Origin: a virus
IMG/VR virus record: IMGVR_UViG_3300034062_002938
Span: 1-32,216 of that record
Direction: 5' to 3' (one strand)
Length of the DNA: 32,216 bases
A program made the translations under genes and the position numbers. The notes beneath the pieces were generated by a model that saw only the letters and a list, made by a program, of their open reading frames with translations, did not search any database and had not been told where the DNA came from. This document shows, one piece after another, positions 1 to 32,216 of the stretch (its first letter is position 1; the number at the start of each line of letters is the position of its first letter).

Positions 1-1
1 C

Positions 2-466
2 AACACCACCCTAGACGCGGCGATCAACTACGCCGACCACAAGGTCAAAGAACTCTATGACCAAAAGCAAAAGCGCCGTCACGCCCGCGCCCTGATTGCT
101 AAGTTGCTTGAGGGGATGGAGCAGGAGGCCGTTTTCGCTCGATCCTATCAGCATGGATATAATGACGCCCTCACCGAAATACGGCGCAGGGTTGGAGGTG
201 GGGTTGTGAGCACGACAGCCATCATCACTGATGCAAAAATTCAGCAAATGCACGGGGGCAATTTTGGAAGTCGCAGCCCAAGAGAGGTTGTTGACGAAGG
301 TGTGTGGTCAATTGGCTTTGGTTACAGCACTGGATCGACGTGCTGCTACATTTTGCACTCTCACAAACTTATCACGAACCCAAAAAGCGGAAGATACATA
401 AGGCTGACCAGAAAAGGCACTTTGTATTTTCGAGCGCTTGCAAAGCAAAAAGGCGTTCTGACATGA
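2..466 (+). CDS. 5'-truncated early phage protein, possibly two proteins sharing one frame
   Basis: This frame is open from the window edge to a TGA at 464-466, giving at least 154 residues; the true start lies outside. The first ~65 residues are charged and helical (KQKRRHAR, then LLEGMEQEA). The remainder (from about residue 69) has a different character, with Gly/Tyr-rich and basic stretches. A strong Shine-Dalgarno GGAGGT at 194-199 sits 6 nt before an in-frame GTG at 206, so an 86-residue protein (206-466) may be made independently. No stop separates the two halves. The next gene starts in an ATGA overlap. I recognise no family. It is the first visible member of a plus-strand operon of small genes. 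Whether this is one protein or a fused pair cannot be settled from sequence alone. Confidence 0.6.
   Translation, partial: NTTLDAAINYADHKVKELYDQKQKRRHARALIAKLLEGMEQEAVFARSYQHGYNDALTEIRRRVGGGVVSTTAIITDAKIQQMHGGNFGSRSPREVVDEGVWSIGFGYSTGSTCCYILHSHKLITNPKSGRYIRLTRKGTLYFRALAKQKGVLT
194..208 (+). promoter_or_regulatory. Internal ribosome binding site and GTG start
   Basis: GGAGGT (194-199) is followed after 6 nt by GTG (206-208) inside an open frame. It is the best Shine-Dalgarno match in this part of the operon and may start a separate 86-residue product from 206 to 466. Confidence 0.45.
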
Positions 467-684
467 CCAACACCACCGACCTACAAAAGCTAGCAGACCT
501 AGCCACGCTTGACGTTGAGCGCCTTGAGAAAGAACTGGACATAACCAACGCTGACCACATTGCGCTGTGGCTTGCGTCGGCTGGTCAAATGTCAATCTCA
601 TATCTGGCCGTCCAAATTGCCAACGCATACGACCGCGCAATAGCCAAAAACAACGAAACCACCAACCAAGGAACAGTAAAATGA
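463..684 (+). CDS. Small hypothetical early phage protein (73 aa)
   Basis: The ATG at 463 overlaps the preceding stop in an ATGA junction, which decides this start over longer readings. The protein is 73 residues, acidic and apparently all helical, with leucine-rich amphipathic segments (LQKLADLATLDVERLEKEL, then HIALWLASAGQ). There is no signal peptide, no clear membrane segment and no recognisable motif. The stop overlaps the ATG of the next gene, so the two are probably translationally coupled. Small proteins of this kind, in overlapping runs outside the virion and replication modules, are often host-interaction or counter-defence genes. That role is inferred from position only. Confidence 0.65.
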   Translation: MTNTTDLQKLADLATLDVERLEKELDITNADHIALWLASAGQMSISYLAVQIANAYDRAIAKNNETTNQGTVK

Positions 685-920
685 CCAACGCAATTCACCC
701 CGCACCAACCGAGTTTTCAGCCGAACAATTGGCCACTGACCCAATCTTGCGCTATTTCCACTACTCACACTTGCCGCCAGTTTTGCAAGCCGCCAGTAAG
801 CCATTCTGTGACTTGGCGCGGCACATTGTCGAGACCTTGCCACGCAATGCCGAGCGCACCGTTGCCTTGCGCAAATTGCTAGAGGCCAAGGACGCAGGCG
901 TGAGGGCTAACGTCCAATGA
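681..920 (+). CDS. Acb2/Tad1-like helical-hairpin protein (candidate anti-CBASS/anti-Thoeris cyclic-nucleotide sponge)
   Basis: The protein has 79 residues, and its start is fixed by the ATGA overlap at 681-684. After a ~24-residue variable N-terminus comes a compact two-helix hairpin: RYFHYSHLPPVLQ (24-36), helix one to ~52, a turn LPRN (53-56), then ERTVALRKLLEAKDAGVRA (58-76). The aromatic/LPP entry, the Pro-containing turn and the ERT-ALRKL-EA second helix match my recollection of the short phage hairpin family that includes Acb2 and part of Tad1. Characterised members of that family oligomerise and sequester cyclic oligonucleotides or cADPR isomers made by host defence enzymes. The family call comes from motif memory, and the sponge function is inferred because ligand residues cannot be verified here. 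It lies inside an operon of small accessory genes, a typical setting for counter-defence genes. Confidence 0.6.
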   Translation: MTNAIHPAPTEFSAEQLATDPILRYFHYSHLPPVLQAASKPFCDLARHIVETLPRNAERTVALRKLLEAKDAGVRANVQ

Positions 921-1198
921 CCGACCAAATCCATGTCTTATTCAGCGAAGAAGGCGAGGCGTGTGCAATTCGGAAATGGTCAAAAGAACCTTTCTATGAC
1001 GCGCAGACCTACGTCCAAAAAGCATTACTCGACACCCTAGCCGCCCGCGTCCTTGAACTTGAGGCCGAGAATAGGAGGCTGCGGGAGGGGTTGGATCAAA
1101 TCGACGCGCTAGAAGCCGATTGGACTAAAGGCGTGGACGAAAATCTAGAGCGCGCCAAATCAATCGCCCGCGCCGCTCTCAAAGGGGGAGAGATATGA
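917..1198 (+). CDS. Hypothetical early phage protein with coiled coil (93 aa)
   Basis: The ATG at 917 overlaps the upstream TGA. The product has 93 residues. The N-terminal half (1-30) looks like a small beta segment (IHVLFSEEGEACAIRKW). Residues ~35-65 form a clear heptad-rich coiled coil (LAARVLELEAENRRLREGL), and the C-terminus is helical and basic. The downstream gene carries a shorter but similar ENARLRKI segment, so the two may be distant relatives or partners through coiled-coil pairing. No enzymatic motif is visible. It belongs to the plus-strand operon of overlapping small genes, and no function can be assigned. Confidence 0.7.
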   Translation: MTDQIHVLFSEEGEACAIRKWSKEPFYDAQTYVQKALLDTLAARVLELEAENRRLREGLDQIDALEADWTKGVDENLERAKSIARAALKGGEI

Positions 1199-1473
1199 CC
1201 AAGTTTGAAGTGACCGATGCGATGGTGGAGGCTGCACAAAGCGGAATACGCAAAGCAGACTGGCCATGGCACACACCGTCGGCACCCATGCGCGCCGCCA
1301 TTACTGCCGCGATTGAGGCTAGTGGTGTCTTGGAGGAAAATGCGCGGCTTCGGAAGATCGTCCAAGACTTCATGGATTGCGTAGTTTTCGACCAACACTT
1401 GGAGACAGACACCTTTTTGGCCAGTCAGTTTCGAGCAGTTTATCGCAAACTCAACAAGGAACCAACACCATGA
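1195..1473 (+). CDS. Hypothetical early phage protein (92 aa)
   Basis: The start ATG overlaps the previous stop at 1195-1198, just after GGGGGAG, a strong ribosome binding site. The product has 92 residues. It opens with a pattern common in small phage proteins, VTDAMVEAAQSGI followed by MRAAITAAIEA (~residues 6-43). That pattern resembles the short domain used in many phage hypothetical proteins that begin 'VTDEMVEAA...'. An ENARLRKIVQDFMD helix and a basic C-terminus follow. No catalytic motif, membrane segment or cysteine cluster is visible. The stop overlaps the next start. The function is unknown. Confidence 0.7.
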   Translation: MTKFEVTDAMVEAAQSGIRKADWPWHTPSAPMRAAITAAIEASGVLEENARLRKIVQDFMDCVVFDQHLETDTFLASQFRAVYRKLNKEPTP

Positions 1474-1778
1474 CACCAGAACAAAAGAAAATCTTAGTAG
1501 ACCGTTTCCTGCAATGGAAACTTCCCGCCGACTTCATGCCAGATGCCGGAATTTCATTTAAGCCCGTCTATAATGAAACGTCGCCTACTGGACCTATGCG
1601 GCATGAGCCAGTAGGAACCAATCTATTCACCGCCGCTCAAGCCATGCAGATGGTCGAGTTTATGTGCGAGGGTTTGAAGGTAACATGCCCAGAGTGTGAC
1701 GGAGAAATGTTTGATATTTATGGGGCAGTTTGCAATATGTGCAACGGCGACGGGGGCGTTTATCCCTATGACCAATGA
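1470..1778 (+). CDS. Small zinc-finger phage protein (102 aa)
   Basis: The start at 1470 forms an ATGA overlap with the previous stop, although the frame stays open further upstream. The protein has 102 residues. The N-terminal 65 residues are mixed (MTPEQKKILVDRFLQWKLPADF). The C-terminus has two close CxxC pairs, CPEC and CNMC followed by NGDGG, about 20 residues apart. This is a compact treble-clef or DnaJ-like zinc-binding arrangement that could bind nucleic acid or a host protein. The opening KILVDRFLQWKLPADF followed by a Pro/Asp turn is frequent in short phage proteins of Gram-negative bacteria. The gene overlaps the next one by 11 nt. The zinc-binding call follows from the cysteine spacing; the biological role is unknown. 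Confidence 0.7.
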   Translation: MTPEQKKILVDRFLQWKLPADFMPDAGISFKPVYNETSPTGPMRHEPVGTNLFTAAQAMQMVEFMCEGLKVTCPECDGEMFDIYGAVCNMCNGDGGVYPYDQ

Positions 1779-2322
1779 CAAACCCCCTGTCGCGCCCGTT
1801 GAAGGGCATTATGCCATGTTGCGGAATGGCGAGATTTCCCTCAATCACATTCCGTATTTTAGGAAAAATTCACCTTGCGCGTGGGAGTGCCCTACGTCTG
1901 GTGCAAAGTGGCTAGCAGATGGCAAATCCTACAACGGACGCCACCTAGACATCATCGCCACAATCTCGCCTGACGTGATGGCGTTGGTTGCTGAAAAAAG
2001 CACATACGGGGCAATCGTGTTTGGTTTACGCGACCGCCTAGCCCGCCTAGAAGCCCTCATCCCCCTAGCAGACGCCGTCCTTGACCACGCTGACGCGCAC
2101 TGCCGCGCGTTTCCGATTGCGACGGCTCCGAGGGATGAATGGTTTTTAGCTTGGGATGACATAGAGGGTGACTGGGACGAAATTACAAGGGACGGCTTAA
2201 TTCACCCAATGCGTAATTACACCCATTGGCGACCCCTACCACCCCCACCCTCAAACCCGCCATTGCCAGCGGTGTTTGTTGAGCTTGGCGCGGCGTTGGA
2301 AAAGATTAAGGGTGCGGGATGA
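1768..2322 (+). CDS. Hypothetical phage protein with DUF551-like C-terminal region (184 aa)
   Basis: I chose the ATG at 1768, 11 nt inside the preceding gene, over an upstream in-frame start that would overlap most of it. The protein has 184 residues. The first half has no recognised motif. A helical stretch rich in Leu/Ala/Asp (~85-115, RLARLEALIPLADAVLDHAD) resembles a coiled coil. The last third contains IATAPRDEWFLAWDD and, later, THWRPLPPPPS. This matches the pattern of short DUF551-type domains (Pro-Arg/Lys-Asp, a hydrophobic strand, then H-W-x-P-L-P-x-P-P), which occur in many phage accessory proteins. The function of that domain is not established. The gene ends in an ATGA overlap with the next one. 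Confidence 0.65.
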   Translation: MTNDKPPVAPVEGHYAMLRNGEISLNHIPYFRKNSPCAWECPTSGAKWLADGKSYNGRHLDIIATISPDVMALVAEKSTYGAIVFGLRDRLARLEALIPLADAVLDHADAHCRAFPIATAPRDEWFLAWDDIEGDWDEITRDGLIHPMRNYTHWRPLPPPPSNPPLPAVFVELGAALEKIKGAG

Positions 2323-2606
2323 CTAACCTATCAATTCTAGCCCAGAACACTTGCGCTGGCCTGTCAGACGAGGCGCAAGCCTTGTACCTACGCGGTGCAG
2401 GAAGAAACGAGCAAAAGGCGTTCTGGATGGCGTGTAAATGGGATGATGTGCTTAGTGGGGCGATCAGGTTTATGTGTCAGGCTGCTGCGGACGGGTTTGC
2501 TCATCCTGATCTTGAACCCAAGTTACCCGCAAATCCTGATGACGTTTATGACTTCATTAAAGAGCGGCACTATAGAACAGCCTTTCCTGATGGCAGGATC
2601 GCTTGA
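2319..2606 (+). CDS. Last gene of plus-strand operon, hypothetical (95 aa)
   Basis: The ATG at 2319 overlaps the preceding TGA. The product has 95 residues with predicted helices (DEAQALYLRGAGRNEQKAFWMACKWDDVL), a hydrophobic but short segment around IRFMCQAAADGF, and an acidic C-terminal half (NPDDVYDFIKERHYRT). No membrane segment or catalytic motif stands out. It is followed within 50 nt by an intrinsic terminator, so it closes the operon. The overlapping reading starting at 2395 is a shadow. I do not recognise the family. Confidence 0.65.
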   Translation: MTNLSILAQNTCAGLSDEAQALYLRGAGRNEQKAFWMACKWDDVLSGAIRFMCQAAADGFAHPDLEPKLPANPDDVYDFIKERHYRTAFPDGRIA

Positions 2607-2653
2607 ACCAACCGCGCTGATTTGATATGGCGTCCGCGCGCATATTCACGGTG

Positions 2654-2682
2654 AAGGCTCTAGTTTCGGCTAGGGCCTTTTG
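2654..2682 (+). terminator. Intrinsic terminator of the plus-strand early operon
   Basis: AAGGCTCTAG (2654-2663) pairs with CTAGGGCCTT (2670-2679) across a 6-nt loop, giving a 10-bp stem with one G.U wobble. The stem runs into TTTT (2678-2681). It lies in the convergent gap between the plus-strand operon (ends 2606) and the minus-strand late genes (end 2756). On the minus strand the hairpin lacks a T-run, so it mainly stops plus-strand transcription. Nothing else is evident in 2607-2755. Confidence 0.75.
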
Positions 2683-2755
2683 CTTGTCGGGTTCACATGA
2701 CCCTTTTTTGCCGCTCATTTGGCCTTGCACTACACGCCGTGGAATTGTGGTGTAA

Positions 2756-3883
2756 TCACGCCCTCAACCGTGGCAACCTAGCCACATCCGCGCCATCGTC
2801 TGAATACATGTCTCGAATGGCCATCATATCCACCTTTTCAGAGCCGACAATCCGCCCCCCCATAAGATCGACAATGACTAGACCCCAAAACCAGTTATTG
2901 ATGGCGTGCGCGGCATAGTCCTCTATCTCGCCCCAAGGCAGAGCGCACCCGACTTCCATCACATCCACACCAGACACCGCGCCAATCTTGCCCGTGGTAA
3001 AATGCTGATACGCGTGCGTATGGCCAGAGATAAAGCTAGAGGTTAATTCGTTCGCCGCGCGCTGTGGCCCCGTCTTGCCGCCAAAAGCCCGTCCTGCGCC
3101 ATTTGTGGGGTGGTGTGATATGCCGACGCCTTGAATGAACATCACCTCGCCATAGGGCCGCGTTTTCCAGCCGAATTGCGCGAAGTTGGTCTCTAATTCA
3201 TTTGAGAACATGCCCGCCGTCTCAGGGTTGGCGTTTTCAAACCTGTGGAGGCGATTCTCGTGATTGCCCAGCGTGATGTCTAGCTTTGGATTCCAGTCAG
3301 CAGGCTTGTTGTCATGAAACGCAATTAGGCTTTCCTTCTGATTGTCGAGGTCTTGCTTGATGGTCGGCTTTAGCCTTGCCTTCAGCGTGTCGTTCTTGTC
3401 ATGGAAGGATGCACCGTCAAACGTTCCCCAGTCACCGACTTGAACGACGCGACCAACCTTGCGATCAGATCCAAATCTAGCCGCCCATGCCAGAACCTCA
3501 ACGCGATGTGGATGCCTGGGGTCTTGGTGCAAGTCGCCAATCATTAGAACGCGCTCACGTTCGCCAGATGGATCGTAGGCGCGCGGGTTTGGAACCGACG
3601 CCGGAAACAGGACTTGCCTTGGAACCGGCTGGACGTAGCGCGAGGGCGTATAGAGCGACCAATCAGGCTTAAGGCCAAAATACTTTTCCGCCAGCGCGAC
3701 CCGAACGTGCAGGGTTTTGCGGCTTGCAGTAAAGCCATCTTCCATTGCCTTTTCAGCGGCGACCTCAACAGCAGATCGACCAACACCAAACACGTTTTGC
3801 GGTCGATTGCCCATCTTGAGCGCCATTTCGACATAAGCAATCGCTTGCTCTGCCGTGGCGCGGTCTAGCTTAGGCGGCGGCAT
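2756..3883 (-). CDS. Calcineurin-like metallophosphoesterase with N-terminal helical/HTH-like region
   Basis: The ATG at 3883 sits in a TAATG overlap with the upstream spanin gene. A TTG at 3898 is an alternative. The protein has 375 residues. Residues ~8-70 are helical and look like an HTH/adaptor. The metallophosphoesterase core shows GDLHQD (116-121), GDWGTFD (150-156), GNHENR (206-211), SHHP (256-259) and GHTH (287-290), which together supply the expected two-metal ligands. It should hydrolyse phosphodiesters or phosphomonoesters; the substrate is unknown. Such enzymes in phages are sometimes called DNA-repair exonuclease-like or serine/threonine phosphatase-like. It is the last gene of the late operon, directly after the lysis genes, which suggests late expression. 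All key motifs are intact. Confidence 0.88.
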   Translation of the reverse strand: MPPPKLDRATAEQAIAYVEMALKMGNRPQNVFGVGRSAVEVAAEKAMEDGFTASRKTLHVRVALAEKYFGLKPDWSLYTPSRYVQPVPRQVLFPASVPNPRAYDPSGERERVLMIGDLHQDPRHPHRVEVLAWAARFGSDRKVGRVVQVGDWGTFDGASFHDKNDTLKARLKPTIKQDLDNQKESLIAFHDNKPADWNPKLDITLGNHENRLHRFENANPETAGMFSNELETNFAQFGWKTRPYGEVMFIQGVGISHHPTNGAGRAFGGKTGPQRAANELTSSFISGHTHAYQHFTTGKIGAVSGVDVMEVGCALPWGEIEDYAAHAINNWFWGLVIVDLMGGRIVGSEKVDMMAIRDMYSDDGADVARLPRLRA

Positions 3884-4203
3884 TAGAACCGCCACCAAGG
3901 CTTCTTAGGCGTGTGCGCCTTGTTCACGCTTTCGATTATCGAGATCAGCGCCGCGTTCTTAGCGCGACACTTGGCTAGGTCGCCCTCTTGCTGGACTGAG
4001 AACGCCGCTAGACGTCCCACAGTTAGGCCAGCAGAGGCAGGACGCTCACTAGCGGGGCAATCCTTCAGGCTTTCGGGAATTGTCACCGTCAGGCTTGGTT
4101 GCGTCGTGGCGCAGCCCGTCAATGCCAGCCCCCCAAGCAGCAGCAACGTCATCAGGCACAAGCGCTTCACCTGTGGGTAGCGCGTCAATCTCTCTAACGA
4201 CAT
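3883..4203 (-). CDS. Outer-membrane spanin lipoprotein (Rz1-like)
   Basis: The product has 106 residues. A basic N-terminus and hydrophobic stretch (LCLMTLLLLGGLAL) lead to a lipobox LTGC with the lipidated cysteine at residue 31. The start at 4203 is supported by GAGG 6 nt upstream. The first 155 nt lie inside the 3' end of the inner-membrane spanin gene in another frame, the classic overlapping Rz/Rz1 arrangement. After the lipobox come a Pro/Ser/Thr-rich linker and a helical segment with a CPAS...KCRAKNAAL pattern. Two Cys residues (~49 and ~79) could form a disulfide. With its partner it would bridge the envelope and disrupt the outer membrane in the last step of lysis. It is longer than classical Rz1. 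Confidence 0.85.
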   Translation of the reverse strand: MSLERLTRYPQVKRLCLMTLLLLGGLALTGCATTQPSLTVTIPESLKDCPASERPASAGLTVGRLAAFSVQQEGDLAKCRAKNAALISIIESVNKAHTPKKPWWRF

Positions 4204-4411
4204 TTTGAACCTCGTGGGTTATGTTGCGTTCTTCGATGACAAGGCGATCAACCGCCTGTGCCGTACCTTCGCTCACCATCGTTTGAGCCTTGGCGGTCTC
4301 AGCGGCCTTTTCAGCCGTCCGCGTTTTGGTTTGCAGGTGCGCGATGTAGCCAGCACCCGCCGCCATTACGAGCAGCGAGCCGCCGATCAGGTAGGCGCGA
4401 AGGTCGATCAT
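4049..4411 (-). CDS. Inner-membrane spanin (Rz-like)
   Basis: The product has 120 residues. An N-terminal signal-anchor segment (YLIGGSLLVMAAGAGYIAHL, ~7-26) precedes a charged periplasmic helix rich in Ala/Glu/Lys (~30-85) with coiled-coil character, then a Pro/Gly/Asp-rich tail. This is the layout of Rz i-spanins. The gene follows the endolysin with an ATGA overlap, and its 3' end hosts the start of the lipoprotein spanin in another frame. It should work in the cytoplasmic membrane with that lipoprotein to fuse the inner and outer membranes after peptidoglycan is degraded. The final ~50 codons are constrained by the overlapped gene, which may explain their unusual composition. Confidence 0.85.
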   Translation of the reverse strand: MIDLRAYLIGGSLLVMAAGAGYIAHLQTKTRTAEKAAETAKAQTMVSEGTAQAVDRLVIEERNITHEVQNVVREIDALPTGEALVPDDVAAAWGAGIDGLRHDATKPDGDNSRKPEGLPR

Positions 4412-4809
4412 GGCTTAGGGTCCGGGTGGCTTGCGTGTGGAAGCTCCCAATGCGGTCCATCTTTGAACGTGCGCCAGTCGCCGCCCCAAGTCAGGGTGAC
4501 GCGCTCAGCCGCAGCGGCTTTCTTGATTGCCGCAGCCAGAGGATAAAAGGCAGGCCAATCCCATGAGATTTTACCGCCAATGATAGGCGCAATATCGACC
4601 GCGAAGCCGTGAATATGACGGGAGCGCATTGTCTTGGATGCACCCGCAGCCACCAGCTCGCGTTGGCGTTTAATCGTGCGCAGACCCTCGATCACGGCAA
4701 AGGGAGGAGCGCCGTCTTGCGCGGCACGTTGCAGAACCCGAACGATTGCCGGATTGACGCCCGACAGCCGCGTCATGTCGCGAGCGGTTAGTGTCCATGC
4801 CTTAGTCAT
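4408..4809 (-). CDS. Endolysin, M15-family peptidase (VanY / L-Ala-D-Glu endopeptidase type)
   Basis: The ATG at 4809 has GGGGAG just upstream and is preferred over one five codons earlier. The product has 133 residues, the normal size for a single-domain M15 lysin. Visible zinc-site motifs are SRHIHGFAVDI (63-73, with His65 and Asp72) and GPHWE (118-122, with His120). The fold opener FAVIEGLRTIKRQ (~37-49) is also typical. It should cleave the peptide stems of peptidoglycan. There is no signal peptide, so it needs a holin for release. It lies between two holin-like membrane genes and the spanins, forming a complete lysis cassette. Confidence 0.93.
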   Translation of the reverse strand: MTKAWTLTARDMTRLSGVNPAIVRVLQRAAQDGAPPFAVIEGLRTIKRQRELVAAGASKTMRSRHIHGFAVDIAPIIGGKISWDWPAFYPLAAAIKKAAAAERVTLTWGGDWRTFKDGPHWELPHASHPDPKP

Positions 4810-5086
4810 TCTTCTCCCCTTCATTCACATTGACCTCGACCGCGCCAGCCTTGACGCTGAACGACGATATGCCTGCGCGGCTCAGAAACAGCGCCAGACC
4901 GAGCAAAAACAGATTGGTGATTAGAGCGATGCCCAGCCATTGCACGCGCGCCTCAGCCGTCTCTATCGGCCAGCCACCGCGCCACAGGATCACGACCAAG
5001 CACGCCGCTGTGATAGTCAGGGGGATAGGCGCGCCAATACGGATACCTTCGGCGATCCAAGGCCAGCCGGGAAACTTGAATTTCAC
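4802..5086 (-). CDS. Holin-like two-TM membrane protein
   Basis: The product has 94 residues with two membrane segments, ~20-37 (PIPLTITAACLVVILW) and ~50-68 (LGIALITNLFLLGLALFL). Residues 1-19 are short and partly basic, and the acidic C-terminus ends in VNVNEGEKND. The gene stands immediately upstream of the endolysin and overlaps its start by 8 nt, the normal place for a holin. Two-TM topology would fit a class II holin. Sequence identity to a named holin cannot be claimed, so the call rests on topology and position. The neighbouring 5083-5313 product is a second candidate, and the two may act as holin and accessory or antiholin. Confidence 0.7.
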   Translation of the reverse strand: MKFKFPGWPWIAEGIRIGAPIPLTITAACLVVILWRGGWPIETAEARVQWLGIALITNLFLLGLALFLSRAGISSFSVKAGAVEVNVNEGEKND

Positions 5087-5313
5087 GACGCCAGCCCCAA
5101 TAGATGCTTTAAGCGCGAAATACCGTCGGCCAAGAAGAAGCCGATCACAGCAGCGGCACCGATCAAGACGCCTTGGCCGGACTTCAAAGCCATCTCTAGG
5201 CTGGTGATCCGCGCCTCTAGTGCCTTGGTGGCCGTCTCGGCTGCGCGGGTTGCAAGAGCCTCTAATTCGGCTTCACTCATGCGGATGGTGCGGGGGCGAG
5301 TTGGTTCAGTCAT
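5083..5313 (-). CDS. XhlA-like or antiholin-like membrane protein
   Basis: The product has 76 residues. A charged amphipathic helix (~12-45, SEAELEALATRAAETATKALEARI) is followed by one membrane segment near the C-terminus (~50-66, VLIGAAAVIGFFLADGI) and a short basic tail. This cytoplasmic coiled coil plus single C-terminal TM is the layout of XhlA-type haemolysin/lysis accessory proteins. It overlaps the upstream gene (AATGACTGA) and the next holin-like gene (ATGA), so all three are translated together. The role in membrane permeabilisation is inferred from topology and neighbours. Confidence 0.65.
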   Translation of the reverse strand: MTEPTRPRTIRMSEAELEALATRAAETATKALEARITSLEMALKSGQGVLIGAAAVIGFFLADGISRLKHLLGLAS

Positions 5314-5488
5314 TGGCTCGCACCCACGCTAGATATTCGGCCACGGTAATGAGACCAGCATCAGCCAAAGCGCGCATCATTTCACGGGTCATAGCGGCGG
5401 TCTCCCGCGAAACTTCATTCCGCTTTTGGGTAAAGGCAAGTCGAAAGTCTTTTGGTAGCCGACCACCGTAGTCTTGCAGACTGGGCAT
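5306..5488 (-). CDS. Small protein in lysis cassette, start uncertain (60 or 28 aa)
   Basis: The frame from an ATG at 5488 gives 60 residues. It would then overlap the zinc-ribbon gene by 100 nt in another frame. A second ATG at 5392 forms a canonical ATGA junction with that gene's stop and gives only 28 residues (MTREMMRALADAGL...YLAWVRAND). The shared C-terminal part is helical and ends in an AATGACTGA overlap with the next gene, so a real coding sequence is likely here. The longer form adds a basic segment (LPKDFRLAFTQKRNEVSRE). No family is recognised. Confidence 0.45.
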   Translation of the reverse strand: MPSLQDYGGRLPKDFRLAFTQKRNEVSRETAAMTREMMRALADAGLITVAEYLAWVRAND

Positions 5489-5646
5489 GCAATTTGGCTG
5501 GCTTGCGTTGGCTCTGTCGTTGCTGCTACGTCAGCGGAATACACATCACCATGCGTCCATTGCAAAACCGACCCGCACCCAATGCAGGTGCCGTCGTAAG
5601 GTATTTCGCGAAGGTTAAGACCCTCTTGAACAATTTTGATTCCCAT
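5389..5646 (-). CDS. Small zinc-ribbon protein (85 aa)
   Basis: The product has 85 residues with CIGC (~21-24) and CPVC (~54-57), two CxxC knuckles ~30 residues apart, as in a zinc ribbon. The intervening segment is Thr/Ala-rich, and the C-terminus is basic (KSGMKFRGRPPL). GAAACC/AAGGAG-like sequence lies between it and the tailspike gene, giving it its own ribosome binding site. It follows the tailspike and precedes the lysis genes. The function is unknown; nucleic-acid or protein binding through the zinc site is possible. Confidence 0.65.
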   Translation of the reverse strand: MGIKIVQEGLNLREIPYDGTCIGCGSVLQWTHGDVYSADVAATTEPTQASQIACPVCKTTVVGYQKTFDLPLPKSGMKFRGRPPL

Positions 5647-5658
5647 GTTGGTTTCTCC

Positions 5659-7875
5659 TTAGCGGACTTTGCTGATGTGCATGTAACTGTCGTATTGAGC
5701 GCCACCGATAACGGTAACGCTTAGACCACCGCCAACGACTTGCAGGCGTGGAATGATGGTCTGACCTGCCGTCATGGCAACCAAGGCGGTCAGGCTGTGT
5801 GTAACCACCGCATCGCCAGAATTGAGCGCCCACGGGTTAATGACCGAGCGCGCAACCGTGACGCCATCGGAACGAAACAGCGATAGGCGGCTAGTTGTGT
5901 GCGATGACGTTAGGCCCGCCATTGTTACATTAAGGGCAATCAGATAGGTGCCAGCGACCGCAGCAGTAAAGGTCGGCGAACTGTAAAGGTTTCCAACATC
6001 TACAACCTCGGTATCAAACGCAATATTTGCATCCGTGCTGTTGCCCGTAATTGCCGCCGAGGTTGTGTTGCGGCGAACATTAACGAACATGGATGCAGGT
6101 GTTGAGATGTCGCGATTGGTGCCGTTTGGAACAACCTCATGACCCACCACACCGTTAACGACTGTTTCAAAAACATCGTCTGCCGTTCTTTGGCTTATGG
6201 TTGTTGTGCCTGGCACATTGCCCCAAAGCGACAATTCAGCCGTTGCTGTTGCGGTGGCATTAAACGCGATTTTTTGCCCCTTGGCTGTTTGCACAGCAGC
6301 CGTCAAATTGGCATTAGTTGCCAAAACCGTGCAAAGGCCAACCTTCCATTTGTTGGCCACCGAAATAACCGCATCACATGGAACAGGCCCAGCGGAGTTG
6401 GCATAAGTGCCAATCCAAATTGCGCCTCGCGTTGTATCGCTTGATTGGCGGTCGAAGTAGAGCGGGAATGTAATGGCCCCGTTACCAACCGCACCCGCAC
6501 CTTCAGAGATTTGGATTTCAATGCCCGTGCCATACGCCCAGCTTCCGGCCATGATAACGTCGCCGCCAGTTAGGCCCATTGTCCGTGTTTCAAAGATATT
6601 CTTCTGACCGGCGCGCACTGTTGACGTCGTGGTGGAAACCCGCATCACGTTGCAATAGGTGTCACCGTAAGCCTCAGAGGCCGTGTTCCACATTGTCGTG
6701 ACGCCCATCGTGCGCGGACTATCGGTGATGGCTGTGTTGGTGTCATAAGCCACGCCAATTGCGCCAGACCAAGACACTGTAAGGCCGACAATGTTAGTGA
6801 TTACTTTAGTTACAGCAAACGTAAAGCCTTGCCCAAATCCAATGGTTTGACCGATGGATAAACCATCGACCGAACTTACCGTTACCGAAGTCGAGCTAGT
6901 CAAAATAGCCGCAGTCGTAAACGCAATTGCGCCAGATGAACCGCTGTTGATCTCATGCTCAGAGAACGAGTAATTAGGAATGAGGTTTTTGTTAAAGTAT
7001 TGCGCGTTGATGTTAGCGGCACGGCTTGCAAAGGCGTAATAAGCACCATTAACAAACTTGATGTCGCCGTCAAACTGGTTCTGGTTGTTTGTCCCAAACG
7101 CGGTTGGTGTGCGAATGCGCGTGTAGGTTGGTGGCAAAATGTTTCCACCAGCCGTGCGAATTTGACCGCGACCAACCGCACGAAACATGATGTCAATAAA
7201 AGCGCCCGTCGTGTAGTAATAGTTGGTCGCGGTCGCGGGGAACTCGACTATGACCACACCCAACGCACTGAGGCGCGCAAAGGCCGCTAGGTTGTCGGTG
7301 CCTGCAACTGTTGCCGTACTGTCCCCCACACAGCCTGCCCAACGTGCGTCTAAATTGCCTGAGTATTGGCGCTTCCAACGTCCACCGCCCGCGTCAACAA
7401 TAATTGTGACGCCATTGTCAGCGGTTGTGGTATCGGTCGCATCATAACGAAACGTGCCGCCGCTATCGCCTGCAAAATAGTTATTAACCAAAAACGCCTC
7501 ATCAGGACGCCCGCTCGCCCAAGTTGTTAGGCGAAGGTCAGCGATATTTGCCACGGTTTGCGCACCAGCGCCTGATGTGTTGATGGGGACGCCTTCCCAT
7601 GTCCGATCTAGCCCCGCCGCCTCGATACGAATATCATACGATTGCCCAGCCGATGCCCACCATTCGCGAGCGATAACGCCGCCTAGCGTGGTTGGCTCAC
7701 CCGCCGCATTGGTGGTTAGCACCGAGCCTAAAGATGTGGTAAGACTGTCATCGGAATAAACAGGTTTTGGCGTGGTTGTTCCGGGTTGGAAAAAGCTGAT
7801 GGTTGCGCCTGATACAGGATCGCCAGCAGCGTCGAATACAGGCCAAGCGCCGGGAACGAGAAGAAGACCAGCCAT
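5659..7875 (-). CDS. Tailspike / receptor-binding protein with P22-type head-binding domain
   Basis: The product has 738 residues. The N-terminal ~110 residues are a phage-head-binding domain with signature pieces VFDAAGDPVSGA, FFQPGTTTPKPVYSD, TTNAAGEPT and GQSYDIRIEA. A conserved neck follows (DLRLTTWASGRPDEAF, then GGGRWKRQY), then a long Ser/Thr/Asn/Gly-rich region of the kind that forms beta-helix or beta-sandwich trunks (~200-600). The last ~140 residues look like a C1q/TNF-like jelly roll (SPTFTAAVAGTYLIAL, LTALVAMTAGQTIIPRL, YDSYMHISKV). It would trimerise on the short tail and bind or degrade a surface polysaccharide. No catalytic residues can be assigned. AGGAG lies 8 nt upstream of the ATG. 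It is last in the virion block, as in P22. Confidence 0.88.
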   Translation of the reverse strand: MAGLLLVPGAWPVFDAAGDPVSGATISFFQPGTTTPKPVYSDDSLTTSLGSVLTTNAAGEPTTLGGVIAREWWASAGQSYDIRIEAAGLDRTWEGVPINTSGAGAQTVANIADLRLTTWASGRPDEAFLVNNYFAGDSGGTFRYDATDTTTADNGVTIIVDAGGGRWKRQYSGNLDARWAGCVGDSTATVAGTDNLAAFARLSALGVVIVEFPATATNYYYTTGAFIDIMFRAVGRGQIRTAGGNILPPTYTRIRTPTAFGTNNQNQFDGDIKFVNGAYYAFASRAANINAQYFNKNLIPNYSFSEHEINSGSSGAIAFTTAAILTSSTSVTVSSVDGLSIGQTIGFGQGFTFAVTKVITNIVGLTVSWSGAIGVAYDTNTAITDSPRTMGVTTMWNTASEAYGDTYCNVMRVSTTTSTVRAGQKNIFETRTMGLTGGDVIMAGSWAYGTGIEIQISEGAGAVGNGAITFPLYFDRQSSDTTRGAIWIGTYANSAGPVPCDAVISVANKWKVGLCTVLATNANLTAAVQTAKGQKIAFNATATATAELSLWGNVPGTTTISQRTADDVFETVVNGVVGHEVVPNGTNRDISTPASMFVNVRRNTTSAAITGNSTDANIAFDTEVVDVGNLYSSPTFTAAVAGTYLIALNVTMAGLTSSHTTSRLSLFRSDGVTVARSVINPWALNSGDAVVTHSLTALVAMTAGQTIIPRLQVVGGGLSVTVIGGAQYDSYMHISKVR

Positions 7876-7903
7876 GTGTTAGGCTCCTGAGAAAGAGGAT
7901 AGA

Positions 7904-8056
7904 GTGAAGCAAAAAATCATCCCACCACCGATGAGCGATGAAGAATACAATTTGCGCAGATGGCGAACGATGCGCAGAGCGTGGGCATATACCGCCTTGC
8001 TCACGTTTATTGCTCTTGTCTCAACGTGCGAACAATTAGGGTGCATGGGTTGTTAG
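7904..8056 (+). CDS. Candidate plus-strand small membrane protein (50 aa)
   Basis: The 177-nt gap between two minus-strand genes contains a plus-strand frame starting at GTG 7904 with AGAGGA just upstream and ending at TAG 8054-8056. It encodes 50 residues. A Pro-rich opening is followed by MSDEEYNLRRWRTMRRAW (basic) and a hydrophobic segment AYTALLTFIALVSTC, ending CEQLGCMGC. That gives a cytoplasmic basic region followed by one membrane segment with the positive-inside pattern. The four cysteines near the end are unusual. It is the only plus-strand coding candidate inside the late region, and its stop overlaps the end of the ejection-protein gene by 4 nt. A competing 55-codon minus-strand frame (7879-8046) lacks a good ribosome binding site. 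Confidence 0.45.
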   Translation: MKQKIIPPPMSDEEYNLRRWRTMRRAWAYTALLTFIALVSTCEQLGCMGC

Positions 8057-10116
8057 TATCCTTGTTGGCCAGCTTGGTTGCCAGCCCCAATTTGAGCGGC
8101 GCGCATTAACTGGTTAAAGACACTTGGAGCAGCATTTGGCCCGTAGATTTGTTCAAGGTAGGCCAAGACCTCATCAGTGCGTGAGCGGTCTGCCAAAGCC
8201 ATTGCAATGGCCTCAGCCTCAGAATCACGCATCCCAAGACCTTTAGCTGCAACTGTAATCATGGCAATTGGATTGCCACGAGCCGCTTGCAACAATTCAC
8301 CAGCCATTTGCATGTTAGATTGATCTTGTTGAAGTGGTGCCGTCTGCGATCCGCGCGCCGTGTCCATGAAATTAGCGTTGCGCATGGTTTCACGTTCCAT
8401 TGCCAAAGCACGAGCGTAGTCAGCCGAGCTTTCAGGCCCGACTAATGCAGCCAATCGGTTTTGTGGGTTTTGCGCCTGCATCCGACTGATGACGGTTAGA
8501 GGTCCGCTTTCTGTTTCGTTAGTGGCGGCAGACAACCTATCACGAGCAGCCAAGGCACCTAAGGAGCGTTCTTGTGGAAGCATCCCTGCGGTTTCTTGCA
8601 TAAACGCATTATTGCCAGAACCTTTTAAGATGTCATCGCCAATGCTCAGCGCATTAATTCGACGCGCATCTTGACCGAAAATTTCACGCGCTTGTGCGTA
8701 GCCTGGAGACTGCGGATCCGCGCCCTCACGCAATGCGTTAGAAATACCCGTGTAACCGCCAGCGGCGTCGTTATCGCCAGATCGACTCGCAACAGTGCCG
8801 CGCGAATCGAACACACGCTTAATGCGATCTAAAGCACCAACAGACAATTCAACTTGTCCTGGCTGGTCTAAAACGTCAGCCGGAAGCCTATTCAGCTCTG
8901 CCGCAACTTCAACTTCACCACGAAGAGAGGCGCGTCTTGCCGCTTCCGCCACCACAGCCCTAGCATCAGGAGAGCGCAGCATCGCCGATGTTTCGGGTTG
9001 CATCAAAACCTTATCGCCGCGCACAGAACCGTAATTCTGGCGAGCATTGGTGCGTTGTAGGTTTATCAAAGCTTCTTCAGCAACTGGCACCGAGCGCGGA
9101 TCCGATGAAATAAACCGATGCCCCGCTTGCGTTACCGCATCAGGCAAGCCGCTACGCACGTTTTCAGCATTTTGCGACATGAACTCACGAGCAGGAGTTT
9201 GACGCATACCAGCCGAACGAGCCAGAGCCCGCGTGTTTTGCCCGCCTAGATCGGCAATGGATGGTTCTGTCACACCAAGGCGGCGAGCCTCAGCTTGCGC
9301 CGTTCTCATTGTTTTCAGTGCTGTTGGAACATTTTGGCCCCTGTCACCACGAACGGCCCGCACGATTTCACGCTCTTCAAGCCCGGAAATGGGCGCTTTA
9401 GCTTTTGGTTTGCCGCGCATTTGTCGAGGCATAGCACGTTGAACGACTTGGCCCGCACGAGTTACACCGCCGCCCGTAACACGATTAACAACCGAACCGA
9501 CAGCCTCACCAGTCCGTCCGACCAATGCAGCAGCAGGAACCGACAAACCACCCAACGCCGCACCTGCCAAACCGCCTTGAGCCGCAGCAGGCGCACGATC
9601 CATAAAGCCACCTTCAGCCGTGCCAAAACCTGTCAAAGCGCCTTGGACGCCAGCACTACCCGCACCCGCAGCTATTTGACGTGCCATGTTTGCACCGCGA
9701 GCAGTAACGGCAATTTTATTGACTGGAGACGCAACCGCGCCCGTAACTTGTCCACCAACAAACGACACAGGCGCGCGTTGTTTTACAGACGCCTCTTGCT
9801 GTCTGTATCCTTTTTTGAGCCGTTCACCAAAAACAGGAATCATTCCAAGTGCTTCATCGGCTAAGCCAGCCGTAAAGCCACTTGTTGCACCAGCCAGACC
9901 GGAGCCAGTTACCTCACGAAGTTTAGGCGATAACTTCATGACTGGACCGACAATGGGAATGTTTTCTGCCATAGCTTCAAACGCGTTAAACTGACGTTTG
10001 GCCTTGCGAGGATTGCTTGCGGCATAGCTATTGGCCTCTGCAACCGCATCATCAGGGTTATTAGCCCGAACGTCAATTTTGCGGCCATCAGCTACTTGGA
10101 TTGTGTAAACTGGCAT
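8053..10116 (-). CDS. Large internal virion / DNA-ejection protein (P22 gp16 position)
   Basis: The product has 687 residues with the start in a TAATG overlap at 10116. A short N-terminal beta segment (MPVYTIQVADGRKIDVRANNP) resembles a fold seen at the start of many phage ejection proteins. Gly/Ala-rich, weakly hydrophobic stretches follow at ~90-215, of the kind able to insert in membranes (SGLAGATSGFTAGLADEALG, QIAAGAGSAGVQGALTGFG). The remainder is helical and charged. No lysozyme or transglycosylase motif was found. It is the last gene before the tailspike, the position of gp16 in P22, whose product leaves the virion and helps move DNA across the envelope. The role is inferred from order and composition. 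Confidence 0.68.
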   Translation of the reverse strand: MPVYTIQVADGRKIDVRANNPDDAVAEANSYAASNPRKAKRQFNAFEAMAENIPIVGPVMKLSPKLREVTGSGLAGATSGFTAGLADEALGMIPVFGERLKKGYRQQEASVKQRAPVSFVGGQVTGAVASPVNKIAVTARGANMARQIAAGAGSAGVQGALTGFGTAEGGFMDRAPAAAQGGLAGAALGGLSVPAAALVGRTGEAVGSVVNRVTGGGVTRAGQVVQRAMPRQMRGKPKAKAPISGLEEREIVRAVRGDRGQNVPTALKTMRTAQAEARRLGVTEPSIADLGGQNTRALARSAGMRQTPAREFMSQNAENVRSGLPDAVTQAGHRFISSDPRSVPVAEEALINLQRTNARQNYGSVRGDKVLMQPETSAMLRSPDARAVVAEAARRASLRGEVEVAAELNRLPADVLDQPGQVELSVGALDRIKRVFDSRGTVASRSGDNDAAGGYTGISNALREGADPQSPGYAQAREIFGQDARRINALSIGDDILKGSGNNAFMQETAGMLPQERSLGALAARDRLSAATNETESGPLTVISRMQAQNPQNRLAALVGPESSADYARALAMERETMRNANFMDTARGSQTAPLQQDQSNMQMAGELLQAARGNPIAMITVAAKGLGMRDSEAEAIAMALADRSRTDEVLAYLEQIYGPNAAPSVFNQLMRAAQIGAGNQAGQQGY

Positions 10117-10874
10117 TAGTCAGGCCTCACACCGAGAACGATTGCGCCGTTGTTTTTATTGCTGCTGGCTGGCTTGGCCATAGAATTGGTAGGCTGAGTT
10201 GGCGTTGACTGTTGACGCTGTTGCCGGAAGTCATAGCCTTTGCCTTGTGGCACCTTGCCAAAGTTAGGACGTGGAAACAGTTTAGGATATTCGCTCATCC
10301 AGAATGTAGAAAAATCACGACCCTTAGCGTCACGAGCATTAGGGCTTCCATAACGAGCAGTCCATTGATTGCGTGCGGCTTGGTTGGCAACAGCAAGTTG
10401 ATTGGCCCACTGAGATCCAATTAGAAATTCACGGTTAGCTTCTGGCGTTTGATTAGCGCCCGCCTGCAATGTTTGAAGAAACGCAATATCGCTGTTTGAT
10501 ATTGGTTTAAGCGCAGCGGCGTCGGCCAAAACACCCTCAGACGCAAACGCATCTAGGCGACGTTGAAACTTGGTGTTTTCTTTATCGCCAAGAAACGGCA
10601 TAACCGTCATGCCAATTGCGGCACCTGGGCCCGTGCGGCGGCGCGGTAATTCTGTTAACAATTGCGCCGCCTCAACCACTTGTGCAGGAGCGTTTGCCGC
10701 CCTTGCACGAACGGCAATCGTTTCATCAGCCGCAGCGGTGCCTAGCTTGCGCTGATAGGCTTGATCTCCGGCGCTTTGACCTGCACCTGTAGGCATGGCC
10801 CGCCGCCAAGATGTTCCGTCAAAAACTGCTGTTCCACCATTTTTCAGGGGGCGAGTGTCACCAACTTCCGGCAT
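10116..10874 (-). CDS. Internal virion / ejection-block protein (252 aa)
   Basis: The product has 252 residues. It opens with a short conserved-looking segment (VGDTRPLKNGGTAVFDGTSWRRA) that resembles the small N-terminal docking motifs of P22-like internal proteins. Helical Ala/Arg/Gln-rich regions and a low-complexity Gln/Pro/Ser C-terminus (QQRQQSTPTQPTNS) follow. The helical middle (GVLADAAALKPISNSDIAFLQ, then NREFLIGSQWANQLAVANQ) is reminiscent of phage proteins listed as structural or ejection. The gene overlaps the next one (TAATG) and follows another ejection-block gene by 11 nt. It sits in the P22 gp7/gp20 region. No enzymatic residues are visible. Confidence 0.6.
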   Translation of the reverse strand: MPEVGDTRPLKNGGTAVFDGTSWRRAMPTGAGQSAGDQAYQRKLGTAAADETIAVRARAANAPAQVVEAAQLLTELPRRRTGPGAAIGMTVMPFLGDKENTKFQRRLDAFASEGVLADAAALKPISNSDIAFLQTLQAGANQTPEANREFLIGSQWANQLAVANQAARNQWTARYGSPNARDAKGRDFSTFWMSEYPKLFPRPNFGKVPQGKGYDFRQQRQQSTPTQPTNSMAKPASSNKNNGAIVLGVRPD

Positions 10875-10885
10875 GTTCAGGCCTC

Positions 10886-12034
10886 CTAGTCTGCAAATTC
10901 ATCAGGCGACACTTCATCACCCAATTGAATTTTACCCGTCAAAATAGCGGATTTAATTGTTGCTTGATTGCGTGAGTTTGTGTTTTGAACGCTAATGTTC
11001 TGCCCGCGCCTTGCAGTTGCCGCGCCGACATTTTGCCCACGAATTGTAGCTCCGACTTGTGCGGAAGTGTTAGGGCTGACGTTTATACGAACCGGCGCGC
11101 CAATAGTCGTGCCAGCGTTCCCCGGCATAACGCCAATTGCTCTAAACGCATCGCCCGTGTCTTTGATTTCAGGTGGGCGATATTGTTCGTATGTTCCAGT
11201 GACGCGCACGGCTTCTTTAGTCGCCTCATCAGGATCACCCAAAGCAATCTGAACCCGCAAAGCGCGCCGCAGTTTTGGCGGGTCGTTGACGTAATCGTCC
11301 AGCTTGGTTGTAGAAAGATCAATGTTTAGGTCTTGCAATGTTTGCAAAACAGCGCCGGGTAATTGGTCATCAGGCAGGTTTATAAGCGCGCCAGAAATTA
11401 ACGCAATCTGTTGACGCCCCCTCTTTTCTTCTTCAGTCATGCGTTGACGGCGCAAATTGATGCGGTCGTTTAAGAAGGTGTCATCTCCACGAGCAGCAGC
11501 ATCTTCAATTTCAAAATCCAAGATTTCATCTTCAGTAGGCATTGCGCCTCGTGACATGGCGGTCGCCGTGTAGCTTGCACCCTCTTGACCTGTTGCCGGA
11601 TCAATAAAGGTTTCGCCCTGTGTCGGTTGGTTTAGTGGAGCGCCGCCAGTCATAGGTGCGATACCAGTCATGGGCATAACAGGTGCGGCTTGCCCTTGTG
11701 GCGCTTGCTCAGAAAGTTGACCAAGCACAGATGGCAAAACAGAATTGCCTTGAGCAGGCGTGCGATTAGGAAACATTGCATCACGAATGAAACCAGCACG
11801 ACTTGTGCCGCGCGTTGCCAACAATTGACGTTCACGCTCAGCCCGTAGTGCCTCTGCTTGCGTTTGACCGAACTCATATTCCTTCATTTGCATTTCACGC
11901 TGCTTCATATCCATTTCACGCTGAAGCATAGCGTTCTTGATGTTTTCTTGCTCACGTTTGCGAGCATCGCCACGGGGATCACCTAGAGCGTTTTGCGTTG
12001 CACCGTAGGCGTCGTAGAAGGCATTTACACTCAT
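10886..12034 (-). CDS. Coiled-coil internal virion / ejection protein (382 aa)
   Basis: The product has 382 residues. After an N-terminal segment (MSVNAFYDAYGATQNALGDPRGDA) comes a long, highly charged, Met/Gln/Glu-rich coiled coil (~28-75, with REMDMKQREMQMKEYEFG). A Pro/Ala/Gly/Gln linker and a mixed C-terminal half follow, with NTSAQVGATIRGQNVGAATARRGQ near the end. This extended coiled-coil plus low-complexity layout is common in podovirus ejection proteins that are threaded through the portal. It lies between two other ejection-block genes with very short spacers. I cannot assign it to P22 gp7 or gp20 specifically. Confidence 0.6.
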   Translation of the reverse strand: MSVNAFYDAYGATQNALGDPRGDARKREQENIKNAMLQREMDMKQREMQMKEYEFGQTQAEALRAERERQLLATRGTSRAGFIRDAMFPNRTPAQGNSVLPSVLGQLSEQAPQGQAAPVMPMTGIAPMTGGAPLNQPTQGETFIDPATGQEGASYTATAMSRGAMPTEDEILDFEIEDAAARGDDTFLNDRINLRRQRMTEEEKRGRQQIALISGALINLPDDQLPGAVLQTLQDLNIDLSTTKLDDYVNDPPKLRRALRVQIALGDPDEATKEAVRVTGTYEQYRPPEIKDTGDAFRAIGVMPGNAGTTIGAPVRINVSPNTSAQVGATIRGQNVGAATARRGQNISVQNTNSRNQATIKSAILTGKIQLGDEVSPDEFAD

Positions 12035-12043
12035 ATCATTCCC

Positions 12044-12973
12044 CTACATTTGTGGCCCGTAAACGCTACCGCGTGGTGCTTGATTTCGACCGCCGAACAT
12101 GCCCGATTGATTGCCGAACCAATTTAATGACCCGACAACCGAACCCGCCGCGCCCGCATTGGCATTTGCCCGCTGTTGATAACTTGAAGCCATAGCATTG
12201 GCGTTGGCTGTGCGTGCGTTTGCGTTGTTGCTTGCCATGTTTTGCCCGGCCGTTTGCAAGGCATTGTTAGCGCCAGTCGGTGTGCCTTCCAAGCCAGAAC
12301 GGAAGTTGTAGAAGGCGTTTTGCGTGTATTGCGTGGTGCGGTCCTGCAATGCCTTAATAGCCGAACTGTCAAGGCCCGCACCCTTGGCCGAGAATTGCGC
12401 GTTTACGTTCTGCGAGATAGGCGCATAATTGAGAAGCGCCCGATCTGCCGAAGCGTTAAAATCTGCCAAAGGATCGAACGGTTGTCCGCTTGCTTGGCCT
12501 TGGCCTTGCATTTGCTGTTGGGCAGGGGCTTGGAACAAGGGCAATTGACGGCCCTCGCCGCGTCCATGCGTATCGTAGTGGATTTGCCCGAAGTCCTCGA
12601 TACCGCCGTATTGCCCACCAGAGGCGTTATAGGCCGCTAACAGGTCAGGATTGTTGCGGACATACGCGCCATAGTCCATGCCACCCACATTGCCGCCGAA
12701 AACGCTTTGCTGGCCCATCATGTCGCTAGACTGAATGCCATAGGTGCGGTCTGCCATGCGACGGCGTGCAAGGTCCGATTGCTGGAATGGCAACAGGTCT
12801 TGACGGGTTTGGTCATACTGCCGACGCTGTTCAGCAATGGTTTGATCTGTTGCCGATTGCGCGGCTTGCGCCGAACGCTTGGCGGCTTGGCTTTGTTGGT
12901 TGGCGGAATAAATCCCACCCGCCGCCGAAGCCCCAGCCGCAATAGCCATAGCGGTCCCTGTAGCAATTGCCAT
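12044..12973 (-). CDS. Ejection-block protein with N-terminal hydrophobic segment and a PDLxAAY/HYxTHGxxEGR repeat unit
   Basis: The ATG at 12973 is in a TGATG overlap with the acetyltransferase gene. The product has 309 residues. A hydrophobic Ala/Gly segment at 1-22 is followed by a Gln/Ala/Arg-rich helix (~23-75). At ~100-144 there is one copy of a motif with NPDLLAAY and HYDTHGRGEGR. I know this motif from multi-repeat secreted bacterial proteins, where it recurs in tandem. The C-terminus is Asn/Ala/Gln/Gly-rich, ending in a low-complexity tail. The order and N-terminal segment fit a P22 gp7/gp14-like internal protein ejected into the envelope. The motif may contribute to adhesion or carbohydrate contact, but that is inference. 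Confidence 0.62.
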   Translation of the reverse strand: MAIATGTAMAIAAGASAAGGIYSANQQSQAAKRSAQAAQSATDQTIAEQRRQYDQTRQDLLPFQQSDLARRRMADRTYGIQSSDMMGQQSVFGGNVGGMDYGAYVRNNPDLLAAYNASGGQYGGIEDFGQIHYDTHGRGEGRQLPLFQAPAQQQMQGQGQASGQPFDPLADFNASADRALLNYAPISQNVNAQFSAKGAGLDSSAIKALQDRTTQYTQNAFYNFRSGLEGTPTGANNALQTAGQNMASNNANARTANANAMASSYQQRANANAGAAGSVVGSLNWFGNQSGMFGGRNQAPRGSVYGPQM

Positions 12974-13389
12974 CACGTCACCCTTTTAAAAAAGCCGCGC
13001 TCACTGACTTTGTAGCCCGCTTCGCGTAGTTTTGCCTCTGTTTTATCGTCATGATCTGCGCCCAAGGTAGACATCTGCACCCCGATTGCGCCGTTATCTT
13101 TTGCCCATGTCTCGAAAGCCTCTAGGAGCGCCATGCCTTCGCCCGCACCCCACCAAGCCAACTCAACCGCAATCTTATGTTCAGGTGCCGCCCACACTGG
13201 CCCCATAAAGCCGAATATGACCCCGCGCTCACCAACAAAGCACGAGCCGCCCTCGATTGCCTTCTCTAGCAAATCACACACGGCAATCTCTGACATGTCC
13301 ACCATGCTAGACCATGGCGACAAAGCCCAGAACTCAACAGCCACGGCCATCAGGCGAGGCAGGTCATCACTTGTTGCTTGTCTTATCAT
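12973..13389 (-). CDS. GNAT-family N-acetyltransferase inside the virion block
   Basis: The product has 138 residues, the size of a minimal GNAT domain. It begins IRQATSDDLPRLMAVAVEF (typical strand 1/helix 1). In the middle it shows strands with GVIFGFMGPVWA and IAVELAWWGAG, then an acetyl-CoA-loop-like GAGEGMALLEAFETWAKDNGA, and near the end EAKLREAGYKVSERGFFKRV, the usual GNAT C-terminal strand pattern. The loop lacks the usual Arg of Q/RxxGxG/A (WWGAGEG), a variation seen in phage GNATs. Both ends overlap neighbouring structural genes by a few bases, so it is co-expressed with the ejection and tail proteins. The substrate is unknown; a virion protein is plausible. Confidence 0.8.
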   Translation of the reverse strand: MIRQATSDDLPRLMAVAVEFWALSPWSSMVDMSEIAVCDLLEKAIEGGSCFVGERGVIFGFMGPVWAAPEHKIAVELAWWGAGEGMALLEAFETWAKDNGAIGVQMSTLGADHDDKTEAKLREAGYKVSERGFFKRVT

Positions 13390-14015
13390 GAAGCCTGTGC
13401 CGCCCTGAAATCAGCGAAAGCCGCTGTTACCGTGTTAGAACCAGAAGCCCGTGCGACCTGTAGCCGATAGGTCACGTTTCCCGTGATGCCCACCGTTGGC
13501 CTAGCCGCATCCAATGCCGCTTGGTCATCGATCTGGATTGAAACATCACCCGCGCCCGCATTTAGGCCAGTCCATGTGTCAGTGTATAAGTCGTTGATAG
13601 GCCCGCCGCTTGTGAGCTGCTCAGTAATCCAAAAGTCACCAAAGAACGTTGATAGGCCCGTTATCTCTGTTTGCGGGTAAACCGCATAAAGCGCCGTGGT
13701 ATCAAACCGCAATGTTCCTGCCGTGACACCAATTAAAGGGACTGTGGCAATAGTTACCCGCGTGGCAGACGTGCAATCAAATTGCTGATTGACCACCCCG
13801 CCAGATGCAAAGCCAGAGCCCGCACTTGTTGCTGTTGCCGCAGCCGTTGCCGCTTGACTGGCAGATGCCGCCGCCGCACTAGCCGCCACTTGTGCTTGCT
13901 CTTGCGCCGCACCTGTTGCCACAACGTTCAATTGCCACCAGCGCGCAAAGTCAGCCGATACCGTGCCATCAGCGTTTTGCAATCGCATATTTTTAGGCAA
14001 CGGGGGAACAGCCAC
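13386..14015 (-). CDS. Tail protein in the needle (gp26) slot: Ala-rich coiled coil plus beta domain
   Basis: The GTG at 14015 is supported by GAGG 7 nt upstream and overlaps the gp10-like stop (TAGTG). The product has 209 residues. A short N-terminus (VPPLPKNMRLQNADGTVSADFARWW) leads to a pure Ala/Ser/Thr/Gln helix (~34-65, AAQEQAQVAASAAAASAS), probably a trimeric coiled coil. A ~140-residue beta-rich domain follows (DCTSATRVTIATVPLIGV, VTYRLQVARASGSNTV). It lies directly after the gp10-like hub gene, where P22 encodes its needle gp26. Needles in some relatives have a coiled-coil shaft and a beta knob, so the layout fits. The assignment is by position and shape only. Confidence 0.55.
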   Translation of the reverse strand: MAVPPLPKNMRLQNADGTVSADFARWWQLNVVATGAAQEQAQVAASAAAASASQAATAAATATSAGSGFASGGVVNQQFDCTSATRVTIATVPLIGVTAGTLRFDTTALYAVYPQTEITGLSTFFGDFWITEQLTSGGPINDLYTDTWTGLNAGAGDVSIQIDDQAALDAARPTVGITGNVTYRLQVARASGSNTVTAAFADFRAAQAS

Positions 14016-15394
14016 TAGAACGCCTCGTTGATATAAATGCCCGAAACCCGTCGGGGAATTGGATCTGATGTTCGCATCTCACCAATCATCCCCGGCCCTT
14101 TGAATTGACCGCAGCGATTGAACTTAACCCGCTTACCATAATTGCCAGCCAATCCCAAGCTATCAGACCGCCAAGGCCCAAACACATTGCCGCCATCACG
14201 TGAGAAGCGCACATCAACCAATGGATTGGAACCCTGCCCTACTTCAGTGGCGTAGCCCGTCACCATCTCAATTCGCAGCATATTGACCGTAAAGCGAAAG
14301 CCCGTGATTGGAGCGCCAAACGTCAGAATCCCGATAATCGGTTGACCATCATCGGTGAATATCTCTTGGCTCAACGTGTAAAGCGTGCCGGTGTCTGTAT
14401 CACCCACAATCGGCTCATCATTGAAGCCTAAGCACCCAAGGCCCGGAAGCCATCTATCAGCCTCATAGCTTGACCATTGCGCCCACCGTTGCGTGGTGAT
14501 GTCATAAACAAATGTGCCTTCATTTCCGATGGTCAGGCAGTAGAATACATGCCCCTGCCACGGAAAGCCCCAAGCATAAACGTCAGACGTGGCCACCTTG
14601 GCAATGCGTTCGGAGATATAGCTATCAGACAATGCCATCGGCACATCACCGCCGCGATACACGATCCAATCTTCACCCACCCAGAATGCGGTATTGTCCA
14701 AAGCAACAATCGTGTCACGAGACAAGCAGCCCCGCTCATATGCCCGCCCGACCTCGACCGCAAAGGGTGCCTCACTATCGCCAGACGCATAGCGGAATTC
14801 AATCGAGCGTTCGCCAAAGTCCCAAATGCGACTTCCAATGACTGCCGATGCTAACAGCCGATCCGTGGCCGATGATGCACTATCGAAATTGAGCGCGTCC
14901 CAAGTCGTTGGCGTGGTGTCTGGCGTCCAATAACGCTTCTGGGTGCCACCTGCCACACAAAGCCAATATCCGGCCAAATGACCCACCCAAATGGGGTTGG
15001 TGAACGGTAGCGTAACCGTCGATAGCGCCCCGCCTGTGGAATATTGCAGCAGCGTGCCGTCAGCAATCATCACGCCAGCCAGATTGCCCGCAATGATAAC
15101 GCGGCCCGTTCCTGCGACCGTCCCAATGCTTGTAGCTACACCCGACGAATTGATCCGAAACGCCGACGTGCCAATGACTGCCACAATGTCGCCATTAAGA
15201 CAGCCAGGAGCCCGATAAATACCCCGAAGCGCACCAGCACCAACGCGAAACATATTTAGACCCGGACGCGGAATCCAAATCTCGCCGCTTTCAGATGTGG
15301 CCGATTGCTCCCAATAGTAATTCTCGACACGGCTTTCCGGCATTTGAGCCGATGTGCGCTTGTAGGGGGATGAACCAATTCCAACTCTAGGCAT
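14015..15394 (-). CDS. P22 gp10-like packaged-DNA stabilisation / tail hub protein
   Basis: The product has 459 residues, close to P22 gp10 (~470). I recognise the family from its opening (PRVGIGSSPYKRTSAQMPESRVENYYWEQS, in pieces), the early LNMFRVGAGALRGIYR, the middle DRLLASAVIGSRIWDFGERSIEFRYASG (in pieces), AFWVGEDWIVYRG and VYDITTQRWAQWSSYE. It is predominantly beta, consistent with a propeller-like hub. gp10 closes the portal channel after packaging and carries the tail spikes and needle. It follows the 15387 gene with an 8-nt overlap. The match by motif and gene order is one of the strongest in the window. Confidence 0.88.
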   Translation of the reverse strand: MPRVGIGSSPYKRTSAQMPESRVENYYWEQSATSESGEIWIPRPGLNMFRVGAGALRGIYRAPGCLNGDIVAVIGTSAFRINSSGVATSIGTVAGTGRVIIAGNLAGVMIADGTLLQYSTGGALSTVTLPFTNPIWVGHLAGYWLCVAGGTQKRYWTPDTTPTTWDALNFDSASSATDRLLASAVIGSRIWDFGERSIEFRYASGDSEAPFAVEVGRAYERGCLSRDTIVALDNTAFWVGEDWIVYRGGDVPMALSDSYISERIAKVATSDVYAWGFPWQGHVFYCLTIGNEGTFVYDITTQRWAQWSSYEADRWLPGLGCLGFNDEPIVGDTDTGTLYTLSQEIFTDDGQPIIGILTFGAPITGFRFTVNMLRIEMVTGYATEVGQGSNPLVDVRFSRDGGNVFGPWRSDSLGLAGNYGKRVKFNRCGQFKGPGMIGEMRTSDPIPRRVSGIYINEAF

Positions 15395-15920
15395 CCATTT
15401 CCCCTAAAATGAGCGCATCATCCAGCATGGCCTGCGTCAGTTTTTCAATTTGGTAATTTACCGCCCCACCGTTACCTTGTGGGATAGTACCCGTTGTTGC
15501 CCCACCGTTGCCCTGTGGGATCGTGCCAAACATTGCCCCGCCGAAACCTTGGGGAATAATGCCAGATATAGCCCCGCCAGAACCTTGGGGGATAAGATTA
15601 GAAACCGCGCCGCCATTGCCTTGTGGTATCTGAATGCCAGTTGGAGGCGGATTATAGACCGCGACAAAAGACGACGTTCCGGCAAAAACCGCTGATGCAG
15701 GAACAACTAACTGCGATGTGGCATTGAACGACGACGTGCCGTTAAATGAAGCCGTTGCTACTAGGACACTGGCCGATGTAGCCGAAAAGCTAGACGTCCC
15801 AGCAAATGAAGCCGTGCGCTCTAATACAATTGCAGCCGTGGCACTAAAAGACGATGTGCCTGCAAACGATGCAGACGGATTTGTTATCGCCCCTTGATTA
15901 GATAGAAGCAGGAGCAACAT
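15387..15920 (-). CDS. Tail-region protein built from two tandem repeat arrays (177 aa)
   Basis: The product has 177 residues. After a hydrophobic start (MLLLLLSNQG), residues 17-88 hold four copies of a 20-residue repeat with the core A-x-F-x-G-T-S-S-F-x-A-T, the last copy partial. Residues 98-157 hold five copies of a 12-residue repeat with the core I-P-Q-G-x-G-G-A. A short acidic helix closes the protein (ALILGEMDA). Both repeats look like beta-solenoid or fibrous units that stack turn by turn. It is encoded just upstream of the gp10-like gene with overlapping ends, so it is probably a minor virion or tail component. No family is recognised beyond the general style. Confidence 0.72.
   Translation of the reverse strand: MLLLLLSNQGAITNPSASFAGTSSFSATAAIVLERTASFAGTSSFSATSASVLVATASFNGTSSFNATSQLVVPASAVFAGTSSFVAVYNPPPTGIQIPQGNGGAVSNLIPQGSGGAISGIIPQGFGGAMFGTIPQGNGGATTGTIPQGNGGAVNYQIEKLTQAMLDDALILGEMDA
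15450..15629 (-). repeat. Five tandem 36-bp coding repeats (12-residue unit)
   Basis: These encode residues 98-157 of the same protein. Units start at residues 98, 110, 122, 134 and 146, each beginning I-P-Q-G-(N/S/F)-G-G-A followed by four variable residues. The exact 36-bp period and the near-identical CCTTGTGGGAT or CCTTGGGG cores on the plus strand suggest recent duplication and scope for copy-number change. Confidence 0.85.
15657..15872 (-). repeat. Four tandem 60-bp coding repeats (20-residue unit)
   Basis: These encode residues 17-88 of the 177-residue protein. Units start at residues 17, 37, 57 and 77 with the invariant core G-T-S-S-F and exact 20-residue spacing; the fourth is truncated. 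Nucleotide identity between units is visible (GACGACGT or AAGCTAGACGT-like cores on the plus strand) but degraded by synonymous change, so the repeat is maintained at protein level. Confidence 0.85.
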
Positions 15921-15933
15921 GGTTTAGCCCCCG

Positions 15934-16095
15934 CTAGATGCCTTCGATCTCGTCAATCGTTGTTTGGGTTTCAGCAATTTTGGCGTCAATTTCAAAAACC
16001 CGAGCGACGTTCCCGTTTGAGTTTGCCGTAGCTCTCTCAGTTTGCAGGGCAGTCACTAGGTTCTTGAGCAGGATCAGCAACTCGGATGTTTTCAT
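15934..16095 (-). CDS. Small coiled-coil protein between kelch-like and repeat-protein genes (53 aa)
   Basis: The ATG at 16095 lies in a TGATG overlap with the kelch-like gene stop, and a TAG at 15934-15936 ends the frame 13 nt before the next start. The product has 53 residues and is a single amphipathic helix pair: TSELLILLKNLVTALQ, a short Asn/Gly turn, then VFEIDAKIAETQTTIDEIEG. The perfect junction on both sides supports a real gene despite its size. Small coiled-coil proteins in tail modules often serve as chaperones or adaptors for fibres. Nothing more specific can be said. Confidence 0.7.
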   Translation of the reverse strand: MKTSELLILLKNLVTALQTERATANSNGNVARVFEIDAKIAETQTTIDEIEGI

Positions 16096-17522
16096 CAGAT
16101 CACCATTTGCCGCAAGAGGACGTTTGAAGTGTTGAGAAGCATGTAGACGTAGAAAATATCCGTTGCGCCATCTCTGTAAAGCACATCAAAGGCCGTATCA
16201 CCGACAATAGCCGCGCCTTGCGGGTAAAGCATTGTTCCCCAAGGAAACATTTCTTGGCGCACAAAATCAAACGCGAACCAACGACCAGTCACGTCTTTTT
16301 GCATATACAGCTTGTCATCATGAAGCGCGTATTTTGAGCCAGCACCAAACACTTCCGTCGCTGGCGAATAAGTCATAGTCGCCCATGTGTTGCCCGCGAT
16401 GTCATAGCGATGCAGGTTGGCTGATGCACCGCCTTGGAACGAATAGATATAACGCCCCGCGATGATTGCGTTTTCGTTATTCCAGTCGGTTGCCGACGAC
16501 GTGTTGACCCAGTGCGCTGACATACCAGCGGCAGGAGCCGCCGCACGCGCCGCGACAGGCGACAGCGTGGACCAAGTATTTGCGCCGATGTCATAGCGAT
16601 ACATGGTCACTGCGTTATTGCCGAGCAGGTAAAGGAAGTTATCGTTGCCTTCAATTGCATACTGAGATGTTGCGTCAGGCGTCGTGGTCCAAGTTGCCAC
16701 CGTCAGCGTGTCGGCGGTGTTAGCCGTAATCGTGCGGATTTGGCCCGCGCCCGTTCCCGCCGTAATCCGCACTTGGCTATTGATCCATTGCGAAGCCGCC
16801 CAAGTCTTACCCGTTTGAACGATAGTGGTTGACGTGCCAGATGTTGCGGTGCCTGTTGCGAACGATTTAAAAGCGCCGTCCACAATTGAAGGCGTGGAGA
16901 CTAGCTTAGCATCAGTGCCGATGGTTGCAGGAAGCACCGCAAGCGAGGTCCAAGTGTTGGTTGCGTAGCAGTATTTGCGGAACGAACCCGCTGCAATTGT
17001 AGCCGCCGCACTCACAAACCACACTGGCGTCAAAAGACGATAGACTGTCGAGGCAGAAAAAGCGGAGGCTTGCGTGGCCACGGTGATGACTGCGTTGGTG
17101 CCGATGGTGTTGCGTTCGATGTCCAACACTGCGCCGTTGTTAGGGCCAGCTAGGATGTGGACCTTATACCCGCGCAGATCGCGTGCTAGTGGTTGGTTGG
17201 TTGTGATGGTTGAGGTCGTGCCAGCCGTGGCCGTCAGCGACACTGCGCCGACCGTGTTCCCTGTCGAAAACGAGCCAGCCACCGCAGCAGAACCCGCCGC
17301 CAAACCAGCAGCAGGCAGCGCAGGCGATGGGATGTTGATCCAACCATCTTCAGACGGGTTGTAGATCGCCGCTTGTGTGACGGATGGAACGTAAAGCTGT
17401 TGTTGTCTAAAATGACGGCTTGACGCAATCATAGCCCCCGCTACAGAAGCCGTAAGCGCAGGTGCCATAAACTCCCAACGCTTGACGTCGAGGATTTTGC
17501 GATTGCCGTTTGTAGTAGCCAT
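16095..17522 (-). CDS. Kelch-like beta-propeller virion protein (475 aa)
   Basis: The product has 475 residues. At least three kelch-style blades are visible by their strand-turn signature: CYATNTWTSL (~186-195), YRYDIGANTW (308-317) and HRYDIAGNTW (371-380), each preceded by a glycine-containing strand (LYLLGNNAVTM, IYSFQGGASANL). Between the first two lies a Thr/Ser/Ala-rich insert (SGTSTTIVQTGKTWAASQ). An early basic patch (GNRKILDVKRWEF) is followed by Ala-rich sequence. There is no secretion signal. Located between gp4-like and gp10-like tail genes, it is likely a tail or adhesion component. Kelch propellers bind proteins or glycans; the target is unknown. Confidence 0.7.
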   Translation of the reverse strand: MATTNGNRKILDVKRWEFMAPALTASVAGAMIASSRHFRQQQLYVPSVTQAAIYNPSEDGWINIPSPALPAAGLAAGSAAVAGSFSTGNTVGAVSLTATAGTTSTITTNQPLARDLRGYKVHILAGPNNGAVLDIERNTIGTNAVITVATQASAFSASTVYRLLTPVWFVSAAATIAAGSFRKYCYATNTWTSLAVLPATIGTDAKLVSTPSIVDGAFKSFATGTATSGTSTTIVQTGKTWAASQWINSQVRITAGTGAGQIRTITANTADTLTVATWTTTPDATSQYAIEGNDNFLYLLGNNAVTMYRYDIGANTWSTLSPVAARAAAPAAGMSAHWVNTSSATDWNNENAIIAGRYIYSFQGGASANLHRYDIAGNTWATMTYSPATEVFGAGSKYALHDDKLYMQKDVTGRWFAFDFVRQEMFPWGTMLYPQGAAIVGDTAFDVLYRDGATDIFYVYMLLNTSNVLLRQMVI

Positions 17523-17523
17523 A

Positions 17524-17982
17524 TTAAGTCACCGATATGTTGCGCCGAAGATTATCGGCTTGGAGGTGCATAAGAGAAGGGATTTTATCGTTGGCTGCAA
17601 AGCCGCCGATTTGGGCTTGGTTGGTTAGGGTGGCTAAGGTTTGCGTCGCAGCAATCGAAGCAGTCACAGTCAAGTTAGCCGCCGTCGCTTGCCGGACTTC
17701 CATGATGGGAAAGCCTTGCGCGTTTGGAAGGGCCATGCCGATAGAGCGGGTTAACGAACCGACCGCCATCCGTAAAGCTTCAATTGCTTCTATCAACTCA
17801 CCATAAGCCGCGATAGGGAGCGGGTTGCTTGTCGATACGTCCGTTGCGGTCTTGGCGTCATCTGGCCCCGTGAAGGTAACTAAGCCAACGGCTTGAGCAA
17901 GCGCCGCCTCACCCGAATAGCTAACGTCACGAGCCGCAACCTTTGCGCCAGTGCCGGGAGTGTATCCAACATTATCAGCCAT
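17524..17982 (-). CDS. Minor structural protein (152 aa)
   Basis: The product has 152 residues. It contains a phage-typical opening NVGYTPGTGAKVAARDVSYSG and a middle TATDVSTSNPLPIAAYGELIEAIEAL, both reminiscent of short structural proteins that sit next to tail or head-completion genes. A Thr/Ala-rich stretch (NLTVTASIAATQTLATLTNQAQIGG, in pieces) and a basic end (LRRNISVT) follow. It is separated from the kelch-like gene by 1 nt and from the next upstream gene by 2 nt, so all three are one translation unit. The exact role is not known. Confidence 0.6.
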   Translation of the reverse strand: MADNVGYTPGTGAKVAARDVSYSGEAALAQAVGLVTFTGPDDAKTATDVSTSNPLPIAAYGELIEAIEALRMAVGSLTRSIGMALPNAQGFPIMEVRQATAANLTVTASIAATQTLATLTNQAQIGGFAANDKIPSLMHLQADNLRRNISVT

Positions 17983-17984
17983 AT

Positions 17985-18431
17985 TTACTCCTCAGTGCCG
18001 GTCAGCGTTGCAACACGCGGCACATTGGGCGCTGCGATAGAGATAGAAGCACTTAGCGGGGCAATGTATAAAAGCACGCCGCTTCCAGTCGAAGCCGTTC
18101 CAATGCCCAGATGGGTGGCCGTTGCCGTTCCAGCCGTGCAAGCGCCAAAGTCAATCGGCTGCGTCGTTGGTGAGACACTATTGCCAGACACCGTAAAGCC
18201 GCCCGCACCAGAAGCGCGGTTAATGCCAATGCGAGCATAACCCGTGTAAGCAACCTCCGACGTTGATTGGTCGCCAGCCTCGCCGGGATCTGCGCTATGC
18301 AAGGACAAGAACAATTGACCCGCCGCGCTTGATCCGCGCAAGCCCGTTGCATCGCCAATGTTTGCCGCGTTCGTGTTGTTGAACGTCAGCAACAGAAGGG
18401 CATTTTCCCATGCGTTTGTTTTGCTTGTCAC
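17985..18431 (-). CDS. Phage tail fibre-like small structural protein (148 aa)
   Basis: The product has 148 residues. It resembles a widespread ~130-150-residue family annotated as phage tail or tail-fibre protein, recognisable by the opening KTNAWENALLLLTFNNT, then LFLSLHSADPGEAGDQSTSEVAYTGYARI (in pieces). A beta-rich second half with THLGIGTASTGSGVLLYIAPL completes it. The fold is probably a small beta-sandwich. It stands just after the gp4-like connector gene, separated by 10 nt, and before two further virion genes. The family resemblance is from memory; the place in the particle is unknown. Confidence 0.65.
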   Translation of the reverse strand: MTSKTNAWENALLLLTFNNTNAANIGDATGLRGSSAAGQLFLSLHSADPGEAGDQSTSEVAYTGYARIGINRASGAGGFTVSGNSVSPTTQPIDFGACTAGTATATHLGIGTASTGSGVLLYIAPLSASISIAAPNVPRVATLTGTEE

Positions 18432-18441
18432 GTTGCTTTCC

Positions 18442-19002
18442 TTAATTCAAAACGGCGTTATCGTCCCACACTTGGCGACGATCTTTTGAACGAACCAAGA
18501 CGCGAGAGGCCGAAGCCGCATCACGCATGATGTCTGCCGTGACAGGAACACCAAACCGACGCGCCACACGAGCCGCAAGCAAGGCCGTCAGCGCTTCATC
18601 ATGCTCAGGTCCAAGCGGGCTATCAGTTGCCCCTGTAATGTCTTGAACGGACAGCCAGACGGCTCTGGAAGGTATGTAGACATAAAAGAACGTATTGCCG
18701 CCCGATGTAACAGCAACGCGGTCGCCATTATGAGGCTGATAGCCGTCAACCAAGACAGGAAGGTTCAAGGTCAACGACCCCGTGCCAGTCCATAAAATCC
18801 GCTCATTCATCTTTGGCGTATAGGGCGAGGTATCAACCACCACGTCAGTCAAGTCGCGACCCGTGCCAAAGCCTGGCATTGATTGCATCATGTTTTTGAA
18901 CGCACGCAGGCATGTTGCCTCGTCCGCAGCCGTCACAACTTCACCCGCAGCCAATACGCCAAGATCGGTCAGCGCATCAGCGATAATGTCCGAAACTGTC
19001 AT
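18442..19002 (-). CDS. P22 gp4-like head-to-tail connector / tail accessory factor
   Basis: The product has 186 residues, close to P22 gp4 (~166). Family features are TVSDIIADALTDLGVLAAGE at the start, AFKNMMQSMPGFG (~30-45), a beta middle (ERILWTGTGSLTLNLPV, then YQPHNGDRVAVTSGG), and the C-terminal helical part LTALLAARVARRFGVPVTADIMRDA. gp4 joins the portal ring first during tail assembly and stabilises packaged DNA. Its place downstream of the capsid gene and upstream of the gp10-like gene matches P22 order, although here several extra genes intervene. Catalytic residues for the hydrolase activity reported for P22 gp4 cannot be judged. Confidence 0.75.
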   Translation of the reverse strand: MTVSDIIADALTDLGVLAAGEVVTAADEATCLRAFKNMMQSMPGFGTGRDLTDVVVDTSPYTPKMNERILWTGTGSLTLNLPVLVDGYQPHNGDRVAVTSGGNTFFYVYIPSRAVWLSVQDITGATDSPLGPEHDEALTALLAARVARRFGVPVTADIMRDAASASRVLVRSKDRRQVWDDNAVLN

Positions 19003-19011
19003 AATGATTTC

Positions 19012-19740
19012 CTAAGCCGTTCGTGTGAACGTGCCGTTTGAGGTGAATGTGTGGATGGTGTTGCCGCCGCTTGAAGTAATTGTGCCGCCTGTTGCGGTCA
19101 TCGAGCCTGTTGGGTAAGCGATAATAACAACGCCGTTTTTTCCACCTGCAATACCTGGGCCAGCGCCTGTGCCATAAGCTGATGTCGGCGTACTGCCGCC
19201 TCCAGTACCACGCCCACCTGACGCATAATCTACGGGTGATCCACTGATGGAAGATGAAATAGCTGCCCCGCCATTTCCTGAACCAGACCCTCCATCAGCA
19301 CCAACGCCGCCTGCCCCACCACCAGCACCAGAAGCAATTGCACTACCTGAGCCACCAGCAAAACCTTGACCGCTTGTTCCGGCAGCACCTAAGCCAGTAA
19401 CAGAACCGCCACCGCCACCACTTCCGCCTGAACTTCCGTTGGCACTGAAACCACCGCCACGTCCCCCACCAACAGCAGTTAATCCTAGTGCAGTGCTGTT
19501 CTCACCGTTAGTCGGTGATGCGCTATAAGCACCCGCAAGGCCGATGATTACAGGGTAAGCACTAATAGCAACAGACGTTGAGCCGGATAAAACACCGCCG
19601 CCACCGCCGCCACCAGAAGTCCCGGTATCGAACGCACCGCCACCACCGGCAACGATGAGATAGTTAACGGAGACGCCACCAGCACCCCTACCAAAACGAC
19701 CCTGCCCAACCCGTCCGACAAGTCCGACGCCGCCTAGCAT
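19012..19740 (-). CDS. Glycine-rich putative adhesin (242 aa)
   Basis: The ATG at 19740 lies in a TAATG overlap with the upstream gene, which decides this start over one 54 nt earlier. The product has 242 residues and is very rich in Gly/Ser/Ala, with runs of five to seven glycines (AFDTGTSGGGGGGGVL, GGGRGGGFSANGSSGG, GSGGGGGSV). It is flanked by a strand NYLIVAGGGG (~27-36) and a C-terminal beta segment (GVVIIAYPTGS, then TIHTFTSNGTF). This is the layout of the glycine-rich phage tip proteins whose poly-Gly helices pack as a lattice and display receptor-contact loops. Receptor binding is therefore plausible but inferred. Confidence 0.7.
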   Translation of the reverse strand: MLGGVGLVGRVGQGRFGRGAGGVSVNYLIVAGGGGAFDTGTSGGGGGGGVLSGSTSVAISAYPVIIGLAGAYSASPTNGENSTALGLTAVGGGRGGGFSANGSSGGSGGGGGSVTGLGAAGTSGQGFAGGSGSAIASGAGGGAGGVGADGGSGSGNGGAAISSSISGSPVDYASGGRGTGGGSTPTSAYGTGAGPGIAGGKNGVVIIAYPTGSMTATGGTITSSGGNTIHTFTSNGTFTRTA

Positions 19741-20045
19741 TAGTTGCAGGCCATAATAACTAGGGAGCAGTTGGTTCCGCCGTTGCGAATCCATGACACA
19801 AACTGCCCAGCATCAACGTCAAGGTGGAACTTCTCGCCATCCGCAAGGGGGATTGAACCAGCGCCAACAGTCGCAGCAACAGCCGAACCACCCACACGGA
19901 AAAAGCCCGGACCACCAACAGCGCAAACCATAATGCGCTCTTGCGTCAAAGCCGTTGAACGCACTTGGTTAGCGTCGGTCGTGGTCAGATACTGGCCCTG
20001 CTCATAAATATACAAGCGCGTTGGCGAAAGGTTGCTAGATGACAT
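19740..20045 (-). CDS. Small beta-rich virion protein (101 aa)
   Basis: The product has 101 residues with a beta-rich pattern and no membrane segment. Notable strands are SPTRLYIYEQGQYLTT, ERIMVCAVGGPGFFRVGG and EKFHLDVDAGQFVSWI, ending in SLVIMACN. Its stop overlaps the ATG of the glycine-rich gene, so the two are coupled and may act together, for example as a docking base and a tip. It lies between head and connector genes. The family is not recognised, and a small decoration or fibre-base protein is the most natural guess from context. Confidence 0.6.
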   Translation of the reverse strand: MSSSNLSPTRLYIYEQGQYLTTTDANQVRSTALTQERIMVCAVGGPGFFRVGGSAVAATVGAGSIPLADGEKFHLDVDAGQFVSWIRNGGTNCSLVIMACN

Positions 20046-20059
20046 GGTATTGCCCCATT

Positions 20060-20104
20060 AAAAACATTGAGCCCCATGCCGCAAATATCTCACGGCATAG
20101 AGCT
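20060..20104 (-). terminator. Long hairpin with delayed T-run in the intergenic gap (weak terminator or RNA processing site)
   Basis: In the 67-nt gap between 20045 and 20113, plus-strand AGCCCCATGCCG (20070-20081) can pair with CGGCATAGAGCT (20093-20104), giving a 12-bp stem with two G.U wobbles and an 11-nt loop. On the minus strand TTTTT (20064-20060) follows 5 nt after the stem. It may be a partial terminator, or a stabilising or processing hairpin at the end of the capsid transcript. Confidence 0.4.
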
Positions 20105-20112
20105 AAAACAGG

Positions 20113-20385
20113 TTAGCCTTCCAAGGCTTTGTCGATTGCCTCTTGAAGGCGCTCAGCGCCCCAACGGCGGTCGATCTTTACGCCAAGCTCTTCAGCCATT
20201 GCGCGAAGGCCATCTAGGTCATCCGGCACGTCGGCTTCATCCTCAGCAGCGGATAACTCAAAGTATGGATTGGTTCCTGCCTTGGCAATCATGACAGGAT
20301 CGGACACCGACACAGCAAGGTGAGGCTCGAAAGCCACACCCCGCCATACAGTCGGAAAGTCACCCAAATAAGTGACCATCATCAT
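20113..20385 (-). CDS. Small protein with C-terminal HeH/LEM-like helical domain (90 aa)
   Basis: The product has up to 90 residues; three consecutive ATG codons (20385, 20382, 20379) make the exact start ambiguous by two residues. The N-terminal half is beta-like (TYLGDFPTVWRGVAFEP) and the middle is acidic (AAEDEADVPDD). The C-terminal ~35 residues form the helix-extended loop-helix pattern LRAMAEELGVKIDRRWG then RLQEAIDKALEG. Such HeH/SAP-like ends are common on small head-module proteins of phages. It overlaps the decoration-like gene (TGATGATG). A head-completion or DNA-contact role is possible. Confidence 0.65.
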   Translation of the reverse strand: MMMVTYLGDFPTVWRGVAFEPHLAVSVSDPVMIAKAGTNPYFELSAAEDEADVPDDLDGLRAMAEELGVKIDRRWGAERLQEAIDKALEG

Positions 20386-20795
20386 GCGTCAATCACACCC
20401 AAGAGCGAGATTTGCACCGTTCCAGCAACAGCCGTGCCAGCGCCGGTGGTTGCAGTTAGGTTGATGGTGGTTTCTTCCGCATAGCGATGCTGGTGGCCAG
20501 TGGCCGCAATCGCGCTAGAGATGCCGCCAGATTGACCAATGGTCAAACCAGTCAGAATGCGGTTGTTGCTTGCGGTGTCACCAACAGCAAAAACAAGGGC
20601 GGTGCCGCTGTCCATGTCGGTGGCTTCCAGTGTCGCGTGAATGACCGTGAAGCCCTTAGGAACGCGAACGAGAGGGGTAACAGCGTTGAGTGCCAGACCA
20701 GCGGTGCCAACCGCAACCGTGCCAGCAACGCAGACCAGAGTGTTAGCCATGCCGCGAGAGGCGACAGGGTTAGTCAAACCATTTGCAAGAGCCAT
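20382..20795 (-). CDS. Putative head decoration protein (137 aa)
   Basis: The product has 137 residues and is beta-rich. A short helical start (MALANGLTNPVASRGMANT) is followed by strands with TLVCVAGTVAVGTAGLALNAV, VRVPKGFTVIHATLEATDMD and GTALVFAVGDTASNNRIL, then TTINLTATTGAGTAVAGTV near the end. Small beta-sandwich proteins of this style commonly follow N4-gp56-type capsid genes. AAGGA lies 9 nt upstream of the ATG. A terminator hairpin separates it from the capsid gene, so it should be expressed below capsid level. The decoration role is inferred from position and fold pattern. Confidence 0.55.
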   Translation of the reverse strand: MALANGLTNPVASRGMANTLVCVAGTVAVGTAGLALNAVTPLVRVPKGFTVIHATLEATDMDSGTALVFAVGDTASNNRILTGLTIGQSGGISSAIAATGHQHRYAEETTINLTATTGAGTAVAGTVQISLLGVIDA

Positions 20796-20815
20796 TGTCT
20801 TGTATCCTTGTGAAA

Positions 20816-20846
20816 GAAGAAAAGGCCCGCCACCTAAGCAGCGGGC
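20816..20846 (-). terminator. Intrinsic terminator after the major capsid gene
   Basis: On the minus strand GCCCGC (20846-20841), a 10-nt loop and GCGGGC (20830-20825) form a 6-bp GC stem followed by CTTTTCTTC. It lies in the 57-nt gap after the capsid stop. Its 3' arm and T-tail (GGCGGGCCTTTTCT) are identical to those of the terminator at 26242-26270. It probably reduces read-through to the tail genes. Confidence 0.7.
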
Positions 20847-20852
20847 TCAGGA

Positions 20853-21953
20853 TTAGATGCCAGTGAACACGCTCACGATGCCGTGCTGGCGGTTGCCAAA
20901 CATGACCTTCGCAATGCCGCGTTGCTCTTCGATCCCGACGTTGTTGATGAAGTCGTAATCGTTGTTGGTGTCTTTGGTGAAGCGGGGCATTTGACCCCAA
21001 GCCATTGCCAAAGCCTGCGCGCCGCAGAAGTAGCTAGGAGCAACGTCAGCAGACGAAGCACCAACGCCAACCAAGCGAGGCAATTCAGGCAGCTCAACAA
21101 TCAGAACGCCGTTGTATTCCAACACACCACCGCTAAAAACGATGTTGTCAACGCCACGAGGACGGGCATTGGTGTTGGCGGTTTCCAAGTCAGCCTTCAA
21201 GTGGTTGAATGCCACAGTCGGAGCGAACATGACGAACTTCTCAACGCCATCTTCACCGAACGCCATTGGACGCAAAGCATTGACCAAGCTGTCCGTGCGG
21301 CTCTCGGTCATTGCCAGGGCCTTAACGCTGTCGATGTGCGCACGGCTCAAACGCTCAGCGCTTGCGACGTTAGACAAGGACGAAGCAAAGTTACCAGCAA
21401 CAACTTCGTTAGTGGTTGCACCACCAAACCAAACGCGGTCAGCGTTGGACGTGATAAATGCGTTACGCTGAGTTGCGTTGGCGTTGGCATAGGGAATCCA
21501 AGACTCAACGCCATCTTCTTCGTTGAAGGCTGTGTCATCGAACGCAACCACCGACAAAGCGTCATGCAAGCGATACTTGAGGTCAAAGGTTGACCACTCT
21601 TTCAGCATGTCACGTTGTGCGCGGTAAAGATCGATGGAAGCCTTTTTTTGCTCCGACTTCTTCACAGCTACAGCGTTACGACGCCACACAGGGCGAATAC
21701 GCAGCGAGTTGTTGGGGATAGAGGCTTCATTACCAGCCAATTGGCCGGTGCCGGTGCCTGTGTTTTTGACAGGGAACACGATAGGAACGTTGAGTTCTTT
21801 GCCTTCGTCGTTCAGATCGGAATAGGTCTTGATGACCTTATCCATGCCCGAACCCATGAATGGGGTAAGGCCAGTCTTGCGAAGATAGGCTTTGAAATAG
21901 TCCGGCTGAAACTTAATAAGTTCATTGGCCGTGACAACAGTGGTAGTAGCCAT
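20853..21953 (-). CDS. Major capsid protein, N4-gp56-like family
   Basis: The product has 366 residues. I recognise the N4-gp56/DUF4043-type capsid pattern: an opening with NELIKFQPDYFKAYLRKTGLTPFMGSG (in pieces), early DEGKELNVPIVFPVKNTGTGTG, IRPVWRRNAVAVKKSEQKK, LKEWSTFDLKYRLHDALSVVAFD, and the C-terminal FCGAQALAMAWGQMPRFT and DYDFINNVGIEEQRGIAKVMF (in pieces). It should form the HK97-fold icosahedral shell around the scaffold. There is no P22 coat insertion domain, and it is shorter than P22 gp5 (430). A terminator follows its stop. The scaffold gene is 12 nt upstream. This is among the most secure calls here. Confidence 0.88.
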   Translation of the reverse strand: MATTTVVTANELIKFQPDYFKAYLRKTGLTPFMGSGMDKVIKTYSDLNDEGKELNVPIVFPVKNTGTGTGQLAGNEASIPNNSLRIRPVWRRNAVAVKKSEQKKASIDLYRAQRDMLKEWSTFDLKYRLHDALSVVAFDDTAFNEEDGVESWIPYANANATQRNAFITSNADRVWFGGATTNEVVAGNFASSLSNVASAERLSRAHIDSVKALAMTESRTDSLVNALRPMAFGEDGVEKFVMFAPTVAFNHLKADLETANTNARPRGVDNIVFSGGVLEYNGVLIVELPELPRLVGVGASSADVAPSYFCGAQALAMAWGQMPRFTKDTNNDYDFINNVGIEEQRGIAKVMFGNRQHGIVSVFTGI

Positions 21954-21965
21954 TGGTTTTGATCC

Positions 21966-22661
21966 TTATGGGAACATTGCGTTGAACACGTCCTGTTCAT
22001 TGACTGGCCCAGTCTGACGTTGAGGCTTAACCCCACCGGCTTGGGCAATCGACTTCAGAGACGTCATCGCAGGTTGTTGTGAAACCGCTGGCGGAACCGC
22101 AGCGGCAGGTTGTTGGGTTTGCATCTGTTGCTGTTGCCACGCTTGGAAGGCCGCAAAGGTCTCCGGCGTTACTTGGCTTGCGATCTGGTCGCGTTTGAAT
22201 TCAGCAACGGCTTCGGCATAGGGGTTCAAGGATTGCGCCATGCGTTGATTGAAGAACGGATCAACACTGCATTTGTTAAACGCCCATTCATGAGCCTTCT
22301 CGACCAATTCAGCCCCGTGGGTCTGTTTGGCCAATTCTTTGGACATTTCCAAGCGCATGGATTGCATTTGAGCCTGTAGCTGAACCACAGGGTCAATGTA
22401 CTCATCCTCTTGAGGCGGTTGAACAAACTGCTCCAAATATGCAGCGCGTTGTTCTGCCTCTTGACGCTTAAACCGTTCTTCGTGAAGTGCCGCTAGTGGA
22501 ACACGAGGCTCCGCAATTGGCTCTTGTTGAACAATCGGCTCTGAAACGGGCTCAGGCTCAACAGCAGCGGCTTGCGGCTCTTGAACGGGTGCCTCTTGCG
22601 TTGTCACCTCGGCATCTGCCTCGGGTTCATTGCTATCCAAAAAAGCTAAAGGGTCAGACAT
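21966..22661 (-). CDS. Scaffolding protein (putative)
   Basis: The product has 231 residues. It is acidic and Pro/Glu/Val/Gln-rich at the N-terminus (~10-60). A charged coiled coil follows (HEERFKRQEAEQRAAYLEQFV, ~63-83), then LQAQMQSMRLEMSKELAKQ. The C-terminus is Gln/Pro-rich and ends with a basic SLKSIAQAGGVKPQRQTG and a short helix (NEQDVFNAMFP). Lack of globular character, high charge and position between portal and capsid fit a scaffold. No protease motif is visible, so it may exit intact as in P22. GAGGA lies ~10 nt upstream of the ATG. The similarity to P22 gp8 is in layout only. Confidence 0.75.
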   Translation of the reverse strand: MSDPLAFLDSNEPEADAEVTTQEAPVQEPQAAAVEPEPVSEPIVQQEPIAEPRVPLAALHEERFKRQEAEQRAAYLEQFVQPPQEDEYIDPVVQLQAQMQSMRLEMSKELAKQTHGAELVEKAHEWAFNKCSVDPFFNQRMAQSLNPYAEAVAEFKRDQIASQVTPETFAAFQAWQQQQMQTQQPAAAVPPAVSQQPAMTSLKSIAQAGGVKPQRQTGPVNEQDVFNAMFP

Positions 22662-22735
22662 GGGTATTCATCCTCGGAGCGCCCGAACAGCGGCGGCCTG
22701 ATACGCCCGACAACCCGGCGGCGGTTTGGTCAGTT

Positions 22736-24577
22736 TTACACCGTGGCCATAGGTGAAGCGCCCGTCATGCCCGGCGGCGGCCCCATAGGATTGAAAGCCA
22801 TTGCAGCATTCATTCCCATATTCTGTTGGATCTGCGCGGCTTGAGATTTCTTGTATTCAGCCTCCGCAGCTAACTTCTCAGCCTCAGCGCTGCCCTTTTG
22901 GGCCTCTGCCTGCTGATCTGGATTTGGTTGGCCCTTGGCGGATTCCAGCAATTCCAGCAATTCGCGTTTGTTTGGCAGGCTCGATGCCCGAATAATTAAC
23001 TCAGGCGGAATTGGCAGGCCATTAGCCGCCATCTGCGCAAGCCCTTGGAACTGCTCTTCTTGCAACGCTGCCGTGTCAGGTTGAGCATCAACAATGATGT
23101 CCATCTGCATTTCAGCCAGGCGGTTTTTATACCCCGTGACTTGCGGCACCATAATCGTAAACGGAACACCGAATGGCCCCATTTGCTCCTGCGGCACCAT
23201 CTGCACAATCGGTTCATTGATTTGCAGCATCTGAATGCTTTTCATATCGTCCGTAATGCGGATCATCTTTGGCTCGTTGTAATACTGGCGAGCCCTTGCC
23301 CACATTGCGCGATAGCAACGCAGGGTGAAGTCAGCCAAGCGCACAAACACAGGGCTAAGCTCCTGCATCCCTGCCTGTTGGCGCGCCATAATTGCCCGTC
23401 CAGACTGGTTGGCATCTTGGCGACCCAATACAGCAGGAGCAGGCGTAAGGCGGTCAATGTGCTGTTTAGCGTCCTGTAGCAATTGCGCTTGGAACGCAGC
23501 CATCTCACCAGCCGAAACAGGCTGATACCCAATTGGAATAACGCCATCAGGTCTAGCCGCTTCGCGTCGTGCCGTCTCAATGTCAGCGTCAATAATCACA
23601 TTCGGGTCAGCACTCATCACAAGCTGACGATTGTTGGCATGCTGCAATAGCTTTTGACGCCGTTTGTTGGCCTCTTTCTGGACCGGGATCATGGTCTGGA
23701 TTGGACCATAGCGATTGTTGTCAACGTCCAGATAAATCGAAAATGCCACGATGCCGCAGGAAGGCTTGCCGCGTGCATCAAGCAATGGGCTTGGCCCATG
23801 CTCTAGCATGCAGGAGCGCGTAAACAGCGACCGCATCCATGTACCACGTTCACGGTGATATAACTCAACCACCGCAACGCGACCGCCTGTCTTGCCCTTG
23901 TCAGCCCATTGAAATCGGGGCTTGTCATCCATTGCGGGATCAAGCGCGACCGATTCCTGTTGAGAGGCGTTTAACTTGTCAGCCTTGTCTGGAAACATGG
24001 CGACCAAATCTTCAATCCAACCCCAACGATGCCGACCCATATAACGCGCGTCGGTGAAGTCATATTCACGGCTTGCAGCGTCCCAGATGAGCTCTTCGTT
24101 CTTGACCCGCTCGCAGCCAATGTCTTGTGTCTCGTCGTCCCATGTAATCATGACCGCGCCAGCATGACCAACAACGGCATCTTCAAGGCAGTCGCCGCGT
24201 GTCATCGTGTCAAAGCGGTTTATGTCGCTGATGTAGCGCAGAACCTTGGTAGCAATCTCAGCGGCTTCTTCATCGTCAGGATTGCGAGGCAAAGCACGCG
24301 GATCAACCTGCATGTTACGAGCAACGCCGGTAATCGAGTTAACAGCCGGTTGCACATAGTTAAGCACCACGTCAGGCAGGCGAAGGCGCTTGAACGCTTC
24401 AAGCTCTTGCGGCGTGTATTGTTGCCCGTCATAGAACTGGCGACCAAGCACAGACCAATCACGGCTTTTGATGGTGTCAGACACGCTGTCCTCAACCAGA
24501 CCCACCACACGCATAAGCTCGGGGCCGTAATCAACCTCCTCCTGCATGGTTTCTGGTTGGTCTAAACTGTCATCCAC
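22736..24577 (-). CDS. Portal protein, P22-like
   Basis: GTG at 24577 with GGAGG 7 nt upstream is the likely start, overlapping the end of the terminase gene by 16 nt. An ATG ten codons on is less well placed. The product has 613 residues (P22 gp1 has 725). Family features are an early QFYDGQQYTPQELEAFKRLRLPDVVLNYVQPAVNSITGVARNM (in pieces), a clip/stem region around KRRQKLLQHANNRQLVMSADPNVIID (in pieces), and LGRQDANQSGRAIMARQQAGM. The C-terminus is long, Met/Pro/Gln/Ala-rich and helical (SAEAEKLAAEAEYKKSQAAQI), as in P22 portal barrels. It forms the dodecameric DNA gate at one capsid vertex and the docking site for terminase and the gp4-like connector. Confidence 0.88.
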   Translation of the reverse strand: MDDSLDQPETMQEEVDYGPELMRVVGLVEDSVSDTIKSRDWSVLGRQFYDGQQYTPQELEAFKRLRLPDVVLNYVQPAVNSITGVARNMQVDPRALPRNPDDEEAAEIATKVLRYISDINRFDTMTRGDCLEDAVVGHAGAVMITWDDETQDIGCERVKNEELIWDAASREYDFTDARYMGRHRWGWIEDLVAMFPDKADKLNASQQESVALDPAMDDKPRFQWADKGKTGGRVAVVELYHRERGTWMRSLFTRSCMLEHGPSPLLDARGKPSCGIVAFSIYLDVDNNRYGPIQTMIPVQKEANKRRQKLLQHANNRQLVMSADPNVIIDADIETARREAARPDGVIPIGYQPVSAGEMAAFQAQLLQDAKQHIDRLTPAPAVLGRQDANQSGRAIMARQQAGMQELSPVFVRLADFTLRCYRAMWARARQYYNEPKMIRITDDMKSIQMLQINEPIVQMVPQEQMGPFGVPFTIMVPQVTGYKNRLAEMQMDIIVDAQPDTAALQEEQFQGLAQMAANGLPIPPELIIRASSLPNKRELLELLESAKGQPNPDQQAEAQKGSAEAEKLAAEAEYKKSQAAQIQQNMGMNAAMAFNPMGPPPGMTGASPMATV

Positions 24578-25809
24578 GAGTTATCCTCCGAAGCCCGTCT
24601 TAGGCCGTAGTCCCTAGGTTTGGGCTTGTTGGTGTCTTCGTCTTTTGCCTTGCCAGCCTTGCGAACGACCTCGCAGGCGTATCTCAGCGCGTCGATTGTG
24701 TTGTTGTATCGATCGTCCAGAATGGGTAGAACCTGCTCCGTCAAAGGATCGACCTTGTAAGAGTAATTCTCCAACTCTTGCCGCAAAAGCGCATCACAGC
24801 GCGGATGCACCACGATGTCATAAGCCTTCAAGAACCGCACACCCTCTTCGATAGAGCCCGGCCCTTTGACCGCTGACACCATCTTGAAGCCAGCACGGCG
24901 CATGTAGCTAATCGTCTCAGGCCGCGCACTATCCGCGCAGATTGGCCAGCGGCGAGCGTGTGGCACCTTGTCGAACATCGCAGGCGTTGCGTCTATCTCA
25001 ACACCGACACCCGCTTCACAATGGTCAATGCGTATTTCACGACCGACAATATGCGCCCGAATAATCACTGTAGGATCGTTAGCGAAACCCCAGTCAGCCC
25101 CGAAGCGATGCACCGCGTTAGCAGGCGTCTCAAACTCCTCAACACGCCAATTCCTAAACACCGTGGCTTGTGATTGAGTGCGGTATTTACCGCCCCAAAC
25201 ATGGCCAGCCATTTCTGGGTCACGCTTGTAATCATGCTCCATTTCAGCCCGCAATTCAGCAGGAAAAAACGGATTGTCCATCCAGTTTACTTCTTGAACA
25301 ATCGAATTAGGCGGCGGATCACCACCCCGAAACATCTCATCAATTGGATCTGTTTCTTTGTCTGGGTTCCAACTCCAGACCATGCGAGAACCTGGCTTAC
25401 GAATTGTCGGGCGAATAATCGACAAGCTGCGACGGGAAAACCTGTTGGCCTCTTCACCCCAAAACCAGTCAGCACCTTCTAGCGATTTAACCGCATCAGG
25501 ATTGCGAGCCATACCGATAAACGTAAACTTGCCGCCCAGCGCAGACCTGATCTCAGTTTCCAAAACCTGAAAACTGCTCTCAAGCCCCGTTGATTTGATC
25601 TTATCCTCAATAAGCTGTTTAACCGAATCCCGCGTGCTGTTTTGAAACTCTCGACCGCAAACAATCCGCAAAGGCTTCTTGGCTGACAAAATTGTTAAGG
25701 CTGTCGCTATCGAATGAGATTTAGCAGAACCTCGACCACCAAAATACGCGGCGTCTCGAAAATCCCCAAAAAGCCCTCTAAACTTTCGCGGGATCAAAAC
25801 CTCAGTCAA
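24562..25809 (-). CDS. terL: Terminase large subunit (PBSX/Terminase_3-type ATPase-nuclease)
   Basis: A TTG at 25809 overlaps the small-subunit stop by 8 nt; no better start is seen. The product has 415 residues. The N-terminal ATPase shows Walker A GGRGSAKS (24-31), Walker B-like ADWFWGEEANR and a coupling region near MVWSWNPDKETDP. The C-terminal RNase H-fold nuclease shows FGADWGFANDPT (first Asp), ADSARPETISYM (second) and DDRYNNTIDALRYA (third), the acid triad of the family. It translocates DNA into the prohead through the portal and cuts concatemers. The whole enzyme is intact and of usual length. A PBSX-type large subunit is common in P22-like phages outside enterobacteria. Confidence 0.95.
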   Translation of the reverse strand: MTEVLIPRKFRGLFGDFRDAAYFGGRGSAKSHSIATALTILSAKKPLRIVCGREFQNSTRDSVKQLIEDKIKSTGLESSFQVLETEIRSALGGKFTFIGMARNPDAVKSLEGADWFWGEEANRFSRRSLSIIRPTIRKPGSRMVWSWNPDKETDPIDEMFRGGDPPPNSIVQEVNWMDNPFFPAELRAEMEHDYKRDPEMAGHVWGGKYRTQSQATVFRNWRVEEFETPANAVHRFGADWGFANDPTVIIRAHIVGREIRIDHCEAGVGVEIDATPAMFDKVPHARRWPICADSARPETISYMRRAGFKMVSAVKGPGSIEEGVRFLKAYDIVVHPRCDALLRQELENYSYKVDPLTEQVLPILDDRYNNTIDALRYACEVVRKAGKAKDEDTNKPKPRDYGLRRASEDNSWMTV

Positions 25810-26233
25810 TAAACTTTACCGTTAGCTCTTGCTGAATAGGCGGCATCTCATCAGACCCACCAACTGCAAGTTTTTCGCCGTAGCGCTTTGGGTCCCATTT
25901 AGCCAGTAGCTTTAAGCGGGTTTCAACTCGCAGCTTAGAGCGGCTAATCCACTCACTGTTGCAAATCTCGGCACCGTCTTGAGTGCGCTTGGTATCGTTT
26001 CCCGTTGCATCGGCAATATCCAGACACTCAATGGCGATTGCGTCAAAGCCATCTTCCCTTGCGCGCGCGTACGCGATGGCCAACTTTTCGTCGGCGTCAC
26101 ACCATCTGCGCCAAGTCTCAGCGTTGCAGAGAAAGTCATCTCGGCAGATCACCGCAAGCGGCTCACCCTTTGCAAGTCGCTCTAATATCTCTTTGGCTAT
26201 CTTCTCTCTTGCTTCTGTAGAATAGGCGTTCAT
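25802..26233 (-). CDS. terS: Terminase small subunit
   Basis: The product has 143 residues. An N-terminal helical HTH-like region (AREKIAKEILERLAKGEPLAVICRDD, in pieces) is followed by an oligomerisation core with AIAYARAREDGFDAIAIECLDIAD. The family-typical SRSKLRVETRLKLLAKWDPKRYGEK follows (in pieces), and an acidic-hydrophobic tail contacts the large subunit. The fold type is that of the Sf6/Shigella-style small terminase. It recognises the packaging site and recruits the motor. The ATG at 26233 lies only 9 nt after the T-run of a strong intrinsic terminator, so its transcription must read through that terminator. Confidence 0.88.
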   Translation of the reverse strand: MNAYSTEAREKIAKEILERLAKGEPLAVICRDDFLCNAETWRRWCDADEKLAIAYARAREDGFDAIAIECLDIADATGNDTKRTQDGAEICNSEWISRSKLRVETRLKLLAKWDPKRYGEKLAVGGSDEMPPIQQELTVKFID

Positions 26234-26241
26234 ACATCACC

Positions 26242-26270
26242 AAAAGAAAAGGCCCGCCGCAAGGCAGGCC
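26242..26270 (-). terminator. Strong intrinsic terminator directly before terS (late-control tR'-like)
   Basis: On the minus strand GGCCTGCC (26270-26263), loop TTGC and GGCGGGCC (26258-26251) form an 8-bp stem with one wobble, followed by TTTTCTTTT (26250-26242). It sits ~45-55 nt downstream of the promoter at 26323-26351 and just before the terS start at 26233. No room remains for another promoter between it and terS. Confidence 0.8.
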
Positions 26271-26322
26271 GAGTGGGGGAGGAGGAAACAAGCGCCTGAC
26301 ACACAAAATCAGATGCTGCGCC

Positions 26323-26351
26323 TTTATGCCTTTGATTTGTTCCGGCGTCAA
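26323..26351 (-). promoter_or_regulatory. Sigma70-like late promoter candidate (TTGACG-N17-CATAAA)
   Basis: The minus strand reads TTGACG (26351-26346), exactly 17 nt, then CATAAA (26328-26323). The -35 matches consensus at 5 of 6 and the -10 at 4 of 6. The -35 overlaps the stop codon region of the 26348-26593 gene. Transcription would begin near 26315 and meet the terminator at 26270-26242 after about 45 nt. Confidence 0.6.
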
Positions 26352-26593
26352 TAGTCCATAGACGTCAAACAATTTTGAATAATTTGGTCATGCTGATTTG
26401 AACTTATCTTAACGTTTTTTGTTGCCTCATGATATATGAGCAACCATTTTAACGCCGCTTTAGGTCCGCCTCGTTTTTTTATGGTTTCAAACCACATTGC
26501 CGCCTCAGGCTCATCAGCCCTAAACGTTACAGCAATGGTGACAGCGCCGTCAGCGCGTTGCTTGGCTTGGTGTTTGGCTTGGCGGGAGGTCAT
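26348..26593 (-). CDS. Small putative regulatory protein just upstream of late promoter (81 aa)
   Basis: The ATG at 26593 overlaps the previous gene (ATGA). The product has 81 residues. The first 17 are very basic and Gln/Ala-rich (SRQAKHQAKQRADG). A strand VTIAVTFRADEP and helices EAAMWFETIKKRGG and KAALKWLLIYHEATK follow. A strand followed by two helices with a basic tail is the shape of a ribbon-helix-helix DNA-binding protein, but I cannot confirm the family. It is the last gene before the terminator-guarded terS start, the slot that late regulators occupy in lambdoid phages. A role in late gene control is a hypothesis only. Confidence 0.55.
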   Translation of the reverse strand: MTSRQAKHQAKQRADGAVTIAVTFRADEPEAAMWFETIKKRGGPKAALKWLLIYHEATKNVKISSNQHDQIIQNCLTSMDY

Positions 26594-26817
26594 AGTGCAA
26601 ACGCCGTATGTGGGATTGAATGGATTTGCATGCCTCTAATTTCCATCCACGCATCTTCACGCACGTTTTCTGATGTTGGAATTGCGCGGCGGTAGATCGA
26701 ACCATCCGCCAAAGCGCGGTCAACGCAATTAACGTCGTCACCCCAAAAATATTGGGCGACAAAAGCGCCGTCCTTATTGCGGATTGTGATGCTGCCCATT
26801 TCGATTTCGTTTTGCAT
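26590..26817 (-). CDS. Hypothetical small phage protein (75 aa)
   Basis: AGGAG lies 7 nt upstream of the ATG at 26817. The product has 75 residues and is mostly beta-like (SITIRNKDGAFVAQYFWGDD), with a middle helix (VNCVDRALADGSIYRR) and a final strand. No known motif is visible. It is the first gene behind the promoter at 26856-26884, with a 5' leader of about 30-35 nt, and is coupled to the next gene by an ATGA overlap. The pair would therefore be expressed from that promoter, separately from the replication genes upstream. The function is unknown. Confidence 0.6.
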   Translation of the reverse strand: MQNEIEMGSITIRNKDGAFVAQYFWGDDVNCVDRALADGSIYRRAIPTSENVREDAWMEIRGMQIHSIPHTAFAL

Positions 26818-26855
26818 GTCTAATCTCCTAATCGTCAGCGCCGTGCTGATGTCTC

Positions 26856-26884
26856 CTTATGTCATAAGCCTGACTAGGTGTCAA
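26856..26884 (-). promoter_or_regulatory. Sigma70-like promoter candidate (TTGACA-N17-CATAAG)
   Basis: The minus strand reads TTGACA (26884-26879, consensus), exactly 17 nt, then CATAAG (26861-26856, 4 of 6). It lies in the 91-nt gap between 26908 and 26817 and would drive the two small genes at 26348-26817. Its form is the same as the promoter at 26323-26351 (TTGAC-N17-CATAA). Confidence 0.65.
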
Positions 26885-26893
26885 CAGGTTGAC
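26856..26893. promoter_or_regulatory. Two perfect dyads overlapping -10 and -35 (candidate operators)
   Basis: GTCAAC-AG-GTTGAC (26880-26893) is a 6-bp inverted repeat covering the -35 box. CTTATG-T-CATAAG (26856-26868) is a 6-bp inverted repeat covering the -10 box. Different half-sites suggest two factors or coincidence of one. A third weaker repeat (TCAGC-GCCGT-GCTGA, about 26834-26850) lies in the leader. Confidence 0.45.
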
Positions 26894-26908
26894 TGTTATT
26901 TACTGCAA

Positions 26909-27394
26909 TTAAAGTCTGGCCTCCACCATCTTGCCCAACACCGACACAACCAAATCGCACATTTCACGATATTTGCGCCCCGAAGCCTGAGAGCGAACAC
27001 TAAGCCCAAGCCCTACAATTGCCCGTAGAGCGTTTAATTCGCCGGACGTAGTGCAACACCGCTCACACTTCACGATTAGCCGTCCTGCATCAACTGTGGC
27101 TTGCAAGGCCATGTCTTTATCGCCTGGCGGTTGGTCGTTGAGCGCATTGCGGCCCCGAAGCCCCGCGCACGTCTCATAGGCCCGCTGATAAGCCAGACCG
27201 ACGCGGTGTTGGTCATCCGTCAGCTCACCCGCCTTAAACAAAAGCCCAAGACCATCTAACGCCCGAACCTGCCTAACTTCCCCGCGTCTCTCCGCCGACC
27301 GTTCGTCAGCCTCACGGAGCGCGGCCTTGCGACCTGCCGCCATCTCTTTGGCACGTTCTGCTGCTGCGTGGGTGGTTATGTGGACGTAGGACAT
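26909..27394 (-). CDS. Helical phage protein of DUF6456-like style, regulatory or replication-linked (161 aa)
   Basis: The ATG at 27394 has GGGGGAG upstream; a GTG at 27427 is less likely. The product has 161 residues. A charged helix (ERAKEMAAGRKAALREADERSAERRG, in pieces) comes first. The main domain has LGLLFKAGELTDDQHRVGLAYQRAYETCAG, then KCERCCTTSGELNALRAIVGLGLSVR, all in a helical pattern. The L-hydrophobic-KAG-x-L-T-D-x-Q-x-x-x-G-x-x-Y/F arrangement recalls the alphaproteobacterial DUF6456 proteins, which have HTH character. The Cys cluster CERCC could bind metal. It is the last gene of the replication-side operon before the promoter at 26884, a position where antiterminators occur. 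The function remains open. Confidence 0.6.
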   Translation of the reverse strand: MSYVHITTHAAAERAKEMAAGRKAALREADERSAERRGEVRQVRALDGLGLLFKAGELTDDQHRVGLAYQRAYETCAGLRGRNALNDQPPGDKDMALQATVDAGRLIVKCERCCTTSGELNALRAIVGLGLSVRSQASGRKYREMCDLVVSVLGKMVEARL

Positions 27395-27419
27395 GCAATC
27401 TCCCCCTATGCAAACTAGC

Positions 27420-28136
27420 TTATTCACTCAAACCGCGCAAGGTTTCAGCCATTAATTGCGCCGAGCGAACAGGCGGCGCTGGATCGCGTGTAAGCACCGG
27501 CGCTTCATCCCACGTCTTACCGCTCTCAGTTATGGAACGTGTTGGCTTTGGAGCGGGCTTGTCTCGTGACCACGTAACCGCATGGAACAAATTGCGCCTT
27601 GGTTGCGTTAGTGCTTCGAGATCGTCAAACAATTCCTTCCATGACGGCGCCCACGGTGACTTCTCAGGCCAACGGCGCAAAACTTCAAGCACCACATCAG
27701 CCGGATATTTCTTAAGCCCGTTCACGTAAACCCGCAAACCAAGGCTTGCAACTTGGTCATCTTCAGCCCGGCGCTTTGTCTGGACTTCAAGAATCGCCAA
27801 GGCCTTTTCAATCATGTCATCGTCAGGAGGCGTCAACGCAAGCTGAACCGCGTCAATAGCACCCTGCCAATCAACTTCCATGCCGTCAATCGCAACCATC
27901 TGGAAGTCAGGCTCCCCAATCCCGATCAATCCCCGCCCTTTCTTGGAGAGACCGTAACGCTGCGCCAGCGCGTCCACCAAGGCCCTGTTTGTTTGGGAAG
28001 GAGCTTGAGTAGCTAGGCGCACCACTGCGGCTCTTTGCCGTTCTGCACCAATTTCGCCACGTTGCAGACCAATTGAGCTTGACGCCGCCGCTTCCCGCTT
28101 TTGAGATCCAATAGTCTCGAAACTTATTTGCTTCAT
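27420..28136 (-). CDS. Replication-arm hypothetical protein, start uncertain
   Basis: From an ATG at 28136 the product has 238 residues, but the first 230 nt overlap the 3' end of the upstream gene in a different frame. An ATG at 27899, just after that gene's stop, gives 159 residues and avoids the overlap. The core after ~80 residues is helical: PDDDMIEKALAILEVQTKRRAEDD, then LRVYVNGLKKYPADVVLEVLRRWPEKSPWAPSWKELFDDLEAL (in pieces). This resembles a common prophage protein of alphaproteobacteria found next to replication genes, with the signature 'YPADV...LR.WP....W.PSW.EL'. The C-terminus is Pro/Arg/Ser-rich. Its function is unknown; a role in replisome loading is an inference from position. 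Confidence 0.6.
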   Translation of the reverse strand: MKQISFETIGSQKREAAASSSIGLQRGEIGAERQRAAVVRLATQAPSQTNRALVDALAQRYGLSKKGRGLIGIGEPDFQMVAIDGMEVDWQGAIDAVQLALTPPDDDMIEKALAILEVQTKRRAEDDQVASLGLRVYVNGLKKYPADVVLEVLRRWPEKSPWAPSWKELFDDLEALTQPRRNLFHAVTWSRDKPAPKPTRSITESGKTWDEAPVLTRDPAPPVRSAQLMAETLRGLSE

Positions 28137-28632
28137 TGTCCACTTGCTCCACACTGAGGCCCATCTGAAGGGCTTGGTTGTAGTCGTCTTGAGAAGGTTG
28201 CCAATCGGCTTTGATGCGGCTTCCGCGCTTATTTTGCATAGATACGTTAGTATCTAAAACATCTGGTTTATTATGTGGTTTAATATCTGGTATAGGTTCG
28301 CCCTGTGGGTCCAATTGATTTGCCTTCTGGGGCAAATGGATTTGCGTTGAAAGGCGAAACCATTTGGTTCTATCGTATGCCGATGCGTTGTAATTTCCAG
28401 TCACAAGCAGACCGACCTCGACCAGTTTATCAAGCGATGTCCGTATCTGTTTTTCCGTCAAGTATGGAAACAACGTCGAGAAGGCTTTGACGCTATTGTA
28501 AGTCCAATAGTGGCCGTCATAGAAGTTTTGTTCGTTGGCCTCATTCTTGGCAATCCACCAGACTATGTTCTGATAGATGACGGCGGGCGCAATGCCCACC
28601 ATCTCAGCGATTTTCGGATCAAAGCTATGCAT
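27907..28632 (-). CDS. Winged-helix replication-like protein (DnaD/DnaT-like layout)
   Basis: The ATG at 28632 overlaps the methyltransferase stop by 8 nt and has GGGGA 5 nt upstream; a longer reading from 28677 is unlikely. The product has 241 residues. Residues ~1-100 form a winged-helix module often found at the start of phage replication proteins: FDPKIAEMVGIAPAVIYQNI, FSTLFPYLTEKQIRTSLDKLVEVGLLVTG (in pieces). A basic, Pro/Asn linker follows. Residues ~140-200 carry the phage replication-protein tail pattern FRDYWISKAGSGGVKLNWSATWRNWCRTA (in pieces). It probably helps recruit the host helicase at the origin. The C-terminus is low-complexity and overlaps the next gene. Confidence 0.75.
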   Translation of the reverse strand: MHSFDPKIAEMVGIAPAVIYQNIVWWIAKNEANEQNFYDGHYWTYNSVKAFSTLFPYLTEKQIRTSLDKLVEVGLLVTGNYNASAYDRTKWFRLSTQIHLPQKANQLDPQGEPIPDIKPHNKPDVLDTNVSMQNKRGSRIKADWQPSQDDYNQALQMGLSVEQVDNEANKFRDYWISKAGSGGVKLNWSATWRNWCRTAKSRSGAPSYSSSFPNKQGLGGRAGAALRSLQERAGIDRDWGA

Positions 28633-29635
28633 CTTGTTCCCCGTTTTCCAAGCTATCAACCGCCAAATCAACATCAAAAAGGTCGTTTATAACTTGGTCA
28701 TATCGATAACCAGTTTCAGCGCCTTCCATGTTCTTTACGGCTTGCTTAAAATAGCTACCCTTCAACTCTACGCCGATTGCGCGCCGACCTAAAAGCACAG
28801 GAACATAACATTCAGACCCCACACCCATAAACGGCGTAAAAACGGTTTCACCCGGATTTGAACGCAATTGAACCACCCGCTCAATCACATCAAGCTGCAA
28901 TGGATGGACGTGTTTTTCGTCGTCCTGATCCCGACTAGCTTTGTATGGAAGAACACGGCCCATGCGTATATCATCCCACATGCAATCCGCGTATTGACGC
29001 CAAATCCAATGACTGAAACGGTTCTCAGTTTGCTTGCCGGTCCAACCACGGTAAGACAATATTTCAGCAGGCATAACACGCTCGCCAGCGTATTCTAAAA
29101 GCCCCACAGTGTGCTTCACCGGAACAGGGTTCTTGCCCACCTTGCGAAACATCAAAAGGTAGTCAGCAGATGCCACACCGCAATCCAAGCTATCCTCACA
29201 CAAAGACGCATGCGCCAAGTTTTTTTGCATTGTGCGAAGCCTAACTTCCAATGGCTCTTTCCAAATTGCATGACGGCCAGCGTATCTAAATCCGGCTTTT
29301 TCGTGCATTCGAATAATGTCACCGGGAAAATCAATGTAGCTATCTGTTCCAGAATTAGACCGAGGAACATCCATGCAATGAACGGCAGTCATTCGGCCAG
29401 GCATTGTTATGCGAGCAATCTCTTGAACGCAAAAACCATAATGTTCCAAAAACATTTCGTAGCTATCATTATTCGATAGATCGCGTTCATCACTTGAATA
29501 CTGATACAATCCGCCAAAAGGTGGTGAATATATCGACAAGTGAATACTATTTGACGGAAGCCCCGACATAACTTCGATACAATCGCCGTTGTAAATTGCG
29601 TATTTGTTTGTGATTTTGCTGTCATTTATAGCCAT
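28625..29635 (-). CDS. DNA methyltransferase, beta-class with SPPF motif
   Basis: The product has 336 residues. The catalytic motif IV SPPFGG (37-42) lies near the N-terminus, and the S-adenosylmethionine motif I FTPFMGVGS (266-274) followed by GRRAIGVEL lies near the C-terminus. This is the permuted order of beta-class amino-methyltransferases. SPP(F/Y) is more usual for N4-cytosine enzymes than the (D/N)PP(F/Y) of adenine enzymes, but phage enzymes with SPPF are not all tested, so the base is uncertain. YNGDCIEVMSGLP at the start is typical. It overlaps the helicase gene by 10 nt, and no restriction endonuclease is seen. A protective or regulatory role for phage DNA is likely. Confidence 0.88.
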   Translation of the reverse strand: MAINDSKITNKYAIYNGDCIEVMSGLPSNSIHLSIYSPPFGGLYQYSSDERDLSNNDSYEMFLEHYGFCVQEIARITMPGRMTAVHCMDVPRSNSGTDSYIDFPGDIIRMHEKAGFRYAGRHAIWKEPLEVRLRTMQKNLAHASLCEDSLDCGVASADYLLMFRKVGKNPVPVKHTVGLLEYAGERVMPAEILSYRGWTGKQTENRFSHWIWRQYADCMWDDIRMGRVLPYKASRDQDDEKHVHPLQLDVIERVVQLRSNPGETVFTPFMGVGSECYVPVLLGRRAIGVELKGSYFKQAVKNMEGAETGYRYDQVINDLFDVDLAVDSLENGEQDA

Positions 29636-31041
29636 GTTGGTATCTCCATTTCTTTGGTAAAGTTTCTTTGCCGTCCAATTGACACGGCGTTGTTCATTTG
29701 GGCGACCATGCCCTCAAACATTCTATCGGCCTGAGCGGATTTTCTTTGTAGGTTTTTAAGAACATCAGCCTCGCCCTCAGTCGCCACAATATCAACACGA
29801 ACAGGCCGCTTCTGACCAAATCGCCAACAACGACGCACCGCCTGATAATATTGCTCGAAAGAGTGAGACGGAAAAAATGTCATGTGGTTGCAGTGTTGAA
29901 AGTTAAGACCCCACGCGCCAATCTTTGGTTTTGTAACCAGCACCCGCGCTTGACCCGAAGCAAAGGCAAGTAGCCTCTCCTCTTTGGCGTCATCGCTATC
30001 AGATCCCGCAACTTCAACAGCGCCGCCAATCATTGACCTAAGCAACTTGCCTTCCTCATTGCCATGACACCAAACAATAGCGGGTTGCCCAGTGTCGACC
30101 AGTGCAGCCGCAGTCTCACACCGCTCTTGTATTGTCCTGTTTCGCTCGTCCCGTTGTTCAGCCAATCCCACGGCAGGAAGAGAAAAAAGCATGCCATCGG
30201 CTTGAACGCGCGCCGCAACTACGTGCTGATGTTCGACCAGCGGCGGCAAGATAAACCGATCGTCTGAATAACCTAGATCGCTTGGCTTTCTTACAGCCCG
30301 CGCCCAGCCTGACACCCATTGCCAAAAAGGTATTTCAGCATGGCCCTTAAAGCGCCACTTAATCACCTGACCACGCATCCGACCAGAAGCCGAATTGTTT
30401 AGGTCATTCTTAAAAAATCTATTCAGCATATCCATGTGACCAAGATAACCAAGCGCCTCGCTTGACGTTCCCAACTCAATATAATCGTTTGGCGCAGCCG
30501 TGGCCGAACACAAAAGACGATATTTCATCTTGCGCATAAATGCCGTTATTTCAGTCTTTCGAACGCCATTAAAGTTTTTAAGAACGCTACTTTCATCACA
30601 CACACAACCGACAAAATCAGACGAATCAAACTTGTCCAGCTTTTCATAATTCGTAATTGTTATCTTTCCTGATGGCCTTCCATCGTTTGACTTGCTGGCT
30701 TCAATTCCAAATTTTTCAGCCTCACGCACAATCTGCCCAGAGACCGCTAACGGCGCTAAAATTAGGACATTGCCGTTTGTGCGTTCAACAACGTTCTGCG
30801 CCCAGACAAGCTGCATAAGTGTCTTGCCTAGCCCGCAATCTGCCATAATTGCGGCACGCCCTTTGTTGACGGCCCAAGTCACTAAGTCAGACTGAAAATC
30901 AAACAAGTCAGGGTGAAGGTAAGTCGGATCAAATCCGTGCATGCCTTCTAATTGCGCTTTCCGGTCGAGAAAACTTTCGAACGACGTAAACACATCGCTC
31001 TTGTCATTTTGAGATAAACCGATTATTTTAGCGTTAGACAT
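29626..31041 (-). CDS. SNF2/DEAD-like superfamily 2 helicase
   Basis: The ATG at 31041 gives 471 residues; an ATG at 31128 would add 29 residues and overlap the preceding gene. Motifs in order are a Q-like entry LHPDLFDFQSDLVTWA (42-57), Walker A ADCGLGKT (67-74), Walker B variant CDESS (148-152), motif III CSATAAP (178-184), and a C-terminal SNF2-type box QYYQAVRRCWRFGQKR (397-412). It should be an ATP-driven DNA translocase or helicase. DESS in place of DEAH and the RFGQKR finger are typical of phage SNF2-like enzymes. It is coupled by overlap to the methyltransferase, and the pair recurs in phage replication arms. The exact task is unknown. Confidence 0.9.
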   Translation of the reverse strand: MSNAKIIGLSQNDKSDVFTSFESFLDRKAQLEGMHGFDPTYLHPDLFDFQSDLVTWAVNKGRAAIMADCGLGKTLMQLVWAQNVVERTNGNVLILAPLAVSGQIVREAEKFGIEASKSNDGRPSGKITITNYEKLDKFDSSDFVGCVCDESSVLKNFNGVRKTEITAFMRKMKYRLLCSATAAPNDYIELGTSSEALGYLGHMDMLNRFFKNDLNNSASGRMRGQVIKWRFKGHAEIPFWQWVSGWARAVRKPSDLGYSDDRFILPPLVEHQHVVAARVQADGMLFSLPAVGLAEQRDERNRTIQERCETAAALVDTGQPAIVWCHGNEEGKLLRSMIGGAVEVAGSDSDDAKEERLLAFASGQARVLVTKPKIGAWGLNFQHCNHMTFFPSHSFEQYYQAVRRCWRFGQKRPVRVDIVATEGEADVLKNLQRKSAQADRMFEGMVAQMNNAVSIGRQRNFTKEMEIPTWL

Positions 31042-31100
31042 TTGTTGAGCATCCTTTCGCAAAGGCTCCGAATGTTTAGGGCGGGCTTTAGTCACCACAA

Positions 31101-31334
31101 CTAAGTCCGCCCGCCCTCTGTTTTCCATATTTCACGAACTTTGGCAAGCCGATAATACCCATTTGACATACTAACACGGCCTAGGCTGTCACCAGTCATG
31201 AGGTAGGTTAGCGCCTCTTGAATATCTGGCTTTGAGTATTTTTTAAGCTGGCCGTGAATTTCATTTAGTGACAGGCCATTGACGTTTGACAGCGTGCGCT
31301 GGACGTCATCAAGTAAGTTTGCAGTTAGGGTCAT
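31101..31334 (-). CDS. Small winged-helix-like protein (77 aa)
   Basis: The product has 77 residues. The sequence LLDDVQRTLSNVNGLSLNEIHGQLKKYSKPDIQEALTYLMTGDSLGRV (in pieces) reads as helix, helix-turn-helix and wing (NGYYRLAK), a compact winged-helix fold of the type seen in phage transcription or replication adaptors. The ATG overlaps the RusA gene stop (ATGA). The end lies 59 nt before the helicase start at 31041, or overlaps the alternative start at 31128. DNA binding is inferred from the fold pattern. A regulatory function in the replication operon is possible. Confidence 0.65.
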   Translation of the reverse strand: MTLTANLLDDVQRTLSNVNGLSLNEIHGQLKKYSKPDIQEALTYLMTGDSLGRVSMSNGYYRLAKVREIWKTEGGRT

Positions 31335-31702
31335 TTTCCTTCAAGCCTCACATGAACCACAGGCAGAGCAATTGCATCACTGTGCATTGTCATGCCAACG
31401 CCAACGCCTTCCCATGACCACAGCGCAGCCTGGCACATGCAATCATCCTCGACCGCACCACCAGCTTGCAAAGCGTCGCTAACAGCCTTGTCTAGGTTCC
31501 CCAGATCACGACGCCGCTTGTCTGGCCTAACAGCCGTCACACGCAAGATGTAAGGCCCTGTGACCTTAACGCCCGAAGCCTTGACCAACCATGCAGCCTT
31601 GTCAGCCCATGCCTTGCCCTCGGTAGATTTGTGCATGCGACCACCGGCACCAACACGCCAAATGTGATTGACGCTAGGTGGGTAGGGTAGGGTTATAAGC
31701 AT
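31331..31702 (-). CDS. rusA: RusA-family Holliday junction resolvase
   Basis: The ATG at 31702 gives 123 residues, the normal RusA length (~120). It overlaps the previous gene by 29 nt. An ATG at 31741 would add 13 residues without family character. Family motifs are YPPSVNHIWR (7-16) and KSTEGKAWADKA (25-36), then the catalytic region PDKRRRDLGNLDKAVSDAL (60-78) with Asp66, Asp71 and Asp76, followed by VEDD (84-87). RusA cuts four-way junctions that arise during recombination-dependent phage replication and clears branches before packaging. The acid residues are intact, so an active enzyme is expected. Confidence 0.9.
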   Translation of the reverse strand: MLITLPYPPSVNHIWRVGAGGRMHKSTEGKAWADKAAWLVKASGVKVTGPYILRVTAVRPDKRRRDLGNLDKAVSDALQAGGAVEDDCMCQAALWSWEGVGVGMTMHSDAIALPVVHVRLEGK

Positions 31703-31844
31703 CAGGCCACAACTCCCATTTGATAAGCATTGCCTTAACATAATCGCGGGGAAACTCGGTCAGCGCGGCAATATCATCAATGCCGTAGCCTTCCTGAACC
31801 CATTGGCGAACGTTTAGCGGGGTGAAGTAGCTAACCTTGGCCAT
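31674..31844 (-). CDS. Small HTH-like protein (56 aa)
   Basis: The ATG at 31844 overlaps the DnaA-like gene's stop by 14 nt. The start at 31901 would add an unlikely 19-residue leader. The product has 56 residues: KVSYFTPLNVRQWVQEGYGIDDIAALTEFPRDYVKAMLIKWELW (in pieces). This reads as a helix-turn-helix of the SinI/Mor/terminase-like style (VRQWVQEGYGIDDIAAL, turn, DYVKAML). The gene lies between the DnaA-domain protein and the RusA gene. It is probably a small DNA-binding or adaptor protein, but the family is not identified. Confidence 0.6.
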   Translation of the reverse strand: MAKVSYFTPLNVRQWVQEGYGIDDIAALTEFPRDYVKAMLIKWELWPDAYNPTLPT

Positions 31845-32184
31845 TGAAAATCCCCATGTCGCTTTCGATTGAAACAACGTCGAGATGCCATGACGGATCA
31901 TCGCTAGCGACCCGCTCCGCCATGACCTCGCAGGCGTGCATCACCGTTGTGTGGTGACGTTGGCCAAACCGATCCGCAATGGCTGGAAATGACAATTGCG
32001 TGTGCTTGCGGGTAAGGAACATAGCAATTTGACGAGGGCGAGCCACGACGCGGAAACAGCGAGGGCCAAGCAATTCGTCCTCGCTAATCTTGAAGTATTG
32101 GCAGACCGCCCGTTGGATTTGGCGATAGGTAACGCGCTTGCTTGGAAGGCCGTGTTGGTCAATGTGTAAAGCGGCGGTTGTCAT
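31831..32184 (-). CDS. Stand-alone DnaA domain IV-like DNA-binding protein
   Basis: The product has 117 residues. Residues ~17-90 match DnaA domain IV: the first helix VTYRQIQRAVCQYFKISEDELLG, the basic loop and helix VARPRQIAMFLTRKHTQLSFPAIADRFG, and the signature GQRHHTTVMHA (74-84), equivalent to the DnaA box-recognition GGRDHTTVLHA. There is no AAA+ domain, so it can bind DnaA boxes but cannot itself open DNA. Such proteins occur in phages and prophages of alphaproteobacteria, where they could recruit or block host DnaA or mark the phage origin. The start is in an ATGA overlap with the gene at the window edge. Confidence 0.85.
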   Translation of the reverse strand: MTTAALHIDQHGLPSKRVTYRQIQRAVCQYFKISEDELLGPRCFRVVARPRQIAMFLTRKHTQLSFPAIADRFGQRHHTTVMHACEVMAERVASDDPSWHLDVVSIESDMGIFNGQG

Positions 32185-32216
32185 GGCTTGACCCCCAAAT
32201 AATCGGCCAGCGTTTT
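32181..32216 (-). CDS. 3' end of a gene truncated by the window edge
   Basis: The frame is open from the edge and ends at TGA (32183-32181) inside an ATGA junction with the DnaA-like gene. Only 11 C-terminal residues are visible (KTLADYLGVKP). That is too little to identify it, though L-x-D-Y-L-G-V resembles the end of many HTH regulators. It shows the operon continues to the right. Confidence 0.6.
   Translation of the reverse strand, partial: KTLADYLGVKP

Follow-up and report, generated by a model that had tools for sequence, protein, structure and literature searches.

The 79-residue protein encoded near one end of the viral DNA analysed here belongs to a widespread phage protein family that is probably homologous to the Acb2/Tad1 hairpin (PF24729), as a distant sister clade, and on balance we favour its being a signal sponge of this divergent Acb2/Tad1-like clade with an altered pocket. 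The window, that is, the whole 32,216-nucleotide stretch of IMG/VR record IMGVR_UViG_3300034062_002938, has terminal ORFs that are open at both ends. The preliminary description of this DNA had named the protein as a candidate Acb2/Tad1-like sponge; the call is partly supported, in the sense of distant homology, for which profile–profile comparison with controls, reciprocal HMMER searches, reciprocal searches of BFVD and the RyR domains fused or adjacent to members of both families speak, but strict membership of PF24729 fails.

On the plus strand, window positions 681-917 translate without a stop into MTNAIHPAPTEFSAEQLATDPILRYFHYSHLPPVLQAASKPFCDLARHIVETLPRNAERTVALRKLLEAKDAGVRANVQ, followed by TGA at 918-920, and the resulting ORF (681..920) is assigned to the hairpin family from its relatives, purifying selection and PHROG matches. 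A putative ribosome-binding-like AAGGAA, read from the sequence, lies 7 bases 5' of the ATG (668..673, plus strand). ATGA overlaps connect the ORF to both of its neighbours on the same strand, with the upstream ORF 463-684 at 681..684, where translational coupling is likely, and with the downstream ORF 917-1198 at 917..920. Together with these overlaps, the recovery of relatives with 84-91% protein identity and a pN of 0.07-0.17 against a pS of 0.70-0.83 (comparison with seven relatives, synonymous sites being close to saturation) make this more than a chance ORF, and the protein is strongly constrained by purifying selection. All the motifs quoted in the preliminary description, namely the aromatic-x-x-LPP entry (here Y-S-H-L-P-P), the P-R-N turn, ERTVALRKL and AKDAGVRA, are present in the translation. 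The N-terminal extension reported there does comprise about 24 residues ahead of the core, but it is not wholly loose, given that residues 14-26 are modelled as two short helices; the IHPAP-type leader alone is missing from many relatives.

As had been anticipated, the protein is predicted to fold into a helical hairpin, with two long helices running antiparallel. AlphaFold2, supplied with 54 relatives, gave a model with a pLDDT of 92 and helices at residues 14-19, 21-26, 33-52 and 57-75. On the plus strand, the two short N-terminal helices (codons 14-26) correspond to 720..758 and end in the aromatic YFHY entry, the first long helix (codons 33-52) to 777..836, the L-P-R-N turn seen in both sequence and model (codons 53-56) to 837..848, and the second long helix (codons 57-75), which carries the nearly invariant E..LRKLLEAKD..VR of the alignment, to 849..905. 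A two-helix hairpin layout is common by itself.

Over the hairpin, the protein matches two PHROGs without an assigned function, phrog_1761 at E 3.6e-28 and phrog_5120 at E 9.3e-17; we refer to their family as F. The phrog_1761 consensus differs from the 79-residue protein in an N-terminus that is about 75 residues longer. A weak match to phrog_1454 was also obtained (E 0.009), an entry that T4 Vs.4 likewise touches (E 0.0007). Of 50,697 phage records searched by tblastn, 317 from many unrelated groups contain family F, which is also present in many viral contigs and in prophages or contigs assigned to Proteobacteria, Actinobacteria, Planctomycetes, Cyanobacteria, Myxococcales and others. Its core reads [DE]-P-I-x-x-F-F-x-Y-x-H-L-P-x-x-L-Q-x-V-S-x-P-F-x-x-L-A-x-x-I-x-x-L-P-x-x-x-E-R-T-x-A-L-R-K-L-L-E-A-K-D-x-x-V-R-A, with an invariance of helix 2 that is partly inflated by the retrieval of loci through patterns on LRKLLEAK; orf31 of DSS3phi2, a member found by tblastn, departs from that stretch. 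Most members are stand-alone proteins of 60-80 residues with no partner domain. Some F proteins (loci L025, L029 and L046) have a C-terminal extension of ~100 residues that looks helical and ends in an acidic, proline-rich tail. Almost all copies in annotated records are labelled hypothetical protein, and the family may already be familiar to specialists through recent work on new sponge families.

The surroundings of the gene point to mobility. In line with the operon proposed earlier, the ORF is part of a plus-strand run of eight ORFs, mostly ATGA-coupled, that ends at 2606. Its neighbours on that strand include an ORF open at the contig end with no confident family match (2..466), a 73-residue ORF (463..684) and a 93-residue ORF with a heptad-like stretch (917..1198), neither with a family match, and, three genes after F, a 102-residue ORF with a CxxC...CxxCxG zinc-ribbon-like end (1470..1778). 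In Ochrobactrum phage OH, a ribbon similar to that of the latter ORF is fused ahead of the F domain (L083:765-1130), and at locus L088 a zinc-ribbon-like stretch lies in frame upstream of F. When eight further ORFs from this end of the window were compared with 161 F-bearing loci, none had a match, even though F is up to 91% identical there. From such near-identical copies amid unrelated neighbours, F appears to move as a single accessory gene.

Sequence searches with the 79-residue protein against Pfam, NCBIfam and the PDB returned no meaningful match. The PF24729 (Acb2_Tad1_hairpin) profile, with a Pfam cut-off of 27 bits, matched neither the protein nor, in a direct search, the window record, whereas T4 Vs.4, run as a control in the same test, scored 71.4 bits; on a strict reading, the HMM match whose absence the preliminary description had named as refuting its proposal is missing. 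Three F members reached 15.0-15.7 bits against PF24729, the highest value for any F member tested and below the same cut-off of 27, and PF24729 was nonetheless their best Pfam family. A HEAT_2 match was set aside as noise, its 14.7 bits lying far below that family's cut-off of 27.7.

Profile–profile comparison addressed distant kinship. PF24729 members were sorted into subgroup A (YRVLSEQEK... type), subgroup B (p26/PaMx33 type) and subgroup C (Gram-positive/actinophage FSYHPPK... type). With hhalign, F matched C at a probability of 87-90% (E 2e-6 to 5e-6, score 33-34), compared with a score of 40-43 for the accepted pair B-C, and showed no similarity to the proteobacterial Acb2 subgroups A and B, which include the experimentally proven type. 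Against F, none of 300 column-shuffled versions of C scored above 22.9, alignments in reverse scored about 10, and 163 decoy protein families from the same loci scored at most 20.9. A deeper F alignment lowered the F-C score to 29 (72%, E 3e-5), and the distant F members alone gave 23.5 (32%); this drop counts against homology, because true homology would usually raise the score. BirksAndSocks, Monty and Salk, considered as possible intermediates, were not useful.

Reciprocal HMMER searches over 36,544 six-frame segments, with weak matches considered up to E 5, linked the same two groups. Outside F, 55 of the 60 weak matches of the F model were PF24729 members (best E 0.0022), and outside PF24729, 114 of the 120 weak matches of the C model were F members (best E 0.002), the remaining 5-6 being about what chance would give. 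The F model matched one PF24729 member at E 2.7e-4, and the C model matched one F member at E 6.6e-4; as the members are interrelated, these matches are not independent tests. Structure searches in BFVD behaved similarly. After the F proteins themselves, the named matches of the F model were mostly Acb2/Tad1 hairpins, which made up 9 of the first 36 rows (ranks 9, 12, 15, 16, 18, 19, 26, 27 and 36, each weak alone), and a search with one group C protein, modelled at a pLDDT of 94, retrieved about twenty rows labelled Acb2/Tad1 and then F at ranks 25 and 32. In the PDB, the group C model matched T4 Vs.4 over 59 residues (Z 6.9, rmsd 2.2) as well as Acb2 (Z 6.8) amid other two-helix chains of similar Z. 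For the F model, Foldseek and VIA listed only generic helical bundles from the PDB, without Acb2/Tad1, an absence that is no evidence against kinship.

A further connection comes from RyR domains, which occur in proteins that bind or degrade Thoeris signals (PMC13232231). The entry M4PQN8, common to both BFVD searches, was identified by organism and length (188 residues) as SUFG_00048 of Sulfitobacter phage phiCB2047-B (L509:14472-15038, minus strand), a protein that joins an RyR domain (E 3e-10) and a true hairpin of the PF24729 type (E 5e-8) in one chain. A second fusion of this kind is encoded at 2956-3534 of locus L538, and such RyR-Acb2/Tad1 hairpin proteins are possibly two-signal sponges. 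The same architecture, with the F hairpin in place of PF24729, was found on two related contigs at L443:3617-4207 and L431:3191-3790 (RyR E 9e-12 and 3e-10), in both cases as a single ORF with a GAGGAG site ahead of a GTG start, and at loci L451 and L470 an RyR gene lies directly downstream of F. In a set of 80 RyR loci that includes some of the contigs just named, F was fused or adjacent in 4, and PF24729 was fused, adjacent or near in 5. RyR was found near F at 5 places per 1.91 Mb (~2.6 per Mb), against 288 places per 2.3 Gb (~0.13 per Mb) in the phage collection searched with tblastn, an enrichment of about twentyfold that is an upper estimate, the background having been measured less sensitively. 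The RyDEP/RyR-domain anti-Thoeris proteins (PF02026; PMC13232231) represent a different domain family that partners F in a few relatives, and the window has no RyR domain.

Family F resembles subgroup C of PF24729 (FxYHPPKxxQ...SREKSLALTKLEEAVMWANAAIARNE) in length, aromatic entry, two-helix layout, profile similarity and RyR fusion or adjacency, and also in an LP/CP turn followed by E-R/K-x-x-A-L-x-K-L-x-E-A. It differs in being about 4 residues shorter at the entry, in its two short pre-hairpin helices, in falling below the Pfam cut-off and in the residues of helix 2. The PF24729 hallmarks Thr43 (KT/TK motif) and Met50-Trp51-x-Asn53, which subgroup C keeps, are replaced in F, where the aligned positions are an invariant Arg64 at the Thr43 site and Asp71, Ala/Cys72 and Val74, so that D-A/C-x-V-R stands instead of M-W-x-N; the residues that F keeps are Arg64, Lys65, Glu68, Lys70, Asp71 and Arg75. 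If F binds a nucleotide, its pocket, judged from these residues, is chemically different. The replacement of Thr and Met-Trp-x-Asn by Arg/Lys/Asp/Arg on helix 2 suggests a ligand, or a ligand orientation, other than that of the characterised Acb2 and Tad1 proteins. This change in the conserved polar residues is consistent with the earlier guess that the protein marks a divergent subgroup which may choose a different ligand.

Acb2 consists of a short N-terminal element and two long antiparallel helices (PMC10419184). F shares this layout with the Acb2 proteins of T4 (Vs.4, PDB 7uq2) and PaP2/PaMx33 (p26, PDB 8h2j/8h2x) and, like Acb2, is an accessory gene in unrelated tailed phages; it has, however, no profile similarity to these proteins, and it lacks their GY entry and the KT...MW/MA motifs of helix 2. 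Full-length Tad1 carries an N-terminal antiparallel beta sheet ahead of its two helices (PMC12043709), whereas the model of the 79-residue protein has no strand at all.

Three other explanations were weighed against that of a divergent sponge. F could be related to Acb2/Tad1 by descent and yet serve as an oligomerisation or adaptor hairpin, which would bring partner domains such as RyR or a zinc ribbon together in multimers or make contact with a host protein, with no nucleotide binding of its own. The absence from F of the ligand-associated PF24729 residues would fit this role, as would the occurrence of the hairpin alone, after a zinc-ribbon-like domain in phage OH and after RyR at L431 and L443. 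However, most members are stand-alone proteins of 60-80 residues, and a mere scaffold would hardly be expected to keep the nearly invariant charged run of helix 2, so we regard an adaptor role as unlikely. Still less probable is that F is an unrelated small helical protein, for instance a regulator or a host-takeover inhibitor, whose likeness to Acb2/Tad1 is convergent. Many two-helix folds exist, Pfam does not match the 79-residue protein, and the F-C score falls as more distant members are included, all of which would be compatible with convergence; against it stand F-C scores well above those of shuffles and the 163 decoys, the reciprocal behaviour of the F and C models in searches, and the parallel RyR fusions in F and PF24729.

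The genomic position of F could also be read as that of an accessory protein of packaging or head assembly. Of 240 F loci, 54 have a gene of the terminase-large-subunit type within ~4.5 kb on the same strand; F of Vibrio phage martha 12B12 is flanked by a gp27-like gene and the next large gene for packaging, and in the Autographiviridae phage phiV141 it is just ahead of the portal-capsid block. Elsewhere the setting is different: F is near thymidylate synthase in the N4-like DSS3phi2, near topoisomerase and RNA ligase in the T4-like ZZ1 and Henu6, among small genes at the far end of the genome in the mycobacterial BigNuz, and far from the terminase in the window, and near-identical copies are found amid unrelated genes. 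Moreover, location does not discriminate in favour of packaging, because a PF24729-type Acb2 relative in the Mu-like Pseudomonas phage 5400 likewise sits between lysis and packaging genes. As linkage to the terminase is not conserved, a packaging role is set low and appears quite improbable.

As a sponge of the divergent clade, the 79-residue protein would fold into a short N-terminal element and two long antiparallel helices and, by analogy with Acb2 and Tad1, would most likely self-assemble. The entry and the second helix would form pockets that could then bind and hold a nucleotide second messenger, presumably one made by a host defence system such as CBASS, Thoeris or similar, and with the messenger held, the defence effector would not be triggered. 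Going further, and only tentatively, F might be an unrecognised clade of the Acb2/Tad1 hairpin superfamily, very widespread, whose members sequester a defence nucleotide other than those bound by known members through a rebuilt helix-2 pocket with invariant Arg, Lys, Glu and Asp, and are sometimes joined to RyR as a two-signal sponge. If F is a sponge clade, a counter-defence gene open to testing would be added to many phages in which it is now unlabelled, and its altered residues would hint at an immune signal that is unknown or unassigned. Fusions of RyR to F and to Acb2 offer a ready means to test which signals are countered together.

Some minor observations concern the wider genomic setting. 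Of the T4-like Acinetobacter phages, ZZ1 carries F (L513, 4953-5186) and Ac42 a PF24729 Acb2 relative (L514, 4974-5198), both between topoisomerase and rnlB; an exact positional swap of Acb2 and F was rejected, the flanking small genes being in unmatched order, and the region is treated as a shared variable locus and not as proof of replacement. In the remainder of the window, the minus strand encodes terminase, portal, major head protein, head closure Hc3 and DNA-ejection-like genes, and PHROG matches to head closure Hc3, DNA ejection and internal virion protein agree with the earlier assignment to a podovirus. The closest genome relatives of the 79-residue ORF are from Sphingobium, Novosphingobium and other sphingomonads, and sphingomonad bacteria are probably the hosts of this phage. 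Near RusA and helicase genes, a minus-strand ORF at 31831-32184 matches the C-terminal DNA-binding domain of bacterial DnaA (PF08299, E 2.9e-26) without the ATPase part, and its product is possibly an origin-binding or DnaA-mimic protein.
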